NCBI RefSeq assembly: GCF_009765685.1
Contig: NZ_LMUY01000074.1
Span: 49,615-113,614, forward strand
Source: Acidisphaera sp. L21
GTDB lineage: Bacteria > Pseudomonadota > Alphaproteobacteria > Acetobacterales > Acetobacteraceae
Direction of reading: 5' to 3'
Length of the DNA stretch: 64,000 nt
Below, one piece after another: positions 1 to 64,000 of this stretch. A program made the position numbers and the translations under genes. Every line of letters begins with the position of its first letter. Position 1 is the stretch's first letter. Below the pieces are notes generated by a model that did not search any database, was not told the origin of the DNA, and was given only the letters and a program-made list of their open reading frames with translations.

Positions 1-1283
1 CGGAACACGCGGATGTTCTGGAACGTGCGCGCCAGCCCAGCCCGGGTACGCTCATGCGGCGCTTTGCCGGTGATGTCGGTGCCGGCAAAGGCGATGCGGC
101 CCGCGGTCGGGCGGTAGAGACCGGTCAGCACGTTGATGAAGGTGCTCTTGCCGGAGCCGTTCGGCCCGATCAGCGCATGAACCGTGCCGCGACGCACGGC
201 CACGTCGACACCATCCAGTGCCTTCAGCCCGCCGAAATGCTTGGCCAGGCCCTCGATCTTGAGCACGACCTCCGCGGACGCGCCGGCCGTCTGCGACAAC
301 AGCGGCAGCGGCGCCACGCTCCCCTCGATACTGCGCGGACGCCGCGCATACCGGGCGGCGAGGCCCCACAGGCCATCGGGCAGGAACACCATGATCAGGA
401 TGACAGCGCCGCCGTAGACCGCCAGATAGATGCGCTGCAGGAACCGCAGCCATTCCGGCAGCATCACCAATAGCCCGGTGCCAAGTAGCGCGCCGAATGG
501 CGACTGCACACCGCCCAGCAGTGCCATCGTCAGCAACACGATCGATTCGGCAAAGGAGAATTGATCGGGGCTGATATAGGCGAACGCACCCGCGAACAGG
601 CCGCCGCCCAAGCCGCCCAGCACGGCGGAAATGCCGAACGCCAGCACCTTTGTCCGCAATATGTCGATGCCGCAGGTTCCGGCCGCGATCTCGTTATCAC
701 GCACCGCCTGCATCGCGCGGCCCAGGCTGCTGGTTTTCAGCCGCCATGCGTATAGCGTCACCGCAACGAGTGCGACGAGGCACAAGCTGAGATAGCCCGG
801 CCCCGATGTAAGCCCGGCCGGCCGCGCGATGCCGCTGACGCCGTCGGGCCCATGCGTCAGCCCGATCCAGTTCGTGAGCACCAACGTCAGGATTTGCTGG
901 AAGCTGATTGTGACCATGGCCAGGTAATGGCCGCCAAGGCGCAAGCTGGCGAAGCCCAGGATGAGTCCGAACACCCCGGCGATAAAGATGCCGATCAGGA
1001 ACGCGACGAAGAACGGCAGGTGATAATCCACCACCCCTAGCGCCGTGCCATAAGCGCCCAACCCGAAGAACGCGGCCTGCGCGAGCGAGATCTGCCCGCA
1101 ATAGCCCAGCACCACGACCAGCCCCGCCACTGCGATCGCATAGGTGACGGCCTGCATCATGATGTTCAGCGAATAACCGGAGCCCGGCGCCATCTGCGCC
1201 GCCGCTACCAGAATAATCGCCGCACCGATGGCAGGTACCACGCCGCGCCATGGGCGGGCCTGGGCAATAGCAGGGGCGCTCAT
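1..1283 (-). CDS. LivM-LivG fusion: ABC importer permease plus ATPase (3' end beyond window)
   Basis: One uninterrupted frame runs from an ATG at 1283 to the window edge, with 427 residues visible. The first ~310 residues are a LivM-type permease with many hydrophobic segments and the motif GYCGQISLAQAAFFGLGAYG. From about residue 338 it becomes a LivG-type ATPase, with Walker A GPNGSGKST near residues 372-380 and the family motif ARTFQNIRVF at the edge. I checked the frame at three points and saw no stop between the domains. Its start overlaps the livH stop by ATGA, so translation is probably coupled. Importers of this family take up branched-chain or other amino acids, amides or urea. LivM-LivG fusions are known in alphaproteobacteria. 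A LivF gene would be expected next, outside the window. Confidence 0.9.
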   Translation of the reverse strand, partial: MSAPAIAQARPWRGVVPAIGAAIILVAAAQMAPGSGYSLNIMMQAVTYAIAVAGLVVVLGYCGQISLAQAAFFGLGAYGTALGVVDYHLPFFVAFLIGIFIAGVFGLILGFASLRLGGHYLAMVTISFQQILTLVLTNWIGLTHGPDGVSGIARPAGLTSGPGYLSLCLVALVAVTLYAWRLKTSSLGRAMQAVRDNEIAAGTCGIDILRTKVLAFGISAVLGGLGGGLFAGAFAYISPDQFSFAESIVLLTMALLGGVQSPFGALLGTGLLVMLPEWLRFLQRIYLAVYGGAVILIMVFLPDGLWGLAARYARRPRSIEGSVAPLPLLSQTAGASAEVVLKIEGLAKHFGGLKALDGVDVAVRRGTVHALIGPNGSGKSTFINVLTGLYRPTAGRIAFAGTDITGKAPHERTRAGLARTFQNIRVF

Positions 1284-2152
1284 GCTTTCTCCGCAATGCG
1301 TTCGCCGAAGATGCCCTGCGGGCGAACCAGCAGTACCAATAGTAGAAGGGCGAAGGCGAAGGCGTCTTTATACGGAACGGAGATGTAAGACGCGCCCATC
1401 GTCTCTGCCACGCCCAGCGCCAGGCCGCCGATGATGGCGCCCGGAATGCTGCCGAAACCGCCGATGATGTTGGCCGCGAACGCCTTCAACGCCACGACGG
1501 CGCCCATCTGCACGCTCACGAACAACACCGGCGCGACCAGAACGCCGGCAATGCCACCCAATGCCGCGCTGTAGGCGAAAGTGAACAGCACCATCAGCGC
1601 CACGGGAATTCCCAGCAGACTGGCCATCTCCTTGTCCTGGCTGGTCGCCTGCAGCTTCTTGCCTAGCAAGGTCTTCTCGAACACCAAGTATTGCAGCAGT
1701 ACCAAGAGTGCCGTGATGACGATGATCGCCAAATACTGGCTGTCGATATAAACCTCGCCGATATCGAACCCGTTGTCGAAGATCGGCGGTAACACTTGCG
1801 GGCTGGGACCGTATGTCGCCAGCACGAAGTTGGCCAGGAAGATCGACGCGCCAATCGTGCTGATGATCACCGGCAATTGGCCGCGATGGCGCAGCGGCCA
1901 ATATACGACGCCCGCAAACAGGATGCCGAACGCTGCCATTAGTATCACTGCAATCGGAATCGCGATGAAATAGGGCACGCCTAAATCATTGGCGAAGATC
2001 ACCATGATGTACGCGCCCAACATGGAGAATTCGCCCTGGGCGAAGTTCACCACGCTGGCAGCACGGATCAGCAGCACGAACCCTAGGCTTACGAGGGCGT
2101 AAATGCTGCCAATCCCAAGCCCCGTGAATAGGAGCTGGAGAAAAAGTGCCAA
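1280..2152 (-). CDS. livH: Branched-chain amino acid ABC importer permease LivH
   Basis: A 290-residue inner-membrane permease of the LivH family. It begins with a hydrophobic helix and the motif GIGSIYALVSLGFVLL, followed by NFAQGEFSMLGAY, and it carries the late EAA-like region around IIGGFGSIPGAIIGG. It should pair with the LivM part of the downstream fusion to form the translocation pore. The start lies 7 bases after the substrate-binding protein gene and the stop overlaps the next start by 4 bases, so the three genes form one operon. The substrate cannot be read from the permease. Confidence 0.92.
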   Translation of the reverse strand: MALFLQLLFTGLGIGSIYALVSLGFVLLIRAASVVNFAQGEFSMLGAYIMVIFANDLGVPYFIAIPIAVILMAAFGILFAGVVYWPLRHRGQLPVIISTIGASIFLANFVLATYGPSPQVLPPIFDNGFDIGEVYIDSQYLAIIVITALLVLLQYLVFEKTLLGKKLQATSQDKEMASLLGIPVALMVLFTFAYSAALGGIAGVLVAPVLFVSVQMGAVVALKAFAANIIGGFGSIPGAIIGGLALGVAETMGASYISVPYKDAFAFALLLLVLLVRPQGIFGERIAEKA

Positions 2153-2159
2153 GGTCTGC

Positions 2160-3290
2160 TCAGGCCTGGAAGTCTATGTGTTTGTCGAAAACGATCTTGC
2201 CGCTGTTGTTCTTCACGACGTTGTAGCCGTGCAGCCCGTCCCCGTTCTGGTCGAAATTATACGTACCCTCCGCCCCTTCCAAACCGCGGATCGCCAGGAT
2301 GGCGGTGCGCAGCTTGTCGGGATCGGTGGAGCCAGCATCGTTCAGCGCCCTGCCCAGCACCACGACCGCGTCATGCGCCCAGGACGATTGATTGTCCGGC
2401 GGGTTCTTGCTCTGCATCTCGAACTTCGTGGCAAAGGTTTTCGCCGCCGGGCTTGAATCCACCGCGTAATCGGCCACACCGAATGTGCCGTAGAGGCTGG
2501 CGCCCGCCAGGTTCAGGGCGGAGGTGTTGGTGATGGAGGGCGAGCCGATCCAAGGCACCCGAACGCCGAGTTGGCGCAACTGCCGAGCGAACACACCGAG
2601 ATCGGTCTCGAAGGTGAAGTAGCTGCCGAGCACATCCGCGCCAGACTGCCGCACGGCCAGCGCCACCGGGGTGAAGTCGGCCTGCTGGTTGGTGTAGCCC
2701 TGCACCAGCGAGGGCTCGATCCCGGCAGCCTTCAGGCTTTCGACCAGCGCCTTCATTCCGCCGGTGCCGAACGCGTCCGTGGAGTGGACGATGGCCCACT
2801 TCTTCTTGGCCAGCGTTTCAACGCCGTACTGCGCGATGACCTTGGCGGAATAGCTGTCGTTCGGACGGCAGCGAAACAGCCACCGATTGCCCAAATGGGT
2901 AAGCGCCGGGTCGGTGCCCCCGATCATCATGGGCTTGCCGATCTTCAGCACATCCGGCGCCATCGCGTGCACCTGGGTCGACCGGACGGAGCCGATGAAC
3001 GCCACCATGGTCGGGTCGCCGGACATGCGGGAGAAAGCAAGCACAGCGCCGGGGTTGGTGGTCTGATCGTCCTCGATATGGAGTTCGACCTTGCGGCCGA
3101 GGACGCCCTTCTCGTTGACCTCCTCCACGCCGATCTTCGCACCGATGGTCATGAAGCCGCCGGACTCCGCTGCGGGGCCGGTGATGGGGACGGTCATGCC
3201 AATCTTGATAGGATCGGCGGCACGGGCCACGTAGGGCATGGCGAGCGTGCCGGCGGAAGCGAGTATGAGCGTACGACGGCTTATCGCCAC
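2160..3290 (-). CDS. Periplasmic substrate-binding protein of LivK type
   Basis: A 376-residue type I periplasmic binding protein. The N-terminus has a twin-arginine-like signal (SRRTLILASAGTLAMP) and an Ala-X-Ala cleavage region near residue 25. The mature protein begins with the typical DPIKIGMTVPITGPAAESGG and IGVEEVNEKGVLGRKVEL. It is first in the operon and delivers substrate to LivH/LivM-G. The family binds branched-chain amino acids, amides, urea or aromatic acids, so the ligand is uncertain. The 138 bases upstream (3291-3428) hold its promoter region; I see no clear operator there. Confidence 0.9.
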   Translation of the reverse strand: MAISRRTLILASAGTLAMPYVARAADPIKIGMTVPITGPAAESGGFMTIGAKIGVEEVNEKGVLGRKVELHIEDDQTTNPGAVLAFSRMSGDPTMVAFIGSVRSTQVHAMAPDVLKIGKPMMIGGTDPALTHLGNRWLFRCRPNDSYSAKVIAQYGVETLAKKKWAIVHSTDAFGTGGMKALVESLKAAGIEPSLVQGYTNQQADFTPVALAVRQSGADVLGSYFTFETDLGVFARQLRQLGVRVPWIGSPSITNTSALNLAGASLYGTFGVADYAVDSSPAAKTFATKFEMQSKNPPDNQSSWAHDAVVVLGRALNDAGSTDPDKLRTAILAIRGLEGAEGTYNFDQNGDGLHGYNVVKNNSGKIVFDKHIDFQA

Positions 3291-3428
3291 GTGTTATTCT
3301 CCCCAGTGTAGCATCCGGATTGTTCCGGCCTCTTGGACGCCGCTATTCCGCGCACATGATCTGAGAAGATTCAAGCCGTTTGAGGATCGTGCGGGTTCTG
3401 ACGCCTCACCCGGCAGAATTTGCTGGTG

Positions 3429-4577
3429 TTACAGCACGAGACCCGCTGCCAGGGGGACCAGCAAAGCGATAACGCAGATCACGTCCAGCACGCGGTGCAG
3501 GGGGGGAATCGTCCAGCGTACGCCGCCGAACACTGCCGCACCGACAACGAAACCCAGCGCCGCCTGCCAGAATTGCCAGTCATCCGGCAGCCAATCGTCC
3601 GTCAGGCTGAAGGAGAATGCTAAGGCCGCCACGATGGCAGCGCCGCCAGCGTACAATGCGATGTTGAACGCCAGCGTGTCGCGCAGCCGGTCGCGATTGC
3701 GCGCCCAGAACAGCCCGGTCGCAATCGAGAGGCAGATCCCGATCAGCAGCACTTGGGCTACCGGGTGCGGACCGTAGCTGATGTCCAATTCCGCTTTTAG
3801 CGGGCGCAGCGGATCGATCCGGGTTTCCAAAGCATACCAAGCATATTCCACGAGCCCGGTGAGTGCGGCTGCGACGGCACCCAGGCCCAAGATCGGCAGT
3901 GGTTCGCGGTCGGGGCCGGAGGGCAATAGGCGCCAGCCCATCATCCAGACGAACAGGCCGCCGATCAACGTCGCTTCCGCCACGTCGGCCTTGGACTGCA
4001 GGAAGAAGTGCAGCGTGGCCAGCGCCGCCAGCGCGTAGACGATCCGGTGCAGACGTTTCCAAGCATGCCCAAGCTGGCGCAGCGCCCGGTCGCTGGAGGT
4101 GACGCCCAGCACGCCCAGGCCAACCACGACGACGAAACCCACTTCCAGGTAGAAACGGCTCAGGATCTCCATTGCCACGTCGTGCAGGTTCCAGGCCTCG
4201 TCCTGCGCATACAGCGTCAGATGTCCCAGCGCGTAGAACAGCGCCGTCAGCCCCAATTGGCGCCGCACCAACACCAGCCGGTGCCAGTTGAAGATCGCCC
4301 GCGCCGGGCTGACCAGCAGCGAGATCATCAGGAAGCGGATCGCCCATAGGCCGGTCTGGTGAATGGCCTCGGTCACCGGGCGGGCGCCGAAGCGGTGGGT
4401 CAGCAGGGCAAAGACGATCCAGGCGGCGGGCGCCAGCTCCAGCACCAGCACCGCCGATTTCAACGTCGAGAACCGGCCGGAGCGATCATGCCACGGCCAG
4501 GGCGTCTTCTGCATCGGATGGGTGGATCGCGCGCGGCGGGGGTTCACCCGCTCCCGCACGGGCGCCGGCTCACTCAC
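3429..4577 (-). CDS. msrQ: MsrQ-like heme-binding membrane subunit of periplasmic methionine sulfoxide reductase
   Basis: A 382-residue integral membrane protein of the ferric reductase-like family (MsrQ/YedZ). The core has GLWAIRFLMISLLVSP, FYALGHLTLY and LHRIVYALAALATLHF; histidines in these helices are the likely heme ligands. In the family, MsrQ passes electrons to the molybdoenzyme MsrP, which repairs oxidised methionine in periplasmic proteins. No msrP is visible in this window. The protein is about 85 residues longer than the usual alphaproteobacterial length, with two or three extra hydrophobic helices at the C-terminus. It is the last gene of an operon with 4-base overlaps: aat, two secreted paralogs, msrQ. 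Confidence 0.82.
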   Translation of the reverse strand: MSEPAPVRERVNPRRARSTHPMQKTPWPWHDRSGRFSTLKSAVLVLELAPAAWIVFALLTHRFGARPVTEAIHQTGLWAIRFLMISLLVSPARAIFNWHRLVLVRRQLGLTALFYALGHLTLYAQDEAWNLHDVAMEILSRFYLEVGFVVVVGLGVLGVTSSDRALRQLGHAWKRLHRIVYALAALATLHFFLQSKADVAEATLIGGLFVWMMGWRLLPSGPDREPLPILGLGAVAAALTGLVEYAWYALETRIDPLRPLKAELDISYGPHPVAQVLLIGICLSIATGLFWARNRDRLRDTLAFNIALYAGGAAIVAALAFSFSLTDDWLPDDWQFWQAALGFVVGAAVFGGVRWTIPPLHRVLDVICVIALLVPLAAGLVL

Positions 4578-5122
4578 GGCCGGTCGCCGGAGACGTGGCG
4601 GAACCCGTCAGGCGGGGTGAAGTCCGCCGGGTTCTGGGTGGTGTAGCTGACGGACGACGCCTGGACCAAAACCTTGCCACCTTGGCTGGCGCGCAGCATG
4701 ACGCCGTCCTCGGTCATGCAGATCAGCGTCTCTTGACCGCCGGCGTCGGCTGTCTGCCAGTCGGTGCAGGGTAGTCCGGCAATCTGGTCGGTGTCGCGGC
4801 GCGTGAAGCTGCCGGATTCGGCGCCGGGCAGGCCGGGGCCCGCGGTGGACACGTCCAGCACGGCGTGGTCTGCAACCTTCACCACGGACATCCGCTTCGC
4901 CCGGTAGTCGATAATCATGTAGATGCCGCCCGTTGGCGGATCCACCCGCAGCCGCCCGGCGCTCACGGACCAGCGCATTCGCTGGGTCAGCGCCGGGGCG
5001 CCTTCCTGTCGCTGCGCCATGGTGTAGGTGATGTCGACGTCGCGCTGCGGCGTCGTGGGCGGCCGGTCGGCGGCCCTGGCAGCGGAGGTCAGCAACAGTG
5101 CGGCCAGGACCAGCCGGATCAT
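4574..5122 (-). CDS. Secreted protein of unknown function with a cysteine pair (paralog A)
   Basis: A 182-residue protein with a clear signal peptide ([17 protein letters not shown]), hence periplasmic. It is plainly homologous to the next gene upstream. Shared blocks are DVD[IL]xY near the mature N-terminus, FTRR, GLPCTDW (C119), ICMTEDGVMLRA (C135) and FTPPDGF near the end. The two cysteines are 16 residues apart and match a pair in the paralog, so a disulfide is plausible. The shape suggests a small beta-rich lipocalin-like or DUF4412-like domain, but I cannot name the family with confidence. It overlaps both neighbours by 4 bases and probably shares translation with msrQ. Confidence 0.75.
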   Translation of the reverse strand: MIRLVLAALLLTSAARAADRPPTTPQRDVDITYTMAQRQEGAPALTQRMRWSVSAGRLRVDPPTGGIYMIIDYRAKRMSVVKVADHAVLDVSTAGPGLPGAESGSFTRRDTDQIAGLPCTDWQTADAGGQETLICMTEDGVMLRASQGGKVLVQASSVSYTTQNPADFTPPDGFRHVSGDRP

Positions 5123-5694
5123 CGTGCGCCCATCATCGGCAAACGGAAGAACCCCGCGGGCGGGGTGAACTGCCCCGGTGGCACACGCCCCCGCGTCACC
5201 GACACCACCTGGAAGCTGCCCTGGCGCCCATCAAACAGCCCCTCCGCCCGCAGCACCACGCCGTCCGGCGTCACGCATCCGGTGCCATCCAGCTTGCGGG
5301 AGTGGATGGCCCATTCGGTGCAGTCCATTCCCAGCACCCGGCTTGCCCCCCGCCGGGTGAACCGGACGTCCGATCCGGCCAGCAGGGTCTGCGGATCGCC
5401 GACCCGCAGCGGCAGCTCCAGAAACGAGTTCTGGGCGGGAAACACGATATCGGCGACGTGCCGCTGCAGATCGGTGATGGCATACATCGGCCGGCCCACC
5501 GGTTCCGTCCGCAGGCGCTGGCCCATCGCGTCCCATTGCAAACGCACGCCATCGGGCGCGCCGCCAGGGATCTGGGTCGCAGCCGCGCCCGCTAGGCGGT
5601 AGACCAGGTCGACATCGCCCGATGGAACCAGCCTTGGCTGCGCCCATGCCACAACCGGTGTCGATAACAGGCACAGCAACAGAAGCAGCTTCAT
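5119..5694 (-). CDS. Secreted protein of unknown function with a cysteine pair (paralog B)
   Basis: A 191-residue exported protein (signal [19 protein letters not shown]), homologous to paralog A directly downstream. It keeps GDVDLVY, FTRR, GMDCTEW (C125), [12 protein letters not shown] (C140) and FTPPAGF. It differs by an extra stretch after DVD and a longer middle. The tandem arrangement with 4-base overlaps suggests a local duplication kept under joint expression. The position between aat and msrQ does not prove function; a role in periplasmic redox or envelope maintenance is inference only. Confidence 0.75.
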
Positions 5695-6377
5695 GACTCC
5701 ACTTGGTCTCGCTTCGCCATCGCCTGGATCTCCGCCTGCACCTCGGCGCTATCTGCCTGCCATCGCCCCGGCTCGTCTACCGCCTCGGCCAGCAGAGCCT
5801 TGTAACGATCGCGGGGGATCTCCTCCGTGCCGAATTGCTGCAGATGGGATGTGACGAACTGGGTGTCCAGCAGCCGATAGCCGCCCACCCGCAACCGGGC
5901 CACCAAATGCACTAGGGCCACCTTGGACGCATCGCGCGCCGTGCTGAACATGCTCTCGCCAAAGAACGCGCCGCCCAGGCTCACGCCATACAGCCCGCCG
6001 ACCAGCACCCCCTGCTCCCGGCACTCCACGCTATGGGCAAAGCCGGTGGCATGCAGGTCGCCGAACAACCGCTCGATATCACGGTTGATCCAGGTATCCT
6101 CCCGGCCCGGCATGGCGGTGGCGCAGGCGGCGATCACGGCGGGGAAATCCTGGTCGACCGCCACCTCATACGGTCCGCGCAGCACGGTGCGCAGCAGGCG
6201 GCGGGGCGCGTGGAACCGGTCCAGCGGCAGCACGCCACGGAACTCGGGATCCAGCCAGTATAGCCGATTGCCGCGCCGCGTTTCGGCCATGGGAAACAGG
6301 CCGACGCGATAGGCGCGGAGCAATAGCTCGGGCGTGACCTCGACAGTGCGGCGCGACATTGATGCGGACGGTATCAT
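5691..6377 (-). CDS. aat: Leucyl/phenylalanyl-tRNA--protein transferase
   Basis: A 228-residue cytoplasmic enzyme of the L/F-transferase family. It transfers Leu or Phe from tRNA to N-terminal Arg or Lys of proteins, marking them for ClpS/ClpAP degradation. Diagnostic parts are [55 protein letters not shown] and [15 protein letters not shown]. The length matches the family. A second in-frame ATG six codons in (6359) is also possible. It is the first gene of the operon with the two secreted paralogs and msrQ. Confidence 0.93.
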
Positions 6378-6411
6378 GGCTCGCCGCCGGGTTCACGCGT
6401 CAAACAGTATC

Positions 6412-7218
6412 CTAGACATCCAGCGTGACGGATACCGGCACGTGGTCGGACGTTTGAGGCCAGTCCCGTGCATCCTTGAGCACCGTCATGCTGCGCAGCC
6501 CGGCAGTCAGATCCGGCGTGACCCACACATGGTCCAACCGGCGGCCACGGTTGGACAGCCGCCAGTCCTTGTTGCGGTAGGACCACCAGGTGAACAACTT
6601 CTCCTCCGGCGGCACGAAGTGGCGTAGCGCGTCATACCAGCCGGCCTTCTGCCAGGCGACCATGTGCTCCACCTCAATCGGAGTATGGCTCACCACGCTC
6701 AGTAACTGCTTGTGGCTCCACACATCCTGCTCTAGCGGGGCGATGTTCAAATCGCCCACAAGCACTGCCCGGCGCAATCCGGTACGGGCGGCGAACCAGT
6801 CGGTTGCTTGCGACACGAAGGCGAGCTTGTGGGCGAATTTCGGGTTTGCCTCGGTATCGGGAATGTCGCCGCCGGCCGGCACGTAGAAATCGTGCAACTC
6901 CAGGGGGCCAGACGGTAATAGCAAAGCGACCTGCAAATGCCGGCAATCGCCCTTTTCGCACCAATCCGGCGCGTCCCAATCGGTCACCAACGGGATGCGG
7001 GACAGAATTGCCACGCCATTATAGCCCTTCATCCCCTTTCGCGCGACGTAGGGATACCCCAGCGCAGGCGGCCCGGCGTCCGGAAACAGCTCGTCCGGCA
7101 CCTTGGTCTCCTGCAGGCATATGACGTCGGGGTCCAGCGCCGCCACCAGCCGTTCCAGCAACGGCAGGCGCAGGCGGAGGGAGTTGATGTTCCAGGTCGC
7201 GATTCGGAGGGAGGCCAT
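6412..7218 (-). CDS. xthA: Exodeoxyribonuclease III family nuclease
   Basis: A 268-residue enzyme of the EEP (exonuclease/endonuclease/phosphatase) fold, acting in base-excision repair as AP endonuclease and 3'-5' exonuclease. Seen motifs: RIATWNINSLRLRL, CLQETKVPDELFP (metal-binding Glu), GYNGVAILSR, LVGDLNIAP, GRRLDHVWVT and TSDHVPVSV. I chose the ATG at 7218 because the family starts directly before the first strand; the longer frame to 7374 runs into the promoter of the divergent livK. A second xth gene lies at 48428. Confidence 0.92.
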   Translation of the reverse strand: MASLRIATWNINSLRLRLPLLERLVAALDPDVICLQETKVPDELFPDAGPPALGYPYVARKGMKGYNGVAILSRIPLVTDWDAPDWCEKGDCRHLQVALLLPSGPLELHDFYVPAGGDIPDTEANPKFAHKLAFVSQATDWFAARTGLRRAVLVGDLNIAPLEQDVWSHKQLLSVVSHTPIEVEHMVAWQKAGWYDALRHFVPPEEKLFTWWSYRNKDWRLSNRGRRLDHVWVTPDLTAGLRSMTVLKDARDWPQTSDHVPVSVTLDV

Positions 7219-7263
7219 GCGGCAATATGTCCCGCCCTGCCATCCCGACCAACCCGGCCCCGC

Positions 7264-7291
7264 TTGACCAACCTTATCGTTGGGATAGAAG
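7264..7291 (+). promoter_or_regulatory. Possible sigma-70 promoter of the second liv operon
   Basis: TTGACC at 7264 and TAGAAG at 7286 are 16 bases apart and 38 bases upstream of the livK start at 7329. The match to the -10 box is weak, so this is only a candidate. A ribosome-binding-like GGATAGGA lies between it and the ATG. Confidence 0.3.
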
Positions 7292-7328
7292 TCCGGTCCA
7301 AGTCGAACCCCCGGGGATAGGAAATACC

Positions 7329-8447
7329 ATGAATCGCAGGCACTTCGTCGCAGCCATGGCCGGCGTAATGGCACTGGCCGGAGCGGCCCGCGCGCAGGAG
7401 CCAGTGCAGCTCGGCTCGATTGAAATCCTGTCCGGGCCGAATGCCGCCTATGGCGTCGCCATCAAGGCCGGGCTGGAACTGGCGCTGGACGAGGTGAACG
7501 CCAAGGGCGTGCTGGGCGGCCGCAAGATCAACCTCATCGTGGAGGACAGCGCGGCCAATAAGGACCAGGCGATCAACGCCGCCCGCAAGCTGATCGGGCG
7601 CGACAAGGTCGTCGCCATCATCGGGCCAACCTTGTCCAACGAGATGTTCGCCGTCGGCCCCGTCGCCAACGAGCGCAAGATTCCCATCCTCGGCACGTCC
7701 ACCACCGCCAACGGCATCACCGCCATGGGCGATTACGTGTTCCGCACCTCCCTGCCCGAAAGCGACGTCATCCCCGTCACGCTCAAGAAGGCGATGGACC
7801 GCGGCGTGAAGACCATCGCGCTGATGTATGCCAATGACGACGCGTTCTCGAAGTCCGGCTACGACGTGATGAAGTCTGCCGCCGAGAAGGCCGGGCTGAA
7901 GATCGTCGATATCGAGAGCTTCGGCAGCAAAGACAGCGACTTCTCGGCCCAACTGACCAAGATCAAGCAGTTGAAGCCGGACGCCGTCGGCATTTCCGCC
8001 CTGGTAGAACCAGTGTCTGGTGTGCTGCTGGCGGCGCGCCAACTTGGCTTCGGGCCAGAGACGCTGTTCATCGGCGGCAACGGCAGCAACTCGCCCAAGC
8101 TGGGGGAGATCGCTGGCAAGGCGGCGGATGGCCTGCTGGTCGGCAGCCCCTGGTTCGTGGGCAAGCCCACTGCGGTAAACACCAAGTTCGTGGCCGATTT
8201 CCAAAAGAAGTACAGCAAGGAACCGGACCAGTTCGCCGCCCAGGCTTATGACGCGATGAAGATCATGGCCGCCGCGATCGACCGTGCCGGGGCTGCCGAG
8301 CCAGCCATGGTGCGGGATGCATTGATGCAGACCAAATTCGAGGGCGTGATGGGCCCCTTCTCCTTCACCACCGGCCGCGACCCTGCGTCCGCTGAGGGCG
8401 TGGTGGTGCTGGTGATGCAAAATGGCAAGTTTGGTATCGCTCCGTAA
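7329..8447 (+). CDS. Periplasmic substrate-binding protein of LivK type (second system)
   Basis: A 372-residue periplasmic binding protein. The ATG at 7329 is chosen because it begins a twin-arginine-like signal peptide (MNRRHFVAAMAGVMALAG, then ARAQ) and follows a ribosome-binding sequence. The mature protein has VQLGSIEILSGPNAAYG, ALDEVNAKGVLGG and AIIGPTLSNEMFAV, typical of LivK-like receptors. It heads the livKHMGF operon. It is distinct in sequence from the receptor at 2160-3290, so the two importers probably differ in substrate. Confidence 0.92.
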   Translation: MNRRHFVAAMAGVMALAGAARAQEPVQLGSIEILSGPNAAYGVAIKAGLELALDEVNAKGVLGGRKINLIVEDSAANKDQAINAARKLIGRDKVVAIIGPTLSNEMFAVGPVANERKIPILGTSTTANGITAMGDYVFRTSLPESDVIPVTLKKAMDRGVKTIALMYANDDAFSKSGYDVMKSAAEKAGLKIVDIESFGSKDSDFSAQLTKIKQLKPDAVGISALVEPVSGVLLAARQLGFGPETLFIGGNGSNSPKLGEIAGKAADGLLVGSPWFVGKPTAVNTKFVADFQKKYSKEPDQFAAQAYDAMKIMAAAIDRAGAAEPAMVRDALMQTKFEGVMGPFSFTTGRDPASAEGVVVLVMQNGKFGIAP

Positions 8448-8498
8448 TACGAAAACGTCGGATTACGCCCTGGTCGAGCAATGAAGGGTTGACCAGGG
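8443..8498 (+). promoter_or_regulatory. Two inverted repeats between livK and livH
   Basis: CGTAAT (8443) pairs with ATTACG (8462-8467), and CCCTGGTC (8468-8475) pairs with GACCAGGG (8491-8498). They sit directly after the livK stop, in the only sizeable gap of the operon (144 bases). Such hairpins often protect the binding-protein message or cause partial termination so that the receptor is made in excess. There is no T-run after the second stem. Confidence 0.4.
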
Positions 8499-8591
8499 GG
8501 GCCTCGCCGCCGCATTTCCGGGCGTCATATTCGTAGAGGCGACGTGAATGGCCGCGCCCGCTCGTGGCCATGACGGCTAGTTCGGAACCCA

Positions 8592-9473
8592 ATGTTAGCC
8601 CAACAACTCGTCAACGGCGTCCTGCTTGGGGCGACCTACGCCTTGTTCGCCCTCGGCTTTACGCTGATGTTCGGCGTGCTGAAGGTCATCAATCTCACCT
8701 ACGGCTTCTACTTCTCGGCCGGTGCCCTCGTGGCGTTGTGGCTGGTGCGTACGCTCGGTTTCGGCATTTGGACCGCCCTACCCGTCGCAGCCATGGCCGC
8801 CGGGCTGATCGCGGTGGTGGTGGATTGGCTACTGCTGACCCGGCTGCGCAGTGCCAAAGCGCCGGAACTTGCATCCCTCATGGTAACGTTGGGCGCGGTG
8901 CTGGCGCTGTATTCGGCGCTGACCGCCTGGCTCGGCTCCGACATCCGCCGTCTGCCGCCGGACGTGATCAGTGGCGAGGCCCTGCAGATCGGCTCCGTCC
9001 GGGTGACGCTTGCACAGTTGCTCATCCTGGGCGCCGTCGCCATCCTGATTGCGGCGCTGATCTGGCTGCTGCGCGGCACGAAGCTCGGCCTGGCGATCCG
9101 CGCTATGGCCGACCGGCCGGATGCTGCCGAGCTCATGGGCATCAACACCCTGCGTGCCGCCGCCATCGTCTCGTTCATATCCGGGTGCCTCGCCGGCGCT
9201 GGCGGCGTGCTAATCGGCCTGCAGCGCAACGCCATCCAGCCATATATGGGTGAGGAGATGATGCTTCGCGGCTTCGTCGTTATCATCGTTGGCGGCCTAG
9301 GCGACATTCGTGGCGCGGTGATTGCCGGCATGCTGCTGGGCCTGCTGGAGGTAATGACCGCCGGCTACGTCAGCTCGAACCTAAAGGAGGCAGTGGCTTT
9401 CCTGGTGCTGGTCGTCGTGTTGTGGACCCGGCCTTCCGGTCTGTTCGGCCGCGCCATGACCCGGCGTGCATAG
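8592..9473 (+). CDS. livH: Branched-chain amino acid type ABC importer permease LivH
   Basis: A 293-residue membrane permease with the LivH signatures LLGATYALFALGFTLMFGVL, INLTYGFYFSAGALVA and IIVGGLGDIRGAVIAGMLLG. It forms the membrane pore with LivM encoded 6 bases downstream. The usual NFAHGE-type motif is altered to NLTYGF here. Second gene of the plus-strand liv operon. Confidence 0.92.
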   Translation: MLAQQLVNGVLLGATYALFALGFTLMFGVLKVINLTYGFYFSAGALVALWLVRTLGFGIWTALPVAAMAAGLIAVVVDWLLLTRLRSAKAPELASLMVTLGAVLALYSALTAWLGSDIRRLPPDVISGEALQIGSVRVTLAQLLILGAVAILIAALIWLLRGTKLGLAIRAMADRPDAAELMGINTLRAAAIVSFISGCLAGAGGVLIGLQRNAIQPYMGEEMMLRGFVVIIVGGLGDIRGAVIAGMLLGLLEVMTAGYVSSNLKEAVAFLVLVVVLWTRPSGLFGRAMTRRA

Positions 9474-9479
9474 GCAATC

Positions 9480-10328
9480 ATGACCATCCCTCCCTGGCTG
9501 GACGATTTCCTGTGGACGTATGGCAACCTGGTACACGCATTGGGCGTCAACGGGCTGCTGGCGCTGTCCATGTATGTGGTGCTCGCTGTCGGCCAGCTTT
9601 CCCTGGGCCAGGCGGCATTCATGGGGCTAGGCGCCTATTCCTCCGTGCTGATGACGCAGCAGCTCGGCCTGCCGTTCTGGGCGGTGCTGCCGCTATCGGT
9701 GCTGGCGCCGGTGGTGTTCGCCCTGGTGATCGGCCTGCCGACGCTGCGGCTATCGGGCGTATACCTCGCCATTGCCACCATCGGGTTGGGCGAGGTGCTG
9801 CGTGCCGTTTACCTCAACGTCGATTTGTTCGGCGGCGCGCTGGGGCTGTCCGGCATCCCGGAGCGCGCCGACAACACCATGATCTACGGCCTGCTGCTCG
9901 CGGCCATCCTGGCGCTGTGGCTGGTCGGCCGCAGCGGCATCGGGCGCGCGATGGAGGCGATGCGGGAGGATGAAACCGCGGCCGCCGTCATGGGCGTGAA
10001 CCTGCTGCGCTATAAAATGGGCGCGCTCGTTGCCTCCGCCGCATTGGCCGGGCTCGCAGGGTGCCTGAACGCCCACGTCTCCTCTTTCATCGGCCCGGGC
10101 GAATATGGGTTCGAGCCCGCGGTCACCATTCTGTCCTACGCCCTATTGGGCGGCATCGGGACGCCGATCGCCTCCGTGGTGGGTGCGTTCATTCTGACCC
10201 TGCTGCCCGAGTTGCTGCGGGAGCTGTCGGACCTACGGCTGGTGCTGAACGGCGTCATCATCGTGGTGGCCGTGCTGTTCCTGCCCGGCGGCGTACTCCC
10301 CTTCCGCTTGCGGCGGCGCGCGGCGTGA
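9480..10328 (+). CDS. livM: Branched-chain amino acid type ABC importer permease LivM
   Basis: A 282-residue membrane permease of the LivM family. It has VGQLSLGQAAFMGLGAYSS, LRLSGVYLAIATIGLGEVLR and a cytoplasmic loop near EDETAAAVMGVNLLRYK that would contact the ATPases. Unlike the first cluster, LivM and LivG are separate here. The stop overlaps the livG start by GTGA. Confidence 0.92.
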   Translation: MTIPPWLDDFLWTYGNLVHALGVNGLLALSMYVVLAVGQLSLGQAAFMGLGAYSSVLMTQQLGLPFWAVLPLSVLAPVVFALVIGLPTLRLSGVYLAIATIGLGEVLRAVYLNVDLFGGALGLSGIPERADNTMIYGLLLAAILALWLVGRSGIGRAMEAMREDETAAAVMGVNLLRYKMGALVASAALAGLAGCLNAHVSSFIGPGEYGFEPAVTILSYALLGGIGTPIASVVGAFILTLLPELLRELSDLRLVLNGVIIVVAVLFLPGGVLPFRLRRRAA

Positions 10329-11134
10329 CCAACCTGCTGGAGGTGTCGGGCCTGACCCGGAAATTTGCCGGCCTGGTCGCGGTGGACAATCTGGACATGC
10401 AGGTAGCAGCCGGCGGCATCCACGCCGTCATCGGGCCGAATGGCGCCGGCAAGACCACGCTGTTCAACCTCATCTCCGGACTGCTGCCGCCAACGTCCGG
10501 CCGTATCATCCTGGCCGGCCAGGATGTCACAAGGCTGCCCGCACATCGCCGTGCTGCCTTGGGCGTGGCGCGGACATTCCAGAATATACGGATCTTCGGC
10601 GCCATGACCGTGCTGGAGAACGTCCTTACCGGCCTGCACACGACCGCCCGCGCCACCCTGCCGGAGGTGATCTTCCGCCTGCCGCGTTTCCGCCGCCAGG
10701 AACGCGACGCGGTGGCGCAGGCGATGGCCGCGCTGGACCTGGTGGGGCTGCGCGACCAGGCGAACAGCCGGGCCGCCTCCCTCTCCTACGGCGACGCCCG
10801 CCGGCTGGAGATCGCCCGCGCCATGGCCGCGCGCCCCCGCTTGCTGCTACTGGACGAGCCGGCTGCCGGGCTGAACCCCGCCGAGACCACGCGCCTGGCC
10901 GACTTGGTGCGCACCATCCGCAGCGCCGGCACCACGGTGCTGCTGGTGGAGCACGACATGGGCTTCGTGATGGATATTTCGGAGGACGTCACCGTGCTCA
11001 GCTTCGGCCGTCGCATCTTCGGTGGGCCACCTTTGGCCGTCCGGCAGGATCCGGCAGTCATCGAGGCCTATCTGGGCCACAAGGTCGCCGCCAAACTTGC
11101 GGCCGGCGCCACCACCGGGGTGCGCGGCGCGTGA
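10325..11134 (+). CDS. livG: ABC importer ATPase LivG
   Basis: A 269-residue ATPase. I place the start at the GTG at 10325, overlapping the livM stop; the longer frame upstream only reads livM in another phase. Seen: Walker A GPNGAGKTTLF, the LivG motif ARTFQNIRIF, signature ASLSYGDARRLEIARAMA, Walker B LLLLDEPAAGLNP and the switch His in LLVEHDMGFVM. It hydrolyses ATP to drive import together with LivF. Confidence 0.94.
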   Translation: MTNLLEVSGLTRKFAGLVAVDNLDMQVAAGGIHAVIGPNGAGKTTLFNLISGLLPPTSGRIILAGQDVTRLPAHRRAALGVARTFQNIRIFGAMTVLENVLTGLHTTARATLPEVIFRLPRFRRQERDAVAQAMAALDLVGLRDQANSRAASLSYGDARRLEIARAMAARPRLLLLDEPAAGLNPAETTRLADLVRTIRSAGTTVLLVEHDMGFVMDISEDVTVLSFGRRIFGGPPLAVRQDPAVIEAYLGHKVAAKLAAGATTGVRGA

Positions 11135-11844
11135 GCGGACTGAGGATCGAAGGGCTGGTCGTCGCCTACGGTCGCACCGTGGCGGTCAAGGGCATCGACC
11201 TGGTGGTCGAACCCGGACAGGTGGTGACGTTGATCGGCGCAAACGGCGCGGGCAAAACAACGGTCATGCGCGCCGTTTCCGGCCTGATCCGCGCGAAATC
11301 CGGCCGGGTGATCTTCGATGGCGTGGATATCGCCGGCCGCCGGGCACACGCCATTGCTGCCCTCGGGCTGCGCCAGGTGCCGGAGGGGCGGCAGGTCTTC
11401 GCCGACCTCACCGTGGCGGATAACCTCGCCCTCGGCGCCTACACCCTGTCCGATCGCGCCGAACTGGCCCGGCGGCGCGATGCGGTGCTCACCCGGTTCC
11501 CCCGCCTGCGGGAGCGACTGACGCAGTTGGCCGGCTCGATGTCCGGCGGGGAGCAGCAGATGCTCGCCTTCGGCCGCGCACTGATGGGCGCTCCACGGCT
11601 GTTGCTGATGGACGAGCCCTCCATGGGCCTTGCGCCGCTATTCGTGGAAGAGATCTTCAACGCCATCGCGGATCTACGCCGGGAAGGTATCACGATCTTA
11701 CTGGTCGAACAGAACGCCTCGGCGGCGTTGGACGTGGCGGATTACGCCTATGTGCTGGAGACGGGACACATTGTTCTACAGGGCGAGGCTTCGGTCCTAG
11801 CGAACGATCCGGCGGTGACCGCAGCCTATCTCGGTGGGCACTGA
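11131..11844 (+). CDS. livF: ABC importer ATPase LivF
   Basis: A 237-residue ATPase starting with GTG at 11131, overlapping the livG stop by 4 bases. Walker A GANGAGKTTVM, the LivF motif LRQVPEGRQVF, signature SMSGGEQQMLAFGRALM, Walker B LLMDEPSMGLAP and LLVEQNASAAL are present. It is the last gene of the operon and the partner of LivG. Confidence 0.94.
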   Translation: MSGLRIEGLVVAYGRTVAVKGIDLVVEPGQVVTLIGANGAGKTTVMRAVSGLIRAKSGRVIFDGVDIAGRRAHAIAALGLRQVPEGRQVFADLTVADNLALGAYTLSDRAELARRRDAVLTRFPRLRERLTQLAGSMSGGEQQMLAFGRALMGAPRLLLMDEPSMGLAPLFVEEIFNAIADLRREGITILLVEQNASAALDVADYAYVLETGHIVLQGEASVLANDPAVTAAYLGGH

Positions 11845-11861
11845 GCGCGGGAATGTGATCG

Positions 11862-11883
11862 TGCGGCAAGTCCCCTTGCCGCA
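11862..11883 (+). terminator. Hairpin after livF
   Basis: TGCGGCAAG and CTTGCCGCA form a perfect 9-base-pair stem with a TCCC loop, 18 bases after the livF stop. There is no T-run, so it may be a weak terminator or a 3' stabiliser of the liv message. Confidence 0.5.
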
Positions 11884-11967
11884 AAGATGCCATGGTCGAC
11901 GCGTATATATGGTCACACGGTAAGTGAACGCGTCGTTTACACCGGATGTTTTTTGAGGAGCCCATCA

Positions 11968-12264
11968 ATGAGCCCGAAACTCGGTTTGCTTGTTGCTGTT
12001 CCGGTGGCGATCGGCCTGCTTGCGGCCTCTACGCCGGCTAATGCGTATTGGAATCGCGGTGGATATCGCGGCGGCGGATACTACCGCGGTGGTGGCGTCG
12101 GCCCTGGCATTGCAGGCGCGATCGTTGGTCTGGGTGTCGGCGCGGCGATCGCGGGTGCCTATGCGCCCCGCTACTACGCGCCCCCAGTCTATTACGCCCC
12201 GCCGCCACCGGTCTACTACGCGCCGCCCCCGGCCTATTACGCTTACCCGGGCTACTACCGTTAA
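11968..12264 (+). CDS. Small secreted Gly/Tyr/Pro-rich protein
   Basis: A 98-residue protein. I chose the ATG at 11968 since GAGGAG lies 9 bases upstream and a signal peptide follows (MSPKLGLLVAVPVAIGLL, cleaved near ANA). The mature part has RGG/YRGGG-type repeats, a hydrophobic glycine-rich stretch (GIAGAIVGLGVGAAIAGAY) that could insert in a membrane, and a tail with repeated YYAPP units. Proteins of this kind are common in alphaproteobacteria and have no assigned role. It is monocistronic, with a strong terminator behind it. Confidence 0.75.
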   Translation: MSPKLGLLVAVPVAIGLLAASTPANAYWNRGGYRGGGYYRGGGVGPGIAGAIVGLGVGAAIAGAYAPRYYAPPVYYAPPPPVYYAPPPAYYAYPGYYR

Positions 12265-12274
12265 ATTTGCAACC

Positions 12275-12306
12275 CAACGCCCTCTCCCATCCAGGAGAGG
12301 GCGTTG
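12275..12306 (+). terminator. Bidirectional hairpin terminator
   Basis: CAACGCCCTCTC and GAGAGGGCGTTG form a perfect 12-base-pair stem with an 8-base loop, 11 bases after the stop of the small secreted protein and 11 bases from the stop of the convergent FAH gene. A short T-containing tract (TCGTTTCT) follows on the plus strand. Confidence 0.8.
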
Positions 12307-12316
12307 TCGTTTCTGC

Positions 12317-13000
12317 CTAGATGATCGTCGTTTTAACGATACCGACGCCGTCCAATGACCCTTCCAACACGTCGCCCTTGACGCAGGCCGCGACGCCCTC
12401 CGGCGTTCCGGTGAAGATGAGGTCGCCGGGCTGCAGTTCCACAAGCTTCGACAGGTAGGAAATGACTTCCGGCACGCTCCAGATCAGCATGTTGAGGTCG
12501 GAGGTCTGACGAATCTTGCCATTCACCTTCAGCTCGATATGACCCTTGCCGGGGTCGATATCGAAAGCCGGCACCAGATCGCTGATCGGGGCGGATTTAT
12601 CGAATCCCTTCGCCATGTCCCAAGGACGGCCGAGCTTCTTGGCCTCGGCCTGCATGTCGCGCCGGGTCATGTCCAGGCCGCAGCCATAGCCCCAGACGTG
12701 GCTCATCGCCTCTGACTCGGCGATGTGCGAGCCTCCTTTGCCGATCGCGACGACTTGCTCCATCTCGTGGTGCAGGTCGGATGTCATGGTCGGATAAGGC
12801 ATGTCGGCGCCGCCGGTGATCAGCGCATCGGCGGGTTTGGTGAAGAAGAATGGCGCTTCACGGTCCGGGTCGTGCCCCATCTCGCGCGCATGAGCGGCGT
12901 AGTTGCGGCCGACGCAGAAGATCCGGCGAACCGGGAACGTGCCGCCGCCGACGACGGGCACGGTGACGGGGGGAACGGGCGGGATAACGCTTTCGGCCAT
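12317..13000 (-). CDS. Fumarylacetoacetate hydrolase family protein, fumarylpyruvate hydrolase-like
   Basis: A 227-residue FAH-fold enzyme with [41 protein letters not shown] (metal-binding Glu), [30 protein letters not shown] and [10 protein letters not shown]. This pattern fits the short acylpyruvase/fumarylpyruvate hydrolase group, which cleaves carbon-carbon bonds of diketo acids in gentisate-like pathways. The ATG at 13000 has AAGGA 8 bases upstream; an ATG at 13009 overlaps that site. No other aromatic-pathway genes lie nearby, so the substrate is uncertain. Confidence 0.85.
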
Positions 13001-13094
13001 TTCGAACATCCTTCGGATCGACGACCCGCAACCTATCCCCGGCGCGGGGCCACGGCCACCCTTAGCCGGATGCCAGCCTCAACGGGCGCCGGCC

Positions 13095-13862
13095 CTAGTC
13101 GGCCACCGCGCCCAGCGCGCCAACGCGGGCGCGCACCGCATCACCAAACGAGGCAAGGATGGCGCGGGACACGGCGTCCGTCATCCAGTCGTATTCCGGG
13201 TGCCACTGCACCCCCACGGCGAAGCCCCGGGCAGTGGCGACCCGAACCGCCTCGACCGTGCCATCCGGGGCCGTGCCCTCCACCACCAGACCGGGCGCCA
13301 ATCGGTCCATTCCCTGGTTGTGCAGCGAGTTGATGCCAATCGTCGTGGCGCCGGCTACGCGATGCAGCCAACTGCCGGGGACGACGCTGACAGAATGTGC
13401 CTTGCCGGTGCGCACCTTGCCGTTCGGCTGCATCGGCGTCGAATGATCCATGCGGCCGGGTAGATCCTGCAGCCGCTGATGCAGGGAGCCGCCCAGCGCC
13501 ACGTTGAGTTCCTGCATGCCGCGACAGATCGCCAACACCGGCGTGCCGTTGCGAATGGCCGCGCGGATCAGCGGCAAGGTCATGCTGTCCCGTGCCGGAT
13601 CTTCAGGCGTCCCCTCCGCATGGGGCGGACCGTCGTACAGACTCGGCTGGACGTTGGACCGGCTGCCCGTGAGGATGATGCCATCCAGTCGCGATAGGAT
13701 CGTGTCGATGTCGCAGGCGTCGCCATTGGCGGGGATCAGCACCGGAACGGCGTTCACCACCTCATGGGTCGCGCGAATGTAGGTGTCGGATGCGGCATGA
13801 TTCACCATGCCGAACGTGCCGAACAATTTGGTGCAGCAGGAAATCCCGACCAGCGGCTTCAT
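13095..13862 (-). CDS. Gamma-glutamyl-gamma-aminobutyrate hydrolase-like (class I GATase, peptidase C26)
   Basis: A 255-residue cytoplasmic hydrolase of the PuuD type. The nucleophile is the Cys in VLAICRGMQELNVALGG, and the catalytic His/Glu pair is in GVQWHPEYDWM. GIILTGSRSNVQPSLY near residue 60-76 is also typical. Family members cleave gamma-glutamyl amides such as gamma-glutamyl-GABA in putrescine breakdown. No puuABC genes are nearby, so only the chemistry is supported. It lies between lolA (49 bases upstream) and the FAH gene (about 95 bases downstream). Confidence 0.86.
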   Translation of the reverse strand: MKPLVGISCCTKLFGTFGMVNHAASDTYIRATHEVVNAVPVLIPANGDACDIDTILSRLDGIILTGSRSNVQPSLYDGPPHAEGTPEDPARDSMTLPLIRAAIRNGTPVLAICRGMQELNVALGGSLHQRLQDLPGRMDHSTPMQPNGKVRTGKAHSVSVVPGSWLHRVAGATTIGINSLHNQGMDRLAPGLVVEGTAPDGTVEAVRVATARGFAVGVQWHPEYDWMTDAVSRAILASFGDAVRARVGALGAVAD

Positions 13863-13910
13863 GCTGCGATAATGGTCAGTCTGTGCGACGTTTTGAAGTC
13901 AATTCCGCGC

Positions 13911-14528
13911 CTATTGGCTGTTGTTCTGGAAAAACTTCGGATCGATGAAGGTGAACAGTTTCTGGTCGAACGTGCCGCCTAGCTGGACGTCGAACAGGGT
14001 GATCCGCGTCTCCTGCCGCTGCGCATCCACCACGGTCCAGGATCGCAGCGTCATCGGCTTATCAGCGAAAATCAGCGTCAGCGAGCCTTCCGATGGCGAT
14101 GCGGTGCGCAAAAGCGTCACCTGGACTTGGCCTGGGAAGCGGGTGACCTTGGTCACCGTCACGTCGCCGGACAGGCGCAGATTGTCCTGTAACAGCAATC
14201 CCAGCGGGGTGCGCCCAAGTGGAATGTTGCTGGTCTGCTGCAATTGCGAGTCGTTGAACACCAGCAGGCCGTGCCCGGCGACCAAGAGGAACGGCGCCGG
14301 CGCATCGTATTGGAACCGCATACGGCCGGGCCGGTCCAGCCAGGCAGTTCCGCCGCTGATGCTGCCATTTGGCGCGATCTGCTGGAATCGTGCCTTCAGC
14401 GTATGGATGGCGTTCAGCGCGACCTCGGCCTGGGCGATATCCGCCTGATCTTGCGGGCTGAGCGCCTGGGCGTGCGCAAACGCGGGCAGCAGGAGCAACG
14501 GGGAAGCCAGGAACGAGCGACGATTCAT
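13911..14528 (-). CDS. lolA: LolA-like outer-membrane lipoprotein carrier
   Basis: A 205-residue periplasmic chaperone that carries lipoproteins from LolCDE to the outer membrane. The ATG at 14528 opens a signal peptide (MNRRSFLASPLLLLPAFAHA). Mature features are LNAIHTLKARFQQIAPNGS, GTAWLDRPGRMRFQYDAP, LQQTSNIPLGRTPLGLLL and a closing FDVQLGGTFDQKLFTF, all matching LolA. The longer frame upstream crosses the modC remnant in the wrong phase. The start overlaps the end of the modC-like fragment by ATGA. Confidence 0.9.
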   Translation of the reverse strand: MNRRSFLASPLLLLPAFAHAQALSPQDQADIAQAEVALNAIHTLKARFQQIAPNGSISGGTAWLDRPGRMRFQYDAPAPFLLVAGHGLLVFNDSQLQQTSNIPLGRTPLGLLLQDNLRLSGDVTVTKVTRFPGQVQVTLLRTASPSEGSLTLIFADKPMTLRSWTVVDAQRQETRITLFDVQLGGTFDQKLFTFIDPKFFQNNSQ

Positions 14529-14686
14529 GCCGCCGATATGCCCCCGCCAGCGCCCGGGTGAAACCCCTGCCCCGCGTTCGGCACCAGGTCGATGGCCACC
14601 GTCTTCACCAGCGCCAGAACCGGCGCCTCTGGGACGAGCGCCAGCCGCTGGATCGCATCCGGCAACCTGATGTTCCATCGGCACAT
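14525..14686 (-). pseudogene. Remnant of modC (C-terminal MOP/TOBE end of the molybdate importer ATPase)
   Basis: In one frame the conceptual product contains IQRLALVPEAPVLALVKTVA followed by ID. This resembles the very end of ModC, where the molybdate-binding TOBE domain closes with a motif like L-x-L-x-P-G-x-x-V-x-A-L-V-K-x-V-A-x-D. Only about 50 codons remain, with no ATPase domain. The fragment directly precedes lolA. Identification is by motif memory, not alignment. Confidence 0.6.
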
Positions 14687-14703
14687 CACCCCCTTGGATA
14701 TCA

Positions 14704-14883
14704 TCACTGCCCTAGCACTGTTGGTTGGACGGCGGCGTTGACCAGGCCATGCCCATAGAACCGGGTTTGTGGCAGCACACCCGCCACGAGTACCGCCAGT
14801 GGCAGGCTGAAGCCCACGGCATGCACCGCGACATCCAAGGTGAGCCAAATCGCCTGCCTGTCGTCGGGTGAAAGGCTCAGCAC
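14704..14883 (-). pseudogene. Remnant of modB (N-terminal start of the molybdate importer permease)
   Basis: From a GTG at 14883 the frame reads LSLSPDDRQAIWLTLDVAV, then VGFSLPLAVLVAGVLPQTRF, and stops after 59 codons. This resembles the first ~45 residues of ModB (LSPEEWQAIxLSLxVA ... SLPLGxxxAxLLAxxRF). It breaks off where the conserved HLPLVLPPVV segment should follow. Together with the modC tail it looks like a modBC operon collapsed by an internal deletion. It sits 18 bases downstream of ntrX. Confidence 0.6.
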
Positions 14884-14901
14884 CGGGCAGGCAAGCCCAA
14901 C

Positions 14902-16296
14902 TCAGCCGCCCTTGTCGTCCGAATTGACGCCCAATTGCTTCAGCTTGCGATGCAGCGCGCTGCGCTCCATCCCGACGAAGCCGGCGGTGCGGCTGATGTT
15001 GCCGCCGAATCGAACCAGTTGCGCCTGCAGATACTGCGTCTCGAACAAGTCACGCGCCTCCCGCAATGGCAGGGCCATGATGTCGGCGGTGGGGTCGAAA
15101 TTCAGCAGCGCCGGGGCGCCCTGCCCAATTTCCGGCGGCAACATGTCGGCCCGTACGGCGTCGCTGGCGCCGCCAGGGGCCATGATCAACAGCCAGTCCA
15201 TCAGGTTGCGCAACTGCCGCACATTGCCGGGCCAATCGTAAGCCTGCAGCGCCGCCAGCGTGTCCGCCGACAGCTCACGCGGGGACATGCCGGAGTTTTC
15301 CGCCGACCGAGTCATGAAGTGCCGGGCCAACTCGGGAATGTCCTCGCGCCGCTCACGCAGGCTGGGCATGCGCAGAGGGACGACGGCAAGGCGGTAGTAG
15401 AGATCCTCGCGGAACCGGCCGGCCGCGATCTCGGCCTGCAGATCCTTGTTGGTAATGGCGAGCACACGGACATCGACCTTCACCCGCGCATTGCCGCCCA
15501 GCCGCTCGAACGTCTGATCCTGGAGGGCGCGCACGATCTTGCCCTGGGTTTCCAGCGGCATGTCGGACACCTCGTCCAGCAGCAGCGTGCCGCCGTGCGC
15601 ACGTTCCAGAACGCCCGCGCGCCGTGGCGAGGCGCTGGCGTCCGACCCGGCCTCGACTCCGAACAACTCCTCCTCGAACCGTCCCGGAGCGAGCGTCGCG
15701 CAGTTCAGCGCCACGAATGGCCCGTCGGACCGGCGAGAACGCGCGTGGATCATGCGCGCCGCCACTTCCTTGCCCGACCCGGCCGGCCCGTGGATCAGCA
15801 CGCGGGAGCCGGTGGGCGCCACCCGCTCCACCCCGGCGCGCAGGGTCACGATCGCGCTGCTCTCGCCGGTTAGCGCCGTCTCGGCACCGACTCGCAGTCG
15901 CAACTCGGCATTTTCGCGTGCCAGTCGGGACGCTTCCAGCGCCCGACGGGCCTGCAGCAGCAATCGGTCGGACTTGAACGGCTTCTCCAGGAAATCGTAT
16001 GCGCCGTGCTGGATGGCCGTGACTGCCATCTCAATCGTGCCGTGGCCCGAGATCATGACGACCGGAATATGCGGTTCCTCGACATGGAGGGCCTGGAGAA
16101 TCCCCAACCCGTCGAGCTTCGAGTTCATCAACCAAACGTCCAGGATCACCATGGACGGGCGGCGCGCCCGGAACGCGGCTAACGCGCCGTCCGAATCGGC
16201 CGCCATGCGAGTCTCGTAGCCCTCGTCTCGTAGAATCCCCTCTATCAGCATCCGGATGTCGGGTTCGTCGTCGACGATCAGTATCTCATGCGCCAT
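14902..16296 (-). CDS. ntrX: NtrX, AAA+ response regulator of the NtrYX system
   Basis: A 464-residue regulator. Residues 1-120 are a receiver domain with acidic pocket D9/D10 and phosphorylation site D53 in VILDVW. The AAA+ domain has Walker A GPAGSGKE and Walker B GGTLLLDEVSD. The loop that normally reads GAFTGA for sigma-54 contact is replaced by GVEAGSDASASPR; this loss is common in alphaproteobacterial NtrX, which may not activate sigma-54. A Fis-type helix-turn-helix lies near the end (GNISRTAGFVGMERSALHRK). It is the last intact gene of dusB-ntrBC-ntrYX and responds to nitrogen, redox or envelope cues in relatives. Confidence 0.92.
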   Translation of the reverse strand: MAHEILIVDDEPDIRMLIEGILRDEGYETRMAADSDGALAAFRARRPSMVILDVWLMNSKLDGLGILQALHVEEPHIPVVMISGHGTIEMAVTAIQHGAYDFLEKPFKSDRLLLQARRALEASRLARENAELRLRVGAETALTGESSAIVTLRAGVERVAPTGSRVLIHGPAGSGKEVAARMIHARSRRSDGPFVALNCATLAPGRFEEELFGVEAGSDASASPRRAGVLERAHGGTLLLDEVSDMPLETQGKIVRALQDQTFERLGGNARVKVDVRVLAITNKDLQAEIAAGRFREDLYYRLAVVPLRMPSLRERREDIPELARHFMTRSAENSGMSPRELSADTLAALQAYDWPGNVRQLRNLMDWLLIMAPGGASDAVRADMLPPEIGQGAPALLNFDPTADIMALPLREARDLFETQYLQAQLVRFGGNISRTAGFVGMERSALHRKLKQLGVNSDDKGG

Positions 16297-16336
16297 GCAG
16301 GGGTCTTTATACGTTAAGTCGAACGGGCGGAACCGG

Positions 16337-18562
16337 TCAGCTAATGCCGGCGGCTATGGGCAGAATGAGGCTTGCGACGGCGCCCGGGCCTCCAACCCGA
16401 TCCTCCAACAACAGGCGACCTCCGTGATCTTCCATGATCTTCTTGACGATGGCGAGGCCGAGGCCAGTGCCTTTGGGCTTATGGGTGACATAAGGCTCCG
16501 TCAATCGATCACGATCTTCGGCTGGTAGCCCTACGCCGTCATCCGTGACAGATAGCGTCACGGTGTCGTGATCTGTGGCGACGGCTACCGTGATTGCGCC
16601 ACTCCCCTCGCCTTCTTCTCGCGGACGCATGCCGGCGGCGTCGGCTGCGTTCATCAACAGATTGGTCAGCGCCTGCGTGATCAGCCGCCGGTCGCATGAT
16701 GCCATCGGGCCCTGGTCCGGCAGGTTGATCGTCCACGCGATCTCCGAGTGCGCCTGCCGCTGCAGGACCAGCGACTCCCGCGCGATCCGGCCGATATCCT
16801 CTGGCTTGATTACCGGCTGCGGCATGCGGGCGAAGGCGCTGAACTCATCCACCATGCGGCCGATATCACCGACATGGCGCACTATGGTGTCCGCGCACTG
16901 GGCGAAGGTGACGGGGTCGGACTGAATCTCCTTGGTGAACCGCCGCTTCAGCCGTTCCGCCGCGAGTTGGATGGGGGTCAGCGGATTCTTGATCTCGTGC
17001 GCGATACGCCGGGCGACATCGGACCAGGCGGCCTTGCGCTGGGCCGCCACCAATTCGGTGACGTCGTCAAAGGTGACGACGAAGCCGTCGACTCCCTCGC
17101 CCTTCATCTCCGTCCCAATCCGCACCAGCAGGGTGCGGCGGTTGCCCGGCGGTCCAACCTGCACCTCCGCCGTTTTGGGCTTCTCTGGCGCTGCCTGCGC
17201 CTCCGCCAGCAACGTGGCGAATTCCGGCACGACCTGGGCGAGCGGCAGGCCGCTGGACGCCATGAGGTCGGTGCCCATCAGCTCGCTGGCCGCACGGTTC
17301 GGCAGGTCCACCCTGGTTTCACGATCCAGCCCAATCACTCCGGCGGAAACCCCTGCCAACACCGTCTCGGTGAAGCGCCGCCGCTCATCGATCTGGGAGT
17401 AGGCGTCCATCAGTTCCGCGCGTTGGGCGCTCAACTGGCCGGTCATGCGGTTGAATGCGCGGGACAATCCCGCGACCTCGTCCTCGCTGCGAACCTCCGG
17501 CACACGTACCGCCAGATCGCCAGCCCGCACCCGCTCCGCCGCATGGATCAACCGCCCCACAGGCCGGGCGATCTGGTTGGCGAGCACCAGCCCGGTCAGG
17601 ACCGCTGCAAACAGCACCAGCAATGCCACCAGGGCGAAGATGACGGCGAAGGTGACCTGCAATTTCGTCCGGTTGTCGTCAAGCCGATGGTATTCGGCGA
17701 CCAAGTTCTCCGTCCGTTGCACGGCGGCGATGATCTGCGTGTCCACCGGGCGGTCGACCATCAGCATCAGTTCGGGCGTGGAGCCCAGTTTCACCACGGC
17801 GCGCACGTGGTTGTCGCTGCCGCCGCCGATCACCGCGACGTCACCGCGCCGGGCCGGCTCGATCTCCTCATCGGTCGGCAACTCGACGAAATTCCCGCTA
17901 AGCACACCGGAGGACACAACGATTTCATGTGTGTAGGGGTCGTAGATCACGGCCTGGATCAGCCCGTGAAACGTGGTTTCCTGGTCCAGCACCTGCTGGA
18001 ACAATTGCGGCCGATTGGCCAGGAACGCGCCGGCACGGTTCAGCGTGATGGCAACGCCCAGCGCGTCCGCCTTGATATTGTTGCGATGCTCCTCCAGCGA
18101 GGACCGGGCGGACGATAGGCTGGCATCCAACGCGTTGCGGATGCGGTCATCGAACCAGCTCTGGATGCCCAGGTTGAAGAACGCGACCGCGAACACCGCC
18201 ACCACGATGGACGGGGTGACCGCGACCACGCCGAACATCAGCACCAGCCGCACATGCAACCGTGACCCGGCGGAGCCGCGCCGACGCTCGACCCAAACCC
18301 GCGTCAGCCGGCCCGCCAGCACCGCGCCCAGCAGCAGCAGCACCGCCGCGCTGGCCAGGATGGACACGAACACGACGTTCGGCCGCAACGTGATCGGCGC
18401 GCCGCCCGACAGCAAAACGAAGGTTGCGATGGCCAGCACCAAGGCCACCGCCGCCAATATCAGCGTCACGACCTTGCCCAGCAGGATGTCCATCACCCGA
18501 CCGAGACGCGAGCGCGTCGGCACCGGGGGCTGCAGCGACATCAGGTTGGGCGTGCTGTCCAT
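16337..18562 (-). CDS. ntrY: NtrY, membrane-bound sensor histidine kinase
   Basis: A 741-residue kinase. Two or three N-terminal membrane helices (residues 25-115) precede a large periplasmic part, another helix near 305-330 (VIFALVALLVLFAAVLTGLV), a HAMP domain (RPVGRLIHAAERVRAGDLAV), a PAS domain and the kinase core. The phosphorylated His is in RIAHEIKNPLTPIQLAAERL. The ATPase domain has the N-box NLLMNAADAA and the G-boxes DDGVGLP and KGTGLGLAIVKKI. It phosphorylates NtrX. It begins 3 bases after the ntrC stop and ends 40 bases before ntrX. Confidence 0.94.
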   Translation of the reverse strand: MDSTPNLMSLQPPVPTRSRLGRVMDILLGKVVTLILAAVALVLAIATFVLLSGGAPITLRPNVVFVSILASAAVLLLLGAVLAGRLTRVWVERRRGSAGSRLHVRLVLMFGVVAVTPSIVVAVFAVAFFNLGIQSWFDDRIRNALDASLSSARSSLEEHRNNIKADALGVAITLNRAGAFLANRPQLFQQVLDQETTFHGLIQAVIYDPYTHEIVVSSGVLSGNFVELPTDEEIEPARRGDVAVIGGGSDNHVRAVVKLGSTPELMLMVDRPVDTQIIAAVQRTENLVAEYHRLDDNRTKLQVTFAVIFALVALLVLFAAVLTGLVLANQIARPVGRLIHAAERVRAGDLAVRVPEVRSEDEVAGLSRAFNRMTGQLSAQRAELMDAYSQIDERRRFTETVLAGVSAGVIGLDRETRVDLPNRAASELMGTDLMASSGLPLAQVVPEFATLLAEAQAAPEKPKTAEVQVGPPGNRRTLLVRIGTEMKGEGVDGFVVTFDDVTELVAAQRKAAWSDVARRIAHEIKNPLTPIQLAAERLKRRFTKEIQSDPVTFAQCADTIVRHVGDIGRMVDEFSAFARMPQPVIKPEDIGRIARESLVLQRQAHSEIAWTINLPDQGPMASCDRRLITQALTNLLMNAADAAGMRPREEGEGSGAITVAVATDHDTVTLSVTDDGVGLPAEDRDRLTEPYVTHKPKGTGLGLAIVKKIMEDHGGRLLLEDRVGGPGAVASLILPIAAGIS

Positions 18563-18565
18563 GGA

Positions 18566-20011
18566 TTAGCCGATGCCACGGACGACCGGGATCTCCAGAT
18601 CGCGGATCTTCTTGCGCAACGTATTTCGATTGAGGCCCAGCATGGCCGCGGCCTTGATCTGATTGCCCCGTGTTGCCGACAGAGTCATCTGGATCAGCGG
18701 ACGCTCCACCTCGGCGATCACCCGGTCGTAGATGTCGCGCATTGGCATCCCGTCACCGGCCGTGGCCAGAAACCGGCGAATATGCCGCTCCACCGCGGCG
18801 GCAAGCGGCTCGGCATGGCTCGACTCGACCGGGGTCTCCATCTCCTCCCCGCTGTGGGACAACTCGGCGGCGATCACCTCCTCGCCGATCACCTCCTGCG
18901 GATACAGGGCGGCCAGGCGGCGCATGAGGTTTTCCAATTCGCGCACATTGCCGGGCCAGCGATAGGCACGCAGCCGGTCGAGCGCGCCCTGGTCCAGCGA
19001 CTTGCCGGGCAGCCCCATTTCCTTCGCGCGATCCAGGAAGTGCCGGGCGAGCACGGGGATATCCTCCGTCCGCTCCCGCAGCGCCGGAAGGCGGATCGGC
19101 ACGACGTTGAGGCGATAGAACAAATCTTCGCGGAACTGCCCGGCGCGAATCGCCTGGCGCAGGTCGCGGTGGGTGGCCGCGACGATGCGGACGTTGGCCT
19201 TGATGGGCTGGCGACCGCCGACGGTGGTGAATTCACCCTCCTGCAGCACCCGTAGCAGCCGCGTCTGCGCCTCGTGCGGCATGTCGCCGATCTCGTCCAG
19301 GAACAGCGTGCCGCCATGCGCCTGTTCGAACCGTCCCTGGTTGCGGTTGTGGGCACCGGTGAAGGCGCCGCGCTCGTGCCCAAACAGCTCGCTTTCGATC
19401 AATTCCCGTGGGATAGCGGCCATGTTGATGGCGACGAACGGGGCGGCGCGGCGGCGGCCGTAATCGTGCAGTGCGCGGGCCACCAGTTCCTTGCCGGTGC
19501 CGGACTCGCCGGTCACCATCACCGTCAAATCCGCCGTGGTCAGCCGGGCAATGCTGCGATAGATCTCCTGCATCGCGACCGAGCGGCCGATCAGCGGCAG
19601 CTTCTCCTCTTTCTCCACCGGGTCGGTTTCGGGCGGCAGTGGCGGCGGGGCGGCCAAGGCCCGGCCGACCACCGCGAGAAGTTCCTTCAGGTCGAATGGC
19701 TTGGGCAGGTATTCGAATGCCCCACGCTGGGCCGCCTTCACCGCCGTCATCAGCGTGGATTGGGCGCTCATCACCACCACGCGCAGATCCGGCCGGATGC
19801 GGCGGATGCGCGGGATCAGGTCCAGCCCGTTCTCGTCCGGCATCACCACGTCGGTGATGACCAGGTCGCCCTCCCCGTCTTCCACCCATCGCCACAGGGT
19901 GGCGGCATTGGAGCAGGAGCGGACCTGATAGCCGGATCGGCCCAACGCCTGGGTCAAGACGGTTCGGATGGAACGGTCGTCATCGGCAATCAGGACGGTC
20001 GGTATGGTCAT
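18566..20011 (-). CDS. ntrC: NtrC, nitrogen regulation response regulator (sigma-54 activator)
   Basis: A 481-residue NtrC/GlnG. The receiver has D54 in [12 protein letters not shown]. The AAA+ domain has Walker A GESGTGKE, an intact sigma-54 contact loop ([18 protein letters not shown]) and Walker [16 protein letters not shown]-terminal Fis-type helix-turn-helix reads [20 protein letters not shown]. It activates nitrogen-assimilation genes when phosphorylated by NtrB. The contrast with NtrX, which lacks the contact loop, is clear within the same operon. Confidence 0.95.
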
Positions 20012-20092
20012 GCACTACCTCGAAAAGACCGGGGCGCTGCCCCAAATCTGGCAAGGGACGGTCGTCCCTTGAAATGCGTCTTGGTGGCGGGG

Positions 20093-21235
20093 CTATTCCC
20101 CGTCGACGTCTTCGCTGATCACCGGCAAATGCAGCGCGAATTCGGTCCGCCCCGGCACGCTGTCAACCTCGATCAGCCCGCCATGGTCGGCGACGATTTT
20201 CGCCACCAATGCCAGCCCCAGCCCGCTACCGGACGGTTTCGACGTCACGAACGGCTCGAACAGATGCTGGCGCATATCCTCGGTGATACCGGGGCCATTA
20301 TCCCGCACCGTCACCACCAATGGCAGATGCACCCGCTGCGTCGACCCGGGAATGGCCAAGCGAACGCCGTGCCGATAGGCAGTGGTTAACGTGATCTCGC
20401 CGTCATGCTCGTTGGCGGTGATCGATTCCGCAGCATTTTTTACCAGGTTCAGCAGCACCTGAACCAACTGATCCCGGTTGGCATACACCGGCGGCAACGA
20501 CGGATCGTATGATTCGTTGAACCTCAAATGCGCGGCGAACCCGGTCTGCGCCAGACGCCGCACGTGTTCTAGAACGCGATGAATGTTCACCGCCCGGCGC
20601 TCGATCGGCTTCTCGCCGAACGCCTCCATCCGATCGACCAGCGCGCGGATGCGATCGGCCTCGTCGCGGATCAAAACCGCCAACTCCCGGTCGGCCTCGC
20701 TCACGCTGCCCTCCAGTAACTGGGCAGCGCCGCGAATGCCGGAGAGCGGGTTCTTCACCTCATGCGCCAGGATCGCGGCCATCCCGCTCACCGAGCGGGC
20801 GGCCGAGCGGAACACGGTTTGCCGGTCTAGCGCCCGGGCGGCCGAGGCGTCCTGCAGCGATAGCACGACGTTGCCGGGTTCCTCGTTCAACGGGGTGGCT
20901 TGAACGGCGATCGCCTGCTTGTGCAGCCGCGGGCTTTCCAGCGACAGATCGTGGTCGGCGATCGTGATGCCGTGCTGGCGCACCTGGCCGATCAGGTCGA
21001 ATAGCGGGTGATCCTCGGGCAGCAGGTCTTTCAGCCCCATATGGGACAGTTGCTGCATCGACAGGCCAAGGAACTGCTCCGCCGCGTGGTTGGCAAAGCG
21101 GAAGCGATTGTCGGCGTCCAGCAGCACGACGGGCACCGGCAGCGCGCCCAGCATGGCGGCAGCGTCGATCTCTGGGCCGCGGGCGGGGGATTTACCGATG
21201 ATTCGCAGGCCGCTGCGCGCCACCATTCCCATCAT
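20093..21235 (-). CDS. ntrB: NtrB, nitrogen regulation sensor histidine kinase
   Basis: A 380-residue soluble kinase with an N-terminal PAS domain (VVLLDADNRFRFANHAAEQF), the phosphorylated His in LAHEVKNPLSGIRGAAQLLE, the N-box LVKNAAESI, and the G-boxes DNGPGI and GSGLGLALVAKI. It should be controlled by PII protein and acts on NtrC. I chose the ATG at 21235, which overlaps the dusB stop as ATGA; longer frames reach into dusB. An alternative ATG lies at 21226. Confidence 0.94.
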   Translation of the reverse strand: MMGMVARSGLRIIGKSPARGPEIDAAAMLGALPVPVVLLDADNRFRFANHAAEQFLGLSMQQLSHMGLKDLLPEDHPLFDLIGQVRQHGITIADHDLSLESPRLHKQAIAVQATPLNEEPGNVVLSLQDASAARALDRQTVFRSAARSVSGMAAILAHEVKNPLSGIRGAAQLLEGSVSEADRELAVLIRDEADRIRALVDRMEAFGEKPIERRAVNIHRVLEHVRRLAQTGFAAHLRFNESYDPSLPPVYANRDQLVQVLLNLVKNAAESITANEHDGEITLTTAYRHGVRLAIPGSTQRVHLPLVVTVRDNGPGITEDMRQHLFEPFVTSKPSGSGLGLALVAKIVADHGGLIEVDSVPGRTEFALHLPVISEDVDGE

Positions 21236-22260
21236 GCCGCAAGCGCCTCCGGCGCCTGCATCCGGCGGTCGTAGAACTCGTCGATCAAGCTGCGAACGGC
21301 GGACACTTCGTCGCACCGCATGACGGCGGCGCGAAATTCGGCGGATCCGTGCAAGCCGCGGGAATACCAGGCGACGTGCTTGCGCCCCAGCCGAAGCCCC
21401 GGCTGCACGCCAAAATGGGCGAGCATCGCCTCATAATGCTCGATCAGAATGGCTTTTTGCGTCGCCAGCGAGGGGTCCGCCAGGCGCCTGCCGCTGCGCA
21501 GGAACGCGGCCACTTGGGCCGGAAACCACGGCCGGCCGTAGCAGCCACGCCCGACCATCACACCATCGGCGCCGGACCTGGCCCGCGCCTCGGCCGCTTC
21601 CTCGACCGTGGTGATGTCGCCATTAGCAATCACCGGGATCGATACCGCTGCCTTCACGGTGGCAATGAAGTCCCAATCCGCGGTGCCTGTGTAGAATTGC
21701 TGCCGGGTGCGGCCATGCACTGTCACCATGGTGATGCCTGATTCCTCGGCAATCTTTGACAATCTAGGCGCGTTCAGCGTCGTGTGATCCCACCCCATAC
21801 GCATCTTCAGGGTTACGGGAACAGGCACCGCGCGAACAGTTGCCTCCAGAATGCGGGCCGCACCTACCTCATCCCGCATCAGGGCGGAACCGGCGCTTTG
21901 GCCGACTGCGACTTTTTTTACCGGGCAGCCAAAATTAATGTCGATCAGATCGGCACCGCGGCCTTCGGCGATCCTGGCTGCCTCCGCCATGGCTGCTGGA
22001 TCGCATCCGGCCAGTTGAATGGAGTTCGGACCAGCCGCCTCATCCACGCTCGCCATCCGCATCGTCGCCTGATTTTCGCGCACCATTGCCCACGATGCGA
22101 TCATCTCCGACACGACAAGGCCGGTGCCTAACCGTTTGGCAAGACGACGAAATGGCAGATCGGTCACCCCGGACATCGGGGCAAGTATAACCGGCGTCTC
22201 GATCGTGACTGCCCGCGAACCGGCGCCCAAAGTCAAAGCTGGAAGATCATTGCCCATCAT
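21232..22260 (-). CDS. dusB: tRNA-dihydrouridine synthase DusB (NifR3)
   Basis: A 342-residue flavin enzyme that reduces uridines in the tRNA D-loop. It shows APMSGVTDLPFRRLAKRLG, the catalytic Cys in DINFGCPVKKVA, LKMRMGWD, VHGRTRQQFYTG, IPVIANGDITT and DGVMVGRGCYGRPW. It is first in the ntr operon, as usual in alphaproteobacteria (hence the old name nifR3), and diverges from ispDF across 89 bases. Confidence 0.95.
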   Translation of the reverse strand: MMGNDLPALTLGAGSRAVTIETPVILAPMSGVTDLPFRRLAKRLGTGLVVSEMIASWAMVRENQATMRMASVDEAAGPNSIQLAGCDPAAMAEAARIAEGRGADLIDINFGCPVKKVAVGQSAGSALMRDEVGAARILEATVRAVPVPVTLKMRMGWDHTTLNAPRLSKIAEESGITMVTVHGRTRQQFYTGTADWDFIATVKAAVSIPVIANGDITTVEEAAEARARSGADGVMVGRGCYGRPWFPAQVAAFLRSGRRLADPSLATQKAILIEHYEAMLAHFGVQPGLRLGRKHVAWYSRGLHGSAEFRAAVMRCDEVSAVRSLIDEFYDRRMQAPEALAA

Positions 22261-22349
22261 TTGAGCAAATTACGCGGAGGGCGGCAGCATAGCAATCGCG
22301 CGATCCTACTCATTGACGGGAGTGTCGCCGCCGCGCATTTCTCCGCCCC

Positions 22350-23480
22350 ATGCGAATTGCCGCCATCTTGGTCGCTGCGGGCAGCGGCAGCCGCTTCGGC
22401 GGCGACATCCCCAAACAGTTCATCTTCCTCGCTGGAAAGCCAGTGATCCGCCACGCGGCGGAGGCGCTACTGGCCCATGTCTCCATCATCCAGCCCGTCG
22501 GCGATGCCGAGCCGATCGCCAACGCGTTGCGAGGCCTGGCCATTCTGCCTGCCGTGCCGGGTGGGACGACGCGGCAGGCGAGCGTGAATGCCGGGCTTCA
22601 TGCCCTGGTGCCGCATGCGCCGGACATCGTGCTGGTGCATGACGCCGCGCGGCCGTTCGTGCCGGCAACCGTTATTCCGGCCCTGCTGATCGCCCTCCGC
22701 ACACATGACGGCGCCATCCCCGCCGTGCCAGTCGCCGACACGCTGAAGCGCGTGCAATCCGGACGTATCGTCGCGACGGTGCCGCGGGACGGGCTGTATC
22801 GGGCACAGACCCCTCAGGGCTTCCGCTACCACCTGCTGCGCGCCCTGCATGCCACCGGCGACCGCGGCGCCACCGACGACGCCGCCCTGCTGGAAGCCGC
22901 GGGCCATCCGGTGGCGATCGTTCCCGGCGCTGACGACAACATCAAGCTGACCTTTCCGGAGGATATCGTGCGTCTGGAAAATGCTTTGGCCCCCGGGCTG
23001 ATACCGCGTGTCGGCACCGGCTTCGACGTGCATGCGGTGGAGGCCGGGCGCCCGCTGGTGCTATGTGGCATTACCGTGCCGCATGATTGGGGCCTCGCGG
23101 GGCACTCTGATGCCGATGTCGGCATTCACGCTCTGTGCGATGCCATCTACGGCGCGTTGGCCGAGGGCGATATCGGACGCCATTTCCCCCCGAGCGAATC
23201 GGAGTGGAAAGATGCCGACAGCGCGCGCTTCCTGCGCCACGCAGCGGAGCGGATCGCCGCCCGCGGCGGCATGTTGGCGAATGCCGATGTCACGCTCATC
23301 TGCGAGCGTCCGAAGATCACCCCCCATGCCCCGGCGATGATCGCGCGCCTGGCCGAACTGATGGGTGTCGATATCGGCCGCATTTCCGTCAAGGCCACTA
23401 CCACCGAGCGGCTGGGCTTTCCGGGCCGTGGCGAAGGCATCGCGGCGCAAGCCGTCGCGACGATCCTGCTGCCCGCGTAG
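22350..23480 (+). CDS. ispDF: Bifunctional IspDF (MEP pathway)
   Basis: A 376-residue fusion of two steps of isoprenoid synthesis. Residues 1-220 are IspD, the cytidylyltransferase for methylerythritol phosphate (AAGSGSRFGGDIPKQFI, VHDAARPFVP, RAQTPQGFRY). Residues 228-376 are IspF, the MECDP synthase (GTGFDVHAVEAGRPL, GHSDADVGIHALCDAIYGAL, DIGRHFPPSE, VSVKATTTERLGFPGRGEG-like end). Fusion of the two is typical of alphaproteobacteria. IspE, the enzyme acting between them, is at 39196-40074. Confidence 0.95.
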   Translation: MRIAAILVAAGSGSRFGGDIPKQFIFLAGKPVIRHAAEALLAHVSIIQPVGDAEPIANALRGLAILPAVPGGTTRQASVNAGLHALVPHAPDIVLVHDAARPFVPATVIPALLIALRTHDGAIPAVPVADTLKRVQSGRIVATVPRDGLYRAQTPQGFRYHLLRALHATGDRGATDDAALLEAAGHPVAIVPGADDNIKLTFPEDIVRLENALAPGLIPRVGTGFDVHAVEAGRPLVLCGITVPHDWGLAGHSDADVGIHALCDAIYGALAEGDIGRHFPPSESEWKDADSARFLRHAAERIAARGGMLANADVTLICERPKITPHAPAMIARLAELMGVDIGRISVKATTTERLGFPGRGEGIAAQAVATILLPA

Positions 23481-23535
23481 CGCCCCCTTGCACGCCAGGT
23501 CCCAACGAATCAGGGTGGTGGCAAAGGAGACTTGC

Positions 23536-23829
23536 ATGAACCGCATCGTGCCCGCTTTGGTCGCAACCATGCTCGTCGGCGCCTGCACCGCCCACGTCGC
23601 GTCCGCATACCCCGTTCCGCCGGCGCTTCCGGCAGAGACGATGCCGTTGCCGCCGGTGAGCAGCGAAACACTGGTCTGGCAGCCTGGCGATTGGGTCTTC
23701 ACTGGTGGTTCGTATCGCTACGATGCCGGTCGCTACATTCCGGCTGCGGGGCACGGCCCGAACTGGGTGTTCGGTCACTGGATCGGCACGGACGGCAATT
23801 ACGCTTGGGTGCCCGGCGGCTGGAACTAA
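23536..23829 (+). CDS. Small exported protein with WxxGxW-type repeats
   Basis: A 97-residue protein with a signal peptide (MNRIVPALVATMLVGACTA); the Cys at 17 in LVGAC could act as a lipobox, making it a lipoprotein. The rest carries tryptophan-glycine motifs: VWQPGDW, NWVFGHWIG and YAWVPGGW. Such YXWXPGXW/WxxGxW repeats occur in many small envelope proteins without a known role. AAGGAGA lies before the ATG. The gene is 55 bases after ispDF. Confidence 0.7.
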   Translation: MNRIVPALVATMLVGACTAHVASAYPVPPALPAETMPLPPVSSETLVWQPGDWVFTGGSYRYDAGRYIPAAGHGPNWVFGHWIGTDGNYAWVPGGWN

Positions 23830-23908
23830 CCAGAGTCGCGCGGAGCACTTAGCTGACCGGTATTCAAATGGTATTCTCAACAACGCTTGAGGCCGTTAGA
23901 AGACGCCC

Positions 23909-24304
23909 ATGAATGCACGCAAGAATGAGACTGTCAGCGACCGACTAACCTCCGCGGCGAAAGCCAAGCAGGCGATGCTGGAGAGGTTCAAGTCCCGACC
24001 CGGTCTAGATGACCCGGCGGTTCAAGAGCGGCTGGAGGCACAGAAGGCGATCATCGCCGCCCGTGAAGCCCGCGCCGCCGAGCGCAAGGCCGCTGCGGAA
24101 GCCGAAGAAGCCCGCATCGCCGCTGAAAAGGCCGAGCAGGCACGGCTGGCAGCGCTCGAGGCCCAGGCCGAGGCAGAACGCGAAGCCCGTCGTGCCGAAG
24201 AAGTCGCCGCCGCGGATGCCGATTACAAATCCCGCGCCCTTGCTTTGGCTGCCGAGCAGAAGGCCGCCCGCGACGCCCGCTACGCCCGCCGCAAGGCGCG
24301 CTGA
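23909..24304 (+). CDS. Alpha-helical, Ala/Glu/Arg-rich protein (DUF6481-like)
   Basis: A 131-residue protein with no signal peptide. It begins SDRLTSAAKAKQAMLERFKS and is then almost wholly charged coiled coil (EARAAERKAAAEAEEARIAA and on), ending in a basic RKAR. It resembles short alphaproteobacterial proteins annotated as DUF6481, from memory. No catalytic motif is visible. The 3' end overlaps the convergent GNAT gene by 25 bases. Confidence 0.65.
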   Translation: MNARKNETVSDRLTSAAKAKQAMLERFKSRPGLDDPAVQERLEAQKAIIAAREARAAERKAAAEAEEARIAAEKAEQARLAALEAQAEAEREARRAEEVAAADADYKSRALALAAEQKAARDARYARRKAR

Positions 24305-24975
24305 TCCGCCTGACGATACGCGGGGCGACTTGTGCGCCCCGCTTGCCGCCGCTTCTGGGGTACTGGCGGCCCCCGCTCCACACCAATGATCCACGCGGCA
24401 TGTGGCCCCACGGTCGACCGTAGCCGCCGGTGCCGGAACACCCGGCGCGCCTTGGCCGCTACGGCCGCCAGGATGAATTCCGCCAGATCGGCCGCCTGAA
24501 ACGGCACTGGCAGATCGAACTCCAGCACCAGTTCATCGGTGGCGACGTTGCGCCCGACGATATGGAACCCGAACCGGTTATAAAGATGCAGCGCCCGACT
24601 GTTCTCGGGCGCCACCAGGAGCCGTATGCGGCGGCAACCCTCCACGCCACGGAGCCGGGCCATTGCCGCCAGCAAGGCGCTGCGGCCGTAACCGCCTCCC
24701 TCCTGCCGACGGTCGATCGCGAGCCAGCCAAGCCACCAGCAGGCGCCGTCGCGCCGGTCGGGGTGAACGACATAGAACCCGATCAAACCCTCGCTCGCCT
24801 CGATGGCGATCAGGGAAGAGGCCGGGTTGCGTTTGACACTTGTGAGAATGTCGCCGATCGGCCCGATGAACCGGTCCGCCCGCGAAGGGTCGAATTCGAT
24901 TTGGCGAATGGCATCCAATTCGGACGATAGCAGTCGTCGGTAAGATGGGGGCGCGAAGCCCCTAAGGGATAGCAT
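24280..24975 (-). CDS. GNAT family N-acetyltransferase
   Basis: A 231-residue protein with a GNAT fold in residues 10-150. The acetyl-CoA loop is RRQEGGGYGRSALLAAM, and RIRLLVAPENSRALHLYNRFGF is the usual beta5-alpha4 region. The C-terminal ~75 residues are basic and low in predicted structure, and overlap the convergent gene, so the end may be poorly conserved. The substrate is unknown. It lies downstream of tRNA-Pro, behind an unusual hairpin-rich spacer. Confidence 0.75.
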   Translation of the reverse strand: MLSLRGFAPPSYRRLLSSELDAIRQIEFDPSRADRFIGPIGDILTSVKRNPASSLIAIEASEGLIGFYVVHPDRRDGACWWLGWLAIDRRQEGGGYGRSALLAAMARLRGVEGCRRIRLLVAPENSRALHLYNRFGFHIVGRNVATDELVLEFDLPVPFQAADLAEFILAAVAAKARRVFRHRRLRSTVGPHAAWIIGVERGPPVPQKRRQAGRTSRPAYRQADQRALRRA

Positions 24976-25000
24976 GAAACTCTCTGATTTGGAGAAACGG

Positions 25001-25138
25001 GAGCGAACGCTCTGCTGCCGGGTAAACCGGCCAACAACCGCTTTAGGTGCACGCCCGGATACTATCCGGGCTAAAAACCTCTCTCATGGGCACACAGTAG
25101 TCTTTGTGCCCCCGGGCCAGCAAGCGAATTGCGATGAG
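25001..25138. other. Hairpin-rich spacer between tRNA-Pro and the GNAT gene
   Basis: About 200 bases without a convincing gene hold several inverted repeats: GAGC/GCTC at 25001-25012; GCCGG/CCGGC at 25017-25031; GCCCGGAT/ATCCGGGC at 25053-25071, enclosed by AGGT/ACCT (25045, 25077); GGGCACA/TGTGCCC at 25088-25111; GCAA/TTGC at 25120-25132; and CTCAT/ATGAG (25083, 25134) closing the last two. On the minus strand the region follows tRNA-Pro and leads into the GNAT gene. It could be an RNA leader, a small RNA or tRNA 3' processing structures. I do not recognise a known riboswitch, 6S, SRP, tmRNA or RNase P core. Confidence 0.45.
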
Positions 25139-25174
25139 GTAGACGCCGAGGTTGCAAACGCTTGGTCGCCAGAA

Positions 25175-25248
25175 TCGGGCAGGCGGGATTCGAACCCACG
25201 ACCCTCAGTCCCCCAGACTGATGCGCTACCAGGCTGCGCTACTGCCCG
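25175..25248 (-). tRNA. tRNA-Pro (anticodon GGG)
   Basis: The minus strand folds as a full cloverleaf: acceptor CGGGCAG/CTGCCCG, D-arm AGCGCAGCCTGGTAGCGC, anticodon stem CAGT/ACTG with loop CTGGGGG (anticodon GGG) and the T-arm GTGGGTTCGAATCCCGC. The discriminator is A and CCA is not encoded. The AGCGCAGCCTGGTAGCGC D-arm is typical of tRNA-Pro. Confidence 0.93.
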
Positions 25249-25387
25249 CTACTCTGATGATCCGGGATCGAGATCCACGGGTAGTGCGCCTCGACCGGGG
25301 AAGCCGATGCGCCGCGTTGCGATACTGCTCTGCGATGCGGCACCGTGTAGCAGTCGGTTCGTCGCACCGCAACGCCGCAGGTGCAGA

Positions 25388-25918
25388 TCAGCGCGGCAAC
25401 AACGCGCGCAAGGCCTCCAGTTCCTCCAGCGCATGATGCAACAGTGCCCGCAGCCGCTGGATCTCGACACCGTCGGACGGGTCGTTGCGCTGGATGGGTG
25501 CGGGTGGCATCGGCATGATGCCGGGCAGTGACAACAGGGTCGGCTGCTCCGCCTGCGTCGCGCGCTCGGCAGCGGCGGCGGCACGCTCGGCCTCCGTGGC
25601 CGGCGGGATGTCGTCGGACAGCTTGCCACCGCCTTCCCGCAACAAGCGCTGGACGCCCTTGATCGTGTAGCCCTGGATATACAGCAGGTCGGAAATGCGC
25701 CGCAGCAGCGAGATGTCGTCCGGGCGATAGTAGCGCCGTCCGCCCCCGCGCTTCAGCGGCTTCACCTGGGGAAACTTGGTTTCCCAAAATCGCAGAACAT
25801 GCTGTGGTATGTGCAGTTCATCCGCCACCTCGCTGATTGTGCGAAATGCGTTCGGGGCTTTCTTCGGCTTCGCGCGGGCCTCCGCCAACTCATCCATGGG
25901 CGCGCCCGCAAGCATCAT
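25388..25918 (-). CDS. MerR family transcriptional regulator
   Basis: A 176-residue regulator. Residues 25-95 are a MerR winged helix-turn-helix ([19 protein letters not shown], then [19 protein letters not shown]). The C-terminal part is a linker and a short leucine-rich helix for dimerisation; no metal-binding cysteines are seen. It follows ihfA with a 4-base overlap, a conserved alphaproteobacterial arrangement. Its target is unknown. Confidence 0.88.
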
Positions 25919-26241
25919 TCTTCATCGCCTGCGAACTCATCACCAGTGGGGACTGCGGTGCCATTGACGTGGGCCTTCAGCACTTGGCTCGGCCGAAACA
26001 CCAGCACCCGGCGGGGCAGGATAGGCACTTCGATACCGGTTTTGGGGTTGCGCCCGATACGACGACCCTTTTGTCGGACCGAAAACGTTCCGAACCCACT
26101 GATTTTCACGGATTCTCCGCTCTCCAGAGAGCGTGCCAGGCGGTCCAAGACCGTTTCCAGCAGATCCGCAGACTCGTTCCGGGAAAGCCCAACCTGGGTA
26201 TAGATACGTTCGGCCAGGTGCGCGCGGGTTACTGTGTTCAT
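25915..26241 (-). CDS. ihfA: Integration host factor alpha subunit
   Basis: A 108-residue DNA-bending protein of the HU/IHF family with [40 protein letters not shown] and [20 protein letters not shown]. The DNA-intercalating proline lies in GRNPKTG. I chose the ATG at 26241; a GTG three codons upstream is possible. With IhfB it supports recombination and sigma-54 promoters such as NtrC targets. Confidence 0.94.
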
Positions 26242-26320
26242 CCGCCGCACGCTATGCGGCGACGCTTGGAAGCGTCAAGCAAACGCCCTGGAATTAAACA
26301 AAACCTGGTCGGCTGTGGCG

Positions 26321-27295
26321 CTAGAGTCGCACCAGAGCGGATCCCCATGTCAACCCGCCACCCAGGGCCTCCAGCACCAGCAGGTCGCCACGCTGCATGC
26401 GGCCACTATGCCAGGCCTCCGACAAGGCCAGCGGGATAGACGCGGCCGAGGTGTTGGCGTGCCGATCGACCGTGACGACCACCCGATCCGGCGCCAGGCC
26501 CAGCTTGCGGCCCATGGCGTCGATGATGCGCAAATTGGCCTGATGCGGCACCAGCCAATTGACATCGGCACTGTGCATGCCATTGGCCGCCAGCGCTTCG
26601 TCCACCGCAGAAGCGAGCTTGCTGACCGCATGGCGAAAGATCTCCCGCCCATTCATCTTCAAATGGCCGCTGAGTTCCGGCCGGCCAACGGCGCCATCCA
26701 CATACAAGAGCGGCCCCAGCGAGCCCTGGGAATGCAGATGGGTCGATAGGATGCCACGCCCGGCGGAACCCTCCGGCTGCTCCTCTGCTCGCAGGAACAC
26801 CGCGCCCGCTCCGTCCCCGAACAGGACGCAGGTGCCGCGGTCGTTCCAGTCGAGGATGCGGGAATAGACCTCCGACCCTATCACCAGCGCACCGCGGACC
26901 TGGCCGCTGCGGATCATCGCATCGGCGATGCTCAGCCCGTAGACGAAGCCGCTGCAGGCTGCCGAAACGTCGAAGCCAAACCCGCCTGTGCCCAACTCGG
27001 CTTGCACGGCGACGGCCGTCGCCGGGAATGCCTGGTCCGGCGTGCTGGTGCCGAGAATGATGACGTCCACATCCGAGGCCTTGGCGCCGGCATGAGCCAG
27101 CGCAGCCGCAGCGGCGCGCGTGCCCATATACGCCGCGGTCTCATGCGGGCCGGCAATATGGCGCTGGCGGATGCCGGTGCGCTCGATGATCCATTCGTCG
27201 GATGTGTCGATCCGATCGGCCAGTTCGGCATTGGTGACGATGCGTTCCGGCAGATACGACCCGGCGCCCGCCAAAACGGCACGCAGCGTCATCAA
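26321..27295 (-). CDS. fabH: 3-oxoacyl-ACP synthase III
   Basis: A 324-residue condensing enzyme that starts fatty acid synthesis from acetyl-CoA and malonyl-ACP. The catalytic triad is visible: Cys in DVSAACSGFVYGL, His in WLVPHQANLRIID and Asn in VDRHANTSAASIPLAL. It starts with GAGSYLPERIVTNAELA and TSDEWIIERTGIRQRHI. It overlaps plsX by 4 bases and is followed by ihfA after about 80 bases. Confidence 0.96.
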   Translation of the reverse strand: MMTLRAVLAGAGSYLPERIVTNAELADRIDTSDEWIIERTGIRQRHIAGPHETAAYMGTRAAAAALAHAGAKASDVDVIILGTSTPDQAFPATAVAVQAELGTGGFGFDVSAACSGFVYGLSIADAMIRSGQVRGALVIGSEVYSRILDWNDRGTCVLFGDGAGAVFLRAEEQPEGSAGRGILSTHLHSQGSLGPLLYVDGAVGRPELSGHLKMNGREIFRHAVSKLASAVDEALAANGMHSADVNWLVPHQANLRIIDAMGRKLGLAPDRVVVTVDRHANTSAASIPLALSEAWHSGRMQRGDLLVLEALGGGLTWGSALVRL

Positions 27296-28377
27296 CGGGC
27301 CGCCGCCAATTGGGGGCCAGTTGCAGCAGGCAGGGCGATTTTGCTGAGGCCATCGCGGATGCGATCGTTGAACCGGTGCTCGACCATGTCGATGGCCACG
27401 TCGGTCGCATAGGCGAACTGCTCTGCATCGGTGCCGCCATGGGATTTCACCACGACGCCGTTCAGACCCAACATGATTGCTCCGTTATATCGCCGCGGAT
27501 CAACCCACTCGCGCAGACGCTCCAATGCCGGGCGTGCCAATAAATACGCGACACGGCCGGCCCAGCTACTGCTGAACACCTGCTTCAGCATGGTGAAGAC
27601 GAGCTTCAACGCGCCCTCCCCCATCTTCAGCGCGACATTGCCGGTAAAGCCGTCGGTGACGACCACGTCGGTCTTGCCGCCGGGGATGTCGTCACCCTCA
27701 ACGAAGCCGTGGAACTGAGGTCCGAGGTAGCTGGCACGCAGCGTTTCCGCAGCCTTCTGCACGCGCTCGTCGCCCTTCAGCTCCTCCGACCCGATATTCA
27801 CCAGGCCGATCGTGGGGAATGGCAGCCCCAACACGGCGCGCGCGAAGACATCGCCCATCACCGCGAATTCGACCAGGTTGCGCGAGTCGCACTGCGTGTT
27901 GGCGCCCAGGTCCAACATGATGACATCACCCTTCGCCGATGGGCAGAGCGCCGCTAGCGCAGGCCGATCGATCCCGGGCAGAGTCTTGATGACGATCTTT
28001 GCCAGCGCCAGTAGCGCGCCGGTGTTACCAGCCGAGATCACGCCGGCCGCCTCTCCAGTAGCGACCGCGTCGATCGCCACCCGCATGGACGCATTGCGGA
28101 GCCGCAGGGCCGCAGTCGGCTTCATCTCACCGCTGATGACGTCGGGTGCGTGCCGCAACGTGCAGGACGTCGACAATCTCTTGGCAGCCATCAAAGGCGC
28201 CAGGCGGGCTTCGTCGCCCACGACAAGAAATCGAGCTGCTGGATGGCGCTCGACCGCTATTGCCAGCCCGTCGATCACCACCTCAGGTGCCCGATCGCCG
28301 CCCATGGCATCGACGGCAAGCGTAAACACCCCCGGCGCCGTGCCAGATACGGCTGGCTTGGAGGTGCTTGTGCTCAT
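27292..28377 (-). CDS. plsX: Phosphate acyltransferase PlsX
   Basis: A 361-residue enzyme that makes acyl-phosphate from acyl-ACP for phospholipid synthesis. Motifs are LAVDAMGGDRAPEVVIDGL, GVISAGNTGALLALAKIV, LDLGANTQCDSRNLVEFA, KTDVVVTDGFTGNVALKMGE and NGVVVKSHGGTD. It is placed between rpmF and fabH as in most proteobacteria. Confidence 0.96.
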   Translation of the reverse strand: MSTSTSKPAVSGTAPGVFTLAVDAMGGDRAPEVVIDGLAIAVERHPAARFLVVGDEARLAPLMAAKRLSTSCTLRHAPDVISGEMKPTAALRLRNASMRVAIDAVATGEAAGVISAGNTGALLALAKIVIKTLPGIDRPALAALCPSAKGDVIMLDLGANTQCDSRNLVEFAVMGDVFARAVLGLPFPTIGLVNIGSEELKGDERVQKAAETLRASYLGPQFHGFVEGDDIPGGKTDVVVTDGFTGNVALKMGEGALKLVFTMLKQVFSSSWAGRVAYLLARPALERLREWVDPRRYNGAIMLGLNGVVVKSHGGTDAEQFAYATDVAIDMVEHRFNDRIRDGLSKIALPAATGPQLAAAR

Positions 28378-28411
28378 GTCGGCATTGCTCGTCCGGCGGG
28401 GAGCCGGCAGA

Positions 28412-28615
28412 TCAGACGCGGACAGCGCCCTTCAGGGGCTTGCCGGCGGCGATGACTTCACGGCCGTCGTAATGGCCGCAATGCGCGCACACATTGTGCG
28501 GGCGCTTCAGCTCACCGCAATTCTTGCAATCCGCGAACGCTTGGATGGTCAAAGCATGGTGGCTCCGACGCATGCCCATACGGGATTGCGAGGTCTTCTT
28601 CTTAGGAACGGCCAT
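28412..28615 (-). CDS. rpmF: Ribosomal protein bL32
   Basis: A 67-residue 50S protein starting [20 protein letters not shown] at the ATG at 28615. It has the zinc-ribbon pairs CKNC and CAHC, so it is the zinc-binding form. The longer reading upstream is not needed. It is 34 bases upstream of plsX. Confidence 0.96.
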
Positions 28616-28745
28616 GGGCAGGTGCCCTCCGACTGTGGTGACGCCGGCTGCGGCCGGAAGCCGGCTCGGCACAGCATCACATATTGCAATAGCTTAGGGC
28701 GCGCCCTCTAGCAGACGCACCAATCCCCCGCAAGCGCTACAAGGA

Positions 28746-29243
28746 TTACTCTTCCGGCTTCCATTTTGCTAGCGCGGCGAACGGGTTGACCGGGGCGTCA
28801 CCGGCCTCCTCCGGCAATACGGCGCCCGGCTTGCGGGGGTAGGGATCCAACGCCAGGGCCAGTTGCTCGACTGTTGCCTCGCCGAGTTCGAGCGAGTCGT
28901 TCAGCATCACCAATTCGTCCGGTTCATCAGGGTCTTCGGAGGGTTCGCCTTCCCGGCCGGGCGGCACGAAGCGGACGGCAAACTCCTCCACCATCTCCAC
29001 GACAAACGCATCTAGCGATACGACACACTCCTGGTGCAGCCGCGCGGTGAGCGAGCCCTCGGCTTCCACAACTCCGCCCCGCGCTGGACGCAGGGCCCAG
29101 CGACAGTGCACGCTCTGGACGGAGGGGATCAGCAATCGCTTGGCAATGGCCTCGCATTCGGCCGGAGTCGCATCCACCGTCACGACCAGCCCGCCGCCCA
29201 CCCGGTCGGCTGGTATCGGGCGCATCATCTCGAGGTCGGTCAT
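28746..29243 (-). CDS. YceD family protein (DUF177)
   Basis: A 165-residue protein of the YceD family, usually encoded upstream of rpmF and thought to be linked to 23S rRNA or ribosome assembly. Seen: LTARLHQECVVSLDAFVVEM, where the family has its CxR/CVV motif, an acidic middle (EPSEDPDEPDELVM), and the end NPFAALAKWKPEE. It overlaps the preceding chaperone gene by 4 bases. Confidence 0.88.
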   Translation of the reverse strand: MTDLEMMRPIPADRVGGGLVVTVDATPAECEAIAKRLLIPSVQSVHCRWALRPARGGVVEAEGSLTARLHQECVVSLDAFVVEMVEEFAVRFVPPGREGEPSEDPDEPDELVMLNDSLELGEATVEQLALALDPYPRKPGAVLPEEAGDAPVNPFAALAKWKPEE

Positions 29244-29776
29244 GCCAACACCGGCGAAGCGAACCGAAAATGGCCGGCAAGCAGCTCGGCCGCGGGCGCG
29301 GCCTGCAGAGCCGCAAGTTGGGTGCGGGTGTAGTTAGCCAGCTGCGCCGCACCCGGCGCCTCTCCGCCGCGCCACACGTTGCGCGCCAGGGCCATCTGCA
29401 ACGCCGCCGGGTCCGGATCGTCGATCGCGGCCTCGTAGGCGGTCGCCCGGCCATGGAAGGCTTCCCACATGGCACGAACGTTGCGGGCGACGGTCATATC
29501 GCCGACGCCCAACTCTCGAAGATTGATATCCATGTCGGAGAACATGGCATCAAACAACGCCTGTGCCACTGCCTGGCCCGGCGCAGGCAGGGTGCGCAGC
29601 CGGCGGATCAGCAGACATGCATGCAGGCCCACCAGGTCGAACCGGCCATCCAGCGTGTCCGGCACCCCCAATTCGGCATAGAAATACGGCGACCGCGCCG
29701 CGGCGACTGCGCCGTTGTAGAGTTCGAAACCCCGTCGCTCGTAGCGACTGCGCCCCAACAAGCCGAAGAAGGCCAT
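29240..29776 (-). CDS. Ubiquinol-cytochrome c chaperone family protein
   Basis: A 178-residue protein of the CBP3/UQCC1-like family. The ATG at 29776 begins MAFFGLLGRSRYERRGFELY. Typical parts are YFYAELGVPDTLDGRFDLVG, HACLLIRRL, QALFDAMFSDMDINLRELGV and GDMTVARNVRAMWEAFHGR. The family helps assemble the cytochrome bc1 complex. It is first in the yceD-rpmF-plsX-fabH group and diverges from bamE. Confidence 0.9.
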   Translation of the reverse strand: MAFFGLLGRSRYERRGFELYNGAVAAARSPYFYAELGVPDTLDGRFDLVGLHACLLIRRLRTLPAPGQAVAQALFDAMFSDMDINLRELGVGDMTVARNVRAMWEAFHGRATAYEAAIDDPDPAALQMALARNVWRGGEAPGAAQLANYTRTQLAALQAAPAAELLAGHFRFASPVLA

Positions 29777-29941
29777 GTTTCGTCCTAATCCCCAACCATT
29801 GACATCCAATCGTTGACACCAGCCCGTCCGGCGTGACACCCCCACGCCATGCGAACCCGGTGCCCCGGCGCCATTCTACCCCGGCACATAACGCGGCAGG
29901 CCGCCGGGTCAATGTACCCGCCGCTATCCAGGATCTTTCAC

Positions 29942-30436
29942 GTGCGACGTTACGCTCCTGCCCTGCTCCTCGCCGCAAGCCTTCTCGGTGCCTGCTCCGT
30001 GCTGGAGGCGCCACCCCAGGTGCGCGGCAACAAGGTCGACGCCGACCAACTGAAAGAATTGATCCCTGGCACCGCCACCCGGGCGGACGTGACCAGCTTG
30101 CTGGGCTCGCCCACGGCGAAGGCAACGTTCGACGACAATACCTGGATCTACATCAGTGAGGTAACGCAGCCCCGGGTCGGGCGCGTGCAGGGCATTAACA
30201 GCCAGGATGTGGTGACGGCCGTGTTCGACGATCGCGGCGTGCTGCAATCGCTGACGCACAAGACCAAGGACGACGCCAAGTCCGTCAGCGTGGTAGCGCG
30301 GGCGACCCCTTCGCCGGGCAGCGACAGCACGTTCATGCAGCAGCTTCTGGGCAACGTCGGCAAGTTCACGGCTGGCCCGACCGCAGGCGGCAATTCTTCG
30401 GGCGGCGACAGCGGCGCCACCTTCGGCGCGAAATAA
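29942..30436 (+). CDS. bamE: Outer membrane assembly lipoprotein BamE (SmpA/OmlA)
   Basis: A 164-residue lipoprotein. I prefer the GTG at 29942, since CAGGA lies 8 bases upstream and the product starts with a short lipoprotein signal ending LLAASLLGAC (lipid Cys at 18). An ATG at 29912 would add a 10-residue extension. The SmpA/OmlA domain has GTATRADVTSLLGSPTAKAT and NTWIYISEV. It is a small subunit of the BAM complex. The C-terminal tail is Gly/Ser-rich and probably disordered. Confidence 0.88.
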   Translation: MRRYAPALLLAASLLGACSVLEAPPQVRGNKVDADQLKELIPGTATRADVTSLLGSPTAKATFDDNTWIYISEVTQPRVGRVQGINSQDVVTAVFDDRGVLQSLTHKTKDDAKSVSVVARATPSPGSDSTFMQQLLGNVGKFTAGPTAGGNSSGGDSGATFGAK

Positions 30437-30445
30437 CTAGCGAAA

Positions 30446-30472
30446 TCAGCCCTCCCACACGGGGAGGGCTGA
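30446..30472. terminator. Bidirectional hairpin between bamE and sseA
   Basis: TCAGCCCTCCC and GGGAGGGCTGA form a perfect 11-base-pair stem with a 5-base loop between two convergent genes. No long T-run is present on either side. Confidence 0.7.
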
Positions 30473-30481
30473 CCGGTCGCG

Positions 30482-31339
30482 TTAGGCGTGGGGCATTCCA
30501 GTTTCGATCGGCAGCGCCGGGTCGCGGCTCCACTCGTTCCATGAGCCGAAATACATCCGCACGTCCTTGATCCCGGCTTCGTGCAACGCGACCAGGGAGT
30601 TGGAGGCGCGAGCTCCCTTGAAGCAGTAGAGGTAAACCGGCGTCTCCGGCTTCACCCCGACCGTATGCAACTCAGCCAACAGCTCGTCCTTCGACTTGAA
30701 CATCGGCCCGGCGGCGGTCGGCTTCATAAGGCGATACCACTCCAGCCATTTGGCGCCGGGGATCCGGCCTTTGCGCGGCGCGAAATCTGGCCCGTAGGGG
30801 GAGGACGACGTGCCGATCCACTCGTCCACGTCCCGCACATCCAGCTTGACGATTGCTGCATTCTCAAGCGCCTGCAGCATATCCTCCTTGTCAAGCATCA
30901 TGTGCTCGCCTGCGGTGGACTCCGGGAACGACTTTGCCGCCGGGGACGGCACCTCCGTCGTCACCTCTAACCCGGCCGCCTGCCACGCCGCCAGCCCGCC
31001 GTGCAGGATATGCGCCTTGGAGTAGCCCAGGAAGCTCAGCAAGTAGTAACCGCGGCACGACATCCCGAAGCCCGAGTTCATTGAGCCCTCGTAGAACACC
31101 ACCGTCTCGTCCCCGCCAATCCCGGCGGCACCAAAAGCGGCGGTGAACTTGTCCTTCAGTTCGGCCATGCCCTCCTTCGTGGACATCGCCAGGTAGGTGA
31201 AGATGTCGAACATGTTCACCGCGCCCGCAATGTGCCCGGCGGCGTAGTTCTCTGGCGACCGCGTGTCGATCAACACGGTGCCACCGGCGGCAATCAGGTC
31301 CGTCAGCTCGGCCGGCGAAATCAGGATCTTGTCGGGCAT
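30482..31339 (-). CDS. sseA: Thiosulfate/3-mercaptopyruvate sulfurtransferase (two rhodanese domains)
   Basis: A 285-residue tandem-rhodanese enzyme. Domain 1 (residues 5-130) begins LISPAELTDLIAAGGTVLID and lacks a catalytic cysteine at the active loop. Domain 2 has the active Cys in YLYCFKGARASNS, and the typical FAPRKGRIPGAKWLEWYRLM. The loop CFKGAR is closer to thiosulfate:cyanide sulfurtransferases than to CGSGVT-type mercaptopyruvate enzymes, so the preferred donor is uncertain. It is 28 bases downstream of an acyl-CoA dehydrogenase-like gene and probably shares its transcript. Confidence 0.88.
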   Translation of the reverse strand: MPDKILISPAELTDLIAAGGTVLIDTRSPENYAAGHIAGAVNMFDIFTYLAMSTKEGMAELKDKFTAAFGAAGIGGDETVVFYEGSMNSGFGMSCRGYYLLSFLGYSKAHILHGGLAAWQAAGLEVTTEVPSPAAKSFPESTAGEHMMLDKEDMLQALENAAIVKLDVRDVDEWIGTSSSPYGPDFAPRKGRIPGAKWLEWYRLMKPTAAGPMFKSKDELLAELHTVGVKPETPVYLYCFKGARASNSLVALHEAGIKDVRMYFGSWNEWSRDPALPIETGMPHA

Positions 31340-31367
31340 TGTGCTCGCTCCGGTTGGAAGTGGGGGC

Positions 31368-32471
31368 CTAGTTCGCAGCCACCCGGCTTAGTTCTTGGGT
31401 TAGGTGCCGGCTGGAAGGTGTTATCATCGCGACGAAATATCCCTCGCGAAGGCGACGCTGAACTGGCGCGCCGACGATGAAGGCGCGGGCGCCGGTGTGC
31501 AGCATCGCCGCCTCGGTCGCTTGCAGGGTCAGCTCGCCGACGCGCAGCCGCGCCTCCAGCACCAGCCGCACGTAATCGGGCGAGCCGTCTCGGGGCGTGG
31601 CGGCAAGCGTCAGGATGGCGTCCTGCTGGCTGGCCAACTCGGCCTCGAAATAGTCAGGCCGCCGAGGCAGGAAGCGATTGGTGGCGGCATGGGTCTGGTC
31701 GGCCTGCACCATCGCATCGATGCTGGCGCGGATGACGCCGAGGCCCATCCCGGTCTGCAGCAGCACGAAGCCCGGGCGTATGCGCGCGACCATGTCGCCC
31801 AGCGGCTCGGCCAGCATCATCTCATCCGCGATGAACGCCCGGCGGAACCGCACCGAGTAGGTGCCGGTGCCCTCCAGCGTGGAGAACTTCACGTTCTGGC
31901 GAATTTCAACGCCGGGCTGGCCGCATTGCACCATCGCCATCATGCGGTGCGCAGGGTTATCGGCATCCTCGAACACGGTGCCCAGCCAATGCCCGTCGCT
32001 CAAATTGCTCACCCAGGGGAGCACACCGGTCACGCTGAAGCCGCCCGACACTCGGGTGGCGCGCAGGGCAAATCGCTCCATGCCCGCCAGCGCCTTGATC
32101 GGGTTCGACAGCCCTGTACCGCCCAACAGGGCGCCGGTGGCGATGCCGGGCTGCAGGCGATCGCGCAGCGCTGTATTGTCGGTGTTCTCCAGATACCAGC
32201 CGCATGCGTCCTGGCACCAGGTGCAGAAGGCGGTCGACATGCAGACCGCAGCCACCTCCGCCATGGCGGTAATTGCGCCCGCTAAATCCTGTCCGCCAGA
32301 CCGGGCAAGGTGGTGGCTGAACACCCCCGCCTCGCCCAACCGGCGCATCGCGTCGGCCGGATACAATCCCTCGTCGATCTGGTTCACCAGGGGCGCCAGC
32401 TCCGCAGCCAATACACCGGGCAGATCCGGGGTGGCGGCAGCGGGGTGGGCGACGTCGAGCAATTGGCTCAT
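31368..32471 (-). CDS. Acyl-CoA dehydrogenase-fold flavoprotein
   Basis: A 367-residue protein with the acyl-CoA dehydrogenase layout: helical N-terminus, central beta domain (GFSVTGVLPWVSNLSDGHWL) and helical C-terminus. It is shorter than classic members, and I see no clear catalytic Glu motif. The fold is shared by DszC/SfnB-type flavin monooxygenases and others, so oxidation of a small or sulfur-containing substrate is possible but not shown. It lies between osmC (26 bases upstream) and a sulfurtransferase gene. Confidence 0.8.
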   Translation of the reverse strand: MSQLLDVAHPAAATPDLPGVLAAELAPLVNQIDEGLYPADAMRRLGEAGVFSHHLARSGGQDLAGAITAMAEVAAVCMSTAFCTWCQDACGWYLENTDNTALRDRLQPGIATGALLGGTGLSNPIKALAGMERFALRATRVSGGFSVTGVLPWVSNLSDGHWLGTVFEDADNPAHRMMAMVQCGQPGVEIRQNVKFSTLEGTGTYSVRFRRAFIADEMMLAEPLGDMVARIRPGFVLLQTGMGLGVIRASIDAMVQADQTHAATNRFLPRRPDYFEAELASQQDAILTLAATPRDGSPDYVRLVLEARLRVGELTLQATEAAMLHTGARAFIVGAPVQRRLREGYFVAMITPSSRHLTQELSRVAAN

Positions 32472-32497
32472 GCGGGCGCTCCCTGGTGAATGGTGGA

Positions 32498-33055
32498 TCA
32501 GACCGTCTCGCAGTTGACGGGAACGGGCTTGCTGAAGGTGTTGGCGACCGGCGACCAGGTGCGCGCATGGGCAACGAGTTCGTCCAACTCTGCCTTTGGG
32601 GCGTCGGCATCCAGATGCACCTTCACCCGCACCGCATCGAAGCCGACCGGCTTGGGGCTGGTATCACCGGTCCCCCAAACGGCGGTGATGTTGATGTCCG
32701 CCTCCAACTCCAACTCCAGCGAGCGAACGGTGATCCCGCGGGCCACTGCGTTGGCGTGGATGCCGACTGCCAGGCACGAGCCGAGTGCCGCCAAGGATGC
32801 CTCGGACGGGTTGGGTGCGGTGTCGTCACCCAGTAGGCCCGGCGGCTCGTCGACGATGTAGGGCGGCAGGTCACGGATCATATTCAGATGGCGGAAGCGG
32901 CCTTCCGCGATGGTCTTGCACTTCAGCGTCTTGATTGCCTGCGGATTGGCGCGGCCCTTCGCGATTAGGTCGTCCAGCCCATTTTTGTCGATTGGGGCGA
33001 GGCATCCAGTCATGGCGCCGGGGCCGGCGGCTGGCTTGATGACGGTGGCGCTCAT
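32498..33055 (-). CDS. OsmC family protein
   Basis: A 185-residue protein of the OsmC/Ohr family. The two characteristic cysteines appear, in LKCKTIAEGRF and SLAALGSCLAVGIHANAVAR. The latter is the helix that carries the peroxidatic Cys environment. Members reduce organic hydroperoxides or are of unknown use. It is first in an operon with the acyl-CoA dehydrogenase-like and sulfurtransferase genes and diverges from a TetR regulator. Confidence 0.88.
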   Translation of the reverse strand: MSATVIKPAAGPGAMTGCLAPIDKNGLDDLIAKGRANPQAIKTLKCKTIAEGRFRHLNMIRDLPPYIVDEPPGLLGDDTAPNPSEASLAALGSCLAVGIHANAVARGITVRSLELELEADINITAVWGTGDTSPKPVGFDAVRVKVHLDADAPKAELDELVAHARTWSPVANTFSKPVPVNCETV

Positions 33056-33117
33056 TGGCGGTCTCCTTGGTTCTTGACGGACCGGGCGATGGCTCGGCCG
33101 CTTAGATCAGGGCATAT

Positions 33118-33131
33118 ACAGAATGGTCTGT
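33118..33131. promoter_or_regulatory. Candidate TetR operator between osmC and tetR
   Basis: ACAGA-ATGG-TCTGT is a perfect 5-base inverted repeat in the 157-base divergent spacer. It overlaps a possible minus-strand promoter, with TTCAGA as -35 and TATATG as -10, 16 bases apart, reading toward osmC. That position would let the neighbouring TetR protein block the osmC operon. Confidence 0.45.
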
Positions 33132-33212
33132 CTATCTGAACGCCACTGAAGCAAAGAATGTGCCACGCTGTAGCGGGTTGCGAATATATCCGCTGACTGC
33201 GAGACTCCGCCT

Positions 33213-33815
33213 GTGAGCAACGCTGCCCTTCATTCCCCCAAGCCGCACCCTGCGCATGAACGGATCGTGGAGGCGGCGCGTGACCTCTTCTGCCGCCAGG
33301 GCATCCACGCCACGGGGATCGACACCATTCTCGCCGCCGCCGGGGCGTCGAAGATGACTCTCTACGGCCGGTTTGGATCGAAAGACGCTTTGCTGCGCGA
33401 AGTGCTGTCGCGTGAGGGAGCCGATTGGCGGGAGGTATTCTTTGCCGCCGTTACCGCTGCGGCCGACAACCCACTGGCGCAGCTCACCGCGATCCCCGCT
33501 GCGTTGGACCACTGGTATCAGGGCGGTCGCCTGTATGGCTGCGCCTTCATGAACGCGATCGCAGAGCATGATAAGACCGAGCAATGGCTGCGGCAGATCA
33601 CCGCCGACCATCACCGCATGGTGCTCGCATTTTTCGCCGGGCTCGCGACCCAGGCTCAGTTTGCCGAACCCGAAATCCTGGCCCGCCAACTGCTTCTGCT
33701 CATAGACGGGGCAAATGCTGCCCTAATGGTCACCAACGACCCATCGGTTCTGGAAATCACCCAGCGCAATTTGGATGCTGTCTTGGCCATGGCCCGACGG
33801 ACCTGCCAGGGCTAG
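33213..33815 (+). CDS. TetR family transcriptional regulator
   Basis: A 200-residue repressor-type protein starting with GTG. The DNA-binding domain is at residues 12-62 (RIVEAARDLFCRQGIHATGI, AAAGASKMTLYGRFGSKDAL). The C-terminal ligand domain contains CAFMNAIAEHD, typical of the YxaF/TetR_C subgroup. It diverges from the osmC operon and likely controls it. Its 3' end overlaps the convergent GNAT gene by 4 bases. Confidence 0.9.
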   Translation: MSNAALHSPKPHPAHERIVEAARDLFCRQGIHATGIDTILAAAGASKMTLYGRFGSKDALLREVLSREGADWREVFFAAVTAAADNPLAQLTAIPAALDHWYQGGRLYGCAFMNAIAEHDKTEQWLRQITADHHRMVLAFFAGLATQAQFAEPEILARQLLLLIDGANAALMVTNDPSVLEITQRNLDAVLAMARRTCQG

Positions 33816-34378
33816 GTCGCGGGAGACGCGGCGATCAACCGTTCGATCGGATCCCACGCGTAGGCGGTCTGCGGCACCGAAACCCCAGCGACCCTCGTAT
33901 CCGACTCGGCGACCGGCCGGCCGCCGAGGCGTTGATAGAACCAGCGGCTGGGATTATTCCGCAGCACCCACAGAAACGCCGTCCGGCTGCCCGCCGCCGC
34001 GAGATGCGCCGCGCCAGTGCGGATCAGGCGCCGGCCGACGCCACGCTCCCGCCAGTCATCCAGAACGTAGAGCGTTTCGATCTCGCCATCGGCCTGCAAG
34101 CCGCTTGGTAACGTGGCGTCTGTGCTGCGTCCAACGGTGGTGTAGCCGACCACGCGCGGTCCATCGCCGCGCGGCACGTCCTGGCCGGATGCGATGGCGA
34201 CATACACCCCTGCGCCCGCCCGAATCTGCCGGTCGTAGAACGCAGCCTGCCGGGTGACGGACAGGCCGGCCAGATAATCCTCCGGCAAGATCCCGGGATA
34301 GGCGCTGCGCCAGGCCGCAACGTGGACCGCTCCGATCAGCGGCGCGTCCGACGGGCGGGCCCGGCGCACCGCGATCAT
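33812..34378 (-). CDS. GNAT family N-acetyltransferase
   Basis: A 188-residue acetyltransferase. The ATG at 34378 is chosen because it overlaps the rsmB stop (ATGA) and begins the fold directly (MIAVRRARPSDAPLIGAVHV). Seen: AAWRSAYPGILPEDYLAGL, IETLYVLDDWRERGVGRRLI (acetyl-CoA loop) and FLWVLRNNPSRWFYQRLGGR. The subgroup resembles RimI-like enzymes with the AWRxxYxGxxP signature. The substrate is unknown. It is probably co-translated with rsmB. Confidence 0.88.
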   Translation of the reverse strand: MIAVRRARPSDAPLIGAVHVAAWRSAYPGILPEDYLAGLSVTRQAAFYDRQIRAGAGVYVAIASGQDVPRGDGPRVVGYTTVGRSTDATLPSGLQADGEIETLYVLDDWRERGVGRRLIRTGAAHLAAAGSRTAFLWVLRNNPSRWFYQRLGGRPVAESDTRVAGVSVPQTAYAWDPIERLIAASPAT

Positions 34379-35679
34379 TCGACCGTTGCCCGCCGCTCCA
34401 GCACGGCGCCGAAGAACCCATCCGTCCCGTGTGTCCGTGGCGTCAGCGACAAATAGGGGCCAGGACCTGGCGGCGAGCCTGGCAATGTCCAGGCCCGATC
34501 CAACGGGACGACGACGAACTCCGGGTGACGCGCCACGAACGCTTCCACTTGGGCCTCGTTCTCTTCCGACAGCAGCGAACAAGTGGCGAACACCAGCCGA
34601 CCGCCAGCGCGCACCAGACGAGACGCATCGTCCAAGATCGCGGCCTGTTTGGGAAGCAACTCTTGTAGGTCGATCGGTCGCAATCGCGCACGTGCATCCG
34701 GGTTGCGCCGCCAGGTTCCTGTGCCCGTGCAGGGGGCATCCACCAGCACCCGGTCGAACGTGCCGGCCCGGCGCTTCGCCCATTTGTCGCCCACCGCAAT
34801 CAGGTGGCGCTCCACGTTATGCACCCCGGCCCGGCGTAGACGACGCACCGCGCCCTCCAGCCGTTTATCGTGTACATCGCAGGCGACGATGTGGCCGTGG
34901 TTCTCCATCGTCATCGCGATTGCCAGCGTCTTGCCGCCCGCGCCGGCGCACCAATCCGCCACCCGCATCTGCGGCCCGGCGCCAACAAGCGCGGCCACCA
35001 ATTGGCTGCCCTCGTCCTGAATCTCGACCAGGCCGGACTGGAACGCGGCGCCGGTCGTCACCGCCCGCCGCCCCTCGATCCGGAGCCCCCAGGGCGAAAT
35101 CGGCGTCGGTTCGGAGGGAATGCCCTCCGCCAGCAGCGCCACCCGGGCTTGCTCCCGCGTGCCACGCAGCAGGTTCACCCGCAAATCCAGCGGGGCTTCC
35201 TCCTCCATGGCGAGCAATTCGGGATCCAGGGCGTTACCGAATCGCGCCGCGACATGCGGCAGCAGCCAGTCCGGCATTTCCAGCCGCACGGCGTCCGGCA
35301 TTTGCGGGTGGTCCAGCGTGTGACCGGCCAGTTGCCCAGCAGCCTCGATCTCCTGCGCCAACATCGGCGCCGGGCCGTACTGGCCGCCGGAATAGGATTG
35401 CTGAACGCCGGGTACGGTCCACCCTTCCAGCAGCAGCGACGCGGCGACCAGCATGCGCGGGGTCGGCGCCGTGCCAGCCCGCTCCAACCACCAGGACAGG
35501 CGGCGCCGGGTGCGCAGGATGCGCCACGCCCGCTCGGACACGGCTCGGCGGTCACCCGACCCGATGAAGCGGCGGTTGCGGAAAAACTCGTTGGCGACGG
35601 CGTCGGCGGGGCGGCGCGGAAACGTGTCCACCTCCACCAAAAGCTCGATTGCGGCAGCAAGCCGTGCGGCTGGTGTCAC
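34375..35679 (-). CDS. rsmB: 16S rRNA (cytosine-C5) methyltransferase RsmB-like
   Basis: A 434-residue RNA methyltransferase. The N-terminal 140 residues are a NusB-like RNA-binding domain. The SAM site is VADWCAGAGGKTLAIAM, the motif IV Cys is in VLVDAPCTGTGTWRRNPD, and the catalytic motif VI Cys is in FATCSLLSEENE. It probably methylates C967 of 16S rRNA. It lies between guaB and the GNAT gene, on the same strand. Confidence 0.9.
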   Translation of the reverse strand: MTPAARLAAAIELLVEVDTFPRRPADAVANEFFRNRRFIGSGDRRAVSERAWRILRTRRRLSWWLERAGTAPTPRMLVAASLLLEGWTVPGVQQSYSGGQYGPAPMLAQEIEAAGQLAGHTLDHPQMPDAVRLEMPDWLLPHVAARFGNALDPELLAMEEEAPLDLRVNLLRGTREQARVALLAEGIPSEPTPISPWGLRIEGRRAVTTGAAFQSGLVEIQDEGSQLVAALVGAGPQMRVADWCAGAGGKTLAIAMTMENHGHIVACDVHDKRLEGAVRRLRRAGVHNVERHLIAVGDKWAKRRAGTFDRVLVDAPCTGTGTWRRNPDARARLRPIDLQELLPKQAAILDDASRLVRAGGRLVFATCSLLSEENEAQVEAFVARHPEFVVVPLDRAWTLPGSPPGPGPYLSLTPRTHGTDGFFGAVLERRATVE

Positions 35680-35718
35680 GCTCGGGTTGTCATCTCGGCC
35701 ATCGTCTCGAAGGACACT

Positions 35719-38020
<2,302 letters not shown>

Positions 38021-38030
38021 AATACTTCGC

Positions 38031-38999
38031 CTACGAACGAGCGGCGCGGTGCCGGGCGTGCCGGATCAGCCGGAGCAACATCCCTTCCCGCAGGCCGCGG
38101 TCGGCGACGGTCACTTCCGGCACCGACCACATGGTGTGGATTGCAGTATATATGGCGCAACCCGCCAGCACGAAATCCGCCCGCTCCGGGCCGACGCACG
38201 GATGCGCCGCCAAACCATCCCGGCCCATCCGCCGCAGCGCCGCCACCGCACCGGCCGCAGCCTCCCGCGACAGAACCTGACCATCCACATACACCCGGCG
38301 ATACCGCTCCAGCGCCAACACTTCACCCGCCAACGTCGTGACGGTGCCGCTGGTGCCCAGCAGCCGCACCCCACCATGGCGCAGTTCCTGGGTAATGCGA
38401 TGGATTCCCTCGAACCCATGCAGACGGGCGGTCACGTCCGCCACCATGGTGGTGAACCCGCGCTCCGTGAACGCGGCGGCGCCGTATTGCTCAGACAGGC
38501 CGACGACGCCGACGGGCATCGACATCGTGCCGATCAGTTCAGGCCGCTGGTCCTGCGCCAGGCGCACCCACACAAGTTCGGTCGAGCCCCCGCCAATATC
38601 GAACAGCAGCGCCCGCCGCCCCTCGCCCGCCAGCAGCGGCGCGCAGCTTTCCAGCGCTAGCGTGGCCTCTTCCCGGGTGGAGATCACGTCCAACTGTAAA
38701 CCGGTTTGCCGGGCGACGCGGGCCACGAACTCGCCGCTATTGGTCGCCTGACGGCAAGCCTCGGTGGCGATGGCGCGCATACCGCTCATCCGGCGGCGGG
38801 CCAGACGGTCGGCGCAGGCCTGCAGCGCCTCGACCGCCCGATCCATCGCCTGCGGGCTCAAACACCCGGATTGGCGCAGGCCTTCGCCCAGGCGAACCAC
38901 GCGGCTGAAGCTCTCCAGCACGCGAAACCCCTCAGCCGTCGGGGTCCCAACGAGCAGCCGGCAATTATTCGTGCCGAGATCGAGCGCCGCGTAGGTCAT
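38031..38999 (-). CDS. Ppx/GppA family exopolyphosphatase/guanosine pentaphosphatase
   Basis: A 322-residue ASKHA-fold phosphatase. It starts YAALDLGTNNCRLLV, then RLGEGLRQSGCLSPQAMDRA, AIATEACRQATN, ISTREEATLALES and the phosphate loop LLFDIGGGSTELVW. Lengths near 320 with only the two core domains are the common alphaproteobacterial form. It hydrolyses polyphosphate and/or pppGpp. An ATG at 39041 could add 14 residues, which lack conservation. Confidence 0.88.
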   Translation of the reverse strand: MTYAALDLGTNNCRLLVGTPTAEGFRVLESFSRVVRLGEGLRQSGCLSPQAMDRAVEALQACADRLARRRMSGMRAIATEACRQATNSGEFVARVARQTGLQLDVISTREEATLALESCAPLLAGEGRRALLFDIGGGSTELVWVRLAQDQRPELIGTMSMPVGVVGLSEQYGAAAFTERGFTTMVADVTARLHGFEGIHRITQELRHGGVRLLGTSGTVTTLAGEVLALERYRRVYVDGQVLSREAAAGAVAALRRMGRDGLAAHPCVGPERADFVLAGCAIYTAIHTMWSVPEVTVADRGLREGMLLRLIRHARHRAARS

Positions 39000-39119
39000 G
39001 GACCCGGAATGCCGGGCCGAGGTGCTGTCCGCCAGTTGCATTGCAACATCACTGTCAACCGAGCGGGCGGGAATGGGAAGTCTTTTACGCGCGAGTCGGT
39101 CACATCAGCGCGGAGAGGC

Positions 39120-39194
39120 TGGTTGGGGCGGGAGGGATCGAACCTCCGAATGGCGGAATCAAAATCCGCTGCCTTACCGCTTGGCGACGCCCCA
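39120..39194 (-). tRNA. tRNA-Gln (anticodon TTG)
   Basis: The minus strand gives acceptor TGGGGCG/CGCCCCA, D-arm TCGCCAAGCGGTAAGGCA, anticodon stem GCGGA/TCCGC with loop TTTTGAT (anticodon TTG) and T-arm GGAGGTTCGATCCCTCC. Discriminator A and an encoded CCA (39120-39122) follow. The gene starts 1 base after the ispE stop, so it may be cut from the ispE transcript. Confidence 0.94.
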
Positions 39195-39195
39195 G

Positions 39196-40074
39196 CTAGC
39201 TGCCTGTCAATACGGTGTGGGTCGAGGGTTCGTAAAGGGGGCCGGCACTGCGCCACCACGAGGCCGGCAATGCATCGGCGCCCGCTTGCGCCATCGCCGG
39301 GTCGGCAAACAGGCCGAAACAGGTGGCGCCGGAGCCGCTCATTCGCGCCAGCAGGCAACCTGGCAGCATCCGGATCGCGCCCAGCACGTCGCCGATCGAG
39401 GGTGCGACCGTCAGCGCCGGCGCCTCCAGATCATTGCCGAGCGCCGCCAGTGCCGCCGCCAACGCCGCCACATCCGGCCACGACTCCGGCAGCGCGGCCG
39501 GGGACGAGAACGCGGCCTTGCGAGCACGAAATACGTCGGCTGTCGCCACCGCGATGCCTTGGTTCACCAGCAGCAACCCGCAACTCGGAATCACTGGCAG
39601 CGGCGATAGCGCCTCTCCCACCCCCTGCATGCGCGCCGGCCGGCTTGCAACGCACACTGGCACATCGGCGCCCAACCCCAGCGCCAGCCCGGCAAGCACC
39701 TCGGCAGACGGCGTCAGCCCCCATAACCGGGATAACACTCGCAGCGCCGCTGCCGCATCGGCCGACCCGCCGCCAATGCCGGACGCAACTGGCAAATTCT
39801 TTTCCAGCACCAATGCCGCCACGGCCGGGCGCCCAGCCCAATCCGCCAGCCCCCGCGCGGCACGAAGCACCAGGTTATCCGGCTCTGCCGTCAGTCCTGC
39901 CGCGAACGGACCCTCGACGCACAGCGAGAGCCGATCCGCCGGGCTGGCATGAAGCCGGTCCGCGGCGGGTCCGAACACGACCAGACTATCCAACAGATGA
40001 TAGCCGTCGGCCCGGCGCCCCGTGACGAGAAGGCTCAGATTGACTTTGGCCGGCGCAGTCTCGGTCAGCCTCAC
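39196..40074 (-). CDS. ispE: 4-diphosphocytidyl-2-C-methyl-D-erythritol kinase
   Basis: A 292-residue GHMP kinase of the MEP pathway. I set the start at the GTG at 40074, which overlaps the preceding stop by GTGA and begins VRLTETAPAKVNLSLLVTG. Further motifs are GYHLLDSLVVF, the ATP loop LPVASGIGGGSADAAAALR, and the C-terminal LLARMSGSGATCFGLF. It acts between IspD and IspF, which are fused at 22350-23480. tRNA-Gln follows after 1 base. Confidence 0.95.
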   Translation of the reverse strand: MRLTETAPAKVNLSLLVTGRRADGYHLLDSLVVFGPAADRLHASPADRLSLCVEGPFAAGLTAEPDNLVLRAARGLADWAGRPAVAALVLEKNLPVASGIGGGSADAAAALRVLSRLWGLTPSAEVLAGLALGLGADVPVCVASRPARMQGVGEALSPLPVIPSCGLLLVNQGIAVATADVFRARKAAFSSPAALPESWPDVAALAAALAALGNDLEAPALTVAPSIGDVLGAIRMLPGCLLARMSGSGATCFGLFADPAMAQAGADALPASWWRSAGPLYEPSTHTVLTGS

Positions 40075-41774
40075 TCCACCCGATGCTCCGGCGTGGCGCT
40101 GGCTGCAGCGGGCGCAGCGGGCGTGGTGGCCGCCGATAGTTTGGATTGCAGGCCGGGAATTTCCTGTGGGTCGGGATTCAGGATCAGTGCCCGGCGCCAC
40201 TGCACCTCCGCCTCCCGCCGCCGCCCCACAGCCATGTAGGCGTCGCCGAGGTGGCCGTTCACGGTGGCATCTTCGGGCAGCAATTCCACCGCCCGTTCCA
40301 GAAAGCGCACCGCCCCCGCCTTGTCGCCCTGCCGCAGCAGCACCCAACCGAGGCTATCCACGATCGAGCCCTCATTCGGCTGCTGTTCCACCGCCTGTTC
40401 GATCATTTGGCGGGCGCGCGCCAGGTTGCGCCCTTGCTCGGTCCAAGCGTAGCCGAGGTAGTTCAGCACATAGGGCTGGTTCGGCGACAACTCCAGCGCG
40501 CGGAGCAGATCGGCCTCCGCATGCGGCCAATCATGGGCTCGGTCGTAGGCCATGCCACGCTGGTAGAACAGGCTCCAATTGGCCGCTGTCGGCTGCGAAA
40601 TCCGGTCGATGGCGCGGCCATAGGTCTCCGCCGCCTCGCTGAAATGGTTGGCGGAGCGCTGCATGTTCGCCAGCAACGCCAAGGGCTCCGGCCGCTGCTT
40701 ATACTGGTCGGCCAGTTGCTCCAGTTGCCTCTGCGCCTCCTGCAGGTGACCTTCGCGGTCGGCGTATTGCGCCCGGCGCAACTGCACCACCGCGATCAGA
40801 GGATCGCTGTTCGCCACCGCGGCCAGCGTCGCCGTAGCGGCGTCTGGCTGGTGATTCGCGGTTTGGATCTCCGCCATCAGCAAACGTGCAGCCGTGAAGT
40901 CGGGCCGCAGGTCCAGCGCCAAGCGCAGTAGCAGTAGCGAGAAATCCGAAGCGTCCTGCCGCTGCAGCGTTGCCGCCAGGGCCAAATAGGCCTCCGCCAC
41001 GCCGTCCGCGGCCGAGGAGATTTGCGGCGTCGACACTGCCAGTTGCATCGCTGGTTCCGCGATCGACAGATCGGGACTGGCCTGGGCGGTGGCGCGGACC
41101 GTTGCGCGCGCCTCCGCCTCCTGCCCGCTGCGGGCCTGCCAACTGCCGATGACCATGCCCAGGCGCAAGTTCAGCGCACCATACTCTACCGTCGCGATCC
41201 GGTAGAGCCGGGCAGCGTCGGCGGTGCGGCCGGCAAGGTCGTTGATCATGGCGGCATGCAGCGCGAAGACGCCGCGATAGCGCGTTCCCTCCACGAACGG
41301 ACGCAGCGTGTTCAGCGCTTCATCGGTAGCGCCGGCACCCTGCTCGGCCCAGGCGCGCAACAGGGGCTGTAGCACCTGGGTGGCGCCGATGGTGGGAAGA
41401 CTGGCGAATTTCGCCTCCGCAGCCCGCCAATTACCGGCCTTCACGTCCGTATTGCCCAGCACCAAGATCGCCGCCGGGCTGGATGGCAGATCGGTGGCCA
41501 GCGCCACCGATTCCGGCCGCCCGGCCATGACCGTCGCGATAAAGGCTTGCTGTTGGAGATCGGCGTTTTGCGGATCGGATTTTAGCGCCGCGATAAAGTC
41601 ATCGGATGCGGTCGTCACATCCGTCTGCGCCATCGCGAATCGCCCGACCAGGATTTGCCCGGACGTACCCGCCAACGGCCGGGACTCGGGCCCGGGAATT
41701 TCGGCCGGGTCTGCCGCGGCGCAGGCCGATAGCAGACAAAGGACAAGCAAGGTGGCGTGCGGGCGCTGCAACAT
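40071..41774 (-). CDS. TPR-repeat lipoprotein
   Basis: A 567-residue protein with a lipoprotein signal (LLVLCLLSACAA, lipid Cys at 18). The rest is built of tetratricopeptide repeats, clearest in the C-terminal half: AEADLLRALELSPNQPYVLN, AWTEQGRNLARARQMIEQAV and GAVRFLERAVELLPEDATVN. The tail is Ala/Pro-rich. Such proteins scaffold envelope complexes. The same arrangement, TPR protein directly before ispE, is common in alphaproteobacteria. The exact partner is unknown. Confidence 0.85.
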   Translation of the reverse strand: MLQRPHATLLVLCLLSACAAADPAEIPGPESRPLAGTSGQILVGRFAMAQTDVTTASDDFIAALKSDPQNADLQQQAFIATVMAGRPESVALATDLPSSPAAILVLGNTDVKAGNWRAAEAKFASLPTIGATQVLQPLLRAWAEQGAGATDEALNTLRPFVEGTRYRGVFALHAAMINDLAGRTADAARLYRIATVEYGALNLRLGMVIGSWQARSGQEAEARATVRATAQASPDLSIAEPAMQLAVSTPQISSAADGVAEAYLALAATLQRQDASDFSLLLLRLALDLRPDFTAARLLMAEIQTANHQPDAATATLAAVANSDPLIAVVQLRRAQYADREGHLQEAQRQLEQLADQYKQRPEPLALLANMQRSANHFSEAAETYGRAIDRISQPTAANWSLFYQRGMAYDRAHDWPHAEADLLRALELSPNQPYVLNYLGYAWTEQGRNLARARQMIEQAVEQQPNEGSIVDSLGWVLLRQGDKAGAVRFLERAVELLPEDATVNGHLGDAYMAVGRRREAEVQWRRALILNPDPQEIPGLQSKLSAATTPAAPAAASATPEHRVE

Positions 41775-41819
41775 AGGCCAGTATTATCGCCCGCACGTCC
41801 TCAATGCCAGAGCGTAGAA

Positions 41820-43445
41820 TTACATGCCGCCGGGGTAGTTCGGCCCGCCGCCACCCTCCGGCACCGCCCAGTCGATATTCTGCGTCGGGTCCTTGATGTC
41901 GCAGGTCTTGCAGTGGACGCAGTTCTGCGCGTTGATCTGCAACCTCGGTTCACCCTCCTCCACACCCACCGCTTCATAGACGCCGGCAGGGCAATAACGG
42001 CTTTCCGGGCTGCGATACTCGTCCCAGTTAACACCCTTCCACAGCGAAGGATCCCGCAGGCGCAGATGCACTGGTTGGTTTTCCTCGTGGTTGGTGTTGC
42101 TGATGAACACGGAAGACAGGCGATCGAAGGTCAGCTTCCCGTCCGGCTTCGGGTAGGCGATAGGCCGCACCTTCGCTGCATCCACCAGCGTCTCGTTATC
42201 ATTGTGCCTGTGGCGCATCGTCCACGGCGCCTTGCCCCGCAGGATGAACGTGTCCAATGCCGAATACGCGATGCCGCCATACAAGCCGAACTTGCTGAAC
42301 GCCGGGCGGATGTTGCGGCAGGCGCTCAACTCCTCCCACACCCAGCTCGCCTTGATCTTGTCGGTGAATGCGGTGGGTTCGATCGGCTTGTTGCCCGCCA
42401 GCGCTTCTGCCAAGGCCTCCGCCGCGACCATGCCGGACTTCATCGCCGTGTGGGTGCCCTTGATCTTGGGCACGTTCAAGAACCCGGCGCTGTCGCCGAT
42501 CAACGCGCCACCCGGGAAGGTCAGTTTCGGGATCGACTGAAACCCGCCTTCGCTCAGCGCCCGCGCACCGTAACTGATCCGCCGGCCGCCTTCGAAATGT
42601 TTGCGCACGTCAGGATGGGTCTTGAATCGCTGCATCTCGTCGAACGGGGATAGCCATGGGTTCTTATAGTCCAATCCTACGACGAAACCGTAGGACACCA
42701 TCCGGTCACCCCAATGATACAGCCAGGATCCGCCATACGTACCGGCGTTCAAAGGCCAGCCAACACTGTGCTCGATTAGGCCAGGCCTATGCACCTCGGC
42801 TGGCACTTCCCACAGTTCCTTGATCCCGAGCCCATAGGTCGGCGGGTCACTTTCGGCCCGTAGGTCGAAGCGTTCGATCAGCTTCTTCGTCAGCGACCCA
42901 CGGCAGCCTTCGCCGAACAGCGTATAGGTTGCGCGTAATTCCATGCCGGGCTGATAGTTCGGTCCGGGTTCTCCGCCTTTTTCAACACCCATATCGCCGG
43001 TGGCGACGCCGACGATGCGGCCGTCTTCTTCCAGCAATTCGGCTGCTGCGAAGCCGGGGTAGATTTCCACGCCCAACTCCTCCGCCTGCTGCCCCAGCCA
43101 ACGCACCACGTTGCCGAGCGAGACGATGTAGTTGCCCTGGTTGTGCATCTGCGGCGGCGTGGGCAGACGGATGGATCGCGTGGCGGTCAGGAAGATGAAC
43201 CGGTCTTCGCCGGCCGGAGTGGTCAACGGTGCCCCGCGCTCTTGCCAATCGGGCAGCAATTCGGCCAGGGCCCGCGGCTCGATCACAGCGCCGGACAGGA
43301 TGTGCGCCCCGACTTCGCCGCCCTTCTCCACCACGCAAACGGTCGCTTCCGGCGCGAGCTGCTTCAGTCGGATCGCCGCGGCGAGGCCGGCCGGCCCTGC
43401 CCCCACGATCACCACATCGAATTCCATCGCCTCGCGTTCAGACAT
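41820..43445 (-). CDS. Electron transfer flavoprotein-ubiquinone oxidoreductase
   Basis: A 541-residue membrane-associated enzyme that passes electrons from ETF to ubiquinone, linking acyl-CoA and amino acid dehydrogenases to respiration. The ATG at 43445 starts the FAD fold (FDVVIVGAGPAGLAAAIRLK). Other parts: HILSGAVIEPRALAELLPDW, GCRGSLTKKLIERF, LIGDSAGFLNVPKIKGTH, and the C-terminal iron-sulfur cluster with CPAGVYE and NCVHCKTCDIKDP. The upstream extension in the same frame is not conserved. Confidence 0.95.
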   Translation of the reverse strand: MSEREAMEFDVVIVGAGPAGLAAAIRLKQLAPEATVCVVEKGGEVGAHILSGAVIEPRALAELLPDWQERGAPLTTPAGEDRFIFLTATRSIRLPTPPQMHNQGNYIVSLGNVVRWLGQQAEELGVEIYPGFAAAELLEEDGRIVGVATGDMGVEKGGEPGPNYQPGMELRATYTLFGEGCRGSLTKKLIERFDLRAESDPPTYGLGIKELWEVPAEVHRPGLIEHSVGWPLNAGTYGGSWLYHWGDRMVSYGFVVGLDYKNPWLSPFDEMQRFKTHPDVRKHFEGGRRISYGARALSEGGFQSIPKLTFPGGALIGDSAGFLNVPKIKGTHTAMKSGMVAAEALAEALAGNKPIEPTAFTDKIKASWVWEELSACRNIRPAFSKFGLYGGIAYSALDTFILRGKAPWTMRHRHNDNETLVDAAKVRPIAYPKPDGKLTFDRLSSVFISNTNHEENQPVHLRLRDPSLWKGVNWDEYRSPESRYCPAGVYEAVGVEEGEPRLQINAQNCVHCKTCDIKDPTQNIDWAVPEGGGGPNYPGGM

Positions 43446-43543
43446 CGATATCCTCCCTGTGTGGGTTAAAGTAGGAACGATTTGCGGGGCACGCCACCCA
43501 TGGCAGCGTTGCACCCGGCTCGAATGCGGCGGAGAACCACGCC

Positions 43544-44338
43544 ATGGACGCGCTAGGATGGCTGAAACTTCAGATCGAATGGGGCGCCGACGAGGCGCTA
43601 GCTGACGACCCGATCGACCGCCGGTCGTCCCTGGCAATGCCGGATGCGCCGCCGCCACCCCCGGCGACGCCCGCGATCGTCCAGCCCCTGCCCGTCATCA
43701 AGCCCGCAGGCCCGGTGCGGGTTCCGCCGGTCGCCGGGCCAGGCGGGGTGGCCGACGCCCAGGCGCTTGCCCAAGCAGCGACCACCATCGCCGAACTCCA
43801 GGCCGCGGTGGCTGCGTTCGAGGGCTGCGCCCTATGTGCCACCGCCACCAACATGGTCTTCGGCGAAGGCGACCACTCTGCCCATTTGGTGCTGATCGGC
43901 GACGTGCCCGGCGCGGCAGAGGACCGGGCTGGAACGCCCTTCGCCGGCCCTGCCGGGCTATTCCTGGACCGGATGCTGGTGTCCGCCGGGCTGGACCGCG
44001 GCGGTTGGCGCTCCACCAGCCTGCTGCCCTGGCGCCCCCCCGGTGACCGAAAGCCCACGGAGGCGGAGATTCAGCTGTGCCTGCCCTTCCTGCACCGCCA
44101 TCTGCAATTGCTGCGGCCCGTTCGCGCGGTGCTGCTGGGCAACCTTGCCGCGCGTACTCTGTTGTCTGGCGGCACTCGGCGCCCCCGCGGCGTGTGGCAT
44201 ATGATGGTCGTTCCGGGGATAGATGCGCCGATCCCGACCCTTGCCCTACCATCACCGGGACATATCCAAGTCACCGCTTCAGCAAAACGCGATGCTTGGG
44301 CCGACCTACTGCGACTCCGACGCGCTCTTTCTGAATAA
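43544..44338 (+). CDS. Divergent family-4-like uracil-DNA glycosylase
   Basis: A 264-residue protein. After a Pro-rich linker (residues 33-68) it has the family-4 UDG fold with CALC (C95, C98), GDVPGAAEDRAGTPFAGPAG (119-138), RPPGDRKPTEAEIQLCLPFL and a closing KRDAWADL. Three iron-sulfur cysteines are visible; the place of the fourth, in the usual KCRPP motif, holds Trp (W163), as I recall in other alphaproteobacterial members. The catalytic motif GEAPG reads GDVPG and the usual HPS/HPA motif reads LPSPGH (235-240). Uracil excision may therefore be weak or altered. It is monocistronic and diverges from ETF-QO. Confidence 0.78.
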   Translation: MDALGWLKLQIEWGADEALADDPIDRRSSLAMPDAPPPPPATPAIVQPLPVIKPAGPVRVPPVAGPGGVADAQALAQAATTIAELQAAVAAFEGCALCATATNMVFGEGDHSAHLVLIGDVPGAAEDRAGTPFAGPAGLFLDRMLVSAGLDRGGWRSTSLLPWRPPGDRKPTEAEIQLCLPFLHRHLQLLRPVRAVLLGNLAARTLLSGGTRRPRGVWHMMVVPGIDAPIPTLALPSPGHIQVTASAKRDAWADLLRLRRALSE

Positions 44339-44468
44339 ATTTATCATCACAATTTGTTTATACGATATGTAACCTCCGCAACTTAACCGTGATTCTGCTC
44401 ATACGACATTAACTAAACTCTTTCTTAGTGATTGCCACCGCGATCCTTAGCGTGTAGCCGCCCCTCCC
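44339..44468. other. AT-rich spacer between the UDG gene and slt
   Basis: These 130 bases are far richer in A and T than the surrounding DNA and contain no open frame. They probably hold the slt promoter; runs such as AAATTTATCATCACAATTTG and TTAACTAAACTCTTTCTTAG stand out. I see no clear terminator or operator. Confidence 0.4.
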
Positions 44469-46313
44469 ATGCGAGGAGTCGGCCATACGCTCTCCCGCCT
44501 TCCCGCCGCCACGGCCTTGATTGCCGGGGCCGCGATCCTGTCGGGGACAGTACCGACGGGAGACGTGCGCGCGGCGGCGGTGAGCGAGGACACAGCGTTC
44601 GCGAACCCGAGGATTGGCCCGGCGATTCCTGGCGGCGGTCTCGACGGATCCGGGCTACCGCAACCACTGACGCCCAGCGACGCCTCCAGCCTGCGGCGGA
44701 TCTTTGGCCTGCAGGATGCCGGGAAAATCGAGGCCGCTTTGGCCCAGATGGGCTCGGTGCTGGACCCGGTGCTGAATGGCCATGTCCTGGCGCAGCGCTA
44801 TCTCGGCCCGCACACACAGGCGCCGGCCGCCGATCTGGCCAGTTGGCTCGCCCGATATCCCGACCATCCGGACAGCGCTGCGATCCACAAGCTGCTGCTC
44901 TCCCGCCTCGCCATCGGCGCCACGCCGCCGCCAGAGCCGGCAGTGACCATGCTGCCGCCCGACGCTCCCGCGGCTGCCGCGCCCGAGGAGGCTGAGCCCG
45001 CCCAACGCCGCTTGTCGCGCAATCCGCTGCTGGATCGAACCATCCACGAACGCGCACGCGCCGGAAATGCCGATAGCGCGCTGCACTTGTTGACCCGTAC
45101 CAAGGGGCTCGATGCGCTCTACGGCAGCCAACTCCGGGCGGAGATCGCCCAGACGCTTTTCACCCAGGGCCGCGACGAGCAGGCGCTGCGGCTTGCCCAG
45201 GGCGCGTTGCGCCAATCCGGCGACCGGATCGGCCTTGCCGGTTACATCGGCGGCCTGGCCGCCTGGCGGCTGCAACGGACCGAAGACGCCCAAACCTTGT
45301 TCGAGGCAGCGAGCCGGTCGGAGATCGCCTCCACCAGCCTGCGCAGCGCCGCGTCGTTCTGGGCTGCCCGCGCGCATCTGCGCAACGGCGATCCGGCAGG
45401 CTACCGCCCCTGGATGCGCCAGGCCGCCAACGCCCAACGCACTTTCTACGGGCTGCTGGCGCGTCGCATCCTCGGCCTCGGCACCGCCACGCAGGACGGC
45501 CGGGAAACCCTGGGCGCCGCCGACACCGACGCGCTGATGGTCAACCCGCACGGTCGCCGCGCCTTCGCCCTATTGCAGATCGGCCAAACCCGGCGGGCAG
45601 AGGCGGAGCTACGCTGCCTATGGCCCGAAATCGCATCCGACCCGGCGCTGCGGGGTGCAACTTTGCGCGTCGCCGAAGCTGCGGGGCTGGTGGATCTGTC
45701 GGCCCAGCTCGCCGGACTGATCGAGACCGCAGAAGGCCGGCCGCATGACGACGCGCGCTTCCCCATTCCCCCCTTGAAGCCGACTGGCGGGTTCCGGATG
45801 GACCCTTCCATGGTCTACGCATTGACCCGGCTGGAATCGAACTTCGACAGCACCGCCGTCTCCGCCGTGGGGGCGCGAGGGCTGATGCAGGTGATGCCGA
45901 TGACTGCCAGCTACATGACTGGCCACGGCGACGCCGCCACCGATCTCTATACCCGCCGGCTGCACGACCCAGCCACAAACCTGTCGATTGGCCAAAGCTA
46001 CGTGATGTATCTTGCCAAGATGGATGGGGTCGATAATGACCTGATCCGCCTGCTGGCCAGCTACAACGCCGGCCCGACCAGCTTCGCTCGCATGGCCGGC
46101 GCCATTCCGCAATCCGATGACCCATTGTTGTTCATCGAAAGCATCCCCAATGAGGAGACACGCGGGTTCGTTCCCCGCGCGCTCACTTACACCTGGATCT
46201 ACGCCGCTCGCCTGCACCTGCCCGCCCCGAGCCTGGACGAACTCGCTGCGGGCGCCTGGCCGGTCTTCCACGCGCAGTTTTCGCGGCGGGAGGCCGTGCC
46301 CCGACTGCATTGA
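44469..46313 (+). CDS. Soluble lytic murein transglycosylase (Slt-like)
   Basis: A 614-residue periplasmic enzyme. The N-terminal signal spans about residues 1-36. A long alpha-superhelical region with TPR-like repeats (residues 70-430) precedes the SLT domain. The catalytic Glu is in YALTRLESNFDSTAVSAVG, followed by RGLMQVMPMTA and LLASYNAGPTSF. It cleaves peptidoglycan with formation of anhydromuramic ends, the substrates later imported by AmpG (58164-59429). A ribosome-binding AAGGAGG lies at its stop and serves the next gene. Confidence 0.92.
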   Translation: MRGVGHTLSRLPAATALIAGAAILSGTVPTGDVRAAAVSEDTAFANPRIGPAIPGGGLDGSGLPQPLTPSDASSLRRIFGLQDAGKIEAALAQMGSVLDPVLNGHVLAQRYLGPHTQAPAADLASWLARYPDHPDSAAIHKLLLSRLAIGATPPPEPAVTMLPPDAPAAAAPEEAEPAQRRLSRNPLLDRTIHERARAGNADSALHLLTRTKGLDALYGSQLRAEIAQTLFTQGRDEQALRLAQGALRQSGDRIGLAGYIGGLAAWRLQRTEDAQTLFEAASRSEIASTSLRSAASFWAARAHLRNGDPAGYRPWMRQAANAQRTFYGLLARRILGLGTATQDGRETLGAADTDALMVNPHGRRAFALLQIGQTRRAEAELRCLWPEIASDPALRGATLRVAEAAGLVDLSAQLAGLIETAEGRPHDDARFPIPPLKPTGGFRMDPSMVYALTRLESNFDSTAVSAVGARGLMQVMPMTASYMTGHGDAATDLYTRRLHDPATNLSIGQSYVMYLAKMDGVDNDLIRLLASYNAGPTSFARMAGAIPQSDDPLLFIESIPNEETRGFVPRALTYTWIYAARLHLPAPSLDELAAGAWPVFHAQFSRREAVPRLH

Positions 46314-46324
46314 AGGAGGCCCGC

Positions 46325-46867
46325 TTGGCTATCGACCAGACCCGCCGCTTCGTTCCCGTCTCCATTGCCGTGCTCACCGTGTCCGACACGCGCACCGCCG
46401 CCAACGACACCTCCGGCGACACGCTGGCCGCCCGGGTGCAAGCCGCCGGTCACACACTGGCCGACCGTGCCATCGCCCGTGATGACGTTCCGGCCATCGA
46501 GGCCTATCTGCGCCGCTGGATCGCCGACCCGGCGGTCGATGTCGTCATCACCACCGGCGGGACCGGCATCACCGGCCGCGACGTAACCCCCGAAGCATTC
46601 GAGCGCGTGATGGAAAAGCGGATCGAGGGGTTCGGTGAGTTGTTCCGCATGATCAGCTTCAGCAAGATCGGCACCTCTACCATGCAATCCCGCGCGATCG
46701 GTGGCGTGGCCGGTGGGACGTATTTGTTTGCGCTACCCGGCAGCACCGGGGCGGTAAAGGATGGTTGGGACGATATCCTCGTCTCTCAACTCGACAGCCG
46801 CTTCCGCCCCTGCAACCTGGTGGAACTCATGCCCCGGTTGCAGGAACATCTGAACGCGGCCGAGTAG
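46325..46867 (+). CDS. moaB: Molybdenum cofactor biosynthesis protein MoaB
   Basis: A 180-residue MoaB/MogA-fold protein. I place the start at TTG 46325, since AAGGAGG (46313-46319) lies 5 bases upstream; a TTG at 46310 has no such site. Motifs: VSIAVLTVSDTRTAANDTSG, VITTGGTGITGRDVTPEAFE and FGELFRMISFSKIGTS. It adenylylates molybdopterin. It follows slt in one operon and ends 4 bases before the convergent dgt stop. Cofactor synthesis here makes the broken modBC remnant at 14525-14883 notable. Confidence 0.92.
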   Translation: MAIDQTRRFVPVSIAVLTVSDTRTAANDTSGDTLAARVQAAGHTLADRAIARDDVPAIEAYLRRWIADPAVDVVITTGGTGITGRDVTPEAFERVMEKRIEGFGELFRMISFSKIGTSTMQSRAIGGVAGGTYLFALPGSTGAVKDGWDDILVSQLDSRFRPCNLVELMPRLQEHLNAAE

Positions 46868-46871
46868 AAGG

Positions 46872-48041
46872 TCAGCCGGGCACGGACAGATCCGTCAGCC
46901 GCCGATGCTCGTCCACGGCGAAGCGATCGGTCATCCCGGCGATGTAATCCCCCACCGTCAGCGCCGCTCGCCGTGGGTCCGACTCACCAGCCCGGCCGCG
47001 CCATTCATCCGGCAGGGTTGATACGTCCTCCACCAGGAGGTGGAACAGATGCTCGGTGACCCGGCGCGCCTTCGCGGTCATCCGGTTCACTCGCCAATGC
47101 CGGTACATCCGCGCCAGCAAAAAATCCTTGATCGCCCGGTTGGCATCCCCCATCGCCGGGCTGAAGGCGACCACGGGGTGCTTGGACCGGCGCACCGCGT
47201 TGCAATCTGCCGGGTCCAGCTTAGTCAGCCGACGCTTCGTCTCGGTCGCGAGGTCGGTCGCTAGCTGGTTGATCACCCGGCGGATCGTCTCGTGCCGCAG
47301 CCGGGGCGGCGGGACGTCCAGGCTGGACAGCCGGGCCTCCCGCAGCGCGTCGCCCACGATCGGCAGGTGACTGATCTCCTCCGGCCCGAACAGCCCGGCG
47401 CGCATGCCGTCGTCCAGATCGTGGCTGTGATACGCGATGTCGTCTGCCGCGGCGGCAATCTGCGCCTCGACCCCCGGCTGGGTGTGCAAATCCAGCTTAT
47501 GGCGAGCGTCGTACTCGACGATGTAAGGCGGCGGCTTGGACAGCGGGCCGTTATGCTTGGCCAGCCCCTCGAGCGTCTCCCACGTCAGGTTCAGCCCGTC
47601 GAACGCGGCGTAGCGGCTTTCCAGCAAGGTCACGATCCGCATCGCCTGGGCGTTGTGGTCGAACCCGCCCCAGGCCTTCATGCCCCGGTTCAGCCCTTCC
47701 TCCCCCGCATGGCCAAACGGCGGATGGCCGAGGTCGTGCGCCAAGGCCAGCGCTTCCGTCAGGTCCTCATCGACCTGTAATTCCCGCGCCAGCGACCGTG
47801 CGATCTGCGCCACCTCGATCGTGTGCGTCAGCCGGGTGCGAAAATAATCGCCCTCGTGATTGACGAAGACCTGCGTCTTATATTGCAGCTTGCGGAAGGC
47901 GGACGAGTGGATGATCCGGTCGCGATCCCGCTGCCAGGGGCTGCGCGTTGGCGCCTCCGGTTCCGGGTGCAGCCGCCCACGGGCGGTTTCGGGCCGAACG
48001 GCGTAGGGTGCGAGGGCCATGCTCCGGCGTAGCACTCGCAT
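46872..48041 (-). CDS. dgt: Deoxyguanosinetriphosphate triphosphohydrolase-like protein
   Basis: A 389-residue HD-domain enzyme. The ATG at 48041 is preferred, as longer starts would overlap erpA on the other strand. It shows RDRDRIIHSSAFRKLQYKTQ, the HD motif in LTHTIEVAQIARSLA and ALAHDLGHPPFGHAGE, DDIAYHSHDLDDGM and the usual C-terminus. It breaks dNTPs into deoxynucleoside and triphosphate. It is divergent from erpA with only 44 bases between starts. Confidence 0.93.
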   Translation of the reverse strand: MRVLRRSMALAPYAVRPETARGRLHPEPEAPTRSPWQRDRDRIIHSSAFRKLQYKTQVFVNHEGDYFRTRLTHTIEVAQIARSLARELQVDEDLTEALALAHDLGHPPFGHAGEEGLNRGMKAWGGFDHNAQAMRIVTLLESRYAAFDGLNLTWETLEGLAKHNGPLSKPPPYIVEYDARHKLDLHTQPGVEAQIAAAADDIAYHSHDLDDGMRAGLFGPEEISHLPIVGDALREARLSSLDVPPPRLRHETIRRVINQLATDLATETKRRLTKLDPADCNAVRRSKHPVVAFSPAMGDANRAIKDFLLARMYRHWRVNRMTAKARRVTEHLFHLLVEDVSTLPDEWRGRAGESDPRRAALTVGDYIAGMTDRFAVDEHRRLTDLSVPG

Positions 48042-48085
48042 CGGTGCCTCTTCAATCGGGGGCGCGGTTACCCTATGTTCACGCC

Positions 48086-48418
48086 ATGGAACAAGCATTC
48101 GCCGTCAGCGCCCGAGCCGCCGAGCAGATCGCCGCAATCGTGGCCGCACAAGCCCGCCCCGCCGCCCTGCGCGTGGCGGTGCTGGCCGGCGGGTGCAGTG
48201 GCTTCCAATACAAGTTCGAACTGGACGAAATCGTCCAGCCGGACGATCTGATCGTCGAATCCGGCACCGCCCGCGTCCTGGTCGACCCGGCCAGCCTGGA
48301 CCTGCTCGCTGGTTCGCAACTCGACTACACCGACGAGCTGATGGGCAGCCACTTCACCGTGCGCAACCCGAACGCCACCAGCGCCTGCGGCTGCGGGACC
48401 AGCTTCGCCGTCGACTGA
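48086..48418 (+). CDS. erpA: A-type iron-sulfur carrier protein (ErpA/HesB family)
   Basis: A 110-residue protein starting at ATG 48086. The three iron-sulfur ligands are visible: Cys in VLAGGCSGFQYKFELDE and the pair in SACGCGTSF near the end. It delivers clusters to apo-proteins. It is 9 bases upstream of an xth gene and shares the short divergent promoter region with dgt. Confidence 0.92.
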   Translation: MEQAFAVSARAAEQIAAIVAAQARPAALRVAVLAGGCSGFQYKFELDEIVQPDDLIVESGTARVLVDPASLDLLAGSQLDYTDELMGSHFTVRNPNATSACGCGTSFAVD

Positions 48419-48427
48419 TCCCAGACC

Positions 48428-49201
48428 GTGAAGATCGCCACCTGGAACGTCAACTCGGTCCGTATACGCGAGCCGCATGTGTGTCGCTGGCTGCAACGCG
48501 TCGAACCCGACGTGCTGTTGCTGCAAGAGATCAAGTGCGAGGAAAAGCAATTCCCCGCCCCGGCGTTCAAGGCGCTCGGCTACGATAGCGTGGTCGCCGG
48601 GCAGAAATCCTACAATGGCGTCGCCATCCTCAGCCGCATCCCGCTGGACGTGCACCACGTTACCCTGCCGGGCTTGCCGCCCGAGGATGCGCAGGCGCGG
48701 TATCTGGAGATCGCGGCCGCGGGCGTGACGATCGGCAATTTATACCTGCCGAACGGTAATTCGGGCGGCGAGGCTGGATTTGCCTACAAAATGGCCTGGA
48801 TGGATCGGCTGGCCGACCGCGCGCAGGCGCTGTTGGATTCGGACACGCCGTTCGTGCTGGCCGGCGATTACAACGTGGCGCCAGCCGACGTGGACTACGC
48901 CACGGGCACGCTGCCCACCGACGACGCGCTGGTCCGGCCGGAAACCCGGGCCCGCTTCCGCCGCATGCTGTGGGCCGGGCTGACGGACGCGGTGCGCGTC
49001 ACCACCCCAACCGGACCGATCTATACCTTCTGGGACTATCAGGGCGGCGCCTTCCAGCGCGATCGCGGCCTACGGATAGACCACGCTCTGCTGTCCCCCG
49101 TCATGGCCGACCGTTTGATTTCGGCGGCACCCGACAAGAATGTACGTGCGGAGGACCAACCCTCCGACCATGTGCCGGTACTCGTCACGTTCGAGGATTA
49201 G
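48428..49201 (+). CDS. xthA: Exodeoxyribonuclease III
   Basis: A 257-residue EEP-fold nuclease starting with GTG. Motifs are KIATWNVNSVRIREPHV, LLLQEIKCEEKQFP (metal-binding Glu), YNGVAILSRIPL, VLAGDYNVAPADVDY, LRIDHALLSP and QPSDHVPVLV. It acts in AP-site repair. It is a paralog of the gene at 6412-7218 and closer to the common alphaproteobacterial XthA. It lies between erpA and a small SLT gene. Confidence 0.93.
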   Translation: MKIATWNVNSVRIREPHVCRWLQRVEPDVLLLQEIKCEEKQFPAPAFKALGYDSVVAGQKSYNGVAILSRIPLDVHHVTLPGLPPEDAQARYLEIAAAGVTIGNLYLPNGNSGGEAGFAYKMAWMDRLADRAQALLDSDTPFVLAGDYNVAPADVDYATGTLPTDDALVRPETRARFRRMLWAGLTDAVRVTTPTGPIYTFWDYQGGAFQRDRGLRIDHALLSPVMADRLISAAPDKNVRAEDQPSDHVPVLVTFED

Positions 49202-49214
49202 CTGGTTCGTGACG

Positions 49215-49997
49215 ATGGTTCGATCGCTTCTGCACGGCCTGCTGGGCCTGATGGCGCTGCCCGCGGCGGCGCTTGCCGCCACCCCATCGGCTCCGCCCCC
49301 GCCGAATTGGCTGCAAGTACAGAGCGCGCAGTGCGAGGCTGCCATCTCGGCTGCCGAGACGAAGTATGGCTTGCCCCACGCCCTGCTGGGCAGCATCGCC
49401 AAGGTGGAAAGCGGCCGGCCAATCACCGGCATGGGCGACATACGCGCTTGGCCATGGACCATCAATGCGGACGGCACGGGGTTGTTCCTGGACAGCAAAG
49501 CCGCCGCGATTGCGTGGGTGAACCATGCCCAGGCGACCGGGCAGCATCACTTCATCGATGTCGGTTGCATGCAGGTGGATCTGCCGATGCATCCCACCGC
49601 ATTCCACAACCTGGACGAGGCGTTCGACCCGGTGATCAACGCCGATTATGCCGCGCGCTACCTGCGGTCCCTGCAGACCGAGGCGAAGGGCGATTGGAAC
49701 GTTGCAGTCGGCCTGTATCACTCGCACACGCCGGATCTTGCGGCAGATTACCGCAACCGCGTGGCGGCAGTGGGCGCTGGAATTTTGACGGGGATCGGAG
49801 GACCCGAACCGCTCTACGCCCGTGCCATCCGGCAGGGCAATCTACGCCTAGCGTTGGCCGGCGGCGGTATTCTGCAGATAAACGTGCGTCGCCAGCCACG
49901 GCTGCGCCCACAAAGGGTGATGTCGCGCTGTCAAATCGCTGCGGTTTTGAACCCGCTGCTGGCTCGCAAGGTCACAGGCTGCGGCCAGCGGGGTTGA
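49215..49997 (+). CDS. Small lytic transglycosylase-like exported protein
   Basis: A 260-residue exported protein. A signal peptide (MVRSLLHGLLGLMALPAAAL, to LAA) follows the ATG at 49215; a GTG at 49209 is also possible. It has an SLT-like domain: CEAAISAAETKYGLPHALLG, the likely catalytic Glu in SIAKVESGRPI, PWTINADGTGLFLDS, DVGCMQVDLPMH and AARYLRSLQTE. The DVGCMQVDLPMH block replaces the usual GLMQ loop and is typical of the short SLT proteins found beside transfer or flagellar genes. The C-terminal ~60 residues are basic and unmatched. It is co-directional, 13 bases after xthA. Confidence 0.82.
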   Translation: MVRSLLHGLLGLMALPAAALAATPSAPPPPNWLQVQSAQCEAAISAAETKYGLPHALLGSIAKVESGRPITGMGDIRAWPWTINADGTGLFLDSKAAAIAWVNHAQATGQHHFIDVGCMQVDLPMHPTAFHNLDEAFDPVINADYAARYLRSLQTEAKGDWNVAVGLYHSHTPDLAADYRNRVAAVGAGILTGIGGPEPLYARAIRQGNLRLALAGGGILQINVRRQPRLRPQRVMSRCQIAAVLNPLLARKVTGCGQRG

Positions 49998-50004
49998 TCC
50001 CCGC
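49988..50004. terminator. Possible hairpin between the SLT gene and rpmG
   Basis: GCGGGG and CCCCGC pair around a TTGAT loop, overlapping the SLT stop codon and lying 28 bases from the convergent rpmG stop. The stem is short and lacks a T-run. Confidence 0.35.
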
Positions 50005-50031
50005 GGCGCAGCAGCATCGAATTCGCCGAGA

Positions 50032-50199
50032 CTACTTGATCTTGGCTTCCTTGAACGGCACGTGCTTGCGAACGACCGGGTCGTACTTGCTCAGTTCGAG
50101 CTTGCCGGTCGCGGAGCGGGCATTCTTCTTCGTGACGTAGAAATAGCCCGTGTCGGCGGTGGAGACGAGACGGATCTGGACGACGTTGGACTTGGCCAT
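50032..50199 (-). CDS. rpmG: Ribosomal protein bL33
   Basis: A 55-residue 50S protein read on the minus strand from ATG 50199 to TAG. It begins [20 protein letters not shown] and continues [20 protein letters not shown], the standard L33 sequence. It has no cysteines, so it is the zinc-free form, in contrast to the zinc-ribbon L32 at 28412. Confidence 0.96.
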
Positions 50200-50360
50200 A
50201 GTGCTTCTCTGCTGGTAGGCGATATGCCGTAGCCGCGGAAAATGCGCATGCCGGGCCGCCGGGTCAAGTCCGACGTGCCCCTGCCATTGGGGAAACCCGT
50301 TCTCAGATCCTTAACAGATCACTGCCTACCCTGCCCCGATCGTTTCAGCAGGAGGCTGAA

Positions 50361-53300
50361 CTGCGTACCCAAAATGGGGCTGCGGCCCAACAGACCTACC
50401 GTCAGGCCTCGCCGATCCAGGGCTTCCTGCGAGCCAAATACCAGGAAGGCTGCGCGCTACAGGCCAAGGGCCGGCATGAGGATGCAGCTGCCGCCTTCAC
50501 CGCCGCCATCGCCGCCGCCCCCGATTTCGCCGACGCGCTGCAGAACCTTGGTTTCTGCATGTTCTCCCTCGGCCGATTCGGCGAGGCCGCTAGAGCCTCG
50601 GCCAAGCTAACGCAGCTGCGTCCGCGCGACGCCGGGGCACATTTCAACCTCGGTATGGCCCTGCTGTCGAATAACCGGCCGGAGGAAGCAGTGTCTGTCC
50701 TGCAAACCGCTATCCGGCTGGATAGCAAGCAAGCCAAGCACCACCACGCCCTAGGCCGTGCCCTGTCGGTCACGAACCGCAAGCCGGAAGCCGCCGCCGC
50801 CATGATTAAGGCGACGGAACTGGACCCCGAGGACGTCGCATCCCTCCTCGCCCTGTCAGCCATCCTGATCGAGACGGGCGAACTGAACGCAGCCGTCGGC
50901 GCGGCGCTGACGGCAATCCAGAAGCAGCCCGAGAATGGCCGCGCCCACGGCAACCTGGCCAGCGCGCTGCACGAGTTAGGCAAGACGGCAGAGGCATTGC
51001 CGCCCGCTCGCGCTTGCGTGCGTCTATCCCCTGGTAATGCCGGTGCATTCGCCACGCTGGGCGCTATTCTGTACACGCTGGGGCACCATGCGGAGGCGCT
51101 GGAGCGATCCCGTCAGGCTCTCCGCATCACCCCGTCGCTGTATCAGGCACGGATGAATGAGGCTCTGGCGCTCGAAGCATTGGGCCAGCTGGAGGAGGCC
51201 GAGATCGCCGGTAGAGCCGCCATTGAACTGGCCCCGGCCGACAACCCCGACACCCGGCATAACTTGGCCGCGATGCTGCTCGCATCCGGCCGCTTGGGCG
51301 ATGAGACCTGGGCGCTATACGATTGCCGGCTGCGCCTGAACGCGAATCTGCGCCGCCTGGCCGACAAGCCGCGGTGGCAGGGCGAGGACATCGCCGGCAA
51401 GACCATCCTAATCCATTGCGAACAAGGCTTCGGCGACACTATCCAGTTCCTGCGCTACGCCCCGATGGTCACCGCGCTTGGGGCCCGGGTCATCCTGGTG
51501 GTCCAGCCCGAGCTGCACAGCCTGCTGAAAGATCTGCCCGGGGTGCACGCTGTCATCCCCGCCGGCACGGACATGCCGCCGCACGATGCATTCTGCCCGT
51601 TGTTGAGCGTACCGCGCGCCTTTGGCACGACGCTGGACACGATCCCATCCGGCGCCGCCTATATTCAGCCACCCGCCGACCGTATCGCGCAGTGGCAATT
51701 GCCGGACGCGCCGGGTTTGAAAGTGGGCCTGGTTTGGGCCGGCAGCACCGTCTTCGTCCACGACACCGCCCGCTCGGTCGCGCCGGAGCTCCTGGCTCCG
51801 CTGGCGACCGTCCCCGGCGTCGAATTCCACAGCCTGCAGAAGCCCGTACGCGACATCGACAGCCTTCCCGTGATCGACCGCATGGCAGAGGCGAAGGATT
51901 TCGCCGATACGGCTGCCATCATCGCCGGGCTGGACTTGGTGATTTCCGTGGATTCCGGCGTGGCGCATCTGGCTGCCGCTATGGGAAAGGAAGTCTGGTT
52001 GCTGTCCCGCTTCGTCGGTTGCTGGCGCTGGCTGCGCAATCGGGCTGACTCCCCGTGGTATCCGACCATGCGGGTCTTCGGGCAATCCGCGCCGAACGAC
52101 TGGACCGGCGTGATCGACCGCGTGCGCATCGCCCTGGCCGAACGCGTGGGCCAGCCCATGCCGCACCAACCCGCCGCCACGGTCCGCCAACCGGTCCCGA
52201 ACGCGCTGGCTGGCCTGTGTCTACCCGCCGACGCCCCTCGCACCATCGTCGCCATCGTCGGCGACAACGAGAACGGCACACTGCGCACCGTCTCGCAGGA
52301 TTTCATGGGTCTACTGCCGGCCCACGGCTTCGACCCGCATGTGATCGAGCTCTCGGACCCAATCTGGCTGGATAGGTTGGGTAGCCTGCTGCAAAACGGT
52401 GTGCTGTTCGCCTGGGGCGCGGCTGGCGCAGGCGCCCGGCTGCCGCACCCGGAGGGGCTGCTCTGGGAGACGCTTCGCGTGCCGTTCATCTCGGTGCTGG
52501 CCGACTCGCCATGCTGGATGCCGGCGAACCATCACGTGCCATCCCGCTACATCGCCAACGGCTACGTCTATCGCGACTGGCTGACCATGCAGCGCCGCCT
52601 GATTCAATCGCCGCAGATCTCCAGCCTGCTGCCGCATGGCGTACTGCCCAACCCGGACCGCGACACGGTGCCGTGGTCGAGGCGGCGCAATCGCATGGTG
52701 TTCGTCAAAACCGGCTGCGACCCCGCGCAGCACGAGGCGGAATGGGCCGCCCTGCCCGCACGCTTCCGCACCGTCGTAGCCGAGTCAGCCACCGCCTGCC
52801 TCAAACAACCCGTGGGCGACATCAGCGAAACGGTGCTGCGTTGCATGGCGGCGCATGATCTCTACGTGGAAAAGCGGCCGGACATCCTGTTCGCCCTCAT
52901 GCGCCATGTGGACGTCTACGTGCGCGACGTCCGCTCAAGCAATCTGGTGACGGCACTGCTCGACCTACCTGTGGACATCTTGGGCCGTGGCTGGGACCAT
53001 CTGGCAGCCAAGGGCGGCCGGGCGGAGTTCCACGCCCCGGTCGATGCCTCCGCCCTGCCCGGCATCTACGCCGACACGCAATTCCTGCTAAACACCATGC
53101 CGAACGTCTCCGCCGGCACGCACGAGCGGGTGGCCGCCGGGTTCGACGCAAAATGCTGCGTGGTGACGAATGAGAACGCCGAGATGAAGGCCCGCTTCAG
53201 CGCACTGCCCAGCTATTTCGGCATCGATACCGAAGCTGCCAACCTGCCCGATCGCCTAGCCGCGCTGTTCCACGACACACATTGCTACGACGACGATCTG

Positions 53301-53417
53301 GAACCGGCCGTCGAGATCGCGCGCACTGAGTTCAGCCCGGAGGGCTTCATGCGTGGCCTGATCGATCTGGCGCTGGAAATGCGCAGCGCCGCCTCGTTCG
53401 CGGCGTTCGGATACTGA
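50361..53417 (+). CDS. TPR protein with two glycosyltransferase-like domains
   Basis: A protein of about 1018 residues. In-frame TPR sequence (YQEGCALQAKGRHEDAAAAF) extends well upstream of the first ATG (50559). A CTG at 50361 lies 5 bases after a perfect AGGAGG (50350-50355) and is my preferred start. Residues 30-300 are TPRs. Residues 350-600 resemble GT9/GT41-like transferases (HCEQGFGDTIQFLRYAPMV, LKVGLVWAGS, LVISVDSGVAHLAAAMGKEV). Residues 625-1018 resemble a CgeB-like glycosyltransferase with VSAGTHERVAAGFDAKCCVV. A role in glycosylating a surface protein or flagellin is possible but not shown. Confidence 0.78.
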   Translation: MRTQNGAAAQQTYRQASPIQGFLRAKYQEGCALQAKGRHEDAAAAFTAAIAAAPDFADALQNLGFCMFSLGRFGEAARASAKLTQLRPRDAGAHFNLGMALLSNNRPEEAVSVLQTAIRLDSKQAKHHHALGRALSVTNRKPEAAAAMIKATELDPEDVASLLALSAILIETGELNAAVGAALTAIQKQPENGRAHGNLASALHELGKTAEALPPARACVRLSPGNAGAFATLGAILYTLGHHAEALERSRQALRITPSLYQARMNEALALEALGQLEEAEIAGRAAIELAPADNPDTRHNLAAMLLASGRLGDETWALYDCRLRLNANLRRLADKPRWQGEDIAGKTILIHCEQGFGDTIQFLRYAPMVTALGARVILVVQPELHSLLKDLPGVHAVIPAGTDMPPHDAFCPLLSVPRAFGTTLDTIPSGAAYIQPPADRIAQWQLPDAPGLKVGLVWAGSTVFVHDTARSVAPELLAPLATVPGVEFHSLQKPVRDIDSLPVIDRMAEAKDFADTAAIIAGLDLVISVDSGVAHLAAAMGKEVWLLSRFVGCWRWLRNRADSPWYPTMRVFGQSAPNDWTGVIDRVRIALAERVGQPMPHQPAATVRQPVPNALAGLCLPADAPRTIVAIVGDNENGTLRTVSQDFMGLLPAHGFDPHVIELSDPIWLDRLGSLLQNGVLFAWGAAGAGARLPHPEGLLWETLRVPFISVLADSPCWMPANHHVPSRYIANGYVYRDWLTMQRRLIQSPQISSLLPHGVLPNPDRDTVPWSRRRNRMVFVKTGCDPAQHEAEWAALPARFRTVVAESATACLKQPVGDISETVLRCMAAHDLYVEKRPDILFALMRHVDVYVRDVRSSNLVTALLDLPVDILGRGWDHLAAKGGRAEFHAPVDASALPGIYADTQFLLNTMPNVSAGTHERVAAGFDAKCCVVTNENAEMKARFSALPSYFGIDTEAANLPDRLAALFHDTHCYDDDLEPAVEIARTEFSPEGFMRGLIDLALEMRSAASFAAFGY

Positions 53418-53427
53418 CCGTGGGGCG

Positions 53428-54279
53428 TTAGGCAACACCATATTTGCGGAACCAGGCGTGCATCTTCTCCCACCCATCCATGGCGGCATCGCGCACGTAG
53501 CTGGGGCGATAATCGGCGTGAAAGGCGTGGGCGGCGGTGGGATATTCGATGATCTCGACCGCATTGCCGCTGGTGCGGGCGACGGCCGCCGCAGCCTCCA
53601 CCGCAGGGGGCGGAATGCCCGGGTCCCTCGCGCCGTACAGGCCTAGCACCGGGCACTTGATGGTGGCGGCCACGTCCATCACGGATTGCGGCTGCAATGG
53701 GTTTGGATCCCCGCCGACCGGGCCATACCAAGCCACCGCCGCCTTCAGTTTCGGGTTGTGCGTGGCATACAGCCACACCGCCCGGCCGCCGCGGCAAAAC
53801 CCGGTAATGCCCAGCCGGTTGGAATCACCGGCATTGTCGTAGGCCCAGGATGCCAGCGCATCGATGTCGGTCATCACGGTCGCATCCGGCGCACGACCGA
53901 CGATGGCCATGATGTCCTTCATGTCGGTCACCTTCGACAGATCACCTTGGCGGGCATACAATTCCACCGTCACGGCGCAGTAGCCGAGCTTAGCCAGCCG
54001 GCGGCAAGTGTCTTTGATGTATTCGTGCACGCCGAACACTTCCTCCACCACGACCACGGTGGGAAATGGGCCGTTGCCGACCGGCCTTGCGAAATAGCCG
54101 GGCAGCGTGCCGTCGGAAACCGGCACCTGCATTTCGCCGGCAACAAGGCCATCGGAATTGGTGTGGATCGCCTGCGCCTCCACCCGTTCAGTCGCCATGG
54201 TGAAGCCGGCGATCAGGCTCGTCATCATGAAGCCACGCCGGGCGAGCGGTGCCGGCATCAGTCCCTGCAGACCATCCAT
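53428..54279 (-). CDS. Dienelactone hydrolase family protein, exported
   Basis: A 283-residue alpha/beta hydrolase with a twin-arginine-like signal (LARRGFMMTSLIAGFTMA). The triad is Cys in LGITGFCRGGRAVW, Asp in LYGARDPGIPP and His in TAAHAFHADYRPSY. VVVVEEVFGVHEYIKDTCRR supplies the conserved Glu. DLH enzymes open lactones or cleave esters; here it acts outside the cytoplasm. A good ribosome-binding GGGGGAG precedes the ATG. It is convergent with the TPR glycosyltransferase gene. Confidence 0.88.
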   Translation of the reverse strand: MDGLQGLMPAPLARRGFMMTSLIAGFTMATERVEAQAIHTNSDGLVAGEMQVPVSDGTLPGYFARPVGNGPFPTVVVVEEVFGVHEYIKDTCRRLAKLGYCAVTVELYARQGDLSKVTDMKDIMAIVGRAPDATVMTDIDALASWAYDNAGDSNRLGITGFCRGGRAVWLYATHNPKLKAAVAWYGPVGGDPNPLQPQSVMDVAATIKCPVLGLYGARDPGIPPPAVEAAAAVARTSGNAVEIIEYPTAAHAFHADYRPSYVRDAAMDGWEKMHAWFRKYGVA

Positions 54280-54312
54280 TCTACCACTCCCCCGCGTGTT
54301 GTCGGCATAGGC

Positions 54313-54537
54313 TCAGGCCATTGCAACCTTCAGATTCGCGTCGACCTTGGACAGGATGGTTTGGGTACTGAGGTAAGGCTGATCCTTGCCGATCAGCACC
54401 GCCAGGTCCTTGGTCATAAACCCGCTGTCGACGGTCGCAATGCAAATCTTTTCCAGCGTCTCGGCGAAGGCGATCACGTCGGGCGTTTTCACCTTGATCT
54501 TGGCCACAAGCGTCCTCGGATAGTTGTTTTTGCCCAC
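54313..54537 (-). pseudogene. C-terminal remnant of NADP isocitrate dehydrogenase
   Basis: A frame of 74 codons (nominal GTG start) reads TPDVIAFAETLEKICIATVD, then SGFMTKDLAVLIGKDQPYLS and ends VDANLKVAMA. This matches the last ~55 residues of the eukaryote-like NADP-dependent isocitrate dehydrogenase common in alphaproteobacteria (LEKxCxxTVExGFMTKDLAxLIGxDQxWLTT...ENLKKAMA). The preceding ~20 codons do not. The catalytic domain is absent. It may be a relic of a lost or duplicated icd gene, or a small protein evolved from it. Confidence 0.65.
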
Positions 54538-54647
54538 CTACCGCGCGCTGGACCATCGCACCAGCACCTTGCCGCAGCAAGCCACCAGGGCATATTCGCT
54601 CGCATCCCTCACCCCTTCGGCGCTACGTGAAGGGGAAAGGATCCGCT

Positions 54648-57602
54648 GTGGCAGCCCAAGGCCGGACACTCAGAAGCAAAACCCTGAAGGGCGTCGTGAT
54701 CGCCGCAGCCATCATCATGGCGATGGCGGCATGGATCGCAGTCCTAGTGGTCACCGACCTGGATCGCGAACAGCAGTTCCGCCAAGCGCAGTCCCGGGCC
54801 AGTAACCTGGCCCTGGCGTTCGAGGAACAGGTTTACAGGCAGATCCTGGCGGTCGACCAGAACCTGCGCGTGTTGAAATCGGATTGGGAGCGCGACCCCG
54901 CGAAGTTCGACTACACGGCCCTACAACGTCGCGCGACCTCGGTCTCGGACGTGATTTCCCAACTGATGATGATCGATTCACGCGGCAAAGTGGTGGCGAC
55001 GACCCGGCGTGAACAGAACGAAAGTGACATGTCCGGTCGCCGCTATTTCGAGGCGCATCGCAGCACCAGGATTGCCGGGCCGCTGCTGACTGGACCGTTC
55101 CAATACAATGGCGCCTGGTTCCTGAATTTCTCACGCCGGCTGGATCTGCCAGGCGGTGGGTTCGGTGGTGTCGTGGCGGCGTCCTACGACCTCAATACCC
55201 TCACCCAAGACATGTCACAGGCAGATCTGGGGCCTCGCGGCATGATCATGCTGGTGGGCCGCGACGGCATCATCCGGGCGCTTTCCATCCGCGGCAAGCT
55301 GGATCCAGGGGGTGATATCCGCAACACCGACCTGTATCACGCCATGTTCGACGGAGAGGCCGAGGGCTGGGTCGGTGTGTCCGGCCCCGACCGGGACACC
55401 CGCATCCATGCCTGGCGGATGATACCGGGCCAGAGCATGGCTCTGGTGGTGGGCCTGGACCGGGACGCCGCGCTCACTGCTGCGGCTACTCGCAAGAACC
55501 AGGCTGTACTGGGGGCGACAGCCGTCACCCTGCTGGTGCTGATCCTGGCCGCTGGCGTCGCCAGCACCATTTCCGCCGCCGCCACCCGGGAGCAACGACT
55601 GGCCGCGGACCGCGCGATCTTGGAGGCGGCGAACCGCCAATTGGACGAGGCGCGCGAGCGTGCCGACGAAAAGAGCCTCCAATTGGGCATGACCCTCGCC
55701 GGCATGTCGGACGGCATTTCCATGTTCGACGCCGATCTGCGCCTGGTGCAATGGAACGATCGCTATGCCGACCTCAATGGGCTGCCGCGCGAGGCGCTCT
55801 ACTTCGGCCTATCGTTGCAGGAGGTCATCCGGTTACAAGCCTCCGACGATGAGTTCGGCCGGGTCGATGTAGAGCCGGAGGTCGCATGGCGCATCTCCCG
55901 CATTCAGGACCCGGCACAATCGCCGATTTCGGTTCGCACCCGGCCAAGTGGCGCGGTGATCGAAGCGCGCCGCACCCGGCTGCCGGATGGTGGCCTTGTG
56001 ACGCTGTATACCGACATCACCGCCCGCAAGCTGGCAGAGGACGCCCATACCCGCGCGCGCGAGCAGGCGGAACTCGCGGCGCAGGAGAAATCCCGCTTCG
56101 TTGCCATCGTCAGCCACGAAATCCGCACCCCGCTGAACGTGGCGCTGAACTCGCTATTCCTGCTGGAGCAGTCGGTGTTGAGCCCGGCGCAGCGCCAACT
56201 GGTCGGGAACGGTCGATTGGCGGGCGAGTCGTTGATGGCGCTGTTGAACGACATTCTGGACCTGTCGCGCATGCAAGTCGGTCGGCTGCAGCTGCGCCCC
56301 GCTCCATTCGCGCTGCGGCCGATGCTGGAGGGAATCGTCGACCTGTTCCGCTACCAAGCGGAGGACCGCGGTATCGAGTTTTCCGTCGCCATCGCGCCGG
56401 GCATTCCGGAGCGGCTGATGACCGACTCAGGGCGGCTGCGGCAGGCGTTGATGAATCTGGTCAACAACGCGGCCAAATTCGCCGATCCTGGCCGCGCCTC
56501 GATTAGGGTTGGCTTCGCCAGCCTTGGTGGCGAGGCGGTGCTACGCTTTGCGGTGCGTGACGAAGGTCCGGACATCCCCGACCTGGACCGCGCCCGGTTA
56601 TTCCGCCCGTTCTCCCAACTGGGGCGGCCGGGCAGCACGGGCACCGGGCTGGGCCTGGCCATCTGCCAATTGCTCGCCAATCTGTTGGGCGGCCAGATTG
56701 GCTGCGACACCGTCCCCGGAGGCAAGGAGTTCTGGTTGACCATGCCAGCCGACGCGGTGAACGTGCCGGCGGTGCCGGTATCCACCGTCACGGACATACC
56801 GGATCAACTGCCGCGCACGCGCATCCTGCTGGTGGAGGATGTTCTGGCAAATCAGATGATCGTTGCGACCCTGCTGCGGCGCGAGGGCCATATGGTGGAA
56901 GTCGCCGCTTCGGGGTTGGAGGCGCTGGAGAAGATCCGTCACACGCCGTATGACCTGGTTTTTATGGACATCTTCATGCCCGGGATCGATGGAATGGAAA
57001 CCGCCCAGCGCATCCGTGCGCTGCCCGGCGCGACCAGCCGGCTGCCGCTGGTCGCGTTGACCGCCAACGTCGCGGAGGAGGATCGGGCAGCCTACCTTGC
57101 TTCCGGCATGATCGACGTGGTGGCCAAGCCCGTCGAGCGGGCGACGCTGTTGCAGGCTCTTGCCAGGCATGTCTGGAGTAAGCAGCACCAGAACACAGCG
57201 CTTCCGGCAACAGGCCAAACCGTGCCGGTGGAACCGGCCGCGCAACTCGCGACCGAGGCGGTTGGCGCGATCGATCTCGCGCAACTGGAATGCTGGAGGC
57301 GCGGGTTGCCGGCCGCGACGTGCGACGATCTGTTTGCCGATGCGGTGCAGCAGTTGCGCGACATGGTACGTCCGTTGCAGGAGGCACTCGAATCCGGCGA
57401 CCCTGCCGCCATCAAGCAGACGACCCACGCCATGCGGGGCGTGGCAAGCAATTACGGGCTGTCCGGGCTGGCAGCCCTGGTGCGCAGCATCGCCGCCGCA
57501 CCGGATGCCACGCCGCCGGCGATAGTGGCCGCACATATTCTCCGAGACATCGAACACGCCGAGGCGGCGATGGCCGAACTGCCGCAATCGCAGGCGGCAT
57601 GA
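54648..57602 (+). CDS. Tripartite hybrid histidine kinase
   Basis: A 984-residue membrane sensor. I prefer the GTG at 54648 (AAAGGA 6 bases upstream) over the GTG at 54627. Two membrane helices (about residues 14-35 and 288-310) flank a periplasmic dCache-like sensor. A coiled coil and a PAS domain (345-465) follow. The kinase His is H490 in IVSHEIRTPLN, with N-box LVNNAAKFAD and GTGLGLAICQLL. A receiver carries D774 in VFMDIFMPGIDG, and an HPt domain carries H927 in TTHAMRGVASNYG. This is a complete BarA/ArcB-like relay. Its output regulator is not in the window. Confidence 0.92.
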   Translation: MAAQGRTLRSKTLKGVVIAAAIIMAMAAWIAVLVVTDLDREQQFRQAQSRASNLALAFEEQVYRQILAVDQNLRVLKSDWERDPAKFDYTALQRRATSVSDVISQLMMIDSRGKVVATTRREQNESDMSGRRYFEAHRSTRIAGPLLTGPFQYNGAWFLNFSRRLDLPGGGFGGVVAASYDLNTLTQDMSQADLGPRGMIMLVGRDGIIRALSIRGKLDPGGDIRNTDLYHAMFDGEAEGWVGVSGPDRDTRIHAWRMIPGQSMALVVGLDRDAALTAAATRKNQAVLGATAVTLLVLILAAGVASTISAAATREQRLAADRAILEAANRQLDEARERADEKSLQLGMTLAGMSDGISMFDADLRLVQWNDRYADLNGLPREALYFGLSLQEVIRLQASDDEFGRVDVEPEVAWRISRIQDPAQSPISVRTRPSGAVIEARRTRLPDGGLVTLYTDITARKLAEDAHTRAREQAELAAQEKSRFVAIVSHEIRTPLNVALNSLFLLEQSVLSPAQRQLVGNGRLAGESLMALLNDILDLSRMQVGRLQLRPAPFALRPMLEGIVDLFRYQAEDRGIEFSVAIAPGIPERLMTDSGRLRQALMNLVNNAAKFADPGRASIRVGFASLGGEAVLRFAVRDEGPDIPDLDRARLFRPFSQLGRPGSTGTGLGLAICQLLANLLGGQIGCDTVPGGKEFWLTMPADAVNVPAVPVSTVTDIPDQLPRTRILLVEDVLANQMIVATLLRREGHMVEVAASGLEALEKIRHTPYDLVFMDIFMPGIDGMETAQRIRALPGATSRLPLVALTANVAEEDRAAYLASGMIDVVAKPVERATLLQALARHVWSKQHQNTALPATGQTVPVEPAAQLATEAVGAIDLAQLECWRRGLPAATCDDLFADAVQQLRDMVRPLQEALESGDPAAIKQTTHAMRGVASNYGLSGLAALVRSIAAAPDATPPAIVAAHILRDIEHAEAAMAELPQSQAA

Positions 57603-58189
57603 GCACGCCGATGCTGAAAATCTACCTGGCCGGCCCGGATGTCTTCCTGCCACAGCCGCTGCAGCGTGCGGAGCAGATGCGACAGATCTGCCAAGCGCAT
57701 GGGCTGGACGCAATTTCCCCGCTGGACCCCCTACCCGGTGAGCAAGCCGATGTGCTGGCGAGCCTTGACCCCTACGTCATTGCCCGCCGCAACGAGGCGC
57801 ATATCCGCGACAGCGACGCAGTGCTCGCCAACCTCACCCCGTTTCGCGGCCCGGGCGCCGATCCCGGCACGGTCTACGAGATCGGCTACGCCCGTGCCCT
57901 CGGGCGCACCGTCTTCGGATACGCGACCGTTGCCGCGGACCACGCCACCCGGGTCCGGGCGCTGGATGGCAGCACAGCAACGGCGGACGCAGCCGGGCTG
58001 GCGATTGAGGATTTCGGCCTATTCGAAAACTTGATGATCACCTGCGGAATCGAAGCGAGCGGCGGTTTCACGATCACCGCGGATACGCCCGATCGCTGGG
58101 GCGATCTGTCGGTGTTCCGCCGCTGTGTTGCCGCGGCGGCCACACTGCTACTTGGCCAGCCTGCTATTCCGGCAGCGGCTGCAGGATAG
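57599..58189 (+). CDS. Nucleoside 2-deoxyribosyltransferase family protein
   Basis: A 196-residue protein starting at ATG 57599, overlapping the kinase stop as ATGA. It begins KIYLAGPDVFLPQPLQ and has DPYVIARRNEAHIRDSDAVL, then GADPGTVYEIGYARALGRTV, where the Glu of YEIGYA is the likely nucleophile. The family moves deoxyribose between bases or hydrolyses nucleotides. Coupling to a hybrid kinase is unusual. Its 3' end overlaps ampG by 26 bases on the other strand. Confidence 0.86.
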   Translation: MSTPMLKIYLAGPDVFLPQPLQRAEQMRQICQAHGLDAISPLDPLPGEQADVLASLDPYVIARRNEAHIRDSDAVLANLTPFRGPGADPGTVYEIGYARALGRTVFGYATVAADHATRVRALDGSTATADAAGLAIEDFGLFENLMITCGIEASGGFTITADTPDRWGDLSVFRRCVAAAATLLLGQPAIPAAAAG

Positions 58190-59429
58190 GCAAGGCCGCC
58201 CGGCGAGTCGCCACGATCGCCACCATGATCAGCATGGCCGGCACCGCGGCGAAGATCGTTAGCCCATAGAACGGCACCCAACCCAAGGACTGCGCCGCCC
58301 AGCCGGAAAACCCGCCCATCGTGCGCAGCGGCAGGGTCGCGATGGACGATAGCAGGGCGTATTGCGTGGCGGTGAGGCCGGGCGCGCATAGGCTGGACAG
58401 GAAGGTGATGAACGCCGCGTCCGCCATCGCCTCGGCAAACCCTTCCAGCAGCACCTTCAGCACCAGGATGATCGGGTCGCCACCGGACACGGCCAAGGCG
58501 AAATACAGCGCCATCGACGCCATTTGCACGAAGCCGGTCAGGATCAACGCCCGCATGGCGCCCAGTCGCGCCACAAGATAGCCGCCAACCGCCGCCCCCG
58601 CCAAAGCGGCCAACAGTGACGGCACGCCGATCGCGGTGGCCACCTGGTCCCGGTTGTAGCCCAGGGCGCGATAGAATGGCGGCGCCATGGTGCCGGCCAT
58701 TGCCTCCCCCAGTTTGAACAGCAGCACGAAGGCCAGCGTCACCACGGCTCCGCGGCGCGAGAGGAACTCCGTCAGCGGCCGCAGCACAGCGGCGCGCAGG
58801 CTGGCCAGCACGCCGGCCTCGCCCCGCCGCATAGGCGCCACCGGCGGTGCCGGCGCAATCAATGTGAAGATCGGCCCCATGGCGATGAGCACGGTGACGC
58901 AGAGCAGCGCGCCATGCCACCCGAGCGATCCTGCCAACTTGATCGCAACCGACCCGGCGATCAGCAACGCGGCGCGATAGCCCCAGATGTAGGCTGCCAA
59001 CGCCGCGCCCTGCGCCCGCTCCGGAAACAACTCGATCCGCCAGGCGTCGATGGCAATATCCTGGCTGGCCGAGAGGAACGCCACGAGCGCCGCCGCCGCC
59101 ACCAAGGGAATCGGCCGTGACGGGTCGCACAGGGCAAGGCCGATGCAGGCCAGCACGAGCAGCGGTTGGATGATCAGCAGCCAGCCGCGCCGCTGCCCCA
59201 GCCGTTGCAGCATGCCGGGGACGCCAAGCCGGTCCAGCGCTGGCGCCCACAGGAATTTCAGGCTGTAGGAAATGCCGATACTCGCCGTCCAGCCGATGGC
59301 AGGCAGCGAACTGCCGCTTTCGCTGAACCATTGCCGCAGGGTGAACCCGGATAGCGGTAGCGGCAGACCGGCCACAAAGCCGAGGCCAGCCATAGCGATG
59401 AAGGCCCGGCGAGATGCAGTGTGCGACAA
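58164..59429 (-). CDS. ampG: AmpG-like muropeptide permease (MFS)
   Basis: A 421-residue major facilitator with about 12 hydrophobic helices. The AmpG signatures are GLPLPLSGFTLRQWF, YSLKFLWAPALDRL, SASQDIAIDAWRIEL and GYRAALLIAGSVAI. It imports anhydro-muropeptides for recycling, so it may work with the Slt at 44469. It is downstream of typA, behind a terminator. Confidence 0.9.
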   Translation of the reverse strand: MSHTASRRAFIAMAGLGFVAGLPLPLSGFTLRQWFSESGSSLPAIGWTASIGISYSLKFLWAPALDRLGVPGMLQRLGQRRGWLLIIQPLLVLACIGLALCDPSRPIPLVAAAALVAFLSASQDIAIDAWRIELFPERAQGAALAAYIWGYRAALLIAGSVAIKLAGSLGWHGALLCVTVLIAMGPIFTLIAPAPPVAPMRRGEAGVLASLRAAVLRPLTEFLSRRGAVVTLAFVLLFKLGEAMAGTMAPPFYRALGYNRDQVATAIGVPSLLAALAGAAVGGYLVARLGAMRALILTGFVQMASMALYFALAVSGGDPIILVLKVLLEGFAEAMADAAFITFLSSLCAPGLTATQYALLSSIATLPLRTMGGFSGWAAQSLGWVPFYGLTIFAAVPAMLIMVAIVATRRAALPILQPLPE

Positions 59430-59433
59430 AGAC

Positions 59434-59463
59434 GAAAGGCCTGGAGGTGATACCCCCAGGCCT
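59434..59463 (-). terminator. Terminator after typA
   Basis: On the minus strand AGGCCTGG (59463-59456) pairs with CCAGGCCT (59444-59437), followed by TTTCGTC. It lies between the typA stop (59524) and the ampG start (59429). Confidence 0.65.
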
Positions 59464-59523
59464 CGCCGTTCAAGCCAGTGTCGTCAAGCGCCTTGTGTGC
59501 GCCCAGCTTGTGTGGCGCCCGGC

Positions 59524-61353
59524 CTAAGCCGCTGCGGAGTCGGACTGGCGCCCAGCCTTCTTCCGGTCATGCGGGTTCAAATGGCGCTTGCGGAGACGGA
59601 TCGCCGCCGGAGTCACTTCCACCAACTCGTCATCCTCGATGTAGGAAATCGCCTGCTCCAGCGACATCCGCCGGGGCGGGATCAGCAGCATCGCATCATC
59701 CTTGCCGGAGGCACGGACGTTGGTCAGCTTCTTTTCCTTGATCGGGTTCACGTCCAGATCCGAGTCGCGTGAATGCTCCCCCAGGATCAAGCCCTCGTAG
59801 ACCTTATCACCAGGGTTTACGAACAGCGTCCCACGCTCCTGCAGATACCACAGCGCGTAATGGATCGCCTCGCCACCTTCGGTCGATATCAGCGAGCCGT
59901 TGCGACGACCTTCCATCGGTCCGGCCCACGGCTCGTATCCGTCGAACAGCCGGTTCATGACGCCGCTGCCGCGCGTGTCGGTCAGGAACTCGCCGTGATA
60001 ACCGATCAGGCCGCGCGACGGGATCTTGAAGGTAAGGCGCACCTTGCCACCGCCCGACGGACGCATGTCCTGCATCACGCCCTTGCGGCGGCTCATCTTC
60101 TCGACCACGACGCCGGAATACGGCTCGTCCACGTCGATCAGAACCTCCTCGAACGGCTCCTCGCGCTCACCCGTCTCCTCATTCTTCCGGGTCAGCACTC
60201 GGGGGCGGCCGATGGTCAGCTCGAACCCTTCGCGGCGCATCGTCTCGATCAGCACGCCGAGCTGCAACTCGCCGCGGCCGGCCACTTCGAAGGCCTCGCT
60301 TTCATTGCTCTCAGTGATCTTGATCGCCACGTTGCCTTCCGACTCGCGCATCAGGCGGTCGCGGATCTGGCGAGAGGTAACCTTCTTGCCCTCGCGCCCG
60401 CCAAGCGGCCCGTCATTCACACGGAAGGTCATCGCCAGCGTCGGCGGATCGATCGGCGTTGCGTGCAGCGGCTGCATCAGATCCGATGAGCCAACCGTGT
60501 CCGGCACCGTCGCGTCCGTGAGCCCGGCGACCGCGATGATGTCGCCAGCCACCACCTCATCCACCGCAACCCGCTCCAGCCCGCGGAAGCTCATTAGCTT
60601 GGTCAAACGGCCGGTCTCCACAACCGTCCCATCCGAACGCAGCACCTTCAGCGGCATGTTGAGCTTGGCCGTACCCTGCTCCACCCGCCCGGTCAGCACG
60701 CGACCGAGAAAGTTGTCGTAGTCCAGGATGGACGCAACCATCGCGAAGGGTGCATCCGGGTCCAGTGCCGGCGCCGGCACATGGCGCAGCACCAGGTCGA
60801 ACATCGGGCTCAAGTCTTTTCGGGCGCCCTCTAGCACCTCATCTGCCCAGCCTTGGCGGCCGGATGCGTAGAGCATCGGGAAGTCCAGCTGCTCATCCGT
60901 CGCGCCCAAGGCTGCGAACAGATCAAACACTTCGGTGTGGACCTCGTCGGACCGCGCATCCTGGCGGTCGACTTTGTTCACCACCACAATCGGCTTGATG
61001 CCCTGGGCAAGCGCCTTGCCCACCACGAACTTGGTCTGCGGCAGCACGCCCTCGGCGGCGTCGACCAGGACGATCGCGCCATCCACCATGTTCAGGATGC
61101 GCTCAACCTCGCCGCCGAAATCGGCGTGGCCAGGGGTATCGACGATGTTGATCCGCGTCCCCTTCCACTCGACGCTGGCGACCTTGGCCAGGATCGTAAT
61201 GCCGCGCTCTTTTTCCAGGTCATTGCGGTCCAGAGCGCGCTCAGCGACTTGCTGATGCTCCCGGAACGCACCAGACTGGCGCAGCAATTGGTCGACCAGC
61301 GTCGTCTTGCCATGGTCGACGTGGGCGATGATCGCGATGTTTCTGATGTCCAT
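59524..61353 (-). CDS. typA: Translational GTPase TypA/BipA
   Basis: A 609-residue ribosome-bound GTPase. The G domain has [15 protein letters not shown], the switch region [26 protein letters not shown] and NKVDR. Further domains are EF-G-like, and the C-terminal TypA-specific region contains [20 protein letters not shown] and the usual [13 protein letters not shown]. It helps 50S assembly and stress growth. It is monocistronic. Confidence 0.96.
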
Positions 61354-61444
61354 GTGCGTCTAATCGGGCGCACCCGGTGGGTCGCCTCGCCTGTCTTATG
61401 TTGCAGCCGCACACATAATGCGCTGCGCGCCAGAATACGAGCCG

Positions 61445-61487
61445 AAAAAGCCGCAACCGCCGTATGCGTGCCATACGGCGGTTGCGG
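61445..61487 (-). terminator. Strong Rho-independent terminator
   Basis: CCGCAACCGCCGTATG (61451-61466) and CATACGGCGGTTGCGG (61472-61487) form a perfect 16-base-pair stem with a 5-base loop. On the minus strand it is followed directly by CTTTTT, so it ends the transcript of the gene at 61507-62085, just upstream of typA. Confidence 0.9.
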
Positions 61488-61506
61488 CGTCGTCGTTTTG
61501 GCCGGG

Positions 61507-62085
61507 TTAGTGGCCTGCAGACATCGCGGCGGCGATGGCCCGCTTGGCGCCGGGAATGTCACGATGCGCCAGGGCGTCGCGAGCCGCCGTCACCTGCATG
61601 ATGTCGGACGACTGGTCCGGCATATCCGCCTGGGTCGCCGGCACCGAACGCTGCAGCATCGCCGTCTGCGCCCGCTCCAGCGCCTCCTGCGCACGACCCG
61701 TCTGCCCGGCATTCAGCGCGCGTTGCGCATCCGCCAGGAATGACCCGGCCGAGCCATTGGGCCCGCCCGTCGGGGCCGGCAGGCGCGGCGCGATCACCGA
61801 CCGGCTGTCCCCCGCTGTGATGTTGCTAGCCTTATCCGACGCCGGGAACGAATCGCCCACACCTGGTTCATGCCCAGGACGGATATCCCCCGAATCCACC
61901 GCCGGTGCAGCAGCGTGGTGCGCCATACGATGATGCATCGGCATCCGGTGGGCGGGCTTGGGCACCGAAGTTGCCGGTGCCTCCGGGGTCGCCGGCGCAA
62001 CCGGCGGCGAAGCGCTGGTCTGCGCATTCGCAGCTCCAGCCAAACCCAACATCGCCGCCGACATCAATAAAACCTTACGCATCAT
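61507..62085 (-). CDS. Exported protein of unknown function, Pro/His/Ala-rich
   Basis: A 192-residue protein. The ATG at 62085 follows GAGGGG after 6 bases and begins a signal peptide (MMRKVLLMSAAMLGLAGAAN). The mature part starts with a Pro/Ala-rich stretch and a histidine-rich motif (HRMPMHHRMAHHAA), then a helical region (LADAQRALNAGQTGRAQEAL and ARDALAHRDIPGAKRAIAAA). No family is recognised. The His-rich segment could bind metal. It has its own strong terminator. Confidence 0.7.
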   Translation of the reverse strand: MMRKVLLMSAAMLGLAGAANAQTSASPPVAPATPEAPATSVPKPAHRMPMHHRMAHHAAAPAVDSGDIRPGHEPGVGDSFPASDKASNITAGDSRSVIAPRLPAPTGGPNGSAGSFLADAQRALNAGQTGRAQEALERAQTAMLQRSVPATQADMPDQSSDIMQVTAARDALAHRDIPGAKRAIAAAMSAGH

Positions 62086-62176
62086 GCAAATCCCCTCGTT
62101 CAAAGCGCTGCATCGCCAATGCAATTCCAGTCGTCCAACGAGGTTCCATTGCGAAAGGTTGCGCTTGATCGTCCAA

Positions 62177-63172
62177 TTAGTCCGTTATCGAGGCAGTCAA
62201 TGCCCTCAAATTCGCAACCGGGCGGGCGCCATAATGGCTGATTACTTCTGCGGCTGCGACGCTGCCCAACCGGCCGCACGCCGCCAACGAGCGCCCGGCC
62301 GTGTATCCCGCCAAAAACCCGGCGGCGTAGGCGTCTCCGGCGCCCGTGGTGTCGACGACCTTGGTCGGCTCGGCCGAAACCACCACACGCTCCGCCCCGC
62401 GCAGGATCACGCTGCCTTCCTCGCTACGGGTCAGCGCTGCCAGGGCGACGTCGGCGCGGGCAGCCTCCGCTGCGGCATCGAAATCGCCGAGTTCATATAG
62501 GCTGCAAATCTCGGATTCGTTGGCGAACAAGATGTCGACGCTCTCTGCCACCAATTCACGGAACGCGGCGCGGTGGCGGTCGACGCAAAACGCGTCCGAC
62601 AGCGACAGTGCCACTCGGCGCCCGGCGGCATGCGCCGCGGCAGCGGCCCGGCGGAACGCGGCCTGCGCGGCCGGCGGGTCGAACAGATAGCCTTCCAGAT
62701 ACAGCACGGCGGACTCCGCGACCAAAGCCTCGTCCACGTCCGCCTCGCCAAACGACACGCAGGCGCCCAGAAAAGTGTTCATCGTGCGCTGGCCATCCGG
62801 CGTCACCAGGATCAGGCAGCGGGCCGTGGCCAGGCCGCCCTCCAGCGCCGGGGTCGGGAAATGCACGCCGGCCGCCGCGATGTCGCTGCGGAAGGTAGCG
62901 CCCAGCCCGTCTGCGGCGACCTTGCCCAGATACGCCACCCGGGCGCCCAACGCCGCTGCGACCGCACAGGTATTCGCCGCCGACCCACCGCTGCTTTCGG
63001 CCCCGGTCGGCATCGCGCCATACAGAATGTCCGCCGCATCCGAGTCGATCAACGCCATTCCGCCCTTGCGCATATCGTGCTTGGACAAGAATTGGTCGTC
63101 TGTCGGCGACACCACGTCGACGATGGCGTTACCGATGCCGATGATGTCGAATCGCGGTTGGGTGGCGCTCAT
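62177..63172 (-). CDS. PfkB family carbohydrate kinase, adenosine kinase-like
   Basis: A 331-residue ribokinase-fold enzyme. The ATG at 63172 starts SATQPRFDIIGIGNAIVDVV. It has GGSAANTCAVAAALGARVAY and the catalytic Asp in VDTTGAGDAYAAGFLAGYTA (GAGD motif). The IGIGNAIVDVV start and length fit the alphaproteobacterial adenosine kinase group. Ribose or another sugar remains possible. It diverges from the EI24-like gene. Confidence 0.88.
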   Translation of the reverse strand: MSATQPRFDIIGIGNAIVDVVSPTDDQFLSKHDMRKGGMALIDSDAADILYGAMPTGAESSGGSAANTCAVAAALGARVAYLGKVAADGLGATFRSDIAAAGVHFPTPALEGGLATARCLILVTPDGQRTMNTFLGACVSFGEADVDEALVAESAVLYLEGYLFDPPAAQAAFRRAAAAAHAAGRRVALSLSDAFCVDRHRAAFRELVAESVDILFANESEICSLYELGDFDAAAEAARADVALAALTRSEEGSVILRGAERVVVSAEPTKVVDTTGAGDAYAAGFLAGYTAGRSLAACGRLGSVAAAEVISHYGARPVANLRALTASITD

Positions 63173-63243
63173 GCTGTGTTGCCGATCAAAAAATGGCTGC
63201 GTTGAGTTCGCGCCTATCACCCCCCTGCGCTGGGAGCAATGAC

Positions 63244-63900
63244 GTGAAAGCCCTTTGGCTAGCCGTGGCACAACTGGACGATCCAGCCTGCCTCAGCGTG
63301 CTGATCCACAGCGTGCTGCTGTCCCTGGTCGCCTACGCCATCCTGCTGGGCGGCAGCATCTGGGGCGTCCACGAGATGCTGGCCGCAGTGCATTGGCCAG
63401 GCTGGCTTGCCGCGATCATCGGCACGCTAGGGGTCGTGCTGCTGGCGTTCTGGCTGTTCCTGCCGACCGTCATCCTGATCGCAACTTTATATATGGAACG
63501 GATCGCCCGGGCGGTGGACGCGCGGCACTATCCCTATTTCCCCTCGCCGGAGCCCGCGCCCCTCTCCGTTCAGCTTTGGGATGGGCTGACGTTGGCGGTT
63601 CGGGTGCTGCTCCTCAACCTCGTCGCCCTGGCACTGGCGTTCCTGCCCATTCCCGGCATAGGCCTGGCGCTCGCGATCCTCGTCAGCGGTTGGGCGATCG
63701 GGCGGGGGTTATTCGTCGCCGTGGCGATGCGCCGCATGGATCGTGGCCCGGCGCAGGCACTATATCGCAGCCGCCGCATGGCGGTGTTGCTCCCTGGCAT
63801 GGCGCTCGCAGTGGCAGCGATGGTGCCTGGTCTTAACCTTCTGGTGCCGATCGTCGGCACCGCGGCGATGGTCCATGTGCTGAACCGCAGCCCGCGCTGA
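63244..63900 (+). CDS. EI24/CysZ-like membrane protein
   Basis: A 218-residue integral membrane protein. I chose the GTG at 63244 (GGGAG 8 bases upstream). It has four to five hydrophobic segments, for example SVLLSLVAYAILLGG and LVALALAFLPIPGIG, with the EI24 signature region MERIARAVDARHYP and a GRGLFVAVAMRRMDR loop. CysZ-type members take up sulfate; many in this family are uncharacterised. Confidence 0.8.
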   Translation: MKALWLAVAQLDDPACLSVLIHSVLLSLVAYAILLGGSIWGVHEMLAAVHWPGWLAAIIGTLGVVLLAFWLFLPTVILIATLYMERIARAVDARHYPYFPSPEPAPLSVQLWDGLTLAVRVLLLNLVALALAFLPIPGIGLALAILVSGWAIGRGLFVAVAMRRMDRGPAQALYRSRRMAVLLPGMALAVAAMVPGLNLLVPIVGTAAMVHVLNRSPR

Positions 63901-63954
63901 ACGACTCAAAACGCCGCATTGCCTGTTGTTCACGCCGCGATCGGATGTTAGGGC

Positions 63955-64000
63955 ATGGCGTTCCCTACGCCGGATCAACCGGCAGATTGCGCAGAAAGGG
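63955..64000 (+). CDS. Possible start of a gene cut by the window end
   Basis: An ATG at 63955 opens a frame (MAFPTPDQPADCAER) that reaches the end of the window without a stop. Only 15 codons are visible, so the product cannot be named and the call is tentative. Confidence 0.25.
   Translation, partial: MAFPTPDQPADCAER

Follow-up and report, generated by a model that had tools for sequence, protein, structure and literature searches.

The window analysed here, a stretch of 64,000 nucleotides from Acidisphaera sp. L21, contains a 199-base spacer (24976–25174) between a tRNA-Pro (GGG) gene (25175–25248) and a gene for a GNAT-family N-acetyltransferase (24280–24975), both on the − strand. Among the inverted repeats of the spacer, GCCCGGATA/TATCCGGGC (25053–25071) forms nine perfect pairs, GGGCACACAG/CTTTGTGCCC (25088–25111) and GGCCAGCAAGCG/CGCTTGGTCGCC (25115–25170) pair at 90% and 83%, respectively, and several shorter repeats are present besides. 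The + strand RNA of the spacer folds to −80.6 kcal/mol against −63.8 kcal/mol in shuffled sequences (z −3.8; reached by 0/200 shuffles), a z-value unmatched on either strand by any of 100 window tiles of 199 nt. On the − strand, the presumed direction of transcription, the RNA deviates less (z −1.9; 10/200 shuffles) and is moderately unusual for the window, being equalled by 16% of the 100 tiles, whose z-values are noisier (20 shuffles each). The repeats, together with folding against shuffles and tiles, bear out the density of at least five inverted repeats claimed in a preliminary description of the spacer, most strongly on the + strand. That description had also failed to match the spacer to a known RNA class. 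Rfam searches of the window at gathering and relaxed thresholds agree, returning tRNA only and no family for the spacer, and the search for DNA homologues of the spacer gave nothing beyond short chance matches (397 family genomes, plasmids, one 22-mer in GTDB contigs).

The GNAT gene encodes a protein of 231 residues (Pfam PF00583, E 2.9e-14), for which AlphaFold models a confident GNAT domain at residues 11–157 followed by a disordered tail. Among solved sequences, spermine/spermidine acetyltransferases come closest (E 4e-13), and sequence profiles and fold both place the protein nearest polyamine and related acetyltransferases at low identity. The closest solved GNAT structures are SpeG/PaiA/BltD-like polyamine acetyltransferases, from which the window protein differs by its extra C-terminal tail and an identity of 15–26%; the likeness is one of sequence and fold. 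GNAT homologues are patchily distributed, occurring in 15 of 394 family genomes with the window's own counted, and none turned up outside the family in searches of plasmids, of IMG/VR contigs and of 162 genomes drawn from the whole class. Defence-system models gave no match.

The 15 loci from family genomes and three further distinct loci from a scan of GTDB contigs, with host names Roseomonas, Roseococcus, Rubritepida and Rhodovarius from that scan, made up a set of 18. The comparison spans only about six independent clades. The 420 bases upstream of every GNAT homologue were read for leader features. These loci sit at unrelated places and the GNAT protein is the sole protein family common to all of them, which makes the leader plan described below independent of gene neighbourhood.

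At 11 of the 18 loci, from several Acetobacteraceae genera, a short upstream ORF (uORF) of 14 or 16 codons lies at the same place, −112 to −160 from the GNAT ATG. The window uORF (25087–25043, − strand) has 14 codons and would encode MREVFSPDSIRACT before its stop; its counterparts read MEKEHRPVRTRACD, MEKEYSPARTRACD, MKKGFRPGSSRACA, MKKDFRPGSSRACA, MKKGSRSGSSRARA, MTETHVPARTRTCD, MTKGSFPARTRTCD, MTKGIFPVSTRTCD, MSTPAENGPAVHRALV and MSFGEEHGPVGHRACI, each likewise followed by a stop. The layout is well preserved in this comparison: an ATG is present in 11/11, the only length change is of 6 nt, and the stop falls at one aligned position as TAA (1), TAG (2) or TGA (8). The C-terminus is kept as R-[AT]-x-x-stop, or R-[AT]-C-x-stop where Cys is present; the single Cys is missing in two of the 11 (L064 and L070). 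The remaining peptide is not visibly constrained. Amino-acid similarity of differing codons equals the mean of column-shuffled alignments (p 0.50), third codon positions are not more variable than the others, and in close pairs such as L062/L076 all differences change the amino acid. The neutral codon test and the exclusively nonsynonymous changes in close pairs indicate that most of the uORF peptide is free to vary. The conserved ATG and stop, with the promoter spacing described below, suggest that the uORF may be translated. A covariance model of the uORF, run over 394 genomes, reported nothing but GNAT leaders at 39 bits or above; the next match scores 28.6 bits and falls in unrelated coding sequence, and those matches below 29 bits that were inspected were coding sequence or chance. 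No recognisable uORF precedes the GNAT gene at the five Falsiroseomonas-like loci (L065–L069), L075 or L086. The Falsiroseomonas-like loci have other common blocks about 60–320 nt upstream of GNAT, GAAATAT...CTGTCA and, at the start codon, GCAGGATCACATG; in three of them (L066, L068 and L069) the GNAT gene adjoins a tRNA-Leu (GAG). Rfam matches in the relatives' loci comprised tRNA and one suhB/mmgR small RNA (L071:940–1013, − strand), which precedes the uORF by about 320 nt and is outside the leader.

A promoter model run over the 150 bases before the uORF ATGs had a single clear best position, at which about 6 nt separate the end of the −10 box from the ATG. The score across the 11 leaders is reached by 0/2000 cyclic-shift nulls, and the same result is obtained with one sequence per clade. 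In the window the corresponding sigma-70-like promoter is weak by itself and consists of TTGCTG at 25118–25123 (−35) and TACTGT at 25094–25099 (−10) on the − strand, separated by 18 nt. A consensus promoter scanner did not call this promoter, so the evidence for this promoter is comparative. Shine-Dalgarno sequences before the uORFs are weak or absent in most leaders, L077 being the exception, and no consistent one is seen. Together with the position of the −10 box this suggests that the mRNA probably begins at or near the uORF AUG and that the uORF is leaderless. Most likely, as judged from these sequence comparisons, the spacer comprises the promoter of the − strand GNAT mRNA and its 5′ leader, the leader taking up about 110 of its 199 bases and the promoter and tRNA trailer the remainder.

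The tRNA-Pro gene itself is a neighbour outside the leader system. The preliminary description had offered three readings of the spacer, namely a structured leader for the GNAT gene, a small RNA processed from the tRNA-Pro transcript, and a former integration site beside a tRNA. The first is supported, since the same leader plan recurs at homologous GNAT genes in unrelated genomic positions, and its uORF had been overlooked; the other two are not. An imperfect long hairpin (25115–25170) does lie immediately behind tRNA-Pro, which speaks for a small RNA or 3′ trailer cut from that transcript; it belongs to a fold far more stable as + than as − strand RNA. However, the promoter separates tRNA from leader here, the other leader loci examined have no adjoining tRNA-Pro, the conserved part tracks the GNAT gene, and relatives that possess tRNA-Pro lack the spacer sequence, making this origin very unlikely. 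A former integration site would be in keeping with the patchy GNAT distribution and with the frequent use of tRNA genes as attachment sites, but is extremely unlikely given that the tRNA 3′ end is single-copy in both window and genome and that the GNAT gene has no plasmid or viral copy. In about 20 relatives, moreover, MerR and ihfA homologues are found 5′ of tRNA-Pro, an arrangement common in the family; the spacer is not conserved in these relatives.

Three structural elements follow the promoter. Hairpin P0, the nine-pair repeat at 25053–25071, lies inside the uORF. Across the 11 leaders 92% of its cells are paired, with no covariation beyond chance; its core never varies, so covariation is uninformative here. 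The kept uORF residues, Arg followed by Ala or Thr, overlap P0. The branched stem P1 (24996–25042, − strand) pairs AGCGG (25042–25038) with CCGTT (25000–24996) and encloses hairpins at 25036–25013 and 25012–25001. In the comparison its 5′ arm begins directly after the uORF stop and the stem ends near the GNAT start, with at least one hairpin enclosed. P1 is strongest in L063, L064 and L070, has p ≤0.01 singly in 3/11 sequences and reaches a combined p of 0.005 with one value per clade; in the window it is weak, 26% of shuffles equalling it. Perfect or near-perfect arms occur as CCTGACAG/CTGTCAGG in L064, CCTGACGA/TCGTCAGG in L063 and L077, and TGAAGAC/GTCTTCA in L074, and in the best cases, several relatives, P1 pairs with the GNAT Shine-Dalgarno region. 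The stem is moderately supported by these sequences. RNAalifold on the MAFFT alignment found P0 alone, P1 being missed because its arms lie at varying distances. In the window sequence only, a weak small hairpin (24981–24995, − strand; TCTC/GAGA) may cover the weak Shine-Dalgarno-like GAGAG of GNAT.

The third element, the start-codon hairpin P3 (24948–24962, − strand; GGGGC/GCCCC), falls in GNAT codons 5–10. It is present in 16 homologues, those lacking the uORF included, with 87.5% of cells paired, eight double changes and compensatory changes at three of its five pairs; its covariation score is 0.34 compared with 0.13 in shuffles (0/500). L065–L069 keep the start-codon hairpin despite the missing uORF.

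These features suggest that GNAT is controlled by translational attenuation through a leaderless uORF, a reading that we consider probable, with reservations. Transcription would start at or beside the A of the uORF ATG, and leaderless initiation would read the uORF, whose stop abuts the 5′ arm of P1; P1 would reach to just before the GNAT start, and P3 would form in the first GNAT codons. If the uORF were read fast, P1 would re-form and GNAT translation would stay low. A ribosome that paused over the closing R-[AT]-C-x-stop of the uORF would instead hold the 5′ arm of P1 open and allow GNAT to be translated. The stall, this direction of control and a signal that causes the stall are all predicted from the arrangement. 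No intrinsic terminator was found, which points to translational control and makes transcription attenuation of the intrinsic-terminator type unlikely; Rho-dependent effects on the leader may occur.

A serious rival is an RNA-only regulatory leader, a riboswitch or protein-binding element transcribed from the same promoter, in which the ATG...stop frame is incidental. It would account for uORF substitutions that show no peptide constraint and for conserved letters that largely coincide with P0 and its flanks, and P3 and P1 are themselves RNA structures. Against it, every one of the 11 leaders keeps its ATG at the predicted transcript start, the frame changes length only once, by 6 nt, its stop is retained as any of three codons, and the leader has no Rfam match. 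We regard the RNA-only leader as possible but unlikely. Another explanation dispenses with regulation altogether, the uORF and hairpins simply fixing a constant low level of GNAT by translational coupling or structure-assisted re-initiation. A stem that brings the uORF stop close to the GNAT start, in a leader with no known ligand, speaks for it; the elaborate conserved layout, the conserved uORF C-terminus and the several hairpins around the start site speak against it, and this explanation appears doubtful.

The proposed uORF attenuation has several known counterparts. In the drug-inducible erm and cat attenuators a leader peptide is combined with a stem that sequesters the Shine-Dalgarno sequence, and cat genes encode acetyltransferases. 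The GNAT leader would have the same plan and also precedes an acetyltransferase gene, but the window GNAT has no known drug substrate and the leader peptide is unrelated. In the E. coli topAI-yjhQ-yjhP operon, ribosome stalling on the toiL uORF is proposed to open a stem (PMC12121999). Both toiL and the GNAT uORF are short, lie in a structured leader and are followed by a stem, putative in the case of GNAT, between the uORF and the ribosome-binding site of the next gene. However, the operon that toiL controls, through Rho, is of the toxin-antitoxin kind, and the GNAT uORF appears leaderless; the likeness is one of layout. Stalling by chloramphenicol is strongest when an Ala, Ser or Thr codon has just been read (PMC12121999). 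toiL has none of these codons, whereas in the GNAT uORF an Ala or Thr codon is kept at the third position before the stop, by analogy a hint toward a chloramphenicol-type signal that serves as a lead, not as evidence of a drug signal. According to Canestrari et al. 2020, as cited in PMC9031893, leaderless polycysteine short ORFs of mycobacteria are attenuators of the following gene. As described there, they resemble the GNAT uORF in being short and in the leaderless start and attenuator role proposed for it; the GNAT uORF lacks their Cys run. If the proposal is correct, the GNAT leader would be a leaderless uORF attenuator in Alphaproteobacteria beyond the leaders of amino-acid biosynthesis.

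The other end of the GNAT gene is also conserved. The C-terminal segment RLRSTVGPHAAWIIGVERGPP (24364–24426, − strand) ends in RGPP at residues 201–204 (24364–24375), and its consensus RLRxRxGPHAARVIGVERGPP is in frame in 16/18 homologues and out of frame in one more. Pairwise differences at first, second and third codon positions of the tail are 0.21, 0.15 and 0.53; third positions vary and the first two are kept, which indicates that selection acts on the protein. Similarity stops right after RGPP, where unrelated tails of 1–95 residues follow with a mean identity of 12% over their first four positions. As a general repeat in other family proteins, the C-terminal motif gave weak matches only. 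RGPP lies at residue 196–202 in 16/18 homologues, 39–45 residues past the enzyme domain. The ribosome exit tunnel holds roughly forty-odd residues, so an arrested chain would hold the enzyme domain folded outside.

RGPP is reported to be the strongest arrest motif of the RAPP type and, in many bacterial phyla, the four-residue sequence that is avoided most (PMC12992588). The motif by itself is insufficient for arrest (PMC12992588), so that RGPP arrest in GNAT is a prediction; a second translational control at the 3′ end of the gene through such arrest is nevertheless likely from the conserved tail. The RAPP/RGPP arrest peptides ApdA, ApdP, ApcA and Streptomyces proteins (PMC12992588, PMC10951233) likewise are small proteins with the motif near the C-terminus and a flexible segment before it, and the longest RGPP-bearing GNAT ORF, at 300 residues, is within the arrest-protein size of about 300 or less. 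In contrast to these, GNAT is a folded, presumably cytosolic enzyme whose arrest is predicted, and it has no conserved downstream gene to regulate: none is common to the GNAT loci, and the next gene in the window is convergent. The literature searched contained neither a GNAT with RGPP arrest nor this leader.

With a uORF before the gene and RGPP at the end of the enzyme, control of GNAT seems to be ribosome-based. A bolder and rather improbable extension is that each end of GNAT is coupled to the ribosome. The leaderless uORF would gate synthesis and RGPP would stall the ribosome after the enzyme domain emerges, the enzyme then acting while tethered or being released only by a ribosome event, with no downstream gene involved. 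A self-regulating arrest enzyme was not found described in the literature as a use of RGPP arrest. Were the proposed ribosome-based control of GNAT true, a gene family would keep the strongly avoided RGPP at the end of an enzyme, apparently never needing read-through; what arrest does without a downstream gene, and which signal an R-[AT]-C-x leader answers, would become testable.

Two minor features of the 3′ region were also observed. In a Rhodopila MAG (L086:3001–3720) the GPHAAQVIGVARGPP tail lies in another frame than the GNAT start, owing either to a possible frameshift or to a sequencing error. In the window, a DUF6481 gene (23909–24304, + strand) converges on GNAT and overlaps its 3′ end by 25 nt, entirely within the unconserved tail after RGPP.
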